From a virus: DNA of 45,860 bases. Positions 1 through 45,860 of this stretch are shown piece after piece; position 1 is the first letter of the stretch, and the number at the start of each line of letters is the position of its first letter. The DNA lies in the IMG/VR virus record IMGVR_UViG_3300025154_000161, positions 1 to 45,860 of that record. One strand, 5' to 3'. The notes beneath the pieces are model-generated. The model saw only the letters and a list, made by a program, of their open reading frames with translations, had not been told where the DNA came from and did not search any database. The translations under genes were made by a program, and so were the position numbers.

Positions 1-375
1 GTCCACGGAAGAGTTCTCCCTTGCCTCCACGGAAGAGTTCCCCCTTGCCTCCACGGAAGAGTTCTCCCTTGCCTCCACGGAAGAGTTCCCCCATGCGTCC
101 ACGGAAGAGTTCTCCCTTGCCACCACGGAAGAGTTCTCCCTTGCCACCACGAAAGAGTTCCCCCTTGCCTCCACGGAAGAGTTCTCCCATGCCACCACGG
201 AAGAGTTCTCCCTTGCCACCACGGAAGAGTTCTCCCTTGCCACCACGGAAGAGTTCCCCCTTGCCCGTTGAACAATTATCCTGACCGACGCCTTAATTTC
301 AATCTTGGTGTAATTGTCGAATCGCTCGGGCAGTGAGTCTAATTCACTTTGATTTGTAACTACGATTGTTTTCAC
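1..375 (-). CDS. Octapeptide-repeat (NSSV-type) protein, 3' part missing
   Basis: The gene starts at a GTG (375) behind a GGAGG-type SD and overlaps the end of the ribbon-helix-helix gene. A unique N-terminus of about 34 residues (MKTIVVTNQSELDSLPERF at the start) is followed by about eleven copies of an eight-residue repeat with consensus A-[RW]-[EG]-N-S-S-V-[VED]. Regular short repeats of this composition occur in phage and bacterial proteins and probably fold as a beta-solenoid; the function is unknown to me. The reading frame is open to base 1, so the protein continues beyond the window. The opposite strand is also open through the repeat, but it is low-complexity PPRKSSPL and has no SD. 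Confidence 0.75.
   Translation of the reverse strand, partial: MKTIVVTNQSELDSLPERFDNYTKIEIKASVRIIVQRARGNSSVVARENSSVVARENSSVVAWENSSVEARGNSFVVARENSSVVARENSSVDAWGNSSVEARENSSVEARGNSSVEARENSSVD
3..266. repeat. 24-bp tandem repeat, about 11 copies
   Basis: A 24-bp unit (core ccacggaagagttctccc) is repeated head to tail about eleven times with few substitutions. The period is exactly eight codons and most changes keep the minus-strand NSSV repeat pattern, so it is best explained as coding repeat. There are no spacers, so it is not a CRISPR array. Its place at the window edge suggests that an assembly broke inside the repeat. Confidence 0.9.
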
Positions 376-532
376 GATTTCCCCCCCCCTCCACAAAAGT
401 CTTGTACTCCGCAATGATTCTTCTGATCTCTGCCGCCATGGAAGTACCACCCGTTTTCGCTCGTTTCATGAGCCACTTTTTCAGGTCTTTGGGAAGATAA
501 AGTTCCGTTCTTTCCATTGTGTTCTTGCCCAC
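344..532 (-). CDS. Ribbon-helix-helix (Arc/CopG-like) DNA-binding protein
   Basis: A 62-residue protein. After MGKNTM comes a beta-strand (ERTELYLPKDL) and two helices (KKWLMKRAKTGG, then SMAAEIRRIIAEYK), the usual layout of small phage Arc/CopG-type repressors that bind DNA as dimers. The start is the GTG at 532, placed 7 nt after a GGAGG; the ATG at 517 is internal and lacks an SD. A run of nine C residues (381-389) lies in the C-terminal coding part, so the tail after the helices is sensitive to a sequencing slip. Target operators are unknown. Confidence 0.7.
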   Translation of the reverse strand: MGKNTMERTELYLPKDLKKWLMKRAKTGGTSMAAEIRRIIAEYKTFVEGGGNRENNRSYKSK

Positions 533-597
533 ATAATCACCTCCCTTCCTTGTACGGTTGCGTATACGGTAACATCTGGCAAAAAGAGAGTCAACAA

Positions 598-804
598 CTA
601 TTTCCGCTTCTTCCCAAACCTCTCAGCGTCGAACCCATCCCGCCCCTCGTTGACTGCGCGTTGAACCTGGTCCTCGTACAGCCTAAGCTCGCGGTAGGCG
701 CGGTCGTATTCATTCTGCGCTCGAAAGAGGTCTGCCCTTTTGTCTCCCAGATCACGACGCATGTTTTCCAGGCACTTTTGATGCCATTCAATCGGATGCT
801 TCAT
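598..804 (-). CDS. Small charged helical protein
   Basis: Sixty-eight residues, almost all predicted helical and rich in Arg, Glu and Asp, starting MKHPIEWHQKCLENMRRDL and ending in a basic FGKKRK tail. It resembles short phage proteins of the same pattern (MKHPIEW...GKDGFDA...), for which I know no function. AAAGG lies 7 nt before the ATG. The ORF at 808-1011 ends just upstream, so the two are probably translated together. Confidence 0.65.
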   Translation of the reverse strand: MKHPIEWHQKCLENMRRDLGDKRADLFRAQNEYDRAYRELRLYEDQVQRAVNEGRDGFDAERFGKKRK

Positions 805-807
805 TTC

Positions 808-1011
808 TTATCCTTTCCTGATTCTTTCCTTGATCGCCGCAACAACAATATCAATGATCCGATGCGCGTCCGAGTCAATGTAACCAAGCGTGCCTAAGCC
901 ATCGCAGATCTTGAGGCACCGTTCGCGTTCAAGGCTACGAACTTCCTTTGCGATATCAACTAGTTCTCCTCGATTATGGCAACATTGACAGCCTTCATAT
1001 TTGGCACACTG
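808..1011 (-). CDS. Small Cys-rich protein ORF without a standard start codon
   Basis: A 67-codon open frame between a TGA (1012-1014) and a TAA (808-810). It reads as convincing protein: a Cys/His cluster (CAKYEGCQCCHNR) then a helical body (GELVDIAKEVRSLERERC, then LGTLGYIDSDAHRIIDIVV). The frame holds no ATG, GTG or TTG upstream of the conserved-looking part. It overlaps the 3' end of the gene at 960-1250 and follows a GAGGAG. Either it uses an unusual start (ATC at about 939), is reached by a -1 shift from the upstream gene, or carries a small sequence error or lesion. Confidence 0.45.
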   Translation of the reverse strand, partial: QCAKYEGCQCCHNRGELVDIAKEVRSLERERCLKICDGLGTLGYIDSDAHRIIDIVVAAIKERIRKG

Positions 1012-1250
1012 TCAATAAGGCTCTTCCGGATGAAGTCACCCGCTCCCTTGGCAAGCTCAATCTCGAAAATCTTGGCGCTCAGGATGTCGCTTTGAGCCTT
1101 CACCTTATCGAGTTTGTCCAGAAGCCATTCCGAATTTTCGTCCCACCCGATTTCGTCCATGCACTCCATGGCTTCGGGTGCATACTCGCCTTCGTACCGT
1201 TCTACTCGCTGTGCGAAAATCACATAAAGTCTCATCGTCGCTCTTTTCAT
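960..1250 (-). CDS. Small phage protein of unknown function
   Basis: About 96 residues beginning MKRATMRLYVIFAQRVERYE and containing GEYAPEAMECMDEIGWDENSE, an acidic, Trp-containing central part. Its pattern (MRLYV-FAQR-ERYEGEYAPEA) matches small uncharacterised phage proteins I recall. The start could be the ATG at 1259, 1250 or 1235; none has an ideal SD, and 1250 follows GGGGG at short spacing. The 3' end overlaps the start-less ORF at 808-1011. Confidence 0.55.
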   Translation of the reverse strand: MKRATMRLYVIFAQRVERYEGEYAPEAMECMDEIGWDENSEWLLDKLDKVKAQSDILSAKIFEIELAKGAGDFIRKSLIDSVPNMKAVNVAIIEEN

Positions 1251-1275
1251 CGCCCCCATGTGCGCTGAGGCTTAT

Positions 1276-1470
1276 TCACCCCTCAAGCTCTCCACATAGG
1301 ATCGTCCAGGCGAGAGCCATGTAGATCCCCCATTTCTGAGCCAATCTCTCAACCTCGTATTGCGGCGGCATGCCGAAAGGTTGCCGATGAGCCGCACCCT
1401 GCCGATAACGAACACTTTTGTTCGCTATTCCACCAGCCCCGCAGGGGGAGCCAACATCACGATTGACCAT
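1276..1470 (-). CDS. Hypothetical small protein
   Basis: A 64-codon ORF overlapping the end of the upstream gene by 14 bp. The C-terminal third (YEVERLAQKWGIYMALAWT) is the most protein-like part and may contain a short hydrophobic helix. No clear SD is visible before the ATG at 1470 or the internal ATG at 1371, so the start is uncertain. I do not recognise it. Confidence 0.35.
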   Translation of the reverse strand: MVNRDVGSPCGAGGIANKSVRYRQGAAHRQPFGMPPQYEVERLAQKWGIYMALAWTILCGELEG

Positions 1471-1693
1471 CCATTGCGTGTTTTACGGTTGGGCATAGCC
1501 TGTCGGTGTTGTAGTTCCACCATCGCAACAACTTCTCCATCTCTGGTGGCCAATAAAACTGGACGGGACCGAAGTCTCTAAGCGTCTCAGAAAACCCATC
1601 TGGATGATAATAGATGGCGTACCATCGTCCGTTAAAAGTGACGAGGTTGATGGGCTTGTCTTCTCCCCACGACCACCCTGGCTTGTTTTTCAT
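1457..1693 (-). CDS. Hypothetical small aromatic-rich protein
   Basis: Seventy-eight residues rich in Trp, Tyr and Phe (GEDKPINLVTFNGRWYAIYY and PVQFYWPPEMEKLLRWW). No known domain is evident. It starts 4 bp after the stop of the upstream zinc-cluster gene and is the only plausible frame here, so it is a good coding candidate within the small-gene run. Confidence 0.55.
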   Translation of the reverse strand: MKNKPGWSWGEDKPINLVTFNGRWYAIYYHPDGFSETLRDFGPVQFYWPPEMEKLLRWWNYNTDRLCPTVKHAMDGQS

Positions 1694-1696
1694 TGA

Positions 1697-2071
1697 CTAT
1701 CCGCACCGCAAGCAGTGCCCGCAACCCGGACAGGGCCGCTTCACATCATCCAATACCTCACCGCATCTATCACACCGCTCGAGTCTTATCTCCGTGTGGC
1801 GCTCGCCGTAGTAGGGGTGGCGCCGGTCAAGCTGCGGGTGGGGTACTGTGTAGGGTTTCTGGTCTTCCATGTCATTCTCCCGACTGGGCGCGCTGGTAAC
1901 TCGCCTTTGTGCATGACGGCACGTAGCGTTATCTCTAAATATCAATCGTTCAGACGGATCTCCGTTCAATGCACAAGCCATCACCATGGCTTCATCTAGG
2001 GTTTTTGCGTGGACCGCAATACCCTCGGCCATTAGCCGACCTTTTCTGATCCGGTCGAAATTCCACCGCAT
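1697..2071 (-). CDS. Small protein with C-terminal zinc ribbon
   Basis: 124 residues. The C-terminus has four CxxC-type knuckles (CDRCGEVLDD, CPGCGHCLRCG), a probable zinc ribbon. The N-terminal half (AVHAKTLDEAMVMACALNG) looks helical. An AGGAG sits 5 nt before the ATG. An internal ATG (at about residue 68, MEDQKPYTV) has its own GGGAG at 7 nt, so a second, shorter product or two formerly separate genes fused in frame are possible. Confidence 0.55.
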   Translation of the reverse strand: MRWNFDRIRKGRLMAEGIAVHAKTLDEAMVMACALNGDPSERLIFRDNATCRHAQRRVTSAPSRENDMEDQKPYTVPHPQLDRRHPYYGERHTEIRLERCDRCGEVLDDVKRPCPGCGHCLRCG

Positions 2072-2083
2072 ATCATCTCCTGC

Positions 2084-2224
2084 CTAATCTTCGTCATCTT
2101 CCTCGAATTGGTCACAATCGCAAGACGGCGCTCCACCCTCAGATTCTAGCCGTCGAGGGCAATGATTTTCACACCAGTGCTGTCGTGTGCATGGTTCGTG
2201 TTTTTCGTTGACCATCTCGCCCAT
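2084..2224 (-). CDS. Small Cys/His-rich protein
   Basis: Forty-six residues with the cluster CTRQHWCENHCPRRLE and CDCDQF, probably metal-binding, and an acidic tail (EEDDED). The ATG at 2224 is chosen because GGGAGG lies 6 nt upstream; starts at 2230 and 2215 have worse spacing. It overlaps the C-terminal end of the gene at 2169-2765 in another frame. Confidence 0.5.
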   Translation of the reverse strand: MGEMVNEKHEPCTRQHWCENHCPRRLESEGGAPSCDCDQFEEDDED

Positions 2225-2765
2225 TCTCATCCTCCCGCCGACTGAGTGCGCCGATAACTCGGCCTGGTGCGCTCTCGTCCCATCCGATAGACTCATCGCC
2301 CATGTGGTGCTTACGATAGGCCATCTGAGTGGCGTTCAGGAGTTGATAGTTGCGCTGTTCGACTTCATGCGCCACGGCGAGCCACCCTCGTTGCATGGCT
2401 GGCTTCAGCTCGTCGAACTTCAAGCGCTGGTAGCACTCGGGGACCACCTCCGCAATTTGGTAGCGGTAGGTTTCGTACATGGCCGTGGCAACTTCTCGAC
2501 TCGATTCTTCCGCCGAGCCTATTGTGGGCCACTTGGGACCGACACGAACGCCTTCAACGATCCTGGATTGCTCAAACCATGCGTCGTATTCGACTTGCGG
2601 CATATCTTCAGGCAGTTCGTCCTCGTAAGACCATCCTTTCGGGTCGCAGCATGTTTCCCAATTAAAACGCTTTTCTCCGCACTCGAGACACTTCACGAGT
2701 ATGCCGCGCTTTTCCATGATTCGCATGTTTCTGACGAGCTTCCTAAAATTATAGTTCCGAGTCAT
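2169..2765 (-). CDS. Hypothetical protein with Cys cluster
   Basis: About 198 residues from the ATG at 2765 (GGAGGTGA, 5 nt upstream). Near the N-terminus it has CLECGEKRFNWETCCDP, likely a zinc site, followed by helical segments (EVATAMYETYRYQIAEVV, LAVAHEVEQRNYQLLNATQ). The last 35 or so residues are basic and overlap the next gene's start, so they may be non-conserved. Function unknown. Confidence 0.6.
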   Translation of the reverse strand: MTRNYNFRKLVRNMRIMEKRGILVKCLECGEKRFNWETCCDPKGWSYEDELPEDMPQVEYDAWFEQSRIVEGVRVGPKWPTIGSAEESSREVATAMYETYRYQIAEVVPECYQRLKFDELKPAMQRGWLAVAHEVEQRNYQLLNATQMAYRKHHMGDESIGWDESAPGRVIGALSRREDENGRDGQRKTRTMHTTALV

Positions 2766-2791
2766 GGGTTTCACCTCCATCCGCTTCCATC

Positions 2792-2896
2792 TCACCAAAG
2801 ACTAGCCCACCATTGACCCAACCACCTAAGTGGGTCGTGTAGAGCCAATCCGATTCCAAAGCCGGTTATCAGTAGCAAAAACTCATCCAGTGACAT
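2792..2896 (-). CDS. Small single-span membrane protein
   Basis: Thirty-four residues, starting MSLDEFLLLITGFGIGLAL and ending in a Trp-rich tail (LRWLGQWWASLW). One membrane-spanning segment fills residues 5-20. A GGGAGGG lies 5 nt upstream of the ATG at 2896, while the longer frame back to 2992 is a shadow of the overlapping gene. A role in lysis or membrane association cannot be assigned. Confidence 0.5.
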   Translation of the reverse strand: MSLDEFLLLITGFGIGLALHDPLRWLGQWWASLW

Positions 2897-2975
2897 GCTT
2901 TCCCTCCCTTTCGTTCTGTTTCTTGCTGTTTTCCATCCGGATCCTGATCGTGCAGACCCGACCCTTGCTTGCCAC
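2883..2975 (-). CDS. Very small basic protein, GTG start
   Basis: Thirty residues, MASKGRVCTIRIRMENSKK at the start and then charged. The GTG at 2975 follows a very strong SD (GGAGGGGAG, 4-6 nt away), the main reason to call it. It overlaps the next gene's ATG by 14 bp, as many genes here do. Confidence 0.4.
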   Translation of the reverse strand: MASKGRVCTIRIRMENSKKQNEREGKHVTG

Positions 2976-2988
2976 GATTCTCCCCTCC

Positions 2989-3384
2989 TCATCTACGTTG
3001 CCACTCGCTTGCCTTGTTTTTGCGCCTGTTCTCCGTGGTGCAAGGGATGCACTGATACGCCAGCCCGAATTTGTTTGCCGGTGTCCTGGGGAAATGCTCG
3101 GACGTGAAGGGCTTCTTCTCTTTGCATATATCACAGATATGGACTTCAGGCTTCTCGGTGTACCTGCCCTTGCTCTTTGGATCTGCTCGGTTCTGTTTGC
3201 CATTGGATGCGGTCCTTGTAATGGCTGAGTCGGGACACTTGAGACAGTAGGAATAGTCAGCGACATCCCCGCCTGGAACCGTGCCCTTTTCGGCCTGTCT
3301 GATCCTGGCGGCGCAGGGCGGCACGAATGATCGAGTATTTCACTTCGGGCAATGGAAGAGTGCTTGCGTGGCTAGTCTATTCAT
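2989..3384 (-). pseudogene. Zinc-finger protein gene interrupted by in-frame TGA
   Basis: The ATG at 3384 forms an ATGA overlap with the upstream stop. It reads MNRLATQALFHCPK, then TGA, and continues in the same frame as NTRSFVPPCAARIRQ, YCLKCPDSA and a second zinc finger (ICDICKEKKPFTSEHF, YQCIPCTTENRRKN). A Cys codon (TGC or TGT) at the TGA would complete a CxxC knuckle, so the break looks like a single-base nonsense change. The only later start is a GTG at 3324 without SD. TGA is used as an ordinary stop by neighbours, so recoding is unlikely. The C-terminal part resembles the Cys-rich half of HNH/endonuclease VII-like phage proteins. Confidence 0.55.
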
Positions 3385-3497
3385 CGTTTCACCACCCGGG
3401 TGTTCGCCCCTTCCCGCGCCATTTGGCATAGGCCGGCGACGAGAAAGCCGACGAATGTTCCGACAAATAGTCCGACTCCAAAAGCAATCCAGATCAT
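3381..3497 (-). CDS. Small membrane protein
   Basis: Thirty-eight residues: an N-terminal membrane span (IWIAFGVGLFVGTFVGFLV) followed by a short basic tail (AREGANTRVVKR). GGAGG is 7 nt upstream of the ATG at 3497. Topology and length fit the tiny membrane proteins common in phage accessory gene runs. Confidence 0.5.
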   Translation of the reverse strand: MIWIAFGVGLFVGTFVGFLVAGLCQMAREGANTRVVKR

Positions 3498-3513
3498 TCC
3501 GATTCCTCCATCA

Positions 3514-3729
3514 CTACCAATCTCCCCCGTCATTGGGGATATCAACTGAATCCACCAGATAATCCGGATCAACGCCGTCCGTGGACAACATTGCGCGCTC
3601 TCCGAGATCATTCTTCTTCATCACGCACAGCGTCCCATTGGCCGAAAACAGCCACAATGTATCGGGCCATTTCTTGGCGATTCGCTTCAAAGAGCGGATT
3701 GCCGCCGCCTCTTCCTTTGTCGGATTCAT
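3514..3729 (-). CDS. Small conserved-looking phage protein
   Basis: Seventy-one residues from the ATG at 3729, which follows GGGGGAGG at 6 nt. It begins with a helix (EEAAAIRSLKRIAKKWP) and continues DTLWLFSANGTLCVMKK, a pattern I recall in uncharacterised phage proteins (SLKRLAK-WP-LWLFSASGTLCVM). The acidic C-terminus ends GGDW. Function unknown. Confidence 0.6.
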   Translation of the reverse strand: MNPTKEEAAAIRSLKRIAKKWPDTLWLFSANGTLCVMKKNDLGERAMLSTDGVDPDYLVDSVDIPNDGGDW

Positions 3730-3751
3730 TTTCTGCCTCCCCCATGACTTA

Positions 3752-3985
3752 TCAAAAAGCTCCTCGGCCAAACCGCATTCCACGGTGTTCCTTACAGTGG
3801 TCCGCGCAACGATAGCATCCATTGTGGTCCGTGAGATTGCCGCATCCAGGAAGAAGGCATTTGTGCTTGGGACGATTCACTCTGTATCTACGCGGCAAAC
3901 AGGAGTGAATAATCGAGCCAATGTCAAAGATGTCATAAATGATACGGCTACCTCGATTCCTAAACAGAAAGACCTCATCTTCCAC
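3752..3985 (-). CDS. Cys/His-rich small protein
   Basis: About 77 residues from a GTG at 3985 (GGGAG 9 nt upstream); the ATG at 4009 is the longer alternative but its SD is too close. The C-terminal half has CLLPGCGNLTDHNGCYRCAD then HCKEHR, a probable zinc-binding module like that of small HNH-related or treble-clef proteins, but I see no catalytic HNH motif. Confidence 0.5.
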   Translation of the reverse strand: MEDEVFLFRNRGSRIIYDIFDIGSIIHSCLPRRYRVNRPKHKCLLPGCGNLTDHNGCYRCADHCKEHRGMRFGRGAF

Positions 3986-3987
3986 CT

Positions 3988-4125
3988 TTATCTTCTCCCT
4001 TCCCACCATTCCCCAAGTCGAGCCGCGCAGTCAACGAGCACGCCCAGGGCCACGAGCAGACCCGCGATGATCATCCCGACGAGCAGACAAAACCACACGA
4101 GATCCCATCCTTGCAGGTTTTCCAT
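3988..4125 (-). CDS. Small membrane protein
   Basis: Forty-five residues: MENLQGWDLVWFCLLVGMI followed by IAGLLVALGVLVDC, a single long hydrophobic span, and a charged tail (GEWWEGRR). GAGG lies upstream of the ATG at 4125, and the gene begins 15 bp after the previous stop. The larger ORF at 4031-4225 in another frame is a low-complexity shadow. Confidence 0.5.
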   Translation of the reverse strand: MENLQGWDLVWFCLLVGMIIAGLLVALGVLVDCAARLGEWWEGRR

Positions 4126-4139
4126 GATGGCCCCCCTCG

Positions 4140-4394
4140 TTACCCTTCCACAAACACGCGATCTTGACCGGCCACGCCGGGCGGCGTAATCTCCCGAATC
4201 TCACCCAGTTCCACGAGCCGGTCAATGTAGGCTATCATCATCCAAGAATCCCCCGCGATGCCCTTGCAGGCGTTCATGATCTTGAATGCTCCCGCTTCCT
4301 CAAGCAACTTGTGGGCTCGATCCCTAACCTTAAGAAAGTCTCGCTGCGCCTCTTCCGTGAAAAGCCTTGGTTTGATTTCTTTATATTGGTACAT
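4140..4394 (-). CDS. Small phage protein (MYxYKEIKPxLFTEE type)
   Basis: Eighty-four residues, helical, with MYQYKEIKPRLFTEEAQ, a helix FLKVRDRAHKLLEEAGAF, and GDSWMMIAYIDRLVELGEIR. I recall this pattern from short uncharacterised phage and prophage proteins; the second half looks like a winged-helix or helical bundle. It is the first gene of the leftward small-gene cluster and is preceded by a structured leader that can trap its SD (4408-4453). Confidence 0.65.
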   Translation of the reverse strand: MYQYKEIKPRLFTEEAQRDFLKVRDRAHKLLEEAGAFKIMNACKGIAGDSWMMIAYIDRLVELGEIREITPPGVAGQDRVFVEG

Positions 4395-4407
4395 GGTTTC
4401 CCTTTGA

Positions 4408-4453
4408 TCCCTCCTTGAGGAAGCCCGGCCAGGAAGGAGGGGACCTGACCGGG
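4408..4453 (-). promoter_or_regulatory. Possible SD-sequestering pseudoknot leader
   Basis: In the minus-strand transcript, 4453-4444 and 4433-4424 form a 10-bp stem (one G-U pair). Its 10-nt loop (4443-4434) contains CCCUCCUU, which is exactly complementary to AAGGAGGG (4416-4409), the SD region of the gene at 4140-4394. A 10-bp stem, 8-bp second stem and 7-nt linker make a sterically reasonable H-type pseudoknot, or a simple alternative hairpin. Either would block ribosome access. On the other strand the first stem has an A-C mismatch, so the structure favours the minus-strand RNA. Confidence 0.45.
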
Positions 4454-4654
4454 CGTTTGCCCCTGAGTGCTCGCGGGGGCGACGAGACCGGTTACTCGCT
4501 TCCGGCAGCCATTTCCATCAGGCGGGTTATGCGGCCATTGTGAGCGCCGCATCTACACAATACCCAATGTAGACTTAGGCCGACCTATACCGGGAGCCTC
4601 ATTCGTGCGGTCGGTCACACTGTCGAGGCCCCCCGCCCCATTATTGCGAGGCGC

Positions 4655-4765
4655 TCAGGTTTCCTTAATCGGCCCTTTCGAGCCGGTTGTTTTCGACTGG
4701 AAGATCTGCCCCCTGGTGATACTACCCACGTCCCGAGTTTTCGCCGCTCGCGCGGAGGCGGTCAT
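4655..4765 (-). CDS. Doubtful small ORF in the leader
   Basis: Thirty-six codons, MTASARAAKTRDVGSITRGQ at the start, ending KTTGSKGPIKET. There is no good SD. Its interest is that the C-terminal KTTGSKGPIK is encoded by the 4665-4696 repeat copy, and the other copy reads NTGSRGPLK in the matching frame, so the repeat keeps a protein-level pattern. It may equally be untranslated leader. Confidence 0.25.
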   Translation of the reverse strand: MTASARAAKTRDVGSITRGQIFQSKTTGSKGPIKET

Positions 4766-4822
4766 TTTTTCATGCTCGGCCTTCCAGGCATTTTAACGGC
4801 CCTCTCGAGCCGGTGTTTTCAA
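4665..4822. repeat. Pair of imperfect 30-bp direct repeats
   Basis: Copies lie at 4665-4696 and 4791-4822, sharing cggccctytcgagccgg and a following tgttttc. Each has a small internal inverted repeat (CGGC...GCCG). They could be protein-binding sites, weak bidirectional stem-loops in the leftward leader, or remnants of duplicated coding sequence. Confidence 0.5.
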
Positions 4823-4832
4823 TGGTAGGTAA

Positions 4833-4861
4833 AGAATCGGCGAAAATTCCGGGTATGTCAA
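4833..4861 (-). promoter_or_regulatory. Possible leftward sigma70 promoter
   Basis: A perfect -35 TTGACA (4861-4856), 17-bp spacer, and a weak -10 GATTCT (4838-4833, 3 of 6 matches). It would drive the leftward small-gene cluster with a leader of about 430 nt. Confidence 0.3.
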
Positions 4862-4882
4862 GCACAAAATGAAAGATTTTTA

Positions 4883-4910
4883 TTGCAATTCTGAAATACT
4901 TTGATACGAT
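4883..4910 (+). promoter_or_regulatory. Probable rightward promoter of the HTH gene
   Basis: TTGCAA (4883-4888), 16-bp spacer, TACGAT (4905-4910), each 4 of 6 to consensus, 30 nt before the HTH gene's ATG. The AT-rich segment includes the palindrome ATTGCAAT over the -35, a candidate operator for autoregulation. Confidence 0.4.
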
Positions 4911-4939
4911 GTCTTCACGTCATTTTAAAAGGGGAAGGC

Positions 4940-5137
4940 ATGTTTCGAGAACCACGGAAGGAAGATATTGCACGAGCGCTTGGCATCTCGCCAGTGACGC
5001 TCTGGCGCTACGAGTCGGGGCGGTCGGAATGGCCCGCGAAACTGGCGCGGGAGTATGCCAGGATTACGAGAAAGAAGTTGAGTGAGGTACTGGAAGAAAA
5101 GGGGGATTCCAATGCAAGACATCCAGGAGATGGTTGA
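4940..5137 (+). CDS. Cro/C1-type helix-turn-helix regulator
   Basis: Sixty-five residues from the ATG at 4940 (AGGGGAAGG upstream). Residues 8-40 form a helix-turn-helix: KEDIARALGISPVTLWRYES, with the glycine turn and a recognition helix, then GRSEWPAKLAREYARIT. It lacks a dimerisation or peptidase domain, so it is a small Cro-like protein rather than a full CI. It is on the strand opposite to almost all other genes and shares a control region with the leftward cluster, fitting a repressor or switch role. It overlaps the next gene by 26 bp. Confidence 0.7.
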   Translation: MFREPRKEDIARALGISPVTLWRYESGRSEWPAKLAREYARITRKKLSEVLEEKGDSNARHPGDG

Positions 5138-5411
5138 TTTGCTGGAAAAGGAGGGATGCAATCCAGTTCGGTCGGAGCTTGGTGGAGAATCATTCCAACG
5201 CAAGATCCAGTTCTCTGCATGTGGGGTTGACCATTACATTGAATGGTGGTCCAACACAGCCTACCTGACTATCGGTGATTTGTATTCGAACTACATCCCC
5301 TTTGACAAGCTGTCTGTCGATGTTGCTTGGCCGTCATGTCGTCGCGGGCTTCGATTCAGTGAGGGTGATCGGTTCATTGTCGTGGCTACCAAGAAGCTTG
5401 ACTGGCAATAG
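5112..5411 (+). CDS. Hypothetical protein, co-transcribed with the HTH gene
   Basis: Ninety-nine residues from the ATG at 5112 (GGGGG about 8 nt upstream). An N-terminal helix (MQDIQEMVDLLEKEGC) is followed by a beta-rich part (YIEWWSNTAYLTIGDLYSN, GLRFSEGDRFIVVATKK). I do not recognise it. Its coupling to the HTH gene suggests a partner or antagonist role, but this is inference only. Confidence 0.55.
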   Translation: MQDIQEMVDLLEKEGCNPVRSELGGESFQRKIQFSACGVDHYIEWWSNTAYLTIGDLYSNYIPFDKLSVDVAWPSCRRGLRFSEGDRFIVVATKKLDWQ

Positions 5412-5704
5412 AGCGGGTTGAGCCCGGAAGGGTTCCCCAATAAAATCAACGTGGTGCACAACAAGGAGACTGAGCGATGAACTGGAAAGCCAGGGACCAC
5501 CCCGGAACGGTCGGAACATAATCCGCGGAAGCGGATACTTCCGAAGAATCTTGCAAGTAGGTCAAATTTGTGCTTCGAAGTACCGGCCGGCCGCCGTATC
5601 GGTTGATGGGGCTGTGTCAGACGAGCAGCTTGGCGGCTGGTCGTGCAGTAAATCTATGTAAAGGCATTGGGAGCTTCGGGTTGTCCGAATGTCTCCCCGA
5701 CAAA
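5412..5704. other. Convergent intergenic region with hairpins
   Basis: The region lies between the end of the rightward pair and the end of the leftward structural genes. It holds a 14-codon ORF with a good SD (5477-5521) that I do not call, and two mutually exclusive hairpins: ATCCGC/GCGGAT with a GGAA loop (5521-5536) and CGGAAG/CTTCCG (5526-5543). An imperfect inverted repeat CATTGGGA/TCCGAATG lies further right. None has a U-tract, so a terminator function is not proven. Confidence 0.4.
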
Positions 5705-5992
5705 TCACGAGCTCTTGAGCATCACATTGACGGGGCCAAGCGTAAATGCACCAGTTGGAACACCAGCTCGGTACTCGCTACGAGTTGAATCATTCAACCG
5801 CTTGGAGCATGGAATTGTGATTGTGTCATCGGCCGTTGGCACCCATTCCGTCTCTCCGTCCGGCCTGGTTTGGAGAATCACGCCAGCCGTAAACGAACCC
5901 CATACCGTCAACGTCCCTCCATGGATTCCCATTCGGATTGGATCGGTCCACTGATTTTCGGCCGTGATCTCCTTGTTTACCGTTCTTCCCAT
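5705..5992 (-). CDS. Beta-rich small protein of the tail/fibre region
   Basis: Ninety-five residues, MGRTVNKEITAENQW at the start and then short beta-strands (GTLTVWGSFTAGVILQTR, DTITIPCSKRL, GAFTLGPVNVML). The composition and position after the fibre genes suggest a small virion or fibre-associated jelly-roll protein. It is the last gene of the leftward structural run. Confidence 0.55.
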   Translation of the reverse strand: MGRTVNKEITAENQWTDPIRMGIHGGTLTVWGSFTAGVILQTRPDGETEWVPTADDTITIPCSKRLNDSTRSEYRAGVPTGAFTLGPVNVMLKSS

Positions 5993-6195
5993 TATGGTCC
6001 TCCAATCACGGGTTGTAGAATGTTTTCCATCATCCCACTGAGTATATTCCTCAAGATGTAGACCTGTCCCGATCCAGGCGTGGTTGCCCCCAACGTGTCA
6101 AGTAGCCCATAAGTAGAAAACAACGCAGCCCGCTCGGACGCCGGGATGCCTGGCGTCGAATACGAGCCGAGGCTGACCACGGAAAACCAGTCCAC
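5992..6195 (-). CDS. Hypothetical small protein
   Basis: Sixty-seven residues (MDWFSVVSLGSYSTPGIP, then ASERAALFSTYGLLDTLG). Its start overlaps the upstream stop and its stop overlaps the next start, so it is a firm member of the operon. No domain is recognised. Confidence 0.5.
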   Translation of the reverse strand: MDWFSVVSLGSYSTPGIPASERAALFSTYGLLDTLGATTPGSGQVYILRNILSGMMENILQPVIGGP

Positions 6196-6725
6196 TAGAG
6201 TCCTCCCATCCAGGTCATGTCATTCACGGTTTGCCGGTCTTTCGTGGCCCACCTTTTCAGGCGTTGCCATTTCGTTTGCTTGGCCTTCATGGCCCCCCTG
6301 GTTTTCTCGCGCAGCAATGCCGCCGTACTCTTGAGCTGCCTATCCTTCTTTTCAATGACGGCGGAAAGCTCAACGGCCAAATCCTCCGCATCAGTCACAT
6401 AGCCTGCTATTCCTCGGTTAGTTGCTCCCTCAAGCTGCTTCGCAAACTGGATTCTTTGCTCTCGATCCATTTCAAGCACGATTCGCAGCATGTCATGAGT
6501 GATCGCAGTGCCGGCTTTGTCAATGCCGCAACCGCAAGGGCATTTGTCAATAGGGTAAGTTTTGCCATTGGCTACCTCCATGAAAAAGAGCTGGATTCCA
6601 ACATCAATAGTTTCGGCATTGACTCCGCGCTTGGCTGCCTCTTTCTTTACCCAAGCGATGGATCGCTCCACCGTGTGTCCGTCAGCCGTGTAAGGCTCGA
6701 AGAGTTTTTCATAGTCGAGAAGCAT
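6195..6725 (-). CDS. Hypothetical helical protein with Cys motif
   Basis: 176 residues. CPCGCGIDKAG near residue 62 is a compact metal-binding motif. Around it are helices (RSIAWVKKEAAKRG, HDMLRIVLEMDREQRIQFAKQ), and the C-terminus is basic (KAKQTKWQRLKRW). It is translationally coupled to the fibre-like gene upstream. Function unknown. Confidence 0.55.
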   Translation of the reverse strand: MLLDYEKLFEPYTADGHTVERSIAWVKKEAAKRGVNAETIDVGIQLFFMEVANGKTYPIDKCPCGCGIDKAGTAITHDMLRIVLEMDREQRIQFAKQLEGATNRGIAGYVTDAEDLAVELSAVIEKKDRQLKSTAALLREKTRGAMKAKQTKWQRLKRWATKDRQTVNDMTWMGGL

Positions 6726-8953
6726 CAGATCACCATCCTTTTTCGAGTGGTGAATGTTCCATCCGAGGAGAAGGCCGCAGCGATTGAGCCGAGGGAAGCT
6801 CCAACATCCGAGAACTGCTCCGTGGCTCCATCGGCTTCAGTAACAATCATTTTGTTAATCAGGGCAATCGCCATCTTAACCACATAATATGCCATCTTTC
6901 CAGAGGTTGCAGCGGAAAGTTCATCCAGGTTTCCGGCTCGCGTTGCCGTAAGCCGCGTTTCCAGATCGTCCACAAGGTTGTCAATGACCGTGAGTACATC
7001 TGGAATAGTGGTCCCGGTGTCTTCAAGGATTAATGCCAGGTGGCTCCCTGCCGCTTCAATCGCTGTCTTAATCTCGGCAGATGTCGGGATGTCGGTAATC
7101 GCCATGTCGAGGAAGGCTGCCTTGGCATTTGTCCACACGGCGTCACTCAGGGCCGTTGCCGCAAGGGCCGCATTATCGGTGCCCCTCATGTCCGTGTTGG
7201 TCGTACACACGTCGATGGTTCCAGTGATGTCGGCAACGATGTCTCCTGTTGCGCCAACGACCACAAGGCCGTTTCCGGCAGAGGAATTGACATTGACCGC
7301 ATGGCTTCCAGCCGTGGCGGATATTGCACTCCCGTTGGTGCTGTTAAGTCTCAAGGCATGACTATTCCCGGTTCCTGTCCCTTGCAGATCTACGGCGATC
7401 CCGCCGGCATCCGAATTGGTGACTGCCATGGACTTCATTGTCAGGGTTGCCGCAGCTCCTCCGTGAGCCCCGTTTCCAAGCAAGACGGTATCCGTGGCAG
7501 GGTCGAAGTAATCGGCGGTGGGTTTTGTTCTAGCTTCAAACTCCGCCACCGTTGGAACATCGGCAACGGCAGTCGCAAGAGCCCCAATCTCTGTGTCTAC
7601 TGCCGCCAAAATAGCCGCCACCTCCGTGTCAATATACCCTGCCACGGTCGCCAAGTTTGCGGCGGTAGCCAATGCCGATGCGGTGATTGCATCCTGAGCT
7701 TCCGACTGAATTGCTCCGAGCGCCGTGGCATTCCAAGATGTCGTACCATCGCTCTTTGGCACTTTATCTAGTTCTGACTGAGTGGCGAGGAGACTTTTGA
7801 TATCACTCGAACAGGTCACATTGAACGTGAGGACGCCATCCGACTTCGGAACCTTGGCAAGTTCACTCGTTAGAGCTGCAACCTCAGTGTCCAGAAGGTC
7901 ATCTATCGTATCCACGCTTGTTTGCGTTGCCCTGCTTGAAACCGTGGCATTAATGTTGTCACCAAGAATCTTTCCAGCCGTGCCCGCACCGTATGCCCCA
8001 GGGATGGTGGTTGCCCATGGATCTCCGGCAGAACCAGCCGCATTAAGAGCATTACCCGTGCTTCCCGCTCCAAGATGGCCAGAGAGAATTTCATCCCATA
8101 CGGCATCTGCTATTCCAGCTTCGGTGAGAGCCGAACCTCCAGCATTGTCGGCAATCTCCTTTACGACCGAACCGGCAACCGCCGCCGCATAGGTTGTCGC
8201 ACTGTCGGTATTGAAAAGGTCCGCAAGTGCCGTGGCTTGAATTTCGTCCACGGATACGTTTGCAACCGCCGTGTCAAGTTCCGCCTTGGTTGGCGGGTCA
8301 TAGGCCACCAGTGCATCATTGCATTCACTTTGAATCGCGGCAAGGGCAGTGGCGTTCCAACTGCTTGCTCCGTCACTTTTCGGAACCTTAGCAAGTTCGG
8401 CGGCTGTCGCAAGAGCAGTCAGGCCGGCTCCGGCAGCCCCGATATCATCAGTCTGTGCCTCGATATCCACAAGGTTCCCAGCAACCGTTGCTCCACTGCC
8501 AAGGTCAGATGGGGTTCCAATGCGCGATTCCAAGTCGTCAACCAGCGTCTCGATGGCACTCAGTCCATACGTGGCGTTCTTGAGCAGAGCCAGCGCACCC
8601 CCACTCCGCTCGATGGAGAAAGCCCCAACCCAAGCATTGACCGTGGCGCCGTCAACCGTGGTCCCCTCAACTCGGACCTGATACTCCCCGGCGGCAACCC
8701 AAAACCCGGCAACGGTGTTGTCGGAGGTATCCAGCGCAATCAAGTGGTTTCCGGTAATCCCATCGTAATCCACGCTCATTGTAACGCCAGCAGCATTGTT
8801 TCGCTGAGTAGTGCCGCCATTCTTGTGGACGTGGACATCAGTGTTGACGAGGTTTGTGATGGTTACGCTCGCGCTCGGATCATCCGAAGAAAACGTGTTG
8901 AACGGAATATAGACCGTTGCGCCGGTTGGAAAATCTCCAAAGTATGAAACCAT
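6725..8953 (-). CDS. Long fibre-like structural protein
   Basis: 742 residues. Residues 1-115 are a beta-sandwich-like N-terminus (FWVAAGEYQVRVEGTTVDG). The middle is a repetitive Ala/Thr/Asp-rich fibre with three copies of an ELxKVPKSDG segment near 186, 364 and 394, and the motif IADAVWDEILSGHLGAGSTG seen in many phage fibre and baseplate-edge proteins. A Gly/Ser/Asn-rich stretch near 500-600 looks like beta-solenoid. It starts by a TAATG overlap with the gene upstream. A role as side fibre or adsorption protein is inferred. Confidence 0.65.
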   Translation of the reverse strand: MVSYFGDFPTGATVYIPFNTFSSDDPSASVTITNLVNTDVHVHKNGGTTQRNNAAGVTMSVDYDGITGNHLIALDTSDNTVAGFWVAAGEYQVRVEGTTVDGATVNAWVGAFSIERSGGALALLKNATYGLSAIETLVDDLESRIGTPSDLGSGATVAGNLVDIEAQTDDIGAAGAGLTALATAAELAKVPKSDGASSWNATALAAIQSECNDALVAYDPPTKAELDTAVANVSVDEIQATALADLFNTDSATTYAAAVAGSVVKEIADNAGGSALTEAGIADAVWDEILSGHLGAGSTGNALNAAGSAGDPWATTIPGAYGAGTAGKILGDNINATVSSRATQTSVDTIDDLLDTEVAALTSELAKVPKSDGVLTFNVTCSSDIKSLLATQSELDKVPKSDGTTSWNATALGAIQSEAQDAITASALATAANLATVAGYIDTEVAAILAAVDTEIGALATAVADVPTVAEFEARTKPTADYFDPATDTVLLGNGAHGGAAATLTMKSMAVTNSDAGGIAVDLQGTGTGNSHALRLNSTNGSAISATAGSHAVNVNSSAGNGLVVVGATGDIVADITGTIDVCTTNTDMRGTDNAALAATALSDAVWTNAKAAFLDMAITDIPTSAEIKTAIEAAGSHLALILEDTGTTIPDVLTVIDNLVDDLETRLTATRAGNLDELSAATSGKMAYYVVKMAIALINKMIVTEADGATEQFSDVGASLGSIAAAFSSDGTFTTRKRMVI

Positions 8954-9663
8954 TATAACGGTCCTCCGAATGGTCCTGAAAAGGGTCTATGGAATGGATT
9001 GTGAATGCCTGTCGTCGCCCCGCCCGCCGCAGCGCCCTTAATCTCTATCCCTGCAATCGTCCAATCCTGGCCGTCCGGAACGGTCATGCCGATAGCTTTG
9101 TTGCCCGCTGCGCCAGCATCGGGATAATAGCCCCCAAATACACCGTAATTGGAATTATCACCAGGGAATCCGGTCATTGGGGTAAAGGAACCAATGGTCG
9201 TATTGGCGGTCTGAGTCCCGGTTCTTGCGTTCCAATCGGATACAATCATTACAATGGCAGAGTTTGCCGCCACACTGGACAGTGTTACTGCTGGATCGCC
9301 AGACGAACCAGCTGTTTGGTTTTTTGCCCCTATGCCATCAGAACCCCTGAAATGGTAAACGCAGCCACCAAAATGAGGGATTGTATTATTGAGCGTAACC
9401 GCTACGGTTAATGACTCATTCCCTGTGCATGTATATGTCCAAACTGCTATGTGAGAAAGACCTACGTTTAAATACTGAGAAACCCAAGATGACGATCCGT
9501 TTTCAGTTATTCCAAGGATGTCTTCGCCTTCAGTTGCCGCCATGCCAACAAGTATGTCCCCAGCCTGTATCGACACGGCAGACATGAGTGTTTTTGTCGC
9601 GGGATTGGCGTTTGTCCAATTCGCCGACTCATACTTATTTACAAGTGTTGGTGCAGTTGCCAT
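8953..9663 (-). CDS. Jelly-roll-like virion protein
   Basis: 236 residues of beta-rich sequence (SIQAGDILVGMAATEGED, HIAVWTYTCTGNESLTVAV, GGCVYHFRGSDG), a pattern seen in phage tail-associated proteins of unknown role. It ends with a Pro/Gly/Phe-rich tail (NPFHRPFSGPFGGPL). It sits 1 bp from its upstream neighbour and is coupled to the fibre gene. Confidence 0.55.
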   Translation of the reverse strand: MATAPTLVNKYESANWTNANPATKTLMSAVSIQAGDILVGMAATEGEDILGITENGSSSWVSQYLNVGLSHIAVWTYTCTGNESLTVAVTLNNTIPHFGGCVYHFRGSDGIGAKNQTAGSSGDPAVTLSSVAANSAIVMIVSDWNARTGTQTANTTIGSFTPMTGFPGDNSNYGVFGGYYPDAGAAGNKAIGMTVPDGQDWTIAGIEIKGAAAGGATTGIHNPFHRPFSGPFGGPL

Positions 9664-9664
9664 A

Positions 9665-9961
9665 CTAGATCACCAAGACTTGGACGAGAGGTTCAATGTA
9701 CTGAGCAGGTTTATCCGTACTCAGAAGAGTCTGCTTTTGATACCCGAGATACATATTCTCGAAAGCGAGACATGCCGCTCGAATTGCGTAGATATCGTTG
9801 GCGTCGTAGCCATAACCGGTCAAATCCTGGTCGGTTAAAGTCGCAAAGTAGCTATACATGCGATGCCACCGTTGCGCGATTCGGAACGTGTCGTTGGCAA
9901 CCGTGGTCAACTCGCGGTCCAGATCTGTTTTTGCCGGCTTTGAAATATTTAGCATTTGCAT
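9665..9961 (-). CDS. Hypothetical small virion-region protein
   Basis: Ninety-eight residues, mostly helical (TTVANDTFRIAQRWHRMYSYF, ANDIYAIRAACLAFENMYLG). The ATG at 9961 has AGGAAA close upstream; the ATG at 9955 is equally possible. Position suggests a tail or fibre accessory protein. Confidence 0.5.
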   Translation of the reverse strand: MQMLNISKPAKTDLDRELTTVANDTFRIAQRWHRMYSYFATLTDQDLTGYGYDANDIYAIRAACLAFENMYLGYQKQTLLSTDKPAQYIEPLVQVLVI

Positions 9962-10010
9962 TTTCCTTTCCTAAAGTTTCTTCCACGTCGTTACTCGCTT
10001 AACAGCCCAA

Positions 10011-10433
10011 TCATTCAGTCCTCTCAATTTGTACAAACTTCATCATGGGTTCACCCGCAGGCCCAAAGCCTATCTCGACCACGAGCCGAAATCCACCAGG
10101 CACACCGGGAGCGACATGATCCGGCACAACCCATGACACTTCTTGGCTATATCCAGACTCGTTCCCTGCCACATCGTAAGCCGTGGCCGCGAAATAGACG
10201 GTCCTGCCATCCTCGGGAGTGATATCTATTGTGGCTGTTTTCTGCTCGTTTGCTACGGCTGGAACATCAACATGGGCCGTGTAGCTCCGTGAGGCATCGC
10301 CCCAGTAGATTCGGTAGCCCGCCAGGTCCGGCTCCGTGTTGGGGTTCCATGCGAGCGTTACAGGCGCGGCCTGGGCGAGAGATGCCGAGAAGACCAGCAT
10401 CGCCAGAATTGCAATGAATCGGGTTTTCGTCAT
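10011..10433 (-). CDS. Secreted fibronectin type III-like protein
   Basis: 140 residues. An N-terminal Sec signal peptide (MTKTRFIAILAMLVFSASLA, cleavage near AQA-AP) is followed by one FN3 fold: VTLAWNPNTEPDLAGYRIYW, then DGRTVYFAATAYDVAGNESG. Free FN3 proteins with a signal peptide in phage genomes are probably exported and stick to the cell surface or exopolymer. It lies between the secreted tailspike-like gene and fibre genes. A host-surface or adsorption-modifying role is inference. Confidence 0.65.
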   Translation of the reverse strand: MTKTRFIAILAMLVFSASLAQAAPVTLAWNPNTEPDLAGYRIYWGDASRSYTAHVDVPAVANEQKTATIDITPEDGRTVYFAATAYDVAGNESGYSQEVSWVVPDHVAPGVPGGFRLVVEIGFGPAGEPMMKFVQIERTE

Positions 10434-10512
10434 TTCTACTCCCTTGAAGTGGGGTTGTCCTTGTCTTTGTTTCCGTTATGTCCGTGGCGGGTTGGCCGGA
10501 CGCCCCAAATTG

Positions 10513-12600
10513 TCACTCCATTACGGTAATGAGCAATGTTTGTGCATTGGTCCCAAGCGCAAGATATCCAGTCCCGTCAAATTTCTCGATTTTTGCATCC
10601 ACGGTGTTTGCTGTCGCGTCTTCCGAACCGGCACTGAATCGTTTCGTGGTAGCCCCAAGCCCTGAATTGGTGGTACTCATCATTGTCTGGATTGCGCTTG
10701 CAGTCACCAGTCCCTTGGTGAACGATATTACGGCCCCTTGCGCGTCCGTGGCAGGAGCGGCGGAGAGGATGGCGTAAGGATCTGATGCAACCGTGATGGT
10801 TCCGGCTCCGTTGCTGGTCACACGCGCCACGCGAGGATACATATGCTTTATCGTGCGAGTGGTGGTGATGCCGTAAGTCCCGAACAGTTTGGTCCATCCG
10901 GTAATCAATTGAGGCCCGAATGTCAGATAGTCGCTCGTCCTGGCAACTGCGCCATGATCCGCAACCAGAATGGCGGTAGCGTAGGGTCCAGACGCTAGAC
11001 TCCATTTGTTCCCGGTTACTGTTCCGTACTGCACTCCACCGAGAATCAATGCTCCCGTGTGCGTGCCGGTCAATGTCACTGCATTGTTGGCTATTACCAC
11101 GTTGTCGGCATGTCTGACTGTCATCCCGTGAACGTAGTCATTCCCGCTGTTGACAATATTCCCATCTATCACCAACCCATCGAAAGTATATACATTGGTT
11201 GACCCATTATATAGAGCATTAATCACAGCAATGGAGTTATATTCGTCTGTAGAGTGATTAAGCAATCCAGATAATTTGTTACTTGAGATTGCTATGTTTT
11301 CGCTGTCTCCGTTTTCGGTGTTAATATATATTCCGTTATATCCTCCTGTCATTACATTGTTAGTAACAACAAGTCCACGGTGAACCCTAAACGCCATGCA
11401 CGCCTCAACATAACTCGTAGCAACATTTGACCAGTCTACGATGTTCCCGTCAATTACTGCGTTGACATTCCATGGCTCGGAATTGCCGACCTGGATTGAT
11501 CCATAAATGGAGTGCCTGTCCGTTGCTGTAGAGAGAAATCTGTTGTTACGGATCACAACATCGTAGCAAGTTTGATAGTTTATCCCATATCCACCCGCCG
11601 TCAGGCCGGCGTAATAAACGTTCCCGTGTGAATAGTTGTTTTCAATCGTAAGACGCTTCGCTCCCAGTGCGTTGATAGCCGTGCAGAATACGGTAAACTC
11701 ACAGTCTCGCACAATCACGTCCGTTACATTCGGCGTCGAATAGGTCGCCGTGGTGGGAGCGGAAAGCATTATCGCGGAAGGCACCTCTCCAGGACTCCCG
11801 GTTCCGTCAGCCGCCCCAACGAATTTTATTCCGGATATCGTCACCCCTGCCGTAGCCACGTAGGTCGAATCATATCCTATGTCGATTATGGCCCCGGTCG
11901 TATCGGTGGTCTGGATGACAGTTTGGCTCGCCCCTTTGCCGAGAATGTTTGTGGACTTTACGACCGAAAGGGTATGCCTCGTACCGGAATAGCGGTTCAT
12001 GAGGTAGGTTTTGGCGTCAAGCTCGACTGTATTTGCGGCCTCGATAGCGCATTGCATCGCCGTTGCTGAATCGGTCGGTGACGCGGAAGCCCCAAACATT
12101 TCGGGAGTAGCAACAGACAGTCCTATTACTTCCCCCGGCGACGCGTCAAACATCTGCTCGCCGTTGTCTTCGAGGTGCGAGCCTGCCGCGAAGGTCAGGG
12201 TATTTGCGGCGGTAGTGGTCAGAACGAAGCCTGGTATGGTCGTGAAGGTGGTCCCGGAAGGTATGGTCAAGGGAGCCGAAAGCGTAACATCGGCGGACAG
12301 AACCACGCGCGGCGTGCTTGCATTGGCAATAGCCGCGATCAACTTGGCCTCGGTCTTTGGATATGCCGTCGAAGTATACTCCATTAACTTCTCGGGCGTG
12401 ATCTTCTTGGTCTTTCCGGATGATGAGATCCCGGTATCGGAGACATCAACAATCGGAAACACGTCACTGTCGGATGGTAAATCTGTCAGGCTGGGAAGAT
12501 CGCTAATTCTAGCATCGGCAGCAAAAAGACTATGTGGAAATGCCGCTATCAAAAATACGCAAATCCAGAACGATGCCATAACCGAAGTAAATCGCTTCAT
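10513..12600 (-). CDS. Beta-helix tailspike-like protein with signal peptide
   Basis: 695 residues from the ATG at 12600. A clear signal peptide (MKRFTSVMASFWICVFLIAA, cleavage near LFA-AD) precedes a short linker (RISDLPSLTDLPSDSDVFP) typical of phage fibre N-termini. Residues about 73-168 match the other tailspike (TAYPKTEAKLIAAIA, SHLEDNGEQMF). Then comes a long right-handed parallel beta-helix with recurring short motifs (LTIENNYSHG, VVIRNNRFLS, LVVTNNVMTGG), as in pectate lyase-type polysaccharide-binding or -cleaving proteins. Export by Sec is unusual for a virion spike. The longer frame to 12654 is less likely. Confidence 0.7.
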   Translation of the reverse strand: MKRFTSVMASFWICVFLIAAFPHSLFAADARISDLPSLTDLPSDSDVFPIVDVSDTGISSSGKTKKITPEKLMEYTSTAYPKTEAKLIAAIANASTPRVVLSADVTLSAPLTIPSGTTFTTIPGFVLTTTAANTLTFAAGSHLEDNGEQMFDASPGEVIGLSVATPEMFGASASPTDSATAMQCAIEAANTVELDAKTYLMNRYSGTRHTLSVVKSTNILGKGASQTVIQTTDTTGAIIDIGYDSTYVATAGVTISGIKFVGAADGTGSPGEVPSAIMLSAPTTATYSTPNVTDVIVRDCEFTVFCTAINALGAKRLTIENNYSHGNVYYAGLTAGGYGINYQTCYDVVIRNNRFLSTATDRHSIYGSIQVGNSEPWNVNAVIDGNIVDWSNVATSYVEACMAFRVHRGLVVTNNVMTGGYNGIYINTENGDSENIAISSNKLSGLLNHSTDEYNSIAVINALYNGSTNVYTFDGLVIDGNIVNSGNDYVHGMTVRHADNVVIANNAVTLTGTHTGALILGGVQYGTVTGNKWSLASGPYATAILVADHGAVARTSDYLTFGPQLITGWTKLFGTYGITTTRTIKHMYPRVARVTSNGAGTITVASDPYAILSAAPATDAQGAVISFTKGLVTASAIQTMMSTTNSGLGATTKRFSAGSEDATANTVDAKIEKFDGTGYLALGTNAQTLLITVME

Positions 12601-12619
12601 AGTTTTATCTGCCCTTTTC

Positions 12620-12913
12620 CTAGTTGATGGTAACGTACAAAGTCCCGCCGTCAATCGTGGTCAGAACGAACCCCTCGAATGGAACTTCGGGGGACGGATT
12701 GATCCACGTCTCGATGCCCACCGTCTCGTGATTCGGCGCCCCGGCAATGGCTCGGACGGGAGCCCATATGGCTCCGCCCCTGGTATCCTTGGTCACCAGA
12801 TCATTGTCCGCCGCATTGGGGTGGTAGTCCATCCTGGATATGAAGACCGGACCTGTCCATATAGTCCCGGCCGTATCGAGCGCCCATACTCTTCCGGTTA
12901 TTGCGTTTGCCAT
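12620..12913 (-). CDS. Small beta-rich virion-region protein
   Basis: Ninety-seven residues (MANAITGRVWALDTAGTIWT, then GGAIWAPVRAIAGAPNHE). The ATG at 12913 has GGAGG about 10 nt upstream. It lies between two tailspike genes and is probably a small structural or spike-associated protein. Confidence 0.5.
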   Translation of the reverse strand: MANAITGRVWALDTAGTIWTGPVFISRMDYHPNAADNDLVTKDTRGGAIWAPVRAIAGAPNHETVGIETWINPSPEVPFEGFVLTTIDGGTLYVTIN

Positions 12914-12970
12914 TTTATCGATTCCTCCAGTCCAAGCTCATGATCCGTATTGGTCCAATCTTTCGCCAAT

Positions 12971-14968
12971 TTACTTCTTGGCCCAAGCCCCTGCTTCGTA
13001 GACATAGAATCCAGCCCCCGTTCCGCCTGGGTTCCAGGTTGCCCCGTCCGCATACGCCATCATGCCGTTGGCGGGAGATGCCGGTTCAGCCGTAAGCACT
13101 CGCAGATTCACGACATCGCTCTTGAATTGGTCACCGGCTGCCAAGGCCAGGCTGTTGGCCCCGTCCCGGCTCAGCTCCACGTCGGCCGCTCCCGCCGCGT
13201 CGTACCATTTCAATGTGCCGTTCAGCAGCATCCCGAACCGCTTCACTTCGTTCAAGAACAAAGAGAAGATGGTATTGGTGGTTCCGGTCCCGTAGAGTTG
13301 CTTCTCTTCGCTCACGGTGTGGGTTGACCTCAGGTCGTACAGTCCCCTGACCGCGGAAGCCGGGTAATAGTTCGAGTTGTCGGGCACGATCACGTTCCCG
13401 GCCCCCGACGCCAAGCGGATGCACGAGCCTCTGACCGTCCACGATTCATCCGCGTCGGTATCCCCGAGGGTTGTCACCAAAAAGAAATCGTTGCCGACAA
13501 CGGTCCCGGTTCCGGTGTTGAAATGGACGAAAGTTGCAGCGGTCGCGGCCTCATAGCTATGCACATCCTGGAACACATTATCCGCGATGGTTGCGTTGGG
13601 GGCCGAGCCGCTCGCCGAGTCGGTCAGGTAAATGCCGTTTCGCAGGGCCTCCACCAGTTGGCAGTTGGCGACCACCATGCGCTTTGACCCCAAGTTGTAT
13701 ATCAGGTCGGCCGGGTCCGGGTCTCCCGGCGTGGTGTTGCCGTGAGCCGCCGCCTCCGCGATGTCGTCGGCGTCGGTGGATTGAGAATCGGCATGCGTTC
13801 GACCGTGGATCTTCGTGCCGATGAAATGCACGGCCGGGGAATCCTCGATCACGGCTCCGTGATAGTAAAACCGCTCTATCACGCTATGGCCCGTGAATCG
13901 GATCGAATTGCTGTTGCGGCCACTGACGGCATCGGGTCCAATGTAAAGCGGAGGCACGCCGTCCGATCTGTTGGTGACCCACTTTCCGTTGTGCATCAGC
14001 ATCAAGTTCTGGAACTCGGAATCCCACACGCCTTCCAGCCACAATCCATAGCCGACCATGTTGCTGCTGTAGAATTGGTCCGTATGCACCTTGTTGGCCG
14101 AAACGATCTTCAACCCACCCGTAGCGACGTGGTCCCCGTCGAGTTTGATCCCCTCGAGTTTGATATCGTTAAGGGGAGACGCACCGGAAAACGTGAGCAT
14201 GTCGACGGCCGCGGTGGCCGTGAATACTGTTTTGTCCCCACCGTCCCCCAGGATTTTGACCGATGTGGTGACCGTCCTAGCCTCGTTCCAGTCATAACTC
14301 CCGGCCGGCACTCGTACCGGGATGTCCGAGCTTGCCACGGCCACAATGGCAATGTAAAGGGTCGAGTCGTTGATTGTACCGAACATCGCCGGCGAAACTC
14401 GCTCCACGGTTCCGGCTTGAAATATTACCCCTCCCGCCACGGTGGAGAACATCTGAGAGCCATTGTCCTCCAGATGGGAGCCAGTGGCAAAGGTCAGGAT
14501 GTTCACCGCATCCGTGGTCAATATCGCTCCGGGCAGGGCCGAATAACTCACGCCGGACGGGATGGACAGTGGAGCCGACAAAGCTACGGAATCGGCCAAG
14601 ATAATCCGGGGTGTTGTCGCGCTGGCAATGGCCGAAATCAGCCGCGCTTCCGTTTTGGGATACGCCGTTCCCGTATATTCTCCGAACCTGCCTATGACAA
14701 CATTGTCATACGTCGTTGTAATGTAATTGGTCTTGGACAGCACCAGCTTGAAGTCTTGATCTCCATCGTAGTCATCGTCGGAAACCCAAAAGCTATAGAA
14801 CCCGTCTATCGCGGTCGTGACGGTGCTGCCGGCAATGGGGGTGACCGAGTCTTCCGATTCGTAGATGGTTGCGAGAGTGCTTGATCCGGATAGGTAGACG
14901 GTCACGGTCCCGCCCTGGATTACTCGGCCATTTGCGTCGCAATAGGTATCTTGATGAATGTATCTCAT
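12971..14968 (-). CDS. Tailspike / tail fibre with pectate-lyase-like beta-helix
   Basis: 665 residues from the ATG at 14968, which overlaps the HNH gene's stop (ATGA). Residues 1-95 are a virion-binding beta-domain (MRYIHQDTYCDANGRVIQGG, FYSFWVSDDDYDGDQDFK) like that of many podovirus tail proteins. Residues 97-195 are shared with the signal-peptide paralogue. The rest is a parallel beta-helix (VKILGDGGDK, SIRFTGHSVIERFYYHG, MVVANCQLVEALRNGIYL). The C-terminus ends in a short beta domain (GFYVYEAGAWAKK). It has no signal peptide. The receptor-binding or depolymerase role is inferred. Confidence 0.75.
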   Translation of the reverse strand: MRYIHQDTYCDANGRVIQGGTVTVYLSGSSTLATIYESEDSVTPIAGSTVTTAIDGFYSFWVSDDDYDGDQDFKLVLSKTNYITTTYDNVVIGRFGEYTGTAYPKTEARLISAIASATTPRIILADSVALSAPLSIPSGVSYSALPGAILTTDAVNILTFATGSHLEDNGSQMFSTVAGGVIFQAGTVERVSPAMFGTINDSTLYIAIVAVASSDIPVRVPAGSYDWNEARTVTTSVKILGDGGDKTVFTATAAVDMLTFSGASPLNDIKLEGIKLDGDHVATGGLKIVSANKVHTDQFYSSNMVGYGLWLEGVWDSEFQNLMLMHNGKWVTNRSDGVPPLYIGPDAVSGRNSNSIRFTGHSVIERFYYHGAVIEDSPAVHFIGTKIHGRTHADSQSTDADDIAEAAAHGNTTPGDPDPADLIYNLGSKRMVVANCQLVEALRNGIYLTDSASGSAPNATIADNVFQDVHSYEAATAATFVHFNTGTGTVVGNDFFLVTTLGDTDADESWTVRGSCIRLASGAGNVIVPDNSNYYPASAVRGLYDLRSTHTVSEEKQLYGTGTTNTIFSLFLNEVKRFGMLLNGTLKWYDAAGAADVELSRDGANSLALAAGDQFKSDVVNLRVLTAEPASPANGMMAYADGATWNPGGTGAGFYVYEAGAWAKK

Positions 14969-15456
14969 AGTTGAACTTTCTCCCATCGTTTTCCTACGTT
15001 GATCGCAGTGATGGTGTTGCGGTTCACCCTGAACATTTTGGCAATGTCTTTCTGATACAACAATTTTGACTTGAGAAGTATCTTAATGAGCCAAACTTCT
15101 CCTTCTTTCAATTTTGTACCCCCCACAAATCGCCCCTTTGCAACCATGTCTCTCATGTTGTCGCTAGCAGTTCCAATAAACAGGTGATTTGGATTTACAC
15201 ACAATGGGTTATCGCACTTGTGGAGGACGAACTTCCCTTCATCGACCGGCCCATTATGAATTACCCACGAAGCTATGTGCGCCTGTATTCTTCTGTTATT
15301 GTCGTAGAATCTACCATACTTCTCCCCACCACACACGGGGGCAGTCCATTCCCAACACTGATTCGCGTCGGAAACCCTGACATTGCACCAGAATTTATCC
15401 TGAAGACTTACCTTGCAGAACTTACCGGAAGAATTCCTGTTGTGGGTTTGTCTCAT
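14965..15456 (-). CDS. Freestanding HNH homing endonuclease
   Basis: 163 residues. WEWTAPVCGGEKYGRF and VLHKCDNPLCVNPNHLFIG form the HNH/His-Me core (H-x-C-x-N-P-x-C-x-N-x-x-H), flanked by a C-terminal helix-turn-helix (YQKDIAKMFRVNRNTITAI). This is the usual architecture of freestanding phage HNH endonucleases (HNH_3 type). It starts by an ATGA overlap with the transglycosylase gene and stops by overlap with the tailspike gene, so it has been fitted into the late operon. It probably cuts an intron-less or intein-less neighbouring allele to spread itself. Confidence 0.85.
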   Translation of the reverse strand: MRQTHNRNSSGKFCKVSLQDKFWCNVRVSDANQCWEWTAPVCGGEKYGRFYDNNRRIQAHIASWVIHNGPVDEGKFVLHKCDNPLCVNPNHLFIGTASDNMRDMVAKGRFVGGTKLKEGEVWLIKILLKSKLLYQKDIAKMFRVNRNTITAINVGKRWEKVQL

Positions 15457-18400
15457 TCTTCTCTTTCCTCATCGTCAAGTGTTGTTCCTGCAACCCTTGT
15501 CATTATCCCGGCCATCTTGCGAGCAACGGTCATGTCTGGAGTTTTCATTCCTCGGATCAAACTACTCCTGAATGCTTCATTGTTGAAATAAAGATCGGCA
15601 ATCTTTTTTGAACTTAGCTGAGTTACTGTCATCCAGACTGGATGCCTCACCCATTTGTGGAGTTCATTTATTGTTGTTTGACCTGTTCCAGAAGGGTTCC
15701 CCGACATCTTCTCGGCTGTCGTTATGGTCTTGCTCACTTCATAGAGGTTGTCCAACCCTTCTCGTTCTGCCTTGGTTAGCATCACATCCAAATTGTCTGT
15801 CATTTTGTATTTGTCATAGGCCGTTGAAAACCTGGCATGATTTATTGACTGCTGTTCTCCTTGCGAGATCATCCCCTCGAACCATGCTTGCTTTATTTTC
15901 TGAAACGACCTTGGTCCTGCTACCTGTCGCAGCCTGGTTATATCTGACACATTTGGCTTTGCCTTGAAAAACTTGGCAGCAACATCTTCCGGGCTTGTCG
16001 AGTTCATCATTTGCCGTATCTGACTATCTTTCCAGACTCGTATCCCTGGAAGGGCCTTGTCACCCTCTCGATAGAATTTGTTGGCTATCTCAAGAGTTTC
16101 CTTTACGGCGGGGTCTTCCACCTTTGCACTGAAAGCCGCTATATCATCGCCTATGGCATTTGAAAGGGACCGGAGAATCCTCTTGTTGTTAAAATCACTA
16201 GTTTTCTCAATCATCTTGCCAAGCGAAGACTTGTCGGCTCTTAACTCAGACCAAGTGTAAGCCGGCTCGACGCTCTTCTGGATAATTCGATTTCCTTGAG
16301 CATCCAATATCGGACTGACTTCAATGCTCGCATTTTCTGCCTTGCCGGTGATTCTAAGTATCCTCTTTATCGTGGGAGATTCTAATTTCCCAAGTTCATC
16401 CATGTGTTGAGCCGCGGCGTCGGCAAGGTTTTTCGTGTCAATCTTCGTCTCGGGAGGCACGGGAACTCTGTCATATAGAATCGATGCTTTTTTGTTGAAC
16501 GCCCTATATCGGTTCCATGAAGTCTTCTGAGCCGACCGCCCCGCCGCCAGTGGATCTACTGTTCCCCCAAAGAATTCCTCTTGGACTTTTATGGCATAGT
16601 CTTGAACCTGCTTGGCTTGTTCTTGCCGAGCTTTTTGGACAATGTTCGTTGAACCCATGTTCTTTTCGAGTTGTGATTCCAAAAGCCCAACACTTTTCTT
16701 CTGCGTTGTTTGTGCTGGAGTGAATTTGACTCCTGTCTCACGGCTCAGCGCCTCTCTCCCCGCAACCTTAGCCGCTTGCCCTGATAGTTGACCAGTCACC
16801 GCAGGGGTTGACATCCCGCCCTTCCATGCGCTTATGGCTGGACCAACGACTTGTCCTCCCCCTTCTAGCGCCGCTCCGGTCAAGACCTGTTTCCCGGCCG
16901 AAATGAATCTTCCCGGAAGAGATTCCGTTGGCTTTGTACCTGCGTATTCTTCCAAAAGATCTGCGGCTTGCGCTCCCATGCCGTATCCCAATCCAGCCCC
17001 AGCCATAGTTCCGGCTACTGGAGCAACAGCACTTCCAGCAATTCCGCCAGCCACCATCCCTGAAGTTTCCAGGACTGGTCGCACATAAGGGGAAGCGGCC
17101 CCGGCTATCCTTTGTCCCCACGAACGATCATCCTTCATGGCGTCACGAGCCTCTATCCCTGCGGCCTTGAACAAATCCTCATCCGACATGGACGACAAAT
17201 CCACTCCTGCTATTTTGGCCAGTTCTTCGTCTGACATGCCGGATAGGTCTTGTGTGGGTCCATCTTGTCCGGCATTCAAACCACCGATGGATTGCTGTTG
17301 GGTGGACCGCTGTGCTGGTTGCCCCAAACCAGACATCGCACTTGACACCTTCGATGCAAATTCTTTTTGCTCCTGAGTTACATCCAATGCGCTTGGATCT
17401 CCCGAAATGATTCTCCCTACAATGGTTTCCTTCTGCGCTAGTTCGTCCCCACCGCCATACTTCTTGAAAGCCTCTTTCTGTTTGTCGGTAAGCTCGAAAT
17501 TCGGAACCATGTTGTTTTGTCGCATGGTGAGTCGGGCGAATTCATTCTTCGCAACGGCCTGCTTCTCTGGCTCTGACAACGTACTGTATGGGTTAAGAAC
17601 GATGGTTCCGCTATTGAAGTCCGCCATGCCTCCTACCTTGGGATTTTTTTTGAACCACCGATCTTCATCTTGAGATACTTCTCGTATCGGGTATTTTTGT
17701 TGGGGAGGCTGCTGTGCTGATTGAGTCGCACCAGCTTCAGCCAACATCTTTTCGCCCACATCCTTGGTGATTCCCTTGTCTTCCGGGTCATATCCGAACT
17801 TCCGCATGAAGTGCTCCATCCATGCGGTCGGATGGTCTTCGGACTTGAGCATTTCCCCCGTCTTGGGATCGGACGACGACCAATGATACATTCCGTCATG
17901 CTTGTTTCGCTCAGGGACTATCCCGGCAGCCTTGAATAAATCCTCATCCGACATGGACGACAAATCTACCCCTGCTATTTTGGCAAGCTCTTCGTCTGAC
18001 ATGCTGGATAGGTCTTGTGGTCCCATCTCAGCATGATGCAGTTCGGCATACCTGGTTGCCTCCTCTGGTGTTTTAAAAATTCCAAGGTGTTTTCCTGTTT
18101 TTCTGTACTGATCGAAGGCTTCTTCCGGCGACATCTCCCTACCATCGTCGGCAATGGTTGGGACCAAAACTTCACCCTGATCCGTTCCAAAGCTCATGGA
18201 CTTCACTGTACTAGTTGTTCCGTCTGCGTTTTTGACAATTGGTCTTGTGCTATAATCAATGTTTCCCGGAACTATCGGCTGTAAGTCTGACAAATCGCTA
18301 TTGCTCGTACCCGGAATCTCTGCCGCTTGAGCCTCAGACGGAGATACAAACTTGGAAACCTTCTCGGCTATCCTCGAAAGATAGTTCTTGGTTTCGTCCG

Positions 18401-19727
18401 GCATGAATCCTTGCTTGACCCTTTCGGGTCCAGCGTTGTATGCCCAAAGAGCATCATGCCAACCGCCAAACTTGTCCTTCTGTGCCTTGAGATACCTGAA
18501 TCCGCCGCTCAGATTGTCGATGGGATCTTTGGGGTTGACACCTAAATCCTTGGCCGTATTGCCAGTTATGGTAATGTATCCATCTCTCCACATAACCCAC
18601 GTTTTATTCTCAACGGACGGGCACCATACTGGTTCAGGTGGGACTAATACATATTTCGTCCTTGTAGTAGACGCACTAGTAACGTTGCGCGACTTAACAT
18701 GGCCTTGATATTTATTTTGCGTATTGTACGTTTCCCCATTGATACGCGTTGTTCCTGCCAATCTAACCAATTTAAGGTTTGACACTTTGCCAATTAAGAA
18801 TAAAAGAGTTTGAATATCTCTGGCCCTATCTAAATCAGATTGACAATAAGACTGAAATCCATTATTTTTTTGGCTAGCATCGGTATCAAGAAGTGATTTC
18901 CACAATATGTCTGCTTGCTTCCTGGTAATATTTGTTAATAGATTTGTTGATAATCGTTTTTTGCCTTCATGTAACAACCAAGTAGATATCAACCTTGCAG
19001 AGTCTCCAGTTATGCACCATCTATACTTACCTTCTGTTTCACTCTCATGGGCCATAACCCCACTTTTCTCTATGGCCGATCTGAACAGATCTACTAAGTC
19101 TTTTTGGTAAATGTCAATTTGGTTGCCTTTCTTTCCTATGCTCCCGTCAGCAAACACGAGGCCCAGAAGATATACTAAATCATCATCAACAACTTGTGTG
19201 TCACAAAAAACATATTCTCCACCACGGACTATATTCTGTCTACGTGGAAGGATAAGATCTGTTGTCTCTTTCATGACCAACTGTGGATTAATGCTTCTTC
19301 TGTTGTTTGGAAGAACCTCTATAACCCATTTATGATTTTGAGTTACAGTAAAGTCGAATCCTTGATTGAATATTCTGATCAATGGCCCTGGATTTTCATA
19401 AAAATGTAACTCCAGTAATGGTTGAAGCTCAATGCGTGATGATGTTATATTATAGGTGAATATCTGCTCTCCAACTGAAAGTTCGTCGTAACGTTTCCAT
19501 CCGTTTGCCGTGAGGGCCATGCAGTCCAAAGTAACACATGCCGGCATGAGTTGAGTGAGCCCCATTGCGCCCTTGGGCGACACGGCTTCCTGATTCCACT
19601 CCGACTCTTGGCCGATCAACGAATGCGCCAGCGGCTTGGGTATCCCATGCTTTTGGGCAAGAATGTCGGCCGAAGTTTTATGATCCAACTTGGCGGCTCT
19701 TAATAGGTCTTCATCCGACCAATCCAT
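15453..19727 (-). CDS. Transglycosylase ejection protein with intein
   Basis: About 1424 residues as a precursor, about 1097 after splicing. The N-terminus is MDWSDEDLLRAAKL. An SLT lytic transglycosylase follows: catalytic Glu in IGQESEWN, then GAMGLTQLMPA, interrupted by the intein at 18558-19538, resuming TAKDLGVNPKD and AYNAGPERV. The rest is a long helical, Ala/Gln-rich body with two LSxMSDEELAKIAG repeats and a Gly/Ala membrane-active segment (GAGLGYGMGAQAAD). This is the design of podovirus internal virion proteins that open peptidoglycan and form a DNA channel. The ATG at 19727 has GGAG 9 nt upstream; a GTG at 19742 is possible. Confidence 0.8.
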   Translation of the reverse strand: MDWSDEDLLRAAKLDHKTSADILAQKHGIPKPLAHSLIGQESEWNQEAVSPKGAMGLTQLMPACVTLDCMALTANGWKRYDELSVGEQIFTYNITSSRIELQPLLELHFYENPGPLIRIFNQGFDFTVTQNHKWVIEVLPNNRRSINPQLVMKETTDLILPRRQNIVRGGEYVFCDTQVVDDDLVYLLGLVFADGSIGKKGNQIDIYQKDLVDLFRSAIEKSGVMAHESETEGKYRWCITGDSARLISTWLLHEGKKRLSTNLLTNITRKQADILWKSLLDTDASQKNNGFQSYCQSDLDRARDIQTLLFLIGKVSNLKLVRLAGTTRINGETYNTQNKYQGHVKSRNVTSASTTRTKYVLVPPEPVWCPSVENKTWVMWRDGYITITGNTAKDLGVNPKDPIDNLSGGFRYLKAQKDKFGGWHDALWAYNAGPERVKQGFMPDETKNYLSRIAEKVSKFVSPSEAQAAEIPGTSNSDLSDLQPIVPGNIDYSTRPIVKNADGTTSTVKSMSFGTDQGEVLVPTIADDGREMSPEEAFDQYRKTGKHLGIFKTPEEATRYAELHHAEMGPQDLSSMSDEELAKIAGVDLSSMSDEDLFKAAGIVPERNKHDGMYHWSSSDPKTGEMLKSEDHPTAWMEHFMRKFGYDPEDKGITKDVGEKMLAEAGATQSAQQPPQQKYPIREVSQDEDRWFKKNPKVGGMADFNSGTIVLNPYSTLSEPEKQAVAKNEFARLTMRQNNMVPNFELTDKQKEAFKKYGGGDELAQKETIVGRIISGDPSALDVTQEQKEFASKVSSAMSGLGQPAQRSTQQQSIGGLNAGQDGPTQDLSGMSDEELAKIAGVDLSSMSDEDLFKAAGIEARDAMKDDRSWGQRIAGAASPYVRPVLETSGMVAGGIAGSAVAPVAGTMAGAGLGYGMGAQAADLLEEYAGTKPTESLPGRFISAGKQVLTGAALEGGGQVVGPAISAWKGGMSTPAVTGQLSGQAAKVAGREALSRETGVKFTPAQTTQKKSVGLLESQLEKNMGSTNIVQKARQEQAKQVQDYAIKVQEEFFGGTVDPLAAGRSAQKTSWNRYRAFNKKASILYDRVPVPPETKIDTKNLADAAAQHMDELGKLESPTIKRILRITGKAENASIEVSPILDAQGNRIIQKSVEPAYTWSELRADKSSLGKMIEKTSDFNNKRILRSLSNAIGDDIAAFSAKVEDPAVKETLEIANKFYREGDKALPGIRVWKDSQIRQMMNSTSPEDVAAKFFKAKPNVSDITRLRQVAGPRSFQKIKQAWFEGMISQGEQQSINHARFSTAYDKYKMTDNLDVMLTKAEREGLDNLYEVSKTITTAEKMSGNPSGTGQTTINELHKWVRHPVWMTVTQLSSKKIADLYFNNEAFRSSLIRGMKTPDMTVARKMAGIMTRVAGTTLDDEEREE
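17161..18017. repeat. 92-bp direct repeat pair inside the ejection gene
   Basis: Copies at 17161-17252 and 17926-18017 differ at only a handful of bases and both encode LSxMSDEELAKIAGVDLSSM-type text. They are about 765 bp apart and in the same frame, so recombination between them would delete a segment without shifting the frame. Confidence 0.8.
18558..19538 (-). mobile_element. LAGLIDADG intein in the transglycosylase domain
   Basis: 327 residues. It starts with Cys (CVTLDCMALTANGWKRYDEL, block A), has block B (FDFTVTQNHKWVI, with the His), two LAGLIDADG motifs (LVYLLGLVFADGSIG and ILWKSLLDTDAS) and ends YITITGN, followed by extein Thr. The penultimate His is replaced by Gly, as in some active inteins. 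Removing it rejoins LMPA with TAKDLG, the normal transglycosylase motif. The insertion is thus in the most conserved part of the active-site domain, where loss would be hard to repair without precise excision. Confidence 0.9.
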
Positions 19728-19747
19728 TGATTTGTTCTCCACTTAAC

Positions 19748-21361
19748 TCATTGACTTAATTCTTTCATGGCCTGATCTCTATTCATTCCAGCCTTAACTA
19801 AAGCTTCTACTCCCTTTTCAAGCGGTATTTTGTTTTTATTAATCAAAATTTTAAGTGCGTCCGTTTGAGAAATTGACGACTTTTGGGGTGCATTTCTGGA
19901 TGGTTGCGCTCCACCGGCGTTACTACCGGACAATATCCCCTTGAGTTGCTGAATCTCGCCCTCAAAGCCAAGCCTTCTGTTCTCCATTTCACGCCTCAGC
20001 AGACCGACAACTTCCGATACTTGCTCTTGAGTTTGTGCAGCATTCAACATTTCGTCAACTTCTCGCCTGGCTTGATCCGATGTAACCCCGCCACCGGTAG
20101 CAGATGACGTAACCTTGGCATACTCGTTTATGGCCGTCCGCATCGCGGCATCAAGTTTTGCAATGTCGGCATCTCCAGCTATTGACCGTTTCCCGGCATT
20201 GATCCATTTGTTCATTACTGGAATGCCAGTTCTGTCCACTTTCTGAGACAATTCCTCAACTATCTTCAGGTTCTTGCTTGCGGTGTCCGAGAATGCCAGT
20301 ATCTTAGACTTCTGAGTCTCGAGGCTCGTAAGTGCGGCCCTTGAAGCCTTGTATGTGGCTTGTTTTAATGCTTGATCTCCTGCGCCTTCTCCGCCACCTG
20401 TCATCTCACCTACTTTATTGAGAACCTTAATCCTCGCCTGTGTAGCGGCCTTGCCCATGCCCATGCCAGGGAGTTCTCCGGTTTGTATGAATCTATTGGC
20501 CATGAAATCCAGAGCTTCCGGCGTAAACTCTTCACCTACCTGTGTTGATGCATCTGACCTAGCCTTCGCCGTTGAACCTGCAATCCTGGCTTTCCGCTCC
20601 TCCATGCTATCCAGAATGGCCTTTGCTTGAGGGTCGCCCTTGAGCGCCCTGTTTGTCAGGGATATTTCGGTTTCAGATCCCTTCTTGGTTCCGGTGCCAA
20701 CCACGGTCTCCATGCCCGTTCCAGGATCGAACCTTCTGGTTTCGATTTCGCCCTCGCCGATTGGGACTTCGTTGTACTTGGGGCCTCCCAACTTGGCAAC
20801 TTCCCTGGCCTTCTCCAACGCCATAAGATGCTCACTCACCTTCGGATCAAGCACCTCACCCAAGGCAAGCCATTCATTTTTCAGGAACTCAACCTTTTTG
20901 GTTGCAGCCGCCAACTCTTCTGGCTTTTTTATCTTTCCGCTGGCGAGCTCGGCTCTGGCATTGAAATAGTTTTTCTCAGCATCGTTATACATGCTCTGCA
21001 TCATGGCGGAACCAAATTCATTGGTGAGTTTTATGCTTGATACCAAACTTCTCATATCGTTCTTGCGTATCATCTCTCTTCCGCCGGGCATGCCATCCTT
21101 TTGCACAGCACCCTCGCTCCTTGCGTGCTCGACAAACATATTTAATGCACTCGGGTACTTGCCGAGCTGGGTAGTTCCAAGGAGTGATAATGGAATGAGT
21201 TTGTTACCTTCAGCCTCTTCATCGGCCAGCTTCTTCTGCTGATACTGAAACTTGATGGCCTCGCGCTTCTCGGTCTCGTCATTAATAGCCATCTGCTTCA
21301 TCTGGCCTATGTTGCTCATGATCGCCGGGGTGGCCCGACCTAATGCATCAAGGAATCCCAT
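19748..21361 (-). CDS. Internal virion / DNA ejection protein
   Basis: 537 residues. Residues 1-60 (MGFLDALGRATPAIMSNIGQ, then IKFQYQQKKLADEEAEG) resemble N-termini of phage internal virion proteins. The remainder is long amphipathic helix (EEVDEMLNAAQ-type segments, LKILINKNKIPLEKGVEAL at the end). There is no enzyme motif. It sits between two Gly/Ala-rich small proteins and the transglycosylase, the ejectosome order of podoviruses. Assigned by context and composition. Confidence 0.6.
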   Translation of the reverse strand: MGFLDALGRATPAIMSNIGQMKQMAINDETEKREAIKFQYQQKKLADEEAEGNKLIPLSLLGTTQLGKYPSALNMFVEHARSEGAVQKDGMPGGREMIRKNDMRSLVSSIKLTNEFGSAMMQSMYNDAEKNYFNARAELASGKIKKPEELAAATKKVEFLKNEWLALGEVLDPKVSEHLMALEKAREVAKLGGPKYNEVPIGEGEIETRRFDPGTGMETVVGTGTKKGSETEISLTNRALKGDPQAKAILDSMEERKARIAGSTAKARSDASTQVGEEFTPEALDFMANRFIQTGELPGMGMGKAATQARIKVLNKVGEMTGGGEGAGDQALKQATYKASRAALTSLETQKSKILAFSDTASKNLKIVEELSQKVDRTGIPVMNKWINAGKRSIAGDADIAKLDAAMRTAINEYAKVTSSATGGGVTSDQARREVDEMLNAAQTQEQVSEVVGLLRREMENRRLGFEGEIQQLKGILSGSNAGGAQPSRNAPQKSSISQTDALKILINKNKIPLEKGVEALVKAGMNRDQAMKELSQ

Positions 21362-21373
21362 GATCGTATCTCC

Positions 21374-22117
21374 TCAAAAAAGACCACCGACGCCACCAAG
21401 GAGACCTCCAACAATGCCGCTGGCTATGTCTCCTTCGTTCGTGAGATATCCACCAACGGCCCCGACTCCCGCTCCGATTCCGACACCCCATCCGGTGGAC
21501 CCGGTTAAAGCCTTCACGCCTGCTCCGATACCGGCACCAACGGCCCCTGGAAGAACCCAGTCCTTGGCGAAATCCATGGCTCCGCTTCCCGCCGCCCCTC
21601 CACCAGTTACAGCCGGAGTGCCGGTGGATGGAACCATATGGGAGGGGGTGGCCGCATCCGCCATGCCGGTAGGAACCCCGGTTGGCGTGGTGACGGGGAC
21701 CGTGGTCGGAGTGGTCCCGCTGAATATCGTTGCCGATCCCGTTGGGGATTGATTCTGAGCGCCACCAAGTCCAATGGCCGGCTTGAGCTTATTGATCCCG
21801 CCCATAATCGCTTCCTTGCCGCCCATCTGCCACAAGGCGCTGCCGATGGTGGCTATGCCGGTCATCCTGGCTGCATCCCTCTGATCGGCCAAGGCTTCTT
21901 TCTGAAGTTCATACGTCTTCTGCCATTGCTCTTGCTGGATGGCTTGACCGCGATTCTGCAAAGCCCTACCGGCCTCGACATCCAGGGCCGCGGCATATGC
22001 GGCTCGAATATCGGCATCGGTTACAGATCGACCGGAGGCGCGGACCTGGCGCAAGTGAGCGTTGATCTGCGACAAAACTTGCGGTGAAAGTGTTTGCTGG
22101 TATCCTTCTTCGGCCAT
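21374..22117 (-). CDS. Ejection-type protein with hydrophobic Gly/Ala C-terminus
   Basis: 247 residues. The N-terminal 80 residues are helical (SPQVLSQINAHLRQVRASG, EAGRALQNRGQAIQQEQW). A Thr/Pro-rich linker follows, then Gly/Ala-rich membrane-like sequence (GAVGAGIGAGVKALTG, ASGIVGGLLGGVGGLF). Such tails are common in small ejection proteins that enter the envelope. Its role in forming the DNA channel is inferred. Confidence 0.55.
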   Translation of the reverse strand: MAEEGYQQTLSPQVLSQINAHLRQVRASGRSVTDADIRAAYAAALDVEAGRALQNRGQAIQQEQWQKTYELQKEALADQRDAARMTGIATIGSALWQMGGKEAIMGGINKLKPAIGLGGAQNQSPTGSATIFSGTTPTTVPVTTPTGVPTGMADAATPSHMVPSTGTPAVTGGGAAGSGAMDFAKDWVLPGAVGAGIGAGVKALTGSTGWGVGIGAGVGAVGGYLTNEGDIASGIVGGLLGGVGGLF

Positions 22118-22132
22118 CTCTCGGCCTCCTTC

Positions 22133-23032
22133 CTATCGGTTCTGATACACTGCCCGTGCTTGCGGTGACGTTATCGCCGGGCGCTGGTATGTGGCGGGTG
22201 CTATCGCCGGGAGACCGCTTCTTTTTCTCATCTCGTCGAGGATTACGCTTCCTGATCCACCTGCGTTGGATAGTCCAGGTTGTGCCTCTGATACCATCCC
22301 GCTGAATTCGGCCACCGCTTCTGGATCGTGAGTGCCGAATGGTCCCGTTGTCATACTTGCCAATGATGGATTGGATACCGACATGGCTGTTTGGGCTCCA
22401 ACTCTTCCTACCGTCTCTCCAATCGCGGCCCCGATCGGGCCACCGACAACACTTCCAGCCAAGCCGCCAACCATGCCGGCCCTGTTCCCGACCGCATTCT
22501 GTCGGTCGGCGAACCCTTTGGCCGCATCAAGGGTGCCAACGGGCATCCCTCTTGCCACCGATACCTGTTGGCCGGGGCGCATTCCGTAACCGAATGGGTT
22601 GGATGCTATCTTGCCCATATCAACGAGCCCACTGAAGAGCCCCCCGAATTTGTCCCTGTAACCAGACCAGATACTTGCGATTGACGTGCCTTCATCGGAA
22701 AGACCACCGACCATGCCACCGAATGTGCCCAGGGATGGATCTCCTATACTCCCGCCGAAGGTGCTTGACTCGGGCGCCGCCCCCTCAAGAGACGCACCGA
22801 ACGATCCCGACTCGGGAGCAGCCCCTTCAAGGGATGCCCCAAATCCTTGAGATCCCCCAAAACCTTGTGCCCCGATGCCATCCCCTCCCGATTCGGACGA
22901 TGATCCACTACCATCGGCACTGCTGTCGGCGCCACCCGTCGAAGATCCTCCGCTCCCGTCTGCCGAGTCGCCTTCGTAGAAGTTCGCAACCCGGGTGTCC
23001 CACCATTCAGATCCGTCAAACCGAAGAGCCAT
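22133..23032 (-). CDS. Gly/Ser/Ala-rich virion protein
   Basis: 299 residues. A short folded N-terminus (MALRFDGSEWWDTRVANFYE) is followed by Gly/Ser/Asp linker with two copies of FGASLEGAAPES, then a Gly/Ala hydrophobic part (GMVGGLAGSVVGGPIGAAIG) typical of membrane-inserting ejection or pilot proteins. It lies between the tail beta-propeller and the ejection genes. Confidence 0.55.
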   Translation of the reverse strand: MALRFDGSEWWDTRVANFYEGDSADGSGGSSTGGADSSADGSGSSSESGGDGIGAQGFGGSQGFGASLEGAAPESGSFGASLEGAAPESSTFGGSIGDPSLGTFGGMVGGLSDEGTSIASIWSGYRDKFGGLFSGLVDMGKIASNPFGYGMRPGQQVSVARGMPVGTLDAAKGFADRQNAVGNRAGMVGGLAGSVVGGPIGAAIGETVGRVGAQTAMSVSNPSLASMTTGPFGTHDPEAVAEFSGMVSEAQPGLSNAGGSGSVILDEMRKRSGLPAIAPATYQRPAITSPQARAVYQNR

Positions 23033-23044
23033 GGCTCAGTCTCC

Positions 23045-26000
23045 CTATTTGGTGTCTTCCCTCACGACCATGTACTTGATGCCCAAAAATAGCGGCTCGA
23101 ACCCGACCGTTTCATTGTCCGTGGTCATGGATAGCTTAAAGCGGTGATACACGTAATCGCCCATGTCCTTCTCGCTCAATTTGGGTGAAGCCACCCTGTA
23201 TCCGGTTCGTGAAGGCGATAATGTGTAGGACGTTCCGGTCGTATTGGTGTCCCCATAGTGGGTCAGGGTTATGGAATTCGTGGTGACCGTCTTGGCCACG
23301 CAATGAAACATGAAGTTCCTGACCTTGGTAACGACCCAAATGCTTCCCTCGTGAAGCGCGACGTCCCCTGTCTCCAAGACATGGACGATATCGTTCCCAT
23401 TGAAATCGGTTCCGTTGTCCAGCCTCAAGACCCGCCCATCATCGGTCATGCCGTAGTTGTAAACGGCGCCCTTGACGCCCCGCACGCGGAGTCCCGTTTG
23501 GAGGTACTTACCCGTTCCCCTGTCAACTTCGTACCAACGTTTGCGCCTGAGATCGTAAACCATCTCCCGATTGCACGTCTCGCTTGTTCCCGATGCGAAG
23601 CACCAATGGTACTCATCTTTCGATTGATTGTAGAACCCTTCCGATTCCTTGATCTTGTCGAGATTTATGGCCGTGGGATACCGCTGATCGAAACAATCCT
23701 CGATGTCGGAGTGTATCGGGATGAACCCCTTGCCGTCGAAAATGTAAATGCCGGACGATCCCTGGAAGATGGTAATGGTTCGGTTCGACTGAGCATAAAG
23801 CTCACTGGGCGCGTTGGTGGTGACTATCGTTTTGGGAGACGGACAGCCTATGGATGCCGAGACTTGATAAGTAGCCCAATCCTCCGGGGAATTCCCGGCA
23901 ATGACCCAAGTTTCGTTCTGCTTGAAAAATACCACCACGTTGTAAAGACTCGACCCGAATTGGCTATAGAGCCAAGACCCGCCCATGATGCCGGATTCGT
24001 CACCAAAATACAGCTCCCCCGAATCATCGCCGTTAAAAACTTCCGCGCTCTCCGATGCGGAATAGATGACCGCATTGGGCTTGCTTCCGACTCGATTACA
24101 CAGAAACAGCCTTCCGAGAGCATAGAGAGGGAATTTGTATGGATCGACGGTGGTTTGGGCCGGAATGCCCGTTATGTTGTAGATCCGGGTGTCAGCGTCG
24201 ATGGCCTGATCGAACTCGACCTTATAGAAATACAAGGGGACTTGGCCGAAGTAGGTTACGTCCGTGGGATTGCTGGTGGTTGGGACCAATGGATCGGTGG
24301 AAGTACCGCTCAGCCCTGGATCATCCATGATGTGGGTAAACTCCAACGCCTTGGCGGGAGGGTTCCACGATATGACGCCGGACCTGGAAATGGAGATAGC
24401 CTCGTGGCTGGTCGCATCACTCAGCTTTCCAACACTCGTCCATTCCTCGCCGCTCCAATATGAGATCGTGCATACGGTGTTTGCCTGCTCGTTGGTCATA
24501 TCCCCCGGCATGTAGATATGAAGGCCCATCATCCTGTCGGGAAATCCAACGACAAAATGGTCCGTAGTCGGCATTCCTCCCACATCCAGGTACGTGGTTA
24601 TGGTTGACGGCTCGTAAGCCGTGTCGAACACATTCAATGTGTAATCGACATATTTCTCATCCTCGCTTTTCTGGCACGATGCGATTGTCCGTTCTATTCC
24701 ATCCCATACGTCCTTAATGGTCTGGAACGGGGCGTCAACGGTGAGATGGGATAGGACGGTGTTGGAGGAATTGGATAGATAAACCCGATACCAATACAAG
24801 GACACCATGTCGATGATGCCGAGCTTCGCGGTTGACACCGTGGAATTGAACGTAACGGTCCCGGTTGCTCCGAAGCCGCCCGTGTTGTCCACGAGGCTTC
24901 CTGTCGATACCCATTTCGACCCGTTCCAATAATCCACATAGAGCGTCCCGGCCACGGCGTTAGCCGTCTTGACGTATGCCTTGAAGCCTTGGATCGGCCT
25001 CGTCGACCCCAGGTAGCAGTACGCTTCATCCGTGCTGTTGTTGTAGGCCCTGTTCGGATCATTGAAGTTAGCGGTGTGCCTTGCAACGCTACTGAGTCTG
25101 ATCTCATCCATGTTTCCGACGAAGTAGTATTGATCGGTAGCCCCATCGTAAAACCTGCCGATCTGCACCACTCCGGTATAATTTGCCGCCCGCAAGACCG
25201 AATCGACACTCGACACCAAGTCTCCGTCAACAAAAATACGCCAAGCATCCCCGCTTTCGGAAATCTCCACATGATGATCTGTGTCCACGGAGATTTTTCC
25301 GGCCCCGCTGGTGGCTATGGTGCTAATAACGGATGCCACGTTAACCCGGATTCTCACGGCCCCGGTCGTGGTAATCTCGATGGAAAACCAGTTGTTGGCA
25401 TCGGTGTAATGAGAATAAAGACATTGGATGGCCGCAAGGCTGCTGGTTCTGATCTGTTTGTCGTAAGTGAAGACCCCGCCGGCCATGTTGAAGTCGGCAT
25501 TGTCTGGAATAGTGAAATACGATGTTGCGCCATCCAGTAATGCGGAAGCCGATCCAAACTTCTTCACGACCGTGTCCCACGTAATGTTTACGTCGGTTAC
25601 GGTGTGGGGCGTCGTCGGGCTCGTGTCCGTCACGTTGCCGTTCAGCGAGAGCAGGAGGAGAGTGTAGGCGTCTATCCCGCCTTCGATGGTATGAATCTCG
25701 GCAGTGTTGTCCGTATCGGTCAAATTGTTTCGAAGCGCATCCGTGTAGTCGTACTTGAATGTTCCGTTGGGATCGTAGTTTACGAATGCCCCTATTTTGA
25801 GCTCATCCCCGCCCCAGATGCACGACTCTTCCGTATTGCAATATGCAACGTTGCCATTGGGTGCCTTTGAGAAGAAACCCCTGGAAGCCCCCGTTGCGTC
25901 AGTGTGAAGCGCGGTCGAGTTGAAATCGCCTTGATCGGGGATGGCCGTGTCATTGGTGAAAATCTTGCTTTCCGTCTTGGCTTCATTGAACGCTTGAACG

Positions 26001-26236
26001 AGAAGATGACTCTCGGCCGGCCGATCCTTGGTGAAATGAAAGGCGTTGTCAATGAGTGGATGAGACGAAAGGGCGGTGGTGTTGATTTTAGTGCATCCGG
26101 CGATGCCCTTGACGCCCGCATCCGTATACCTCAAGTTCTTGAGCGTGACGTAGTTCGTGCCGACAAGCGTCCCGTCGAGGGCCGTGATAAGCTTCCCCTG
26201 GAGGGCTATTTCCTTTGTGAGCCGGTTATCGGACAT
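23045..26236 (-). CDS. Tail hub/stabilisation beta-propeller with LamG-like insertion
   Basis: 1063 residues from the ATG at 26236 (TGATG junction). The C-terminal half (LYALGRLFLCNRVG, NVVVFFKQNETWVIAG, SNRTITIFQGSSGIYIFDG) fits the P22 gp10-like tail stabilisation proteins that link portal or adaptor to the tail needle and spikes. Residues about 190-400 form a concanavalin A/LamG-like beta-sandwich (NGNVTDTSPTTPHTV, VGNMDEIRLSSVARHTA, the typical closing strand). This is an inserted glycan- or surface-binding module not present in the short versions. I am fairly sure of the fold types and less so of the exact role. Confidence 0.65.
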   Translation of the reverse strand: MSDNRLTKEIALQGKLITALDGTLVGTNYVTLKNLRYTDAGVKGIAGCTKINTTALSSHPLIDNAFHFTKDRPAESHLLVQAFNEAKTESKIFTNDTAIPDQGDFNSTALHTDATGASRGFFSKAPNGNVAYCNTEESCIWGGDELKIGAFVNYDPNGTFKYDYTDALRNNLTDTDNTAEIHTIEGGIDAYTLLLLSLNGNVTDTSPTTPHTVTDVNITWDTVVKKFGSASALLDGATSYFTIPDNADFNMAGGVFTYDKQIRTSSLAAIQCLYSHYTDANNWFSIEITTTGAVRIRVNVASVISTIATSGAGKISVDTDHHVEISESGDAWRIFVDGDLVSSVDSVLRAANYTGVVQIGRFYDGATDQYYFVGNMDEIRLSSVARHTANFNDPNRAYNNSTDEAYCYLGSTRPIQGFKAYVKTANAVAGTLYVDYWNGSKWVSTGSLVDNTGGFGATGTVTFNSTVSTAKLGIIDMVSLYWYRVYLSNSSNTVLSHLTVDAPFQTIKDVWDGIERTIASCQKSEDEKYVDYTLNVFDTAYEPSTITTYLDVGGMPTTDHFVVGFPDRMMGLHIYMPGDMTNEQANTVCTISYWSGEEWTSVGKLSDATSHEAISISRSGVISWNPPAKALEFTHIMDDPGLSGTSTDPLVPTTSNPTDVTYFGQVPLYFYKVEFDQAIDADTRIYNITGIPAQTTVDPYKFPLYALGRLFLCNRVGSKPNAVIYSASESAEVFNGDDSGELYFGDESGIMGGSWLYSQFGSSLYNVVVFFKQNETWVIAGNSPEDWATYQVSASIGCPSPKTIVTTNAPSELYAQSNRTITIFQGSSGIYIFDGKGFIPIHSDIEDCFDQRYPTAINLDKIKESEGFYNQSKDEYHWCFASGTSETCNREMVYDLRRKRWYEVDRGTGKYLQTGLRVRGVKGAVYNYGMTDDGRVLRLDNGTDFNGNDIVHVLETGDVALHEGSIWVVTKVRNFMFHCVAKTVTTNSITLTHYGDTNTTGTSYTLSPSRTGYRVASPKLSEKDMGDYVYHRFKLSMTTDNETVGFEPLFLGIKYMVVREDTK

Positions 26237-27153
26237 CAACGCCTCGCCCTAAAATTGACGGAAATTTGACGCTTCTCCCGCAAACTCTTCGTGATGCTGG
26301 CGCCGAAAAGCCTGCACTGGTTGTCGAAGAACACATACATGGCATCGCCGAATGAAGGCTCGCCGTCCCTGTACTTGTAAAGCCAGAAGGCGTACTTCAC
26401 GAGTGCCGACGAATATTGAGACGGAAACTTGTACATCCCATAGTCCGAGAAGACCGGGGCAGGCCTGGTCACATACGGAACCGTGATCGTGTATCCCGCC
26501 ATGGACGTAGCAGGATCAACCACGATCTTGTATCTCCCCTGGGGCTGAATCACGTAGGCGTCTCCAGCCGTCCAATCTTTATTCGTTCCCTCGAAGAGCG
26601 CGGTAACGAGCGCCGTATTGCTGGTCTTGGAGAGAACGATACCGTCCGACCCATCCGTGGTGTTATGGACGATATCTCCAGCCGACACGTTGGCAAACTT
26701 CGTGCTGGAACTGGTATCGGTGAGCGTACACTCCCCCCCGGATGATGCCCCGACGCCGGTTGCCGTCCCCGTAATTCGAGCCGAAAGAGATGACACATCC
26801 GTTATGGTGAAGTAGTCCGGGATTGGCTGAGAAGTCGTATTGTTCCCGTAGTAGACATCCTCGTAGTCCCGGAACGGGATGAAGTAATCGGTGGTTCCGT
26901 CGCTCATTTTGATGAACCGACGGTTTCCATCCTCCCGCATGAAGAAGTCCAGGAAGTCGGCATTCAGCGTGTAGTCGCTTTGGCCAGCCTCCGTGGTGAT
27001 GGTCTGCGTGGACCTCAAGCATTTCGTTCGCGTGGTGAATTCAATCGCGGCCTGGTAGAGATACTGATAGGCCGTGAATTCACTGAACCACGACGAGTTG
27101 GAAGACTCGTTAAGAAGGTCTCTCAAATCACGTAGGTACAGTTTCCCGTCCAA
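26236..27153 (-). CDS. Head-tail adaptor (neck) protein
   Basis: 305 residues. Helical N-terminus (MDGKLYLRDLRDLLNESS, YQYLYQAAIEFTTRTKC) followed by beta-rich parts (TTEAGQSDYTLNADFLDFFM, then an inserted beta-domain near 120-200) and a C-terminal helix pair (YSSALVKYAFWLYKYR). The layout matches podovirus adaptor proteins that sit below the portal. It directly precedes the tail beta-propeller gene. The inserted Gly/Ser/Thr-rich domain makes it longer than the usual 200-230 residues. Confidence 0.6.
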   Translation of the reverse strand: MDGKLYLRDLRDLLNESSNSSWFSEFTAYQYLYQAAIEFTTRTKCLRSTQTITTEAGQSDYTLNADFLDFFMREDGNRRFIKMSDGTTDYFIPFRDYEDVYYGNNTTSQPIPDYFTITDVSSLSARITGTATGVGASSGGECTLTDTSSSTKFANVSAGDIVHNTTDGSDGIVLSKTSNTALVTALFEGTNKDWTAGDAYVIQPQGRYKIVVDPATSMAGYTITVPYVTRPAPVFSDYGMYKFPSQYSSALVKYAFWLYKYRDGEPSFGDAMYVFFDNQCRLFGASITKSLREKRQISVNFRARR

Positions 27154-27171
27154 TGGAGCCCTCTTTCTGCG

Positions 27172-27408
27172 TCACATGAACTGGCGCGAAGAGTGGAATT
27201 TCTGGAGTATGTCCTTTACGTCCTCGTATTTTTCCCTTACTGTAAATTCATTCTGAACATCTAGTGCGATGAGGGTTCCCTCCAAAATATCATACGGCTC
27301 TTCCCTTAGCGGGTAAGGATACGGCTTACATGTCAGTACCCTGTCCAGACGCACCCATATCGGGGTATTGTCAACACTTGTAAACTCGTGAGTGCATGGC
27401 TGCATCAT
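27172..27408 (-). CDS. Small head-tail region protein
   Basis: Seventy-eight residues (MMQPCTHEFTSVDNTPIWVR, YDILEGTLIALDVQNEF). The start overlaps the upstream stop by ATGA. It probably belongs to head completion or tail joining, judging only from its place before the adaptor. Confidence 0.5.
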   Translation of the reverse strand: MMQPCTHEFTSVDNTPIWVRLDRVLTCKPYPYPLREEPYDILEGTLIALDVQNEFTVREKYEDVKDILQKFHSSRQFM

Positions 27409-28211
27409 TTGTCGTCTCCGGTTTTCCTCCCAGGCGGCCTTCCTCTCTGACCCTGGTTCTTCTCCAGGACGGTTGCGAAGGTGTCGGCCGTGCGCTCGGG
27501 TGCCCCAAACGCCGGGTTGCCCATGGCGGCATCGGCGATTTGAGCCTTGACCATGCTTGCGATCATGGCCGAAAGTGCAGCCATGGGATTCTCGGGCTCA
27601 CCAGTGAAGGGCTCTACCTTTTCGGTGCGGCATGTGGTCTTCCGTTGTTCCAGCACTCCGGTATTGCTCTGTCGCTCGAGCCTACGCCCGATGATCTTCC
27701 ACGCCTTCTCCGCCTCATCCCTTGATACGAGATTGTCGCTATTGGCCTTGAGGTTGAGAGACTGAACAATGTCCGGCTCCATCTTGATGCAGGGCATCTT
27801 CTGCCTCATCATCTCGTCATGGGCCGAAGCCGACCCGTACCGCATCTCATCATAGGTGAACCTGGCATCGACAATGCGGCTTTCGAGCTCACGGTGGACT
27901 CGCTCAAGGTGTGCCCGCTGCCCGACGTTAAGGCTCGGTTGCGACTCCATGATCTTGTCGAGCCGCTCCTTGCGCTGCTTGATGTCGGCAATATGCGTGG
28001 GTTGAGCCTGTACCGGGACTTGTCCTCGCTCCATCATCCGCTCATCCGAGGCGATGGATTCCTTGAGGTCGTCGATGTGGCGGTTGAAAAACCATGCGGG
28101 GTAGGACGACATGACCGCCCCGTCCTTGTGCCCGTCCTTGCGGTCAACCGCTCCGAAAAAGCTGATTTTGTCGGCTCCTGCCGTCTTGTCGATAATCGTG
28201 GTGGTTTCCAT
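27405..28211 (-). CDS. Hypothetical virion-region protein
   Basis: 268 residues, mostly charged helices (KQRKERLDKIMESQ, ERVHRELESRIVDARFTYDE, EKAWKIIGRRLERQ) and a basic tail (GQRGRPPGRKTGDDK). There is no membrane segment or known domain. It lies behind a perfect 10-bp hairpin and before the adaptor genes. Confidence 0.55.
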   Translation of the reverse strand: METTTIIDKTAGADKISFFGAVDRKDGHKDGAVMSSYPAWFFNRHIDDLKESIASDERMMERGQVPVQAQPTHIADIKQRKERLDKIMESQPSLNVGQRAHLERVHRELESRIVDARFTYDEMRYGSASAHDEMMRQKMPCIKMEPDIVQSLNLKANSDNLVSRDEAEKAWKIIGRRLERQSNTGVLEQRKTTCRTEKVEPFTGEPENPMAALSAMIASMVKAQIADAAMGNPAFGAPERTADTFATVLEKNQGQRGRPPGRKTGDDK

Positions 28212-28237
28212 ACGGTTCCTTTTGGTTGGGGTTTAAT

Positions 28238-28273
28238 CCCTCTTCCTAGACGACTCACTATCCAGGAAGAGGG
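28238..28273. other. 10-bp perfect hairpin with T7-promoter-like loop
   Basis: Arms CCCTCTTCCT (28238-28247) and AGGAAGAGGG (28264-28273) pair perfectly. The 16-nt loop contains ACGACTCACTAT (28250-28261, plus strand), identical to 12 bases of the T7 RNA polymerase promoter core. There is no U-tract. It lies between two late genes, 26 bp upstream of the next ATG, and could be an mRNA processing or stability element. Confidence 0.45.
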
Positions 28274-28279
28274 TGAAAG

Positions 28280-29275
28280 TTACACTGCCCGATAGATGCC
28301 GCAAGTATCGGCGGCGGGAGTTGGATTGTTCATAATGAGAAGGTTGTCGAGATCATCAACATCCCACTTTCCGGCCGTGGTTCCATTCCATGCCGAACAC
28401 TGATCCAGCACGATAAGACCCTGCGTAGGATTGGCCGCGAACTTGAACACGCCAGCATTGCTGTTGGCGTAGTTGGTGCTGGTCGAGATGAACTTGCACC
28501 GGGTAAAGCTGTTGATTTCATCGAGAGACGTGGCCGCTGCGACTTTGACCAACGGGTGATTGGTGTCGTGCTCGATTCGCCGGTAAATCAGGCAATCCTC
28601 GAACTCGACATTCTTCACCGTGTTGGCCATCCATATCTCGAAGTTTGCAGCCGTGCCAGCCGCGGTGGTGTTCAGCCCGATGCGGCAGTTCTTGACATAC
28701 AACTCCTCGACGCCGTTCAGGTAGAGCGAATAGGCGTTGGCGATATCATTGGCGTCGTTTCCTATGCCAGAGATATGGCACTGATCCAATCTGTTCCTGT
28801 CCCCCGTAACCTGGAAACATCCGGTCGGGTTCGTGCCGGCAACGCCCGCATAGAATTGGACATTGGCGATGTAACAACCATCGGCCGAAAGGGTGAAAAG
28901 GTTACTGGCCGTGTCATACGTACTGGAAAAGGCTACCCTGGACCGCTGCGAATACACCGATCCGCTGTTTACTCCAATGAGGTGAGTCATGTCCTTGGAC
29001 CAATCCAGGGTTGACCCCTGATAGTCCGTGGTAGCTGATGCCGTATTACTTTCACTGTGCAGTAGCACAACGTCATTTCTGCCAGCCACGACTTCGCTGC
29101 TGGAAATAACCTTTCCGAGAGTTTTCCACGCTCTGTCCGGCCTGTCTCCCGGGTTGCCGTCATTCCCCGAGTAGGGCTTGACGTGCCAAATGTTACCCCC
29201 AGTGAAGGCAAGCCATGGGGGAAGGGACGGATATACGGGGATGCCTCTGATTTGAACGAGTTTTTGTTGGGACAT
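28280..29275 (-). CDS. Beta-helix head-associated protein
   Basis: 331 residues. After an N-terminal segment (MSQQKLVQIRGIPVYPSLPP) comes NIWHVKPYSGNDGNPGDRPD, a motif common at the start of parallel beta-helix (pectate lyase superfamily) virion proteins, then repeated short strands (CYIANVQFYAG, LYVKNCRIGLNTTA, VEFEDCLIYRR). It lies just after the capsid gene rather than with the tailspikes, so it may be a head fibre or decoration protein. The role is inferred. Confidence 0.6.
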   Translation of the reverse strand: MSQQKLVQIRGIPVYPSLPPWLAFTGGNIWHVKPYSGNDGNPGDRPDRAWKTLGKVISSSEVVAGRNDVVLLHSESNTASATTDYQGSTLDWSKDMTHLIGVNSGSVYSQRSRVAFSSTYDTASNLFTLSADGCYIANVQFYAGVAGTNPTGCFQVTGDRNRLDQCHISGIGNDANDIANAYSLYLNGVEELYVKNCRIGLNTTAAGTAANFEIWMANTVKNVEFEDCLIYRRIEHDTNHPLVKVAAATSLDEINSFTRCKFISTSTNYANSNAGVFKFAANPTQGLIVLDQCSAWNGTTAGKWDVDDLDNLLIMNNPTPAADTCGIYRAV

Positions 29276-29306
29276 TTCTAATTTCCTTTCTGCCGGTCAA
29301 TGGTTT

Positions 29307-29351
29307 GTTGACCGAGGCGGAATGACCCGCCTCAGCAGGGTTTGGGTCAAC
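29307..29351 (-). terminator. Nested GC-rich hairpin after the capsid gene
   Basis: On the minus strand an outer stem GTTGACC/GGTCAAC (29351-29345 with 29313-29307) encloses an inner stem GAGGCGG/CCGCCTC with a 6-nt loop. It begins 11 bp past the capsid stop. It lacks a U-run, so it is more likely a partial terminator or 3' stabiliser that raises capsid mRNA relative to the genes behind it. Confidence 0.45.
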
Positions 29352-29361
29352 GGATAGATCG

Positions 29362-30285
29362 TTAAGTTACCTGGTGCCAGTACAGATGGCGCCATCCAGT
29401 TACGCCATTGGCGAACCTCAGATAAATCGACAACTTGAGCATGTAGGTGTCGAAGTCCCAAGTGGTATTGGGGTCCGGTTTGATGCGCTCGATCCACTTC
29501 ATGAACTTCTTCATGAGGGACTTGGACGCCATGCCCCAGCTCGCCGTATCGAAGTCGTCCAGGTACGGAAGGGCCATGATCTCGTAGCGGTCGGCGTGGA
29601 AGTTCTTGTCCGAAGCCGCCGTCTGATACCCGGATTGGGTCTTGACAAAGGTCCACGCCGCCTCTTCCTGAGTCTGCGGCACGATGAGGACCAGATCGTC
29701 GGGCATGTTGAACCGCTCCCCGATGTCGTCCCGGAACATCTTCATGGCGAGCCGCGTGGTGGCAATGGACGTGTTGGTGAGGGGCGAAGTGCCTAGATTG
29801 TCGAACCCGCTGGACGTGCTGACGCCCGACTTGGTGGTATGGCTATTGGATGCCAGGGCCACACCCTCCTCCGACGTGGTGAAGTCGAATGCCGCCGTGG
29901 CCGCATACGCAAAGGGGCGCACCTCGTACTTGACTTGGACTCGCCGTATCGATTCCGACAGAAGACTCGCCCGGTCGGTCAGAACGCCGTACCTCTCGTC
30001 GTCCAGGAGCTTTCGCTCGAACTGGAGACCGCCGGCGAACTCCTTGGGCTCGATTTTGGTGTACCATCCAGGGAACATGGAGAGGTACGAAAGCTGACCG
30101 TTGAACCTGGGGACATCCTGAATCCCGGTGATTCCGTAGAAGTCCTCATAGGCACGCTCGGAAGTGATGACATCGTAGATTTTATCCTTCACGGACGGGA
30201 TCTCGTCGTATTTCTGACGAACCACCCGCTGAACGTGTCCCTCGACCAATTTCCGAAACTGGGCACTTGTTACAGGGCTACCCAT
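29362..30285 (-). CDS. Major capsid protein
   Basis: 307 residues. Sequence such as YDVITSERAYEDFYGITGIQ, MFPGWYTKIEPKEFAGGLQF and LLDDERYGVLTDRASLLS, with the late segment NFHADRYEIMALPYLDD, matches the Mu gpT-like branch of HK97-fold capsid proteins (E-loop, spine helix, then P-domain). Its place after scaffold and a head protein and before adaptor genes agrees. The AAAGGAG SD is strong, fitting a highly made protein. No protease gene is nearby, so cleavage of the N-terminus is not indicated. Confidence 0.7.
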   Translation of the reverse strand: MGSPVTSAQFRKLVEGHVQRVVRQKYDEIPSVKDKIYDVITSERAYEDFYGITGIQDVPRFNGQLSYLSMFPGWYTKIEPKEFAGGLQFERKLLDDERYGVLTDRASLLSESIRRVQVKYEVRPFAYAATAAFDFTTSEEGVALASNSHTTKSGVSTSSGFDNLGTSPLTNTSIATTRLAMKMFRDDIGERFNMPDDLVLIVPQTQEEAAWTFVKTQSGYQTAASDKNFHADRYEIMALPYLDDFDTASWGMASKSLMKKFMKWIERIKPDPNTTWDFDTYMLKLSIYLRFANGVTGWRHLYWHQVT

Positions 30286-30317
30286 GGTGATTTACTCCTT
30301 TCATCCTTCATCAAGGA

Positions 30318-31136
30318 TTAGGTTTCCTCGACGGGGAGGAACTGGTAAACGTTGAACCTGAACTCGACGTATTCCTTGCCGGATTCACCAAGGAAGAGCC
30401 TTGCAATATCAACGAAGTAGTAATCCGCCGAAAGGGCCGCGTCGTTCTCGACATACGAGGCTGTGGCGTCGAATTGGATAAGCGACGTTCCGAATGCCCG
30501 AATGTTGGAGATGAGGAACTTGTCGCCAACCGCCGTGGCGTAGGGGAACGGGGAGTCGACGGTGTGTGTCGTTGTGCTGGCGCTCGAAAGGGCACGATAG
30601 ATGCCCATGTTGAGACCCTTGGTACAGTACGCCGTGGTCTGCCCGGCGATGGTGGTAAAGTCGATTGCCGCCGTGTTAAAGCCCATGCCGGTAGCACTCG
30701 CTCCGGCCGTGACGGTGGATGCAGTGGGCGCCGTTCCGACCGCTCCATCATAAATGGGCATCCGAATCAGCGTCTCGGGGGTAATCTTGGCGATCTGCAC
30801 ATACGCCTGCTTGTCATTCCCCCACTCGCCCTCGATGCCCATCATATCGACGGTCATGTTGGCGTTGCTGGTGATGATGGACGTAATGCTGTTTCTCTTT
30901 GCGGTTGAGTTGTAGAGCTCCACTTGACGGCTCGTACCGACCACCACGCCGCAAGGCACCCCGTAAGTCGCAAAGGTTCCCTTGCCAGTAACGTCACCGA
31001 TGCCGGCCGCCGCACCAAGCACGTTCACGCCGGTACTCGTGGCCGTGACAATGCAGCCCTCATAGACCGTGTTTGCGGCATTGGTGGCTACCGGAGCCCA
31101 AATCAGTTGAGGATTTTGGGAAACTACTTCAGCCAT
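30318..31136 (-). CDS. Head decoration / structural protein
   Basis: 272 residues (MAEVVSQNPQLIWAPVATNA at the start, then GAAAGIGDVTGKGTFATYG). The N-terminal half is a beta-rich cement-like domain. The second half (TTTHTVDSPFPYATAVGDKF) is beta-rich as well, ending EFRFNVYQFLPVEET. Position directly before the capsid gene is typical of capsid decoration proteins. It has a strong AAGGAG SD. Confidence 0.55.
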   Translation of the reverse strand: MAEVVSQNPQLIWAPVATNAANTVYEGCIVTATSTGVNVLGAAAGIGDVTGKGTFATYGVPCGVVVGTSRQVELYNSTAKRNSITSIITSNANMTVDMMGIEGEWGNDKQAYVQIAKITPETLIRMPIYDGAVGTAPTASTVTAGASATGMGFNTAAIDFTTIAGQTTAYCTKGLNMGIYRALSSASTTTHTVDSPFPYATAVGDKFLISNIRAFGTSLIQFDATASYVENDAALSADYYFVDIARLFLGESGKEYVEFRFNVYQFLPVEET

Positions 31137-31147
31137 TGAAATGCTCC

Positions 31148-31711
31148 TTATCTAAAATCGCCTCGATAATTCCTGGTTCCGCAAAAAGGGCAGCCGCCAG
31201 TAACCTTCGAGGCATACGTCAATTTCACGGGATCGGCCGTACCATCGGCACAAATAGCCATCCCCCTTTTGTGCCCTCTCCGCATCGAGTAGGACGCCAA
31301 CGTCAGGTCTCCCCCAAGATCAACGTCTCTTATCTGATCCATTCCGAGGGCCGTTGAGCCGTCTTCGAGAAGCAGTAAGTAGCCGTCTTCTTGGAGAATT
31401 CTCCCCGTGCTTAAACCGGAGCCATGGTTGAGTCCTTCCTCATACAAGCTCAGAGTGGCAACCACTCCACGATCAGACCCGGCAGACTGCGGATAATTGT
31501 CGTAGTAGAACTCCGCACCGTCCCCGGCCCTCGACTGAGCACCCCCCAAATCATCCCGCTCCGTGTCGCAGATGAACCCGCACTTCCAACACTTGACGTA
31601 CCGGCCATGCTCTTTTTTGTCGGGGGAGTCCTTTCCTTGAATGGTGAGTGTTCGGGCATCGTGCCTGATGCGCGTTCTCCCACCGAGTCTATATTCTCTC
31701 CCGTAAGACAT
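31148..31711 (-). CDS. Zinc-ribbon head-region protein
   Basis: 187 residues. KCWKCGFICDTERDDLGG and, near the end, CPFCGTRNYRGDF give two CxxC pairs that together can form one zinc site across the chain. A central beta-rich part (DGYLLLLEDGSTALGM) follows. It lies between scaffold and head protein genes, so it is probably an accessory morphogenesis protein. I know of no specific function. Confidence 0.55.
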   Translation of the reverse strand: MSYGREYRLGGRTRIRHDARTLTIQGKDSPDKKEHGRYVKCWKCGFICDTERDDLGGAQSRAGDGAEFYYDNYPQSAGSDRGVVATLSLYEEGLNHGSGLSTGRILQEDGYLLLLEDGSTALGMDQIRDVDLGGDLTLASYSMRRGHKRGMAICADGTADPVKLTYASKVTGGCPFCGTRNYRGDFR

Positions 31712-31717
31712 TTAGGA

Positions 31718-32614
31718 CTATGCTCCCATGATGTCCGCAACATCCTTGTCGGATAACCCCATCCTCATGGCCGCTCGCCTGGCATGATCGTCAAGCTTGA
31801 CCTTTGGGACTTCTTTTGCCTTGGCAGCCATCCCTGACGGGGCACCAAGGGGGGCTCTCGGCGGATCTCCCTTGAGAGGATTCTTCGGCGTCTCATCCTT
31901 TTTCGGTCTTGCGAGTCGTTGCTTCAAGACGTGAGCCTGCGCTGCGTAGTAGTTGGTTTCGGCATCGATAAGCGGGTTTCCCGTGCGGATCACATTGTAC
32001 GGGGCTCCGGCCTCGGTTGATAGCTTTACCGCCTCCTCATGCAGGGCAGAATCGTCCGCCTCGGCTCCAAGCTTGGTGAGCGTCGAAAGATATCCCGTCT
32101 CGTATTGCGTTCTTTGGACCGTCTGCTCCTGGACCTTGCGCTGCTCCAGTTGAGCGATGCGCCTCTCGAGCAGAGCGTCGAACTCTTTGCGGGTCGAGGG
32201 GATGTACTCGTCTTCCTCTTCCGCCTCCTGGCCTTGAATCATGCCCGGAGCGGCTTCTTTTTGTTGCAGAAGGGAAGTCAGGATTTGAAGCGTCTGGTTG
32301 GTCTGCTGAATTTGCTGCTCGTAAACCTTGAGAGTACCTTCAAGAGCGGCAACCTTGCGCCCGAGTTGCGACCGTTCCTTATTGTCCTTTGGCTTCGGTG
32401 GCTCCTCTTGTTCCGCGCGCTCGGCTTCCTTGTCTTCTTGGTCGGTCTCTCCGGTGTCGGCAGGAAGGTCGGCGGACTCGTCCGATACTTTCTCTTCCCT
32501 GTCTACAACGGGTTCGTTTTCAATGAAGGATCTTGCTTCCTCCGCGGCCCGGTGCAGATCGTCAAGACTGACGTCTTGCTGCTGGCTGGCATCGTTGGCG
32601 TCTTCGGGTGGCAT
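31718..32614 (-). CDS. Scaffolding protein
   Basis: 298 residues. Very acidic N-terminus (DEESADLPADTGETDQ-like stretches), a coiled coil near 80-175 (VAALEGTLKVYEQQIQQTNQ), and a basic helical C-terminus (DDHARRAAMRMGLSDKDVAD) that would bind the capsid. These features and its place between portal and capsid genes mark it as the assembly scaffold. Its AGGAG SD lies inside the arm of a strong hairpin (32621-32662), so its translation may be controlled. Confidence 0.7.
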   Translation of the reverse strand: MPPEDANDASQQQDVSLDDLHRAAEEARSFIENEPVVDREEKVSDESADLPADTGETDQEDKEAERAEQEEPPKPKDNKERSQLGRKVAALEGTLKVYEQQIQQTNQTLQILTSLLQQKEAAPGMIQGQEAEEEDEYIPSTRKEFDALLERRIAQLEQRKVQEQTVQRTQYETGYLSTLTKLGAEADDSALHEEAVKLSTEAGAPYNVIRTGNPLIDAETNYYAAQAHVLKQRLARPKKDETPKNPLKGDPPRAPLGAPSGMAAKAKEVPKVKLDDHARRAAMRMGLSDKDVADIMGA

Positions 32615-32620
32615 AAAGAA

Positions 32621-32662
32621 AAACTCCTATCATGGCTTCCAAGATTGCCGTGATGGGAGTTT
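32621..32662 (-). promoter_or_regulatory. 16-bp hairpin over the scaffold gene's ribosome site
   Basis: Arms 32621-32636 and 32647-32662 with a 10-nt loop. In minus-strand RNA 14 of 16 pairs form (two C-A mismatches), and in plus-strand RNA all 16 form with two G-U. On the minus strand the stem contains the SD AGGAG and is followed at once by UUUUUCUUU and the AUG, so it looks both like an intrinsic terminator and an SD trap. It lies between a strong promoter and the scaffold gene. Confidence 0.55.
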
Positions 32663-32734
32663 CTTGGAGTGCGGATTATGTGATGGGTCTCGAAGGATTC
32701 CTTGGAGGAGTGTCCTTCTTTGTATTACACGAAT

Positions 32735-32763
32735 ATAATCACGTTGTTACTTGTTGTTGTCAA
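32735..32763 (-). promoter_or_regulatory. Sigma70-like promoter of the head genes
   Basis: A perfect -35 TTGACA (32763-32758), 17-bp spacer and -10 GATTAT (32740-32735, 4 of 6), in a 168-bp gap upstream of the scaffold gene. The predicted start near 32728 leaves a leader of about 115 nt containing the hairpin at 32621-32662. Confidence 0.5.
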
Positions 32764-32781
32764 GGGAAATTATGCCCCTGG

Positions 32782-32979
32782 TTAGCTGTTCTTGCGAGCC
32801 AACTTATCCAGATAGTCCATTGCCTCTCTGGCTCCGACGCACATCACCTTGGATAGTAACGCTGGATTGCGAGAAAGAACCTTATATGTCTCTGACTCGT
32901 TGAAAAAATAATCGTTCATTGTTTTTTCAAGGTTCAACAAATTATCCCAAGCCTTCTGACCATCATTTATAATTTCCAT
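32782..32979 (-). CDS. Hypothetical small helical protein
   Basis: Sixty-five residues (MEIINDGQKAWDNLLNLEKT, then VMCVGAREAMDYLDKLARK), all helical. AAAGGAG lies 8-9 nt upstream of the ATG. It is the last gene before the scaffold promoter. Function unknown. Confidence 0.5.
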   Translation of the reverse strand: MEIINDGQKAWDNLLNLEKTMNDYFFNESETYKVLSRNPALLSKVMCVGAREAMDYLDKLARKNS

Positions 32980-32982
32980 CGT

Positions 32983-33210
32983 TCAAGCTCCTTTCTTTTC
33001 GGTTATCTTGACGCTCTCATTTAAGTTGATGTTGCTCACCCCGCCGGCAAAGAAGTTGATCTGGATGTTGCCGTATTTCCTTTGGCTCATCCACTTAACG
33101 ACCTCCTCAACTATCCTTTCTATGGACGGCTTCTGGTCGATAATTCTGTTGACGACCAACTGATTCTCTATGTCCAAAATCTGGTTTTTTATCAATCGCT
33201 TTTCGTCCAA
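32983..33210 (-). CDS. Hypothetical small protein
   Basis: About 75 residues: an N-terminal helix (DEKRLIKNQILDIENQLVV) and a short beta part (YGNIQINFFAGGVSNINL). The TTG at 33210 follows GGGAG at 5 nt and the previous stop; the GTG at 33222 is an alternative with a poorer SD. No recognised family. Confidence 0.45.
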   Translation of the reverse strand: MDEKRLIKNQILDIENQLVVNRIIDQKPSIERIVEEVVKWMSQRKYGNIQINFFAGGVSNINLNESVKITEKKGA

Positions 33211-33211
33211 G

Positions 33212-33544
33212 TTAGCTCCCACCTTTGTAGGTTTTAAGCTGATCCTCTATTTTGAGCTCATAGTCAAAATGCTTGGCGATCTTGGATGCCCATAGAACCA
33301 AGAGCTGATCCAAGACCCTGAACTTGATCGAGTCCTCCGTGTTGGCTTCCTGCTTGGCTATCTTGACCAGCAAGGCGCTCCATTCGGCCTGGGCTTCCCC
33401 GAGAATCTGCTGGCCTGGAACGCTTGATATGGCGTCAATGAATGCCTGACCCTTGCCCAATGTGGAAAGAATGTTGACAGTCCTTTTCTTCCCGAAGGAC
33501 TGAACGAACTGCGAGAGTTTGTCTCTTTGGAGTGCGTCGGCCAT
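33212..33544 (-). CDS. Hypothetical helical protein
   Basis: 110 residues from the ATG at 33544, beginning MADALQRDKLSQFVQSFGKK. Helical throughout (EWSALLVKIAKQEAN, LDQLLVLWASKIAKHFDYE). It could be a small assembly factor. The longer frame to 33622 is a shadow of the small gene upstream. Confidence 0.5.
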   Translation of the reverse strand: MADALQRDKLSQFVQSFGKKRTVNILSTLGKGQAFIDAISSVPGQQILGEAQAEWSALLVKIAKQEANTEDSIKFRVLDQLLVLWASKIAKHFDYELKIEDQLKTYKGGS

Positions 33545-33548
33545 TACA

Positions 33549-33689
33549 TTACCCCTCCGCGCAGAAGGCTTCTTCTGTCTCTTCTGCCACCGTTGAATTG
33601 TCGGAAGCGTGCATGGCGTCAATCTGGTCTCTGTATTTTCTAATCAAGGCCCGCGTCACTTTTATATCTTCGAGTGTGATTAAGTCCAT
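33549..33689 (-). CDS. Very small acidic protein
   Basis: Forty-six residues, MDLITLEDIKVTRALIRKYR and then DQIDAMHASDNSTVAEET. The ATG forms a TAATG overlap with the upstream gene's stop and the next gene begins 4 bp beyond its stop, so it fits the operon tightly. Function unknown. Confidence 0.45.
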   Translation of the reverse strand: MDLITLEDIKVTRALIRKYRDQIDAMHASDNSTVAEETEEAFCAEG

Positions 33690-34213
33690 TATGAGGCATC
33701 CTCCTTGACTTCAAACGGGACTTCCATGATTTCTGGTTTGTCGGATATCAGGAATCGTGAATAGACCTGATATTTATCGGGTGAATCAAGCCATCCCTCG
33801 TTACAATACTTCTTGTTACTGGAAGAACACGTACATTCCCGAGGCACCCACACCTTCTCTCCATAGTACTCCACAAATCTGTAATTGACCGACTCCGGGG
33901 GCTGTGTCTTTCTGGCCACGTCAAAACAAGGGCCGTGATATTCTAGTAAAACCCCCATCTCTGGCATCCTGCGCCAATAGAGCGTTTTGCTTGAATCCAA
34001 CATGGGCTTCACGAAATCTGCAAATGCGTCGAAGGCTTGCTGTGCCGTTGCAAAGATTCTGGACGCTCTCCCGGTGAATATCTCGCCACTTATGATTTCG
34101 AGAAATTCCTCCCCGGTTGGTGCCATGGCAGAGATAAACCGCCTTGGATCTTGCGGCATGTCCTTGAAAAGATCGAGAAGCTTCTCATCCCATTCGTGTA
34201 GGACTTTTCCCAT
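33689..34213 (-). CDS. Hypothetical protein, related to its upstream neighbour
   Basis: 174 residues. A helical N-terminal part (MGKVLHEWDEKLLDLFKDMP) leads to SSKTLYWRRMPEMGVLLEYH, VPRECTCSSSNKKYCNEG (possible metal site) and QVYSRFLISDKPE. The block LYWRRMPEM...YSRFLISDK is mirrored by LFWRVRPEI...YTRFAILVKD in the adjacent gene, so the two are probably diverged duplicates. Function unknown. Confidence 0.5.
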   Translation of the reverse strand: MGKVLHEWDEKLLDLFKDMPQDPRRFISAMAPTGEEFLEIISGEIFTGRASRIFATAQQAFDAFADFVKPMLDSSKTLYWRRMPEMGVLLEYHGPCFDVARKTQPPESVNYRFVEYYGEKVWVPRECTCSSSNKKYCNEGWLDSPDKYQVYSRFLISDKPEIMEVPFEVKEDAS

Positions 34214-34233
34214 TATGGTTGGTCCTTTCTAGA

Positions 34234-34581
34234 CTAATCCTTCACCAAAATGGCGAATCTCGTATAGAAAAAATCAGACACAATCTCTGGCCTTACTCGC
34301 CAAAACAATGACGACTTCGCCTTATTGATTTTGTGCATCGCCACGAGGTCTCCGAACCATTTGGAAAGTTGACGATAATTGCCGTGATGCCCCGGTCTTG
34401 AGGCCATCTCGAAGCGAAGAACGATTCCATCTTCATCGCCCCCTGGTGGACAACCACTGACCACGCTCCAGAATCCAGACTCGATGTCATTAATTTCCTC
34501 CATCACATTGAAGCATGGAAGTCTTTTTATTGATTCGCATCCGTAGCTTGGATTGAATATGTCGTTGTTTTTTGTCATCAT
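34234..34581 (-). CDS. Hypothetical protein, possible paralogue of 33689-34213
   Basis: 115 residues (MMTKNNDIFNPSYGCESIKR at the start). The C-terminal SSLFWRVRPEIVSDFFYTRF matches its neighbour. The middle has DGIVLRFEMASRPGHHGNYR. The start overlaps the previous stop (ATGA). Function unknown. Confidence 0.5.
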   Translation of the reverse strand: MMTKNNDIFNPSYGCESIKRLPCFNVMEEINDIESGFWSVVSGCPPGGDEDGIVLRFEMASRPGHHGNYRQLSKWFGDLVAMHKINKAKSSLFWRVRPEIVSDFFYTRFAILVKD

Positions 34582-34892
34582 TTGGTAGCCCCCAACTCCA
34601 CGCCCCTAAAAGGCTTTTTGGGCTTGATTTCCCACCATTTGACGTCATTAATGCTCGACTTGTAATCTGGCCCAGGCTTGATTTCGAGCATGTCCATTAA
34701 GGCGTTGGCCCTGTCTGTTATTTCCATTGCGTCGGCTTCTCTGGTCGGTACCTCAATAAGTGCCTTGATTGCTGGCAGATTTGAGCTTTTGTGACATTCT
34801 GGACAATATTTTGGAGGTGCCCCTCTCAAGTCCATATTTATTGCGTAACCACAGTCTTCGCATAGCCACAACATTCTAACAGGCTTCATCAT
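34578..34892 (-). CDS. Rubredoxin-like zinc-ribbon protein
   Basis: 104 residues. The N-terminal 35 residues have LWLCEDCGYAINMD and YCPECHKSS, two CxxC knuckles of a rubredoxin/zinc-ribbon fold. A helical part follows (READAMEITDRANALMDML). Such ribbons are repeated in several small neighbours. Role unknown; nucleic-acid binding is likely. Confidence 0.55.
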   Translation of the reverse strand: MMKPVRMLWLCEDCGYAINMDLRGAPPKYCPECHKSSNLPAIKALIEVPTREADAMEITDRANALMDMLEIKPGPDYKSSINDVKWWEIKPKKPFRGVELGATK

Positions 34893-34925
34893 TGCGTTAC
34901 CCCTCCCATCTCAAAATACCGTTTC

Positions 34926-35225
34926 CTATGCCCAGCAAGTCGGGAAAGCATCATGTTTAGTCTCGCGTTGCTGACATGCACTCAGGCACGACACAAACAC
35001 GGCCCCACACTTGGGACACGCATACCCATTTTTACCGTAATTGTAAATGCCGTCCTCTTCATAATCACAAAAAGAGCACATCCATTGGAATCCATGGGGG
35101 CCGTCGATAAAGTATGTTGGTCTTTTTTCTTGCATGAGCCTCTGATCTTGTTCTTGGAGTTGGTCAATTAGCCTTATTCTATCCAATCCATCCTTGAAAC
35201 TGTCTTTAATGCTAGCCTGATTCAT
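34926..35225 (-). CDS. Zinc-ribbon small protein
   Basis: Ninety-nine residues from the ATG at 35225 (ATGA overlap with the upstream stop). MCSFCDYEEDGIYNYG and ACPKCGAVFVSCLSAC give a complete ribbon. An N-terminal helix (DRIRLIDQLQEQDQRLMQE) could mediate dimerisation. Confidence 0.55.
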   Translation of the reverse strand: MNQASIKDSFKDGLDRIRLIDQLQEQDQRLMQEKRPTYFIDGPHGFQWMCSFCDYEEDGIYNYGKNGYACPKCGAVFVSCLSACQQRETKHDAFPTCWA

Positions 35226-35416
35226 TTCGCTATGTCCCCGCAATGTGGGCAGACATCAGGGTCAACGACTTGATTCAAGCGTATCATTCTTCGGCATCTT
35301 CTACATTGAAGGTCCAAAAGATTGCCGTCCCATTTCGGAATGTATCCGCTCGAATCTTCTTCTATTACCTCCCCGTACAAATCATAAACATCCTTGCTCC
35401 CGGAGGTCCTCTCCAT
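35222..35416 (-). CDS. Zinc-ribbon small protein
   Basis: Sixty-four residues ending LQCRRCRRMIRLNQVV and VCPHCGDIAK, a zinc ribbon. The start overlaps the portal stop (TAATG). It lies directly downstream of the portal, but an assembly role is only a guess. Confidence 0.55.
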   Translation of the reverse strand: MERTSGSKDVYDLYGEVIEEDSSGYIPKWDGNLLDLQCRRCRRMIRLNQVVDPDVCPHCGDIAK

Positions 35417-37434
35417 TACATTCCCTCTCCTGCATTGGCTCTAGCCATAACCTCGGTTTCACTCTGCTGTATTCCGCTCTGGTTCGCCGTTGGTGCCTCA
35501 AATGTAGCACCTGGTAACGCCGGTCCTCCACCTTGCTGCCCGTTGCCTCCGCCTCCAGGAGCCTGCAACTGAGGCATAACCTTGGGATTCAAGAGTTTCC
35601 TCGACACATTAACAACCTCGTCACCCATGTAGGAAGCGCTGCGCTCAAACAGGTAGTTCAGAAACACCTTGAACTGAGGGTCATTGGCATAGAGTTGAGC
35701 GTAAGGCGAAAGTGCCTGAATGAATTGGAGAAGGTTGCGAATCTTGGCCTGTTTGCTCTGCTCACCTTCGATAGCTTGAGATAATGGCTTGAACCAGTAG
35801 TCCCTCGTGGGATCGAAGTGCATGACCTTCTGACCCATGAGTTTGTACCCGGTCTCAGGTTTTGCAAACCGCCACGTCATTTGCTGAATCATCCAGTAGA
35901 GTTGATCGTCGAACGTGTGCTCGAAGGTGAGCGCCTTGAAGTTGGATCTTTGGTTCGATCGGCCCTCGGCGCCGGCCACGGCCGTAGCAGTGGTAGACGC
36001 CCTGCTCGGTACATCCCCCATCGTGGTGGGGAACGTGGCGTCGAACTGTTGCATTTTGGATGAAAGTATCCCAATTTGATTCAAGGCACCACCGATGTTG
36101 TCGGAAATCTTAAACTCGGCTACATCCCCGATTTCCTTGACCATCATGGGATGACCTGGCTCAAAGTAGAGGGTGTCGTTGTCCTCAAGGCTCAGTTCCT
36201 TGGCCTGAAATGTCGGGATGGTAGCCAACATGGTTCGGTCCTGGCTGATATTGAATGTATCATCTATGGCCTTCTGGAGATCCCTTGCGTGCTTGGCATC
36301 CCCGAACCCACCGTCGTTCACGGGGTGGGGGTAGCAAAGGCCACGGATCACCGGGATGTACGGGATATCGTTGGCGTCGAGATATGGGGTCACATGGAAG
36401 GCTATTAGCGTCTGGCTACTGCCTTCGGATAGCGCCAATTCTTTGACTACATGGTGAAGCTCGGCGTCCTCAAGTGGTTCACCATCGTCGTCAATGCCGG
36501 GGCTCACCTTACTCGGAAGCCCGGTCATCTCATCCATCTCGTCAACAATGCACCAATCTTCACCATACCGTTTCAGAATGTCGAACTTCTTCTCGCCCTT
36601 CGGTGGAGCATACTCTTTGTCCTCTTCCTTGTTGAACGTTTCTCGGGCGGTCTCGGTCTCGTCTCCAGTGGCGATGTCTTCCAGAAGGTCAAGGTTGAAG
36701 TATCCGGCTCGATCCTTGTCCCGCTTGAGTTGAGAGAGGGTTTTCTCGGATCTCACGATCACATAGGGCTTCTGCTGGAGAGAGTAGACGTAGGAATTGT
36801 CCGTGAACACGTTACGGGGATCGAGGACTTCGTACTCGAACTGGTCGATAAAAACCTTTTCCCCCTTAATCGGCTGCTGAATAAGCTCGACTTTCGCAAC
36901 CTGGGTCTCCGGGTCTTCAATCGGGTTGTCGTAAATATCGACGTCCATCTCTTGGTAGACGTCCTCATATCCAATGACAGCCTTCCGGCTTTGCTGGTTC
37001 CAAAGACACTCGGCGTAGACCTTCCCGTCGAGCCGATTCAAAAGCCTTGCCCTCACAAACTTGAGGTAATGAAACAGGCTCCTCTGGTTGAGGGTCCGGT
37101 TGATAAGCTCCTTTGTGGCATCCGCGGCCCTTAGCGCCTCAAGCGATTCGTCCTGAAGATAGCACTCCACGAAGTCCCTGGACTGGTAGTAGGTGTCCAC
37201 GTCCATGCTGAGTTGGGTGAGCATATGAGAAATGAACTCGGGGATATGGATATCGGACATCCAATCGTAGTCCTTCTCCGACCTCTCGGCATCCAGGAGG
37301 GCCAAGTACGCCTCGAAATCATCGAAGTCAACCTGCTGATTTTGCTTACAGGTATCGTACTCGTGCATCATCGCGGAGCACATGGCACCTTCGATGGTTT
37401 CGTCATACTTGCGCTTGGGTGTCTTTTTTGCCAT
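35416..37434 (-). CDS. Portal protein
   Basis: 672 residues. It begins basic (MAKKTPKRK) and continues with clip/stem-type helical and beta parts: SDIHIPEFISHMLTQLSMDV, LFHYLKFVRARLLNRLDGKV, FIDQFEYEVLDPRNVFTDNS, AFHVTPYLDANDIPYIPVIR, then a long stem and C-terminal helices (FKALTFEHTFDDQLYWMIQQ), ending in a Gln/Gly-rich tail. The pattern matches large podovirus portal proteins that form the dodecameric DNA entry ring. It lies after the terminase and before scaffold and capsid, as expected. Confidence 0.75.
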   Translation of the reverse strand: MAKKTPKRKYDETIEGAMCSAMMHEYDTCKQNQQVDFDDFEAYLALLDAERSEKDYDWMSDIHIPEFISHMLTQLSMDVDTYYQSRDFVECYLQDESLEALRAADATKELINRTLNQRSLFHYLKFVRARLLNRLDGKVYAECLWNQQSRKAVIGYEDVYQEMDVDIYDNPIEDPETQVAKVELIQQPIKGEKVFIDQFEYEVLDPRNVFTDNSYVYSLQQKPYVIVRSEKTLSQLKRDKDRAGYFNLDLLEDIATGDETETARETFNKEEDKEYAPPKGEKKFDILKRYGEDWCIVDEMDEMTGLPSKVSPGIDDDGEPLEDAELHHVVKELALSEGSSQTLIAFHVTPYLDANDIPYIPVIRGLCYPHPVNDGGFGDAKHARDLQKAIDDTFNISQDRTMLATIPTFQAKELSLEDNDTLYFEPGHPMMVKEIGDVAEFKISDNIGGALNQIGILSSKMQQFDATFPTTMGDVPSRASTTATAVAGAEGRSNQRSNFKALTFEHTFDDQLYWMIQQMTWRFAKPETGYKLMGQKVMHFDPTRDYWFKPLSQAIEGEQSKQAKIRNLLQFIQALSPYAQLYANDPQFKVFLNYLFERSASYMGDEVVNVSRKLLNPKVMPQLQAPGGGGNGQQGGGPALPGATFEAPTANQSGIQQSETEVMARANAGEGM

Positions 37435-37483
37435 TAAAATCCCCTACATCCAGTTTCCCATTGCGTGTTGGCTGGGATATCCA

Positions 37484-37744
37484 TTAAACTCCTCTGTTCC
37501 AAGAATAGGTATCCGGACCATTTTCTCCATAGCAATATTCCGAAACAAATTTGAGATATTGGTCGCATTCTCCCATGGCTTCATACTCATACTCTTTCCC
37601 GTTGCAATCAAATGCAGTCTTCTTTACCAACTGACAGCCTGTAAGCGCCCTGACCATTTGGTCTATGGCAAATGCCTTGTGTTTCTCCCCATCCATTTGC
37701 CCATATTTCATGGCTATGTCCAGGGCAAGTTTAACTTTTCTCAT
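37484..37744 (-). CDS. Hypothetical small protein
   Basis: Eighty-six residues (MRKVKLALDIAMKYGQMDGE, then FAIDQMVRALTGCQLVKK) with EYEYEAMGECDQYLKFVSEY. This pattern occurs in small phage proteins of unknown role. The start overlaps the zinc-ribbon gene's stop. Confidence 0.55.
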   Translation of the reverse strand: MRKVKLALDIAMKYGQMDGEKHKAFAIDQMVRALTGCQLVKKTAFDCNGKEYEYEAMGECDQYLKFVSEYCYGENGPDTYSWNRGV

Positions 37745-37926
37745 TAAAATCCTCTACATCCAGCAGTACCCCACGACCACACCGGGGCAGGCATCAACTT
37801 GTCCATTTTGGCTTGGCAGCATGGGCATTCCGGATGTTGCTCGTCCGGGTTGCAATCGAAGGAGACGAAGCACTCGGTCTTGAAACCGCATGATTTGCAG
37901 TAGTAGTCATAGATTCTTAGAGGCAC
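37744..37926 (-). CDS. FmdB-type zinc-ribbon protein
   Basis: Sixty residues. MPLRIYDYYCKSCGFKTECF and ECPCCQAKMDKLMPAP form the classical FmdB-like zinc ribbon (CxxC...CxxC). These small regulatory-type ribbons are common in bacteria and phages; their molecular role in phages is unknown. Confidence 0.7.
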   Translation of the reverse strand: MPLRIYDYYCKSCGFKTECFVSFDCNPDEQHPECPCCQAKMDKLMPAPVWSWGTAGCRGF

Positions 37927-37947
37927 AAACGCTCCTAACTCAACATA

Positions 37948-38313
37948 TTACAAGGTTAGCTTTTTGACGAAAACAAGCCCACGTCTTGGAGTGTCGCAAT
38001 ACTGTATACCATTCCTGTCACAGTATCCGACAATCTCGTCCTTATAACCAATGAACACGATTGACATTTTTTCATCTCTCGCCGCAACTCCGTCGAAGAA
38101 CGAACCAAGCCCTGTCGATATATTCCGCAAATCAACAGACATGGACATGATGCGAAAACAATCATATTCTCCCGTCAAACTGTTCTGTGTCAGGGTAAGG
38201 ATTCCTTCTCCGCTCACGTCAATGCAGGTTATTGACACTCTCTCAGACACAACATCTGGAAAATTCGACTTAAACGTATCCGATAGTTTCATCTTGGCCC
38301 CTACTTCCGTCAT
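37948..38313 (-). CDS. Hypothetical beta-rich protein
   Basis: 121 residues (MTEVGAKMKLSDTFKSNFPD, RVSITCIDVSGEGILTL, KMSIVFIGYKDEIVGYC). The start is an ATGA overlap with the upstream gene. No domain was recognised. Confidence 0.45.
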   Translation of the reverse strand: MTEVGAKMKLSDTFKSNFPDVVSERVSITCIDVSGEGILTLTQNSLTGEYDCFRIMSMSVDLRNISTGLGSFFDGVAARDEKMSIVFIGYKDEIVGYCDRNGIQYCDTPRRGLVFVKKLTL

Positions 38314-38711
38314 GCGGCAATATCCTCTTTCTGTACGCCATCATTGCCGATACAGTCAAAGTATGCCCCACATCGGTTACATGTCCACCGAAGAGAAAAT
38401 TCTCTTTTCTTGCTTGTTATTGTGCCAGCCATTCTCCACTTGTGGCCTCCCGGCATCCACCCGCACAGCCAAGTTACCCATCCAGGGTAGTCTTCTCGCG
38501 TTTCAATGACCGGGAAAGAATGACTCCTACTGCCAATCTCAACATCACCATGCGGCAACACAAGCTCAGACATGTAAAGTTCGGCTCTATCTCGATCATA
38601 GAACCTGGTCAGGAACAAATCTCCAAAAATACGAGATGACCAGTACACTTCATATTGGGGCTCTCCCAAATAAAATCCCTCTTTTAGCACATACTTCTTT
38701 TTAAGAAACAT
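38310..38711 (-). CDS. Hypothetical protein with CxxC
   Basis: 133 residues, beta-rich and aromatic (LGEPQYEVYWSSRIFGDLFL, GWVTWLCGWMPGGHKW), ending in a zinc-type knuckle (WTCNRCGAYFDCIG). Function unknown. Confidence 0.5.
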   Translation of the reverse strand: MFLKKKYVLKEGFYLGEPQYEVYWSSRIFGDLFLTRFYDRDRAELYMSELVLPHGDVEIGSRSHSFPVIETREDYPGWVTWLCGWMPGGHKWRMAGTITSKKREFSLRWTCNRCGAYFDCIGNDGVQKEDIAA

Positions 38712-38720
38712 GCCCCCTCC

Positions 38721-38921
38721 TCAGTATATAATCGGAATCATTATTGCCATGGCCGCAATATCAACGATATCCTCGAATATCTGCTGCCCATCGCTCTTCT
38801 TCTCGGGCGGCTTGGCCCGATTCGTTACCGTCGTTACACCGTCAACCGTTGTGGCTGTTGGCCTTGTTGTGGCGCAACCAGCCAGCATCATTACGCAGAG
38901 AGCTACGAGAACTGTCTTCAT
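38721..38921 (-). CDS. Small lipoprotein
   Basis: Sixty-six residues from the ATG at 38921 (strong GGAGGGGGG SD). MKTVLVALCVMMLAGC is a lipoprotein signal with an LAGC lipobox; the mature part is basic/charged and ends in a hydrophobic segment (DIVDIAAMAIMIPIIY). It could be an outer-membrane spanin-like or envelope moron protein, but no spanin partner is evident here. Confidence 0.55.
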   Translation of the reverse strand: MKTVLVALCVMMLAGCATTRPTATTVDGVTTVTNRAKPPEKKSDGQQIFEDIVDIAAMAIMIPIIY

Positions 38922-39120
38922 CTTCCCCCCTCCATGTAACAGCAGCATCCAGCACTTCATTCACCAACTTAACCGATGAATCAAGATCATTGACCGTACT
39001 CAGCAAATCAAAAGCAATCAGTCTTTCTATTCGATCCTTCGACCAATCAAGCTTGACTGCCCTCAATAGTTTCTCGGCCTCTGAAACGTCCAAGACTATG
39101 GCTCTTGGGCTGGCTATCAC
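38842..39120 (-). CDS. Hypothetical helical protein, GTG start
   Basis: Ninety-two residues (MIASPRAIVLDVSEAEKLLR, then DRIERLIAFDLLSTVNDLDS). The GTG at 39120 has GGAGG 7 nt upstream and a GTGA overlap with the previous stop. The last 25 residues overlap the lipoprotein gene. Confidence 0.5.
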   Translation of the reverse strand: MIASPRAIVLDVSEAEKLLRAVKLDWSKDRIERLIAFDLLSTVNDLDSSVKLVNEVLDAAVTWRGEDEDSSRSSLRNDAGWLRHNKANSHNG

Positions 39121-39338
39121 GATACATCCTCCGTAGTTTCGCTTATTATTTCGCCACGGAAAATCATGGTATTAAAATCATAAGTAATAAAAACCCTTGG
39201 GTCGTTGAACTCCACGCTGAGTAGTTTGCATATCAATTGCTTGGCGTAGAATTGATCCGCTCCAATCTTCACGTCTGGATCGGATATTCCGCCAGTCACT
39301 TTATTGACTTCCTCCATGGTTACTTCGATTTTCGACAT
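39117..39338 (-). CDS. Hypothetical small protein
   Basis: Seventy-three residues (MSKIEVTMEEVNKVTGGISD, then DQFYAKQLICKLLSVEF). The ATG at 39338 is preferred to 39347 for its SD spacing (AAAGG). It is the first gene after the terminase. Function unknown. Confidence 0.45.
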   Translation of the reverse strand: MSKIEVTMEEVNKVTGGISDPDVKIGADQFYAKQLICKLLSVEFNDPRVFITYDFNTMIFRGEIISETTEDVS

Positions 39339-39379
39339 CTTGTCCATCCTTTAGTTTCGGGTTGGAACGTATATTGTTG

Positions 39380-42085
39380 TCATCGCTTATCACTTCCGAC
39401 CGATTTATAATACTGCCGTCCCTCGTGCCTCTCAACCGGGGCATTCGTCTTCCCAGCCTTGAAGTACGGGTTCTTGAGCAACGCTTCCCACACCATATTG
39501 AAATGGCTGTATTTTTGTTGGGGATTATCCTTCGCGTCCTTCAAGGTGGAGTTTCTTGAATCGGCCCACACGTCCCAAGACCACTTCTTCATGTGCTCCA
39601 CGGCGTTCTTGCAGGTCGAAAACAGCCACAAAGTGGGGAGTCTTTTGGTGCTCCCGTCCCTGGTAACGAGATTATTGAAGGGACGCCCGACCAATCGGCT
39701 GTTCTGGAGCCTCATTTTGATCTCATTCCGGCCCACAAGCCCCTTTGTGTCCCATGGGGTCCAGTATCCCCCGGTCCCATTCCCAGACTTCTTTAGCTCC
39801 AGCGATATCCGATTAATATCGTCCAGTAGGGTGATGGTATCCTTCTGAATCGTCCTTGCCTCCGGGTCCAGGAGGTTGATTTTGAATCTGTGGTCCATGC
39901 ACCTTGAGGAAAATTCGTCCATGATGTCGAGCGTTGTGAATTTGTCCGGACTCATCCACGCTTCGGTCCATATGAACATCTCATTGGTCGGGCTCATGGA
40001 TGCCGCGCCGCATGCCCAATTCACATGGGGATGGATGTCTATCCCGCGCCCGTGGGTCCAAAACTGAGGGATTCCATGAGGGAAATACTCGTTCTCGTCA
40101 ATCTCGTGGATGCGCGAATCATACATCTTGAAGATTCGGCCGCTTGCCTGCCGGAAGATTCCATATCGCCTTGTGGCCTCCGTGTCAGGATCATCGTAGG
40201 TCAGTTTGCTCTTGATGGCTTCCATGTCGAGAGTTGGGTTGTCGTCGGTAGCGGCTTGCAGGACGGCTATCGTGGTCGGTTCTTTGGTCTTTTGGACCTG
40301 ATCCGTCTTGGTATCCTCACCTTGGGTCTTGTAGAAATCGCAGATTGCCGGCGTTCTGATGTAGATAGCCGCCTGCTCGAAAAGTTCTGAGAAGGTCCAG
40401 GTTACTTTTTGGGCAGGAGTTAGGAATATTTGCATCTCACCGTTTTCTGCAATCAGCCGTGGAAGCTGTTCTTCCCAAAATGCTTCACCGGGCTCTTCAT
40501 CGCAACTCACGGCGAGCCGCTGAGATCCAGCACCAGACTGGACGTCTTGGCTATACGACACAAATTCAACCACTATGTCGGGTCCATCGTAAGCTACCGC
40601 TTTATCACCCAATCCAAAAACTTCACCCTTGTTAGGGTTCGTTATGATGATTGCCTTTGTTCTGGCCGTAATGTCCCTCTTTAACAGAAATGGAGGCAAC
40701 CATTTTTTTAGCTCGGGATAGGTCCGATTTCTGATTTCTGCACTCTCTGCACCCGACCCCTCTTTATCCTCTGGTAGATTTTCAGACGCCATCCTGAACG
40801 TTGTGGTCCCGCGCTTGTGAATGTAGATCGGCTCTCCGCACTCCGGGCACATCATATCTTTCGGGAAGGCTATCTTTTTCGGCATAACATTTTGGTTTTT
40901 TGTCCAAAAACAATCTCCTGGTCTCACGTTGAAGTGGTGAAATCCAGGCCACGGAGCCGGTCTTGTAAACTCATGACCGTTCTTGCACTCGAAAAACAGA
41001 ACATTCTTCCTCGGGCACGGATGACTTCCAAGGAATTTCAAGACATTGCTGTATGCCATATAGCAGGACTTGCCGCTGTTGTGATGAATTACGCCGTTGT
41101 GGATGTAGTTGTGAAGCCCCGGAACCTCAAAATCCCATTTGACTCCTTCGCCTACTTTGACTATTGTGGAAACCAAGGCGAACGAGGAAGGAGTTGATAA
41201 TGCGAGTGAGTAAGGGTGGCTTGATCGGTCGCCCCCCCAAAGATTGGCCGATTGAGGAAATACGACGCCACGTGGAAGACCTTGGCTGGACCCACAGGGC
41301 GACAGGCAAGAAGCTTGGAGTGAACGAGAAGTATGTCTCGACCCTCTGCAAGAGGCACGGGATACAGTCTCAGCGCAGAGGTCCGAGAAGTGGACCTGGG
41401 CACCCCGATTGGGAAGGAGGTCTTTCGATAAGAAAGGGGTACGCCTATGTGTGGTTCCCGGAGCACCCGTTCTCAACCAAGGGAGGGTATGTTCTTCGGT
41501 CTCATTTGGTGATGGAAGACAAGTTGGAGAGATATCTTCAGCCTGGTGAAGTGGTCCACCACATGAACAACGACACTCTAGATGATGACCCTGACAACCT
41601 CTTTCTGTTCCGGTCGAATGGACTTCATTTGAAGTATACACGGACTGGGAAAATTCCGAATTGGACTGAGGACGGCATAGCGCGTATCCGGGCCGCAACT
41701 CAGAGACGCGAAGCCAACCGGAAGGCGTTAAAACAATGTGACCAGGAGCAGCAAGGAACGAACTCCCGTCCCGAAGACTAACCTTGTAGATATCATCCAT
41801 TCCCTTTGAGAATGGCTCGTTCGCCTTGGCAACAACAACTTTCTCTCCATCCCACGCCTCAACGTGGAACGATCCGGTTATTGTCTGGATCTCTTTAGAT
41901 TCACCAGTAACCGGGTCAAAAATCTTACTCCCCTCGGCCAAGCATTGGTTTCCACAAAAAAGGCATACCCTGTCGTATTTGTATGGCAAAAGTAACGCCT
42001 GCCTCATGAGCCAAGTCATCTTGTAGCTCAAGAAAACCGAGAAGTCGTTAAGCTGTTTTACGGCTAGATCGTTGTCACTACTCAC
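39380..42085 (-). CDS. terL: Terminase large subunit, interrupted by an intein
   Basis: 901-residue precursor, 612 after removal of the 289-residue intein (41078-41944). The spliced protein has the ATPase P-loop GNQ-SGKS (split by the intein), Walker B and catalytic acid DEE (near 529-531 of the precursor), and a C-terminal nuclease with acidic motifs GIDIHP (D683) and LLDPEA (D740). A CPEC knuckle lies near 413-416. It cuts and pumps DNA into the procapsid through the portal. The GTG start overlaps the upstream stop. No clear small subunit was identified next to it. Confidence 0.9.
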   Translation of the reverse strand: MSSDNDLAVKQLNDFSVFLSYKMTWLMRQALLLPYKYDRVCLFCGNQCLAEGSKIFDPVTGESKEIQTITGSFHVEAWDGEKVVVAKANEPFSKGMDDIYKVSLRDGSSFLAAPGHIVLTPSGWLRVSELRPGYALCRPQSNSEFSQSVYTSNEVHSTGTERGCQGHHLECRCSCGGPLHQAEDISPTCLPSPNETEEHTLPWLRTGAPGTTHRRTPFLSKDLLPNRGAQVHFSDLCAETVSRASCRGSRHTSRSLQASCLSPCGSSQGLPRGVVFPQSANLWGGDRSSHPYSLALSTPSSFALVSTIVKVGEGVKWDFEVPGLHNYIHNGVIHHNSGKSCYMAYSNVLKFLGSHPCPRKNVLFFECKNGHEFTRPAPWPGFHHFNVRPGDCFWTKNQNVMPKKIAFPKDMMCPECGEPIYIHKRGTTTFRMASENLPEDKEGSGAESAEIRNRTYPELKKWLPPFLLKRDITARTKAIIITNPNKGEVFGLGDKAVAYDGPDIVVEFVSYSQDVQSGAGSQRLAVSCDEEPGEAFWEEQLPRLIAENGEMQIFLTPAQKVTWTFSELFEQAAIYIRTPAICDFYKTQGEDTKTDQVQKTKEPTTIAVLQAATDDNPTLDMEAIKSKLTYDDPDTEATRRYGIFRQASGRIFKMYDSRIHEIDENEYFPHGIPQFWTHGRGIDIHPHVNWACGAASMSPTNEMFIWTEAWMSPDKFTTLDIMDEFSSRCMDHRFKINLLDPEARTIQKDTITLLDDINRISLELKKSGNGTGGYWTPWDTKGLVGRNEIKMRLQNSRLVGRPFNNLVTRDGSTKRLPTLWLFSTCKNAVEHMKKWSWDVWADSRNSTLKDAKDNPQQKYSHFNMVWEALLKNPYFKAGKTNAPVERHEGRQYYKSVGSDKR
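41139..41167 (+). promoter_or_regulatory. Sigma70-like promoter for the antisense HNH gene
   Basis: TTGACT (41139-41144, 5 of 6), 17-bp spacer, TATTGT (41162-41167, 4 of 6), 32 nt before the HNH ATG, within codons for the C-terminal splicing domain of the intein. The spacing is ideal, but the sequence also has to encode intein residues. Confidence 0.45.
41200..41781 (+). CDS. HNH homing endonuclease nested antisense in the intein
   Basis: 193 residues from the ATG at 41200 (AGGAG 6 nt upstream). The N-terminal part (GRPPKDWPIEEIRRHVEDLG, KLGVNEKYVSTLCKRHG) is a helix-turn-helix. Residues 100-145 form the HNH core: RSHLVMEDKLERYL, EVVHHMNNDTLDDDPDNLFL, SNGLHL. The basic C-terminal tail (about residues 155-193) is antisense to intein block B. 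Its third codon base faces the second base of intein codons. It probably cuts intein-less terminase genes so that the intein is copied in. Confidence 0.85.
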   Translation: MRVSKGGLIGRPPKDWPIEEIRRHVEDLGWTHRATGKKLGVNEKYVSTLCKRHGIQSQRRGPRSGPGHPDWEGGLSIRKGYAYVWFPEHPFSTKGGYVLRSHLVMEDKLERYLQPGEVVHHMNNDTLDDDPDNLFLFRSNGLHLKYTRTGKIPNWTEDGIARIRAATQRREANRKALKQCDQEQQGTNSRPED

Positions 42086-42321
42086 TACTTCTTCTTCCCC
42101 TTGGGTCTTCTTGCCACGGCTTGAAGATTCTTCGCTTCTTGGATAACTTTGGATGCCATTTGCTTTGCTTGGGTTTCAGCGGCCCTCATCCTTTTCGCAT
42201 CACTTGCGATTTCTTGAGCCCTGGCCAATGTCCTGGCATCATCCTCGGCACGCCATTTCTTCTCTTCCTTGTTCATTTTCATTGAATTGCCTGCCCGTAT
42301 TGGTGGTGAACATCCATTCAT
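42085..42321 (-). CDS. Small helical basic protein upstream of terL
   Basis: Seventy-eight residues ending KGKKK. The helical body (KEEKKWRAEDDARTLARAQE, KQMASKVIQEAKNLQAVAR) resembles small phage proteins with an AEDDARTLA motif. The ATG at 42321 makes an ATGA overlap; the ATG at 42282 is an alternative. It directly precedes terL, but I see no terminase small subunit fold. Confidence 0.6.
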   Translation of the reverse strand: MNGCSPPIRAGNSMKMNKEEKKWRAEDDARTLARAQEIASDAKRMRAAETQAKQMASKVIQEAKNLQAVARRPKGKKK

Positions 42322-42455
42322 CCCTTCTTCCCCTTGGTCCAGCCGCCGCCCTTCTTGCGTTTCACGCCGGTCGATTCAGAACACACAGCCCACGCTTTCA
42401 CCTTGGGACTTTTCTTCTTCACTTTCTTGACGCATCTCTCGATCTTGGCGGGCAT
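42318..42455 (-). CDS. Very small basic protein (MPAKxERCVKxVK type)
   Basis: Forty-five residues, MPAKIERCVKKVKKKSPKVK and then AWAVCSESTGVKRKKGG. The pattern MPAK.ERCV..VK...NPWAVC recurs in many small phage proteins, with no known function to me. The GGGAG SD is at good distance. Confidence 0.65.
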   Translation of the reverse strand: MPAKIERCVKKVKKKSPKVKAWAVCSESTGVKRKKGGGWTKGKKG

Positions 42456-42738
42456 TTCCCTTCTCCCAAAAGTGATCCTTGGATTCGTTAGGAATGACCG
42501 TTGCCAGTTCTCCCGACAAAAACCATTTATGTGAATTACCCAGCCATTCGTCCGCCCAAAACTCAACATCGACTTCATTCCCGCTACGATCACGCCATAC
42601 AGGGCTGGACAATGTGACATTATGGAAATGTGCCACTTCGCTAACGCTCCCCCCTCGCTTCAATATCACGGGGTAACACCCTTTATGATTCGGCATTTTA
42701 TCGGGATACTTAATCCATGGCTTTTCTTTGGCCGGCAT
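42376..42738 (-). CDS. Hypothetical protein
   Basis: 120 residues (MPAKEKPWIKYPDKMPNHKG, then VEFWADEWLGNSHKWFLSGE). The N-terminal two thirds look beta-rich and well formed. The acidic C-terminus (REMRQESEEEKSQGES) overlaps the next gene's start by 80 bp and may be non-conserved. Confidence 0.5.
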   Translation of the reverse strand: MPAKEKPWIKYPDKMPNHKGCYPVILKRGGSVSEVAHFHNVTLSSPVWRDRSGNEVDVEFWADEWLGNSHKWFLSGELATVIPNESKDHFWEKGNARQDREMRQESEEEKSQGESVGCVF

Positions 42739-42740
42739 GG

Positions 42741-42845
42741 CTACATCTTACCCTTCTTCATCTTCTTTTTGCCCTTCTGCTTTTTGCCGCCCGACATCTT
42801 CTTGTCCTTCGGCATTCCCTCATTCATCATGCATTTTTTTGCCAT
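42741..42845 (-). CDS. Very small Lys/Met-rich protein
   Basis: Thirty-four residues, MAKKCMMNEGMPKDKKMSGG and then a polylysine tail. AGGAG lies 9 nt upstream of the ATG at 42845, so the longer frame is a shadow. Such tiny basic proteins occur in many phages. Confidence 0.5.
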   Translation of the reverse strand: MAKKCMMNEGMPKDKKMSGGKKQKGKKKMKKGKM

Positions 42846-43269
42846 GTTGCACTTCTCCTTTCTCGGCATGAACAGCGTTACTCTTCTCCCAGATGACATT
42901 TTCAAGAATCCTGACCACGGCATGTCTCGCCGCATCGAATTCTTCCCTGTCCCAATTCCTGGAGCCAGCAAGCACGTCCATGGGTTCAAGCAAAAGCTCG
43001 CACACCTCATGGAAGGCGTCCCTTCGGATATTCTCGTCGGTCGGAGGATTCGCTATTGGATGCTCCCACGTTTTTGCCATGCAGATTGACGCGATGCGGT
43101 CACAATACTTTGCCGATAACCACGCCTTTGCTCCGGATGGTTTACCTTCATCGGTATGCAGAACGCGGACACCCCATCCCTTGAGACCGAAAACATCAAG
43201 CCACTTGTTGGCTTCTTCACGGAAAACATTGAAATGTTCATCGGTTGTTTCAATCTTCTCGTCACTCAT
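42820..43269 (-). CDS. Hypothetical protein with HExxE motif
   Basis: 149 residues (MSDEKIETTDEHFNVFREEA). The helix RRDAFHEVCELLLEPMDVLA carries HEVCE (residues 87-91), like the HExxH helix of zincin-fold phage proteins with Glu in place of the second His. Whether a metal is bound is unclear. The preceding helix-strand pattern (LKGWGVRVLHTDEG) fits a compact alpha/beta fold. Confidence 0.5.
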   Translation of the reverse strand: MSDEKIETTDEHFNVFREEANKWLDVFGLKGWGVRVLHTDEGKPSGAKAWLSAKYCDRIASICMAKTWEHPIANPPTDENIRRDAFHEVCELLLEPMDVLAGSRNWDREEFDAARHAVVRILENVIWEKSNAVHAEKGEVQHGKKMHDE

Positions 43270-43556
43270 TATTTTCCCTTCGGGAGGAAGAAAGATTGCA
43301 GTCCACCACTACCCGACAACTCAAGAAACTTACCGCCAAGCCCCCCACCAACCACGATAGCCGTAATCATGACAATGCCCCATGGGACGTCGGGGATGGC
43401 CGGTGGATTCGACTTCCAGGCCACGATACCCAGGATGACAATTAAGCCGGCGAACCACATGACCTTGATGAGCCTGTTGGAGCTTCCGTTACCCTTCTCG
43501 TCTTCGAGGATTCCGGCCGGTTTGATCTCTGGACATTCCGGCTGTTCTTCTGCCAT
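43269..43556 (-). CDS. Two-span membrane protein, possible holin
   Basis: Ninety-five residues. A charged N-terminus is followed by two membrane spans (IKVMWFAGLIVILGIVAW and WGIVMITAIVVGGGLGGKF) and a short basic end. Size and topology fit a class II holin, but no endolysin is next to it, so the assignment is tentative. TAATG junctions couple it on both sides. Confidence 0.5.
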   Translation of the reverse strand: MAEEQPECPEIKPAGILEDEKGNGSSNRLIKVMWFAGLIVILGIVAWKSNPPAIPDVPWGIVMITAIVVGGGLGGKFLELSGSGGLQSFFLPKGK

Positions 43557-43843
43557 TAGAATGATCCCTCATTATGAGCCGTCCCGCCACATTTTGCGCA
43601 CAGCATACTCATTCTAACGGGTTCGGCTGGCTCTGCCCAGATAATCATGCACGTATCGCATGCCAATTTCTGCCAACCCTTGATGTCTTCCATGGAAAAA
43701 CCTTGGTCAATAATATCGTCCATCTCCATGCTTTCTGAGTCTTGGAGCGTATCCGCGCTCGTCGGAACATGGCTCGTGATCTCCGCAAACTTCACGCTCT
43801 TTACAAGATCTTCCAGGAACATGGGCTCGTAGCTCTCGGTCAA
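43556..43843 (-). CDS. Hypothetical protein with zinc knuckles
   Basis: About 95 residues. An acidic helical N-terminus (EPMFLEDLVKSVKFAEITSH) leads to a zinc-ribbon C-terminus (KLACDTCMIIWAEPAEPVR, MLCAKCGGTAH). The TTG at 43843 has GGGAG 7 nt upstream, while the TTG at 43861 and ATG at 43822 are weaker. It overlaps the gene at 43707-44006 in another frame by 137 bp. Confidence 0.5.
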   Translation of the reverse strand: MTESYEPMFLEDLVKSVKFAEITSHVPTSADTLQDSESMEMDDIIDQGFSMEDIKGWQKLACDTCMIIWAEPAEPVRMSMLCAKCGGTAHNEGSF

Positions 43844-44006
43844 AATGTCTCTCCCTCTCAATCTCTCCTGGCCGAAGACTCAGCCACTCGCCGCCGCAAT
43901 GGATGCACCGCTCCACCCACCGCCCCGCAGGATTCTCGGTACGGACCATAGTCCCTTCTCGGTATCCTGCTTTCGTTGAGATGTGGACTGCGTTGCATTC
44001 TGGCAT
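43707..44006 (-). CDS. Hypothetical small Cys-rich protein, overlapping
   Basis: Ninety-nine codons. The N-terminal half (MPECNAVHISTKAGYREGTM, RWVERCIHCGGEWLSL) looks like real protein with a zinc knuckle. The second half, which overlaps the next gene, looks like shadow (Arg/Cys-rich). A frame lesion or a long real overlap are both possible. Confidence 0.4.
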   Translation of the reverse strand: MPECNAVHISTKAGYREGTMVRTENPAGRWVERCIHCGGEWLSLRPGEIERERHFDRELRAHVPGRSCKEREVCGDHEPCSDERGYAPRLRKHGDGRYY

Positions 44007-44010
44007 GGCG

Positions 44011-44208
44011 TCAGAATGCCTCTATCCGTTCAGCCAGCACCACGGAATAATCGGTCATGATGGATGATTGCCTTCTCAATCGACCTTGTTCTGCTTGGGG
44101 AAGTTGGGCAAAAACCGGATTATCGAAGAATGCTATCAACTTCACAAGCTTGTCGTCCAATTCGGTTTTTTCGTCTACGACTCTCTGTTGATATTCATGT
44201 ATTATCAT
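44011..44208 (-). CDS. Small protein, crAss001_48-like
   Basis: Sixty-five residues (MIIHEYQQRVVDEKTELDDK, then LVKLIAFFDNPVFAQLPQAE). The pattern YQQRV.DEK.ELD.K...L..F is that of a widespread small phage family first named in a crAss-like phage; function unknown. The ATG at 44208 follows GGAGG at 6 nt. An upstream ATG at 44298 would add a Cys-rich leader. Confidence 0.65.
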   Translation of the reverse strand: MIIHEYQQRVVDEKTELDDKLVKLIAFFDNPVFAQLPQAEQGRLRRQSSIMTDYSVVLAERIEAF

Positions 44209-44335
44209 TTTGGTCCTCCAGCCAGACACGATATTCTTAAAGTTAGCGGTGTTCCTATGGTTACAACAACTGCATCCCCTCCCCCCAATTATTTTCATGG
44301 CTCACTCCCACATTGGTCGATACGGCTTCATCGCC

Positions 44336-44578
44336 CTATGCACTCATGATTCTATCGGCCGTAGCCATTAATCCATCCATGATACATCGTAAGCACGGCA
44401 TAGACTCTCGCGTGCAATCGCCTCTGTGCTCTTGGTTTAATCCAGGCACCCATCCGTTGATCCATTTTTGCTTCAGTTCAACAAAATCTTTGTCGGGTAG
44501 ATCTTCAATGGCTTCATCTTCTTTTAGCCACGTATCTAGATAGAGCATAAAGGCTATTGTATTTCTGTCGAGAATCAT
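44336..44578 (-). CDS. Hypothetical small protein
   Basis: Eighty residues (MILDRNTIAFMLYLDTWLKE, then LPDKDFVELKQKWINGWVPG), ending with a Cys-containing helix (CTRESMPCLRCIMDGL). The ATG forms an ATGA overlap with the stop of the 50-codon gene and AGGAG is 9 nt upstream, so I prefer this start to the GTG at 44689. Confidence 0.5.
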   Translation of the reverse strand: MILDRNTIAFMLYLDTWLKEDEAIEDLPDKDFVELKQKWINGWVPGLNQEHRGDCTRESMPCLRCIMDGLMATADRIMSA

Positions 44579-44727
44579 TCCCACATACTCCTGAACGGCC
44601 TCATCGCCCAAGTCCAAAGCCAGTCCCAACCGAGTCGAGATATGATTGACTCGGCATCGCACAACTCGTGCCGCTCGCGCATTCGGCACGCCGCGCAGCC
44701 GCAGTTTAAAATTCTGTGTATTTCCAT
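44575..44727 (-). CDS. Very small Cys-rich protein
   Basis: Fifty residues (MEIHRILNCGCAACRMRERH, ELCDAESIISRLGWDWLW). It starts 3 bp after the previous stop, the same spacing as at 45160, with GGGG upstream. An alternative reading is that it and the downstream gene are one coding sequence with a frame change near 44630. Confidence 0.4.
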   Translation of the reverse strand: MEIHRILNCGCAACRMRERHELCDAESIISRLGWDWLWTWAMRPFRSMWE

Positions 44728-44730
44728 GGT

Positions 44731-44997
44731 CTACCCCGCCGTTCCGATTGACGGATACAAATCCTCTGTGCTCGGCGTAACCGTTGGACGCAACTCGCCG
44801 TCAGGACCGATCAGCCCGCCAGCAGAATAAGTCACAGTCGGATAAACGGTGATGGGCTGCGCGGGATAAGACGGCCAAACAGGAACGTAGGGTGTCTGAT
44901 TTCCGGCCTTGGCAACCATCTCTTGAAGTTCAACGATCTTCTCCAAGAGTTTCACTTTTTCTCTGAGGTGTTCTATTTCTTTTTCTTGGTCGGTCAT
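44731..44997 (-). CDS. Coiled-coil small protein
   Basis: Eighty-eight residues. The N-terminal half is coiled coil (EKEIEHLREKVKLLEKIVEL), the rest Pro/Tyr/Thr-rich (YVPVWPSYPAQPITVYPTV). The ATG at 44997 is chosen for its GGGGTGGAG SD over the GTG at 45006. It could be a short tail or envelope linker. Role unknown. Confidence 0.5.
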   Translation of the reverse strand: MTDQEKEIEHLREKVKLLEKIVELQEMVAKAGNQTPYVPVWPSYPAQPITVYPTVTYSAGGLIGPDGELRPTVTPSTEDLYPSIGTAG

Positions 44998-45010
44998 AAT
45001 CTCCACCCCT

Positions 45011-45160
45011 TTACAACCCCTCGGCCCGGTAATCCCTAATCAAATCTATTGCCGTGAAAGTGACAACCGCCACAGCAATGAGAGGCATGGACCACCAAGG
45101 CCATGGTATATCCTCATGATCCAGTTTGGCATTACCCAAGTGTTTCAGCAATGTCGTCAT
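45011..45160 (-). CDS. Small membrane protein
   Basis: Forty-nine residues: MTTLLKHLGNAKLDHED, then the membrane span MPLIAVAVVTFTAIDLI and a short charged end. The ATG is 3 bp past the lipoprotein gene's stop. It sits with two lipoproteins, so an envelope or lysis role is plausible. Confidence 0.55.
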   Translation of the reverse strand: MTTLLKHLGNAKLDHEDIPWPWWSMPLIAVAVVTFTAIDLIRDYRAEGL

Positions 45161-45163
45161 AGT

Positions 45164-45421
45164 CTAAAGCCCCGCAGCCCCGGCACCCATCGGAAGAGTG
45201 GCCGTGGCCTCCCGCGCCGTCTCGATATCGACCGTGCGCGTGGTGTTGCCGATGTTGATCTGGACGGCCGGAACACCGCGACCCTCGGCGTCAACAGTTG
45301 CAACCGCCGTCATGCCGGGAGGAAGGGTTATCGTAATCTTGGCGTCCCGCATGTTGGCGCCACTGGCGCAGGCGCAGAGAGTCAACGCCATAACCATCAA
45401 AATCAATGCCTTGAACCTCAT
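45164..45421 (-). CDS. Lipoprotein with beta-rich domain
   Basis: Eighty-five residues from the ATG at 45421, which overlaps the previous stop (ATGA). The lipoprotein signal MRFKALILMVMALTLCAC (lipobox TLCAC) precedes a beta-rich domain (KITITLPPGMTAVATVDAEG, VPAVQINIGNTTRTVDI). Probably exported and anchored in the envelope. It could be an outer-membrane spanin-like or superinfection-related protein; no homologue was recognised. Confidence 0.6.
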   Translation of the reverse strand: MRFKALILMVMALTLCACASGANMRDAKITITLPPGMTAVATVDAEGRGVPAVQINIGNTTRTVDIETAREATATLPMGAGAAGL

Positions 45422-45831
45422 ATCATCCCCCTCAATCCCCGGAAGTATCCCAAGAGATACTCCCGGTCGCATGAATCAAGCGCCGAGCCCGCCGTTCGCC
45501 CCCTGCCAAAAATGGCGATGTATCCAAGCCGAGCCCGCACTTCTCGGGAACTTATCCCCTTTTGAAGCGCGGATACCAGAAGGTCCATGGTCACAACGTC
45601 CTGCTCTAGCACCACGATTGCGGCCTTTACCGCCTTCCTAGCATCCGACTTGTCCTCCGGATTTTGCAGCAGGTACTCGCTCAGGCCGATTGCGCCGGCC
45701 GCCATGGCGATATCAATACCGGGTTGGGATTGCATGGAGTTTTCACAACCTGGCTTGACCTGGACCGGCGCGCAACCCGAAAAGAAAAGTAGTCCCCACA
45801 TAAAAATTAGCGCCATCGTCCCCGCCGCCAT
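45418..45831 (-). CDS. Lipoprotein
   Basis: 137 residues. MALIFMWGLLFFSGC carries a lipobox (FSGC), then a helical part (AMAAGAIGLSEYLLQNPED, AAIVVLEQDVVTMDLLVSAL). The ATG at 45831 shares an A with the stop of a gene entering from the right (TAATG). A role in the envelope or lysis is likely but unproven. Confidence 0.6.
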   Translation of the reverse strand: MAAGTMALIFMWGLLFFSGCAPVQVKPGCENSMQSQPGIDIAMAAGAIGLSEYLLQNPEDKSDARKAVKAAIVVLEQDVVTMDLLVSALQKGISSREVRARLGYIAIFGRGRTAGSALDSCDREYLLGYFRGLRGMI

Positions 45832-45860
45832 TACCCCGATTGCCCGTTCAACTCTGCATG
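45831..45860 (-). CDS. Last ten codons of a gene cut by the right edge
   Basis: The frame HAELNGQSG then TAA overlaps the lipoprotein ATG as TAATG, the junction used throughout this operon, so it is probably the 3' end of a real gene whose body is outside the window. Nothing more can be said about it. Confidence 0.3.
   Translation of the reverse strand, partial: HAELNGQSG

What the first reader, a model, noticed from the sequence alone, without database searches (positions are those of the whole stretch)
41078..41944. Intein whose homing endonuclease is a separate gene on the opposite strand
The terminase intein has normal N- and C-terminal splicing blocks but no homing domain in its own frame. 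In the place of that domain lies a complete HNH gene (41200-41781) read on the plus strand, with its own SD and a sigma70-like promoter. The intein frame crosses the whole antisense gene without a stop, as cis-splicing needs. Normal inteins fuse the nuclease in frame, and the split-intein/endonuclease loci I know of lie on one strand. I know of no described case with this nested opposite-strand layout, so it may be a new way to combine an intein and a homing nuclease.
Basis: partly seen in the sequence, partly recalled or inferred. Interest (0 to 1): 0.93.

Follow-up and report, generated by a model that had tools for sequence, protein, structure and literature searches.

The report
Intein with homing nuclease on opposite strand
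A self-splicing protein insert (intein) in phage DNA-packaging genes carries its probable DNA-cutting partner as a separate gene on the opposite DNA strand; the same two-strand layout recurs in about 160 viral contigs, cultured phages and an E. coli prophage, where databases miss it and sometimes call the packaging gene broken.

Summary
TerL (42085..39380, -) has a 289-aa intein (41944..41078) with intact splicing residues; between its two splicing halves lies an HNH gene read on the other strand (41200..41781, +). This is not a one-off: two HNH-family scans gave 166 classifiable records (163 distinct contigs, 85 clusters at 75% HNH identity), and in every one the HNH gene is antisense inside one unbroken intein ORF, in the same codon phase. 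The intein frame has no stop across the HNH gene in any cluster (456 expected if synonymous codons are shuffled); HNH relatives outside inteins have 3.8 stops per 100 codons in that phase. Substitutions in the overlap fall at the HNH wobble position, those in the N-terminal splicing part at the intein wobble position. AlphaFold gives a Hint fold plus an unstructured antisense-coded linker. Near-identical TerL genes are empty, carry either of two divergent composites, or a mini-intein without HNH: the pattern of a homing element. Most likely it is a composite selfish element: the intein splices out of TerL and the HNH cuts intein-less P-loop DNA (both inferred). Ten searches of an open-licence library found no earlier description. 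This window's own HNH is unusually diverged and may be decaying.

The parts
39380..42085 (-). Terminase large subunit (TerL) precursor gene, 901 codons, GTG start
   Evidence: relatives' C-exteins match Terminase_6N/Terminase_3 and TerL PHROGs; an intein-less relative is 75% identical (L003)
41945..42085 (-). N-extein, 47 aa, ends ...CLFCGNQ (first half of the P-loop)
   Evidence: empty site FCGNQ|AGKS in L003
41078..41944 (-). Intein, 289 aa, C1...H288-N289
41660..41944 (-). Hint N-terminal half (blocks A and B, residues 1-95; catalytic C1 and H69)
   Evidence: pLDDT about 97-98; C1 and H69 invariant in 46 inteins
41738..41740 (-). Codon of block-B His69, lying opposite HNH codons 180-181: both strands encode functional protein parts here
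   Evidence: coordinates; HNH C-terminal helix spans residues 157-187
41200..41659 (-). Intein linker: antisense translation of the HNH gene, predicted unstructured, kept stop-free
   Evidence: pLDDT about 44 over most of it; 0 stops observed, 6.1 expected
41078..41185 (-). Hint C-terminal part (blocks F and G, ends IHHN|S)
   Evidence: H288 and N289 invariant
41200..41781 (+). HNH endonuclease gene, 193 aa: N-terminal HTH, HNH core with H121, N133, H143, C-terminal helix
41188..41193 (+). Shine-Dalgarno AAGGAG of the HNH gene, inside the intein coding region
   Evidence: across the family 48/77 against 9% of control ATGs, P 3e-30
41139..41167 (+). Promoter-like TTGACT-17-TATTGT upstream of the HNH gene (weak alone)
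   Evidence: family-wide enrichment P 6e-9
39380..41077 (-). C-extein, starts SGKS (second half of the P-loop)

Best explanation
This is a composite mobile element. A splicing-type intein (Hint domain) interrupts the ATP-binding P-loop of TerL, and an HNH homing endonuclease gene is nested on the opposite strand, in the place where other inteins carry an in-frame endonuclease domain. Shown from sequence: one continuous intein ORF with all splicing residues intact; a separate HNH gene with its own start codon and ribosome-binding site; selection on both strands (on the HNH for its protein, on the intein frame for its two Hint ends and otherwise only for absence of stops); a fixed phase; a patchy distribution with empty sites; and two divergent composites swapped as whole units between nearly identical TerL genes. 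Inferred: the precursor is translated through the antisense linker and splices in cis to give active TerL. The HNH protein, made from the opposite-strand transcript, cuts intein-less TerL P-loop DNA, and repair from the occupied copy moves intein and HNH gene together. When the HNH gene is lost, a mini-intein remains. The constant phase suggests a single origin of the arrangement.
For: Same layout in one ORF in 84 records (no locus had the two intein halves in different ORFs) and in 82 more from a second HNH clade; all 166 in one phase. 0 stops in 14,633 codons of 85 clusters, 455.7 expected by synonymous permutation; HNH relatives outside inteins have 165 stops in 4,334 codons. Phe followed by an A-initial codon, the one unavoidable stop, occurs 0 of 202 times (51.9 expected) against 16 of 76 in the non-intein set. 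Variable sites by intein codon position: overlap 49/113/38 (P 2e-11, peak at the HNH wobble), Hint N 35/27/75 (P 5e-7). C1, H69, H288 and N289 invariant in 46 inteins. Hint fold confident, linker unstructured; best PDB matches are inteins. SD in 48/77 against 9%. 63 of 83 insertion sites scored just before the P-loop GK and 17 between K and T. TerL survey: 138 empty, 19 composite, 2 HNH-less mini-inteins. At least 8 presence/absence changes on a DNA tree; L337 and L375 share identical N-extein ends (last 70 aa) and 94.8% nt C-exteins but have Hint N 53% and HNH 58% identical. E. coli occupied and empty alleles.
Against: No cleavage or splicing assay exists. HNH specificity for the TerL P-loop is inferred only from insertion sites. 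The window's HNH deviates at 6 of 33 near-invariant columns (median 1), though H121, N133 and H143 remain, so this copy may be inactive. Hint and extein distances are also correlated, more so in the second clade, so some inheritance is vertical. Fold search of the HNH model gave no confident whole-protein match; I-HmuI is weak.
Confidence: 0.87

Rival explanations
1. The HNH gene is a free-standing parasite that invaded a mini-intein and does not move it; the intein is a safe harbour, and the HNH homes to other sites.
For: Related HNH genes outside inteins exist. HNH-less mini-inteins exist at the same TerL site. In the second clade HNH and Hint distances track each other no better than Hint and extein do.
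Against: 166/166 share one phase and position, so there is no sign of repeated independent invasion. In the first clade HNH-Hint distances correlate at 0.66 but Hint-extein only at 0.27. Different HNH-Hint pairs replace each other as units at one site.
Confidence: 0.08
2. The HNH protein acts mainly as an exclusion nuclease of the phage, cutting co-infecting relatives' TerL genes to win in mixed infection, with intein movement as a by-product.
For: The target is an essential gene at its most conserved site and many relatives are empty. The mechanism would be the same cleavage.
Against: It does not explain repeated whole-element replacement at the site better than homing; no sequence result separates the two.
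Confidence: 0.04
3. The open antisense frame is a chance or compositional mirror ORF and only one strand is a gene.
For: Long antisense ORFs do arise by chance in GC-rich genes (general knowledge).
Against: 0 stops against 456 expected; 3.8 stops per 100 codons in non-intein relatives; both strands have independent homology and opposite wobble patterns.
Confidence: 0.005
4. The interval is an RNA intron or a broken gene in this assembly rather than an intein.
For: None found.
Against: No Rfam match; intact intein blocks and continuous ORF; same layout in 166 records, and also in a complete E. coli chromosome.
Confidence: 0.005

Closest known systems
Conventional large inteins with in-frame endonuclease, including mycobacteriophage TerL P-loop inteins (TerL1-a and -b; PMC5050341)
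   Same: Hint splicing domain in the TerL P-loop, with a homing-type nuclease encoded between blocks B and F; splicing and cleavage of intein-less TerL DNA were shown there for other TerL inteins
   Different: The nuclease there is a domain of the intein polypeptide in the same frame; here it is a separate protein from the opposite strand and the intein frame encodes an unstructured linker
ShiLan domain, hidden out-of-frame HNH in phage methylases (PMC11855218)
   Same: HNH gene inside an in-frame, stop-free insertion of a host gene, patchy distribution; related HNH family (tblastn hits)
   Different: [quoted passage not shown] here the HNH is antisense and lies in a genuine intein
Fractured genes: split inteins with a free-standing endonuclease between the halves (Dassa et al. 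2009; from memory, paper not held)
   Same: Phage intein combined with an independently translated endonuclease gene
   Different: There the host gene and intein are split into two ORFs (trans-splicing); here one unbroken ORF, so cis-splicing is expected
Nuclear rDNA group I introns with antisense homing endonuclease genes, e.g. I-DsqI (PMC9548176)
   Same: Self-splicing element carrying its homing nuclease on the opposite strand; cleavage of the intron-lacking allele shown there
   Different: RNA intron in rDNA, so the sense strand need not stay open; here the sense strand is itself translated through the nuclease gene

Membership tests
Intein (protein-splicing Hint element) | Blocks A, B, F, G with nucleophile C1, block-B His, penultimate His, terminal Asn, and Ser/Thr/Cys at +1 | tested here: met
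   C1, H69, H288, N289 invariant in 46 sequences
Intein (protein-splicing Hint element) | Hint fold | tested here: met
   AlphaFold model and Foldseek: Mtu RecA and Ssp DnaB inteins
Intein (protein-splicing Hint element) | Precise in-frame insertion relative to intein-less homologues | tested here: met
   L003, E. coli strain 167, 138 empty TerL loci
Intein (protein-splicing Hint element) | Splicing activity | not testable with these tools
   needs expression
Large intein with in-frame homing endonuclease | Endonuclease domain in the intein reading frame | tested here: not met
   no domain match in the intein frame; linker unstructured; HNH on the other strand
HNH homing endonuclease gene | HNH motif with catalytic His, Asn, His | tested here: met
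   H121, N133, H143 invariant in 42 sequences, window included
HNH homing endonuclease gene | Patchy presence with empty alleles and horizontal exchange | tested here: met
HNH homing endonuclease gene | Site-specific cleavage of the element-less allele | not testable with these tools
   needs a biochemical assay
Split intein / fractured gene | Host gene broken into two ORFs | tested here: not met
   continuous ORF in all 166 records
ShiLan-type out-of-frame insertion | HNH in an alternate frame of the host gene's own reading direction | tested here: not met
   HNH is antisense in all loci
ShiLan-type out-of-frame insertion | No splicing domain | tested here: not met
   Hint domain present

The most novel reading that the evidence does not exclude
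A widespread, old and so far undescribed class of inteins in tailed phages and prophages in which the homing endonuclease is always encoded antisense, in one fixed phase, within the splicing element's own ORF. Selection maintains two overlapping genes on opposite strands: the nuclease protein constrains one strand, and the need for an open intein frame constrains even which amino-acid pairs the nuclease may contain. Automated annotation calls such terminases truncated or pseudogenes.
Probability: 0.8. Interest if true: 0.9.

Novelty: new variant of a known kind. Interest (0 to 1): 0.86.

Why it matters
It shows a way to join a splicing element and a homing nuclease that the described layouts found here do not cover: not fused, not split, but sharing one DNA segment on opposite strands. 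It offers an explanation of how a nuclease can be expressed independently while still travelling with its intein, and how mini-inteins may arise by loss of the nested gene. It gives a large natural set of antisense overlapping genes with a clear selection signal for studying two-strand coding. It also matters for annotation: in E. coli MEI003 the terminase is flagged as incomplete, and in Pseudoalteromonas phage PHS3 it is cut short, because the intein is not seen. Cultured phages and natural occupied/empty allele pairs make the homing hypothesis directly testable.

Tried and rejected
Chance antisense ORF: rejected by stop counts, codon-position pattern and non-intein controls. RNA intron: no Rfam match. 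Split intein or fractured gene: the ORF is continuous everywhere. In-frame endonuclease: none in the intein frame. A first codon-position count on an 885-nt group gave no signal because an unrelated sequence of equal length (L025) was included; removing it gave the result. Foldseek on the HNH model gave no hit below E 0.001. Plasmids hold no member covering most of the HNH. Ten literature searches found no description of antisense nuclease genes in inteins; the library holds only openly licensed papers, so an earlier description cannot be excluded.

Full report
What is in the window. The 45,860-base window is a virus record. On the minus strand TerL runs 42085..39380. Its P-loop is interrupted by a 289-residue insert, CGNQ|CLAEG...VIHHN|SGKS. 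Intein models match both ends. No endonuclease domain matches in that frame. On the plus strand, 41200..41781 encodes a 193-aa HNH protein with PHROG HNH matches down to 3.8e-20, an ATG start and AAGGAG 6 nt upstream. An intein-less relative with 75% identical TerL, L003, reads FCGNQAGKSC, so the insertion is precise. No RNA family matches the region.

It is a recurrent layout. HNH relatives in viral contigs led straight to the same arrangement in terminases only 22-35% identical to this one. A scan with an HNH alignment gave 80 viral loci, and the genome collection gave one more member of the near family, in a Phycisphaeraceae MAG (L089). Classifying all fetched loci with iterated Hint profiles found 84 records (window included) with both intein halves, all on the strand opposite the HNH, all in one ORF, all in the same phase. 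No locus had the two halves in different ORFs. A second scan starting from the divergent PHS3-type HNH gave 80 further viral loci, all of the same layout and phase, plus the cultured phages Pectobacterium phage Sabo and Pseudoalteromonas phage PHS3. The total is 166 records (three contigs were fetched twice, so 163 distinct) in 85 clusters at 75% HNH identity. These scans keep only the best 80 matches each, so this describes the near family, not every HNH relative; more distant relatives in bacterial genomes have no intein beside them.

Host genes and sites. Of 83 cluster representatives, 63 insertions were scored as lying just before the P-loop GK and 17 between K and T; of the other 3, at least L008 (GNQ|TGKN) is also in a P-loop-like stretch. 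Exteins match terminase families. One, L065, is a primase-helicase (DnaG zinc finger, Toprim, MCM P-loop), so the element is not tied to TerL alone.

Both strands are under selection. In this phase an intein stop arises from HNH codons ending TT, CT or TC followed by a codon starting with A. In 49 first-clade clusters 0 stops are seen against 260.5 expected by permuting each HNH's own synonymous codons; the window alone has 0 against 6.1. Over 85 clusters it is 0 against 455.7. HNH relatives not in inteins show 165 stops in 4,334 codons. Phe followed by an A-initial codon, which cannot be rescued by synonymous choice, is absent (0 of 202, expected 51.9) but present in the non-intein set (16 of 76). 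In 24 aligned inteins, variable sites in the overlap fall at intein codon position 2, the HNH wobble (49/113/38, P 2e-11), while in the Hint N part they fall at intein position 3 (35/27/75, P 5e-7). In five pairs the overlap is 47-93% identical read as HNH but 30-76% read as intein. So the HNH strand is selected for its protein, the intein strand for its two Hint ends and for being open.

Structure and expression. AlphaFold gives the Hint halves pLDDT 97-98 and most of the antisense-coded middle about 44. Foldseek finds Mtu RecA and Ssp DnaB inteins, and phmmer agrees. C1, H69, H288 and N289 are invariant in 46 inteins. The HNH model (mean pLDDT 88.5) has an HTH, an HNH core and a long C-terminal helix; H121, N133 and H143 are invariant. 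I-HmuI is the nearest solved homing nuclease but the match is weak. The first ATG of the HNH has an SD in 48 of 77 loci against 9% of nearby ATGs (P 3e-30), and promoter-like scores upstream exceed shuffles (P 6e-9), so independent expression is likely. The window's own promoter-like site is not significant alone. In the window the HNH tail overlaps intein block B: the His69 codon (41738-41740) lies opposite HNH codons 180-181.

Mobility. Among relatives of two TerL groups, 138 sites are empty, 19 carry the composite, and 2 carry a 132-136 aa mini-intein with no HNH; none carries a sense-strand nuclease of this family. On a tree of one group, presence changes at least 8 times (6 forced by strongly supported branches; quick tree). 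L337 and L375 are identical over the last 70 residues of the N-extein and 94.8% identical in C-extein DNA, yet their inteins are 53% (Hint N) and 58% (HNH) identical: one composite has replaced another. In E. coli-type prophages L233 and strain MEI003 are occupied and strain 167 is empty; L233 and strain 167 have 84-87% identical flanks and the junction KFKAYVAGFG|SGKTWVGCGG. In the first clade HNH and Hint distances correlate at 0.66, Hint and extein at 0.27; in the second clade all three are near 0.57.

Interpretation. The best reading is a composite homing element with the intein and nuclease sharing DNA on opposite strands. Shown: anatomy, two-strand selection, precise insertion, turnover. 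Inferred: cis-splicing, HNH cleavage of the empty P-loop, co-transfer. This window's HNH has 6 departures at near-invariant columns, the most of 42, so this copy may be decaying.

Known relatives. TerL P-loop inteins with in-frame nucleases are known and active (PMC5050341). Out-of-frame HNH genes without an intein are known (ShiLan, PMC11855218). Antisense homing genes are known in rDNA group I introns (PMC9548176). Split inteins with a nuclease gene between halves are known (from memory, Dassa et al. 2009; an attempt to fetch it failed). An antisense nuclease nested in a cis-spliced intein was not found in ten searches of an open-licence library; that is not proof of absence elsewhere. I class it as a new variant of a known kind with high interest.

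Noticed in passing
window 19742..15453 (-): A 1429-aa ORF has its transglycosylase SLT domain in two stretches, split by what looks like a second, conventional intein (GLTQLMPA|CVTLD...ITGN|TAKDLG) with a weak in-frame LAGLIDADG_3 match.
   Followed up: partly
L041, L050, L014 C-exteins: Terminases that carry the antisense-HNH intein appear to hold a second insert further on: LAGLIDADG_3 matches in L041 and L050, a second Hint domain in L014.
   Followed up: partly
L182 and L183: Inteins of 203 aa in which only the C-terminal part of the HNH matches, while the intein frame stays open; possibly decay by in-frame deletion.
   Followed up: no
L389 and L411: Mini-inteins of 132 and 136 aa without any HNH at the TerL site where near-identical terminases are empty or carry the composite.
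   Followed up: partly
L255 (E. coli MEI003, NZ_CP071263.1): RefSeq flags the terminase as incomplete, missing its N-terminus, and annotates the nested HNH gene on the other strand; the unbroken 802-aa intein precursor is not recognised.
   Followed up: yes
L065: The antisense-HNH intein sits in the P-loop of a primase-helicase rather than a terminase.
   Followed up: partly
window 41077/41078 compared with L003: The empty relative has Ala after the insertion point (CGNQ|AGKS), the occupied window has Ser, the residue splicing needs; the element may have brought it by co-conversion.
   Followed up: no
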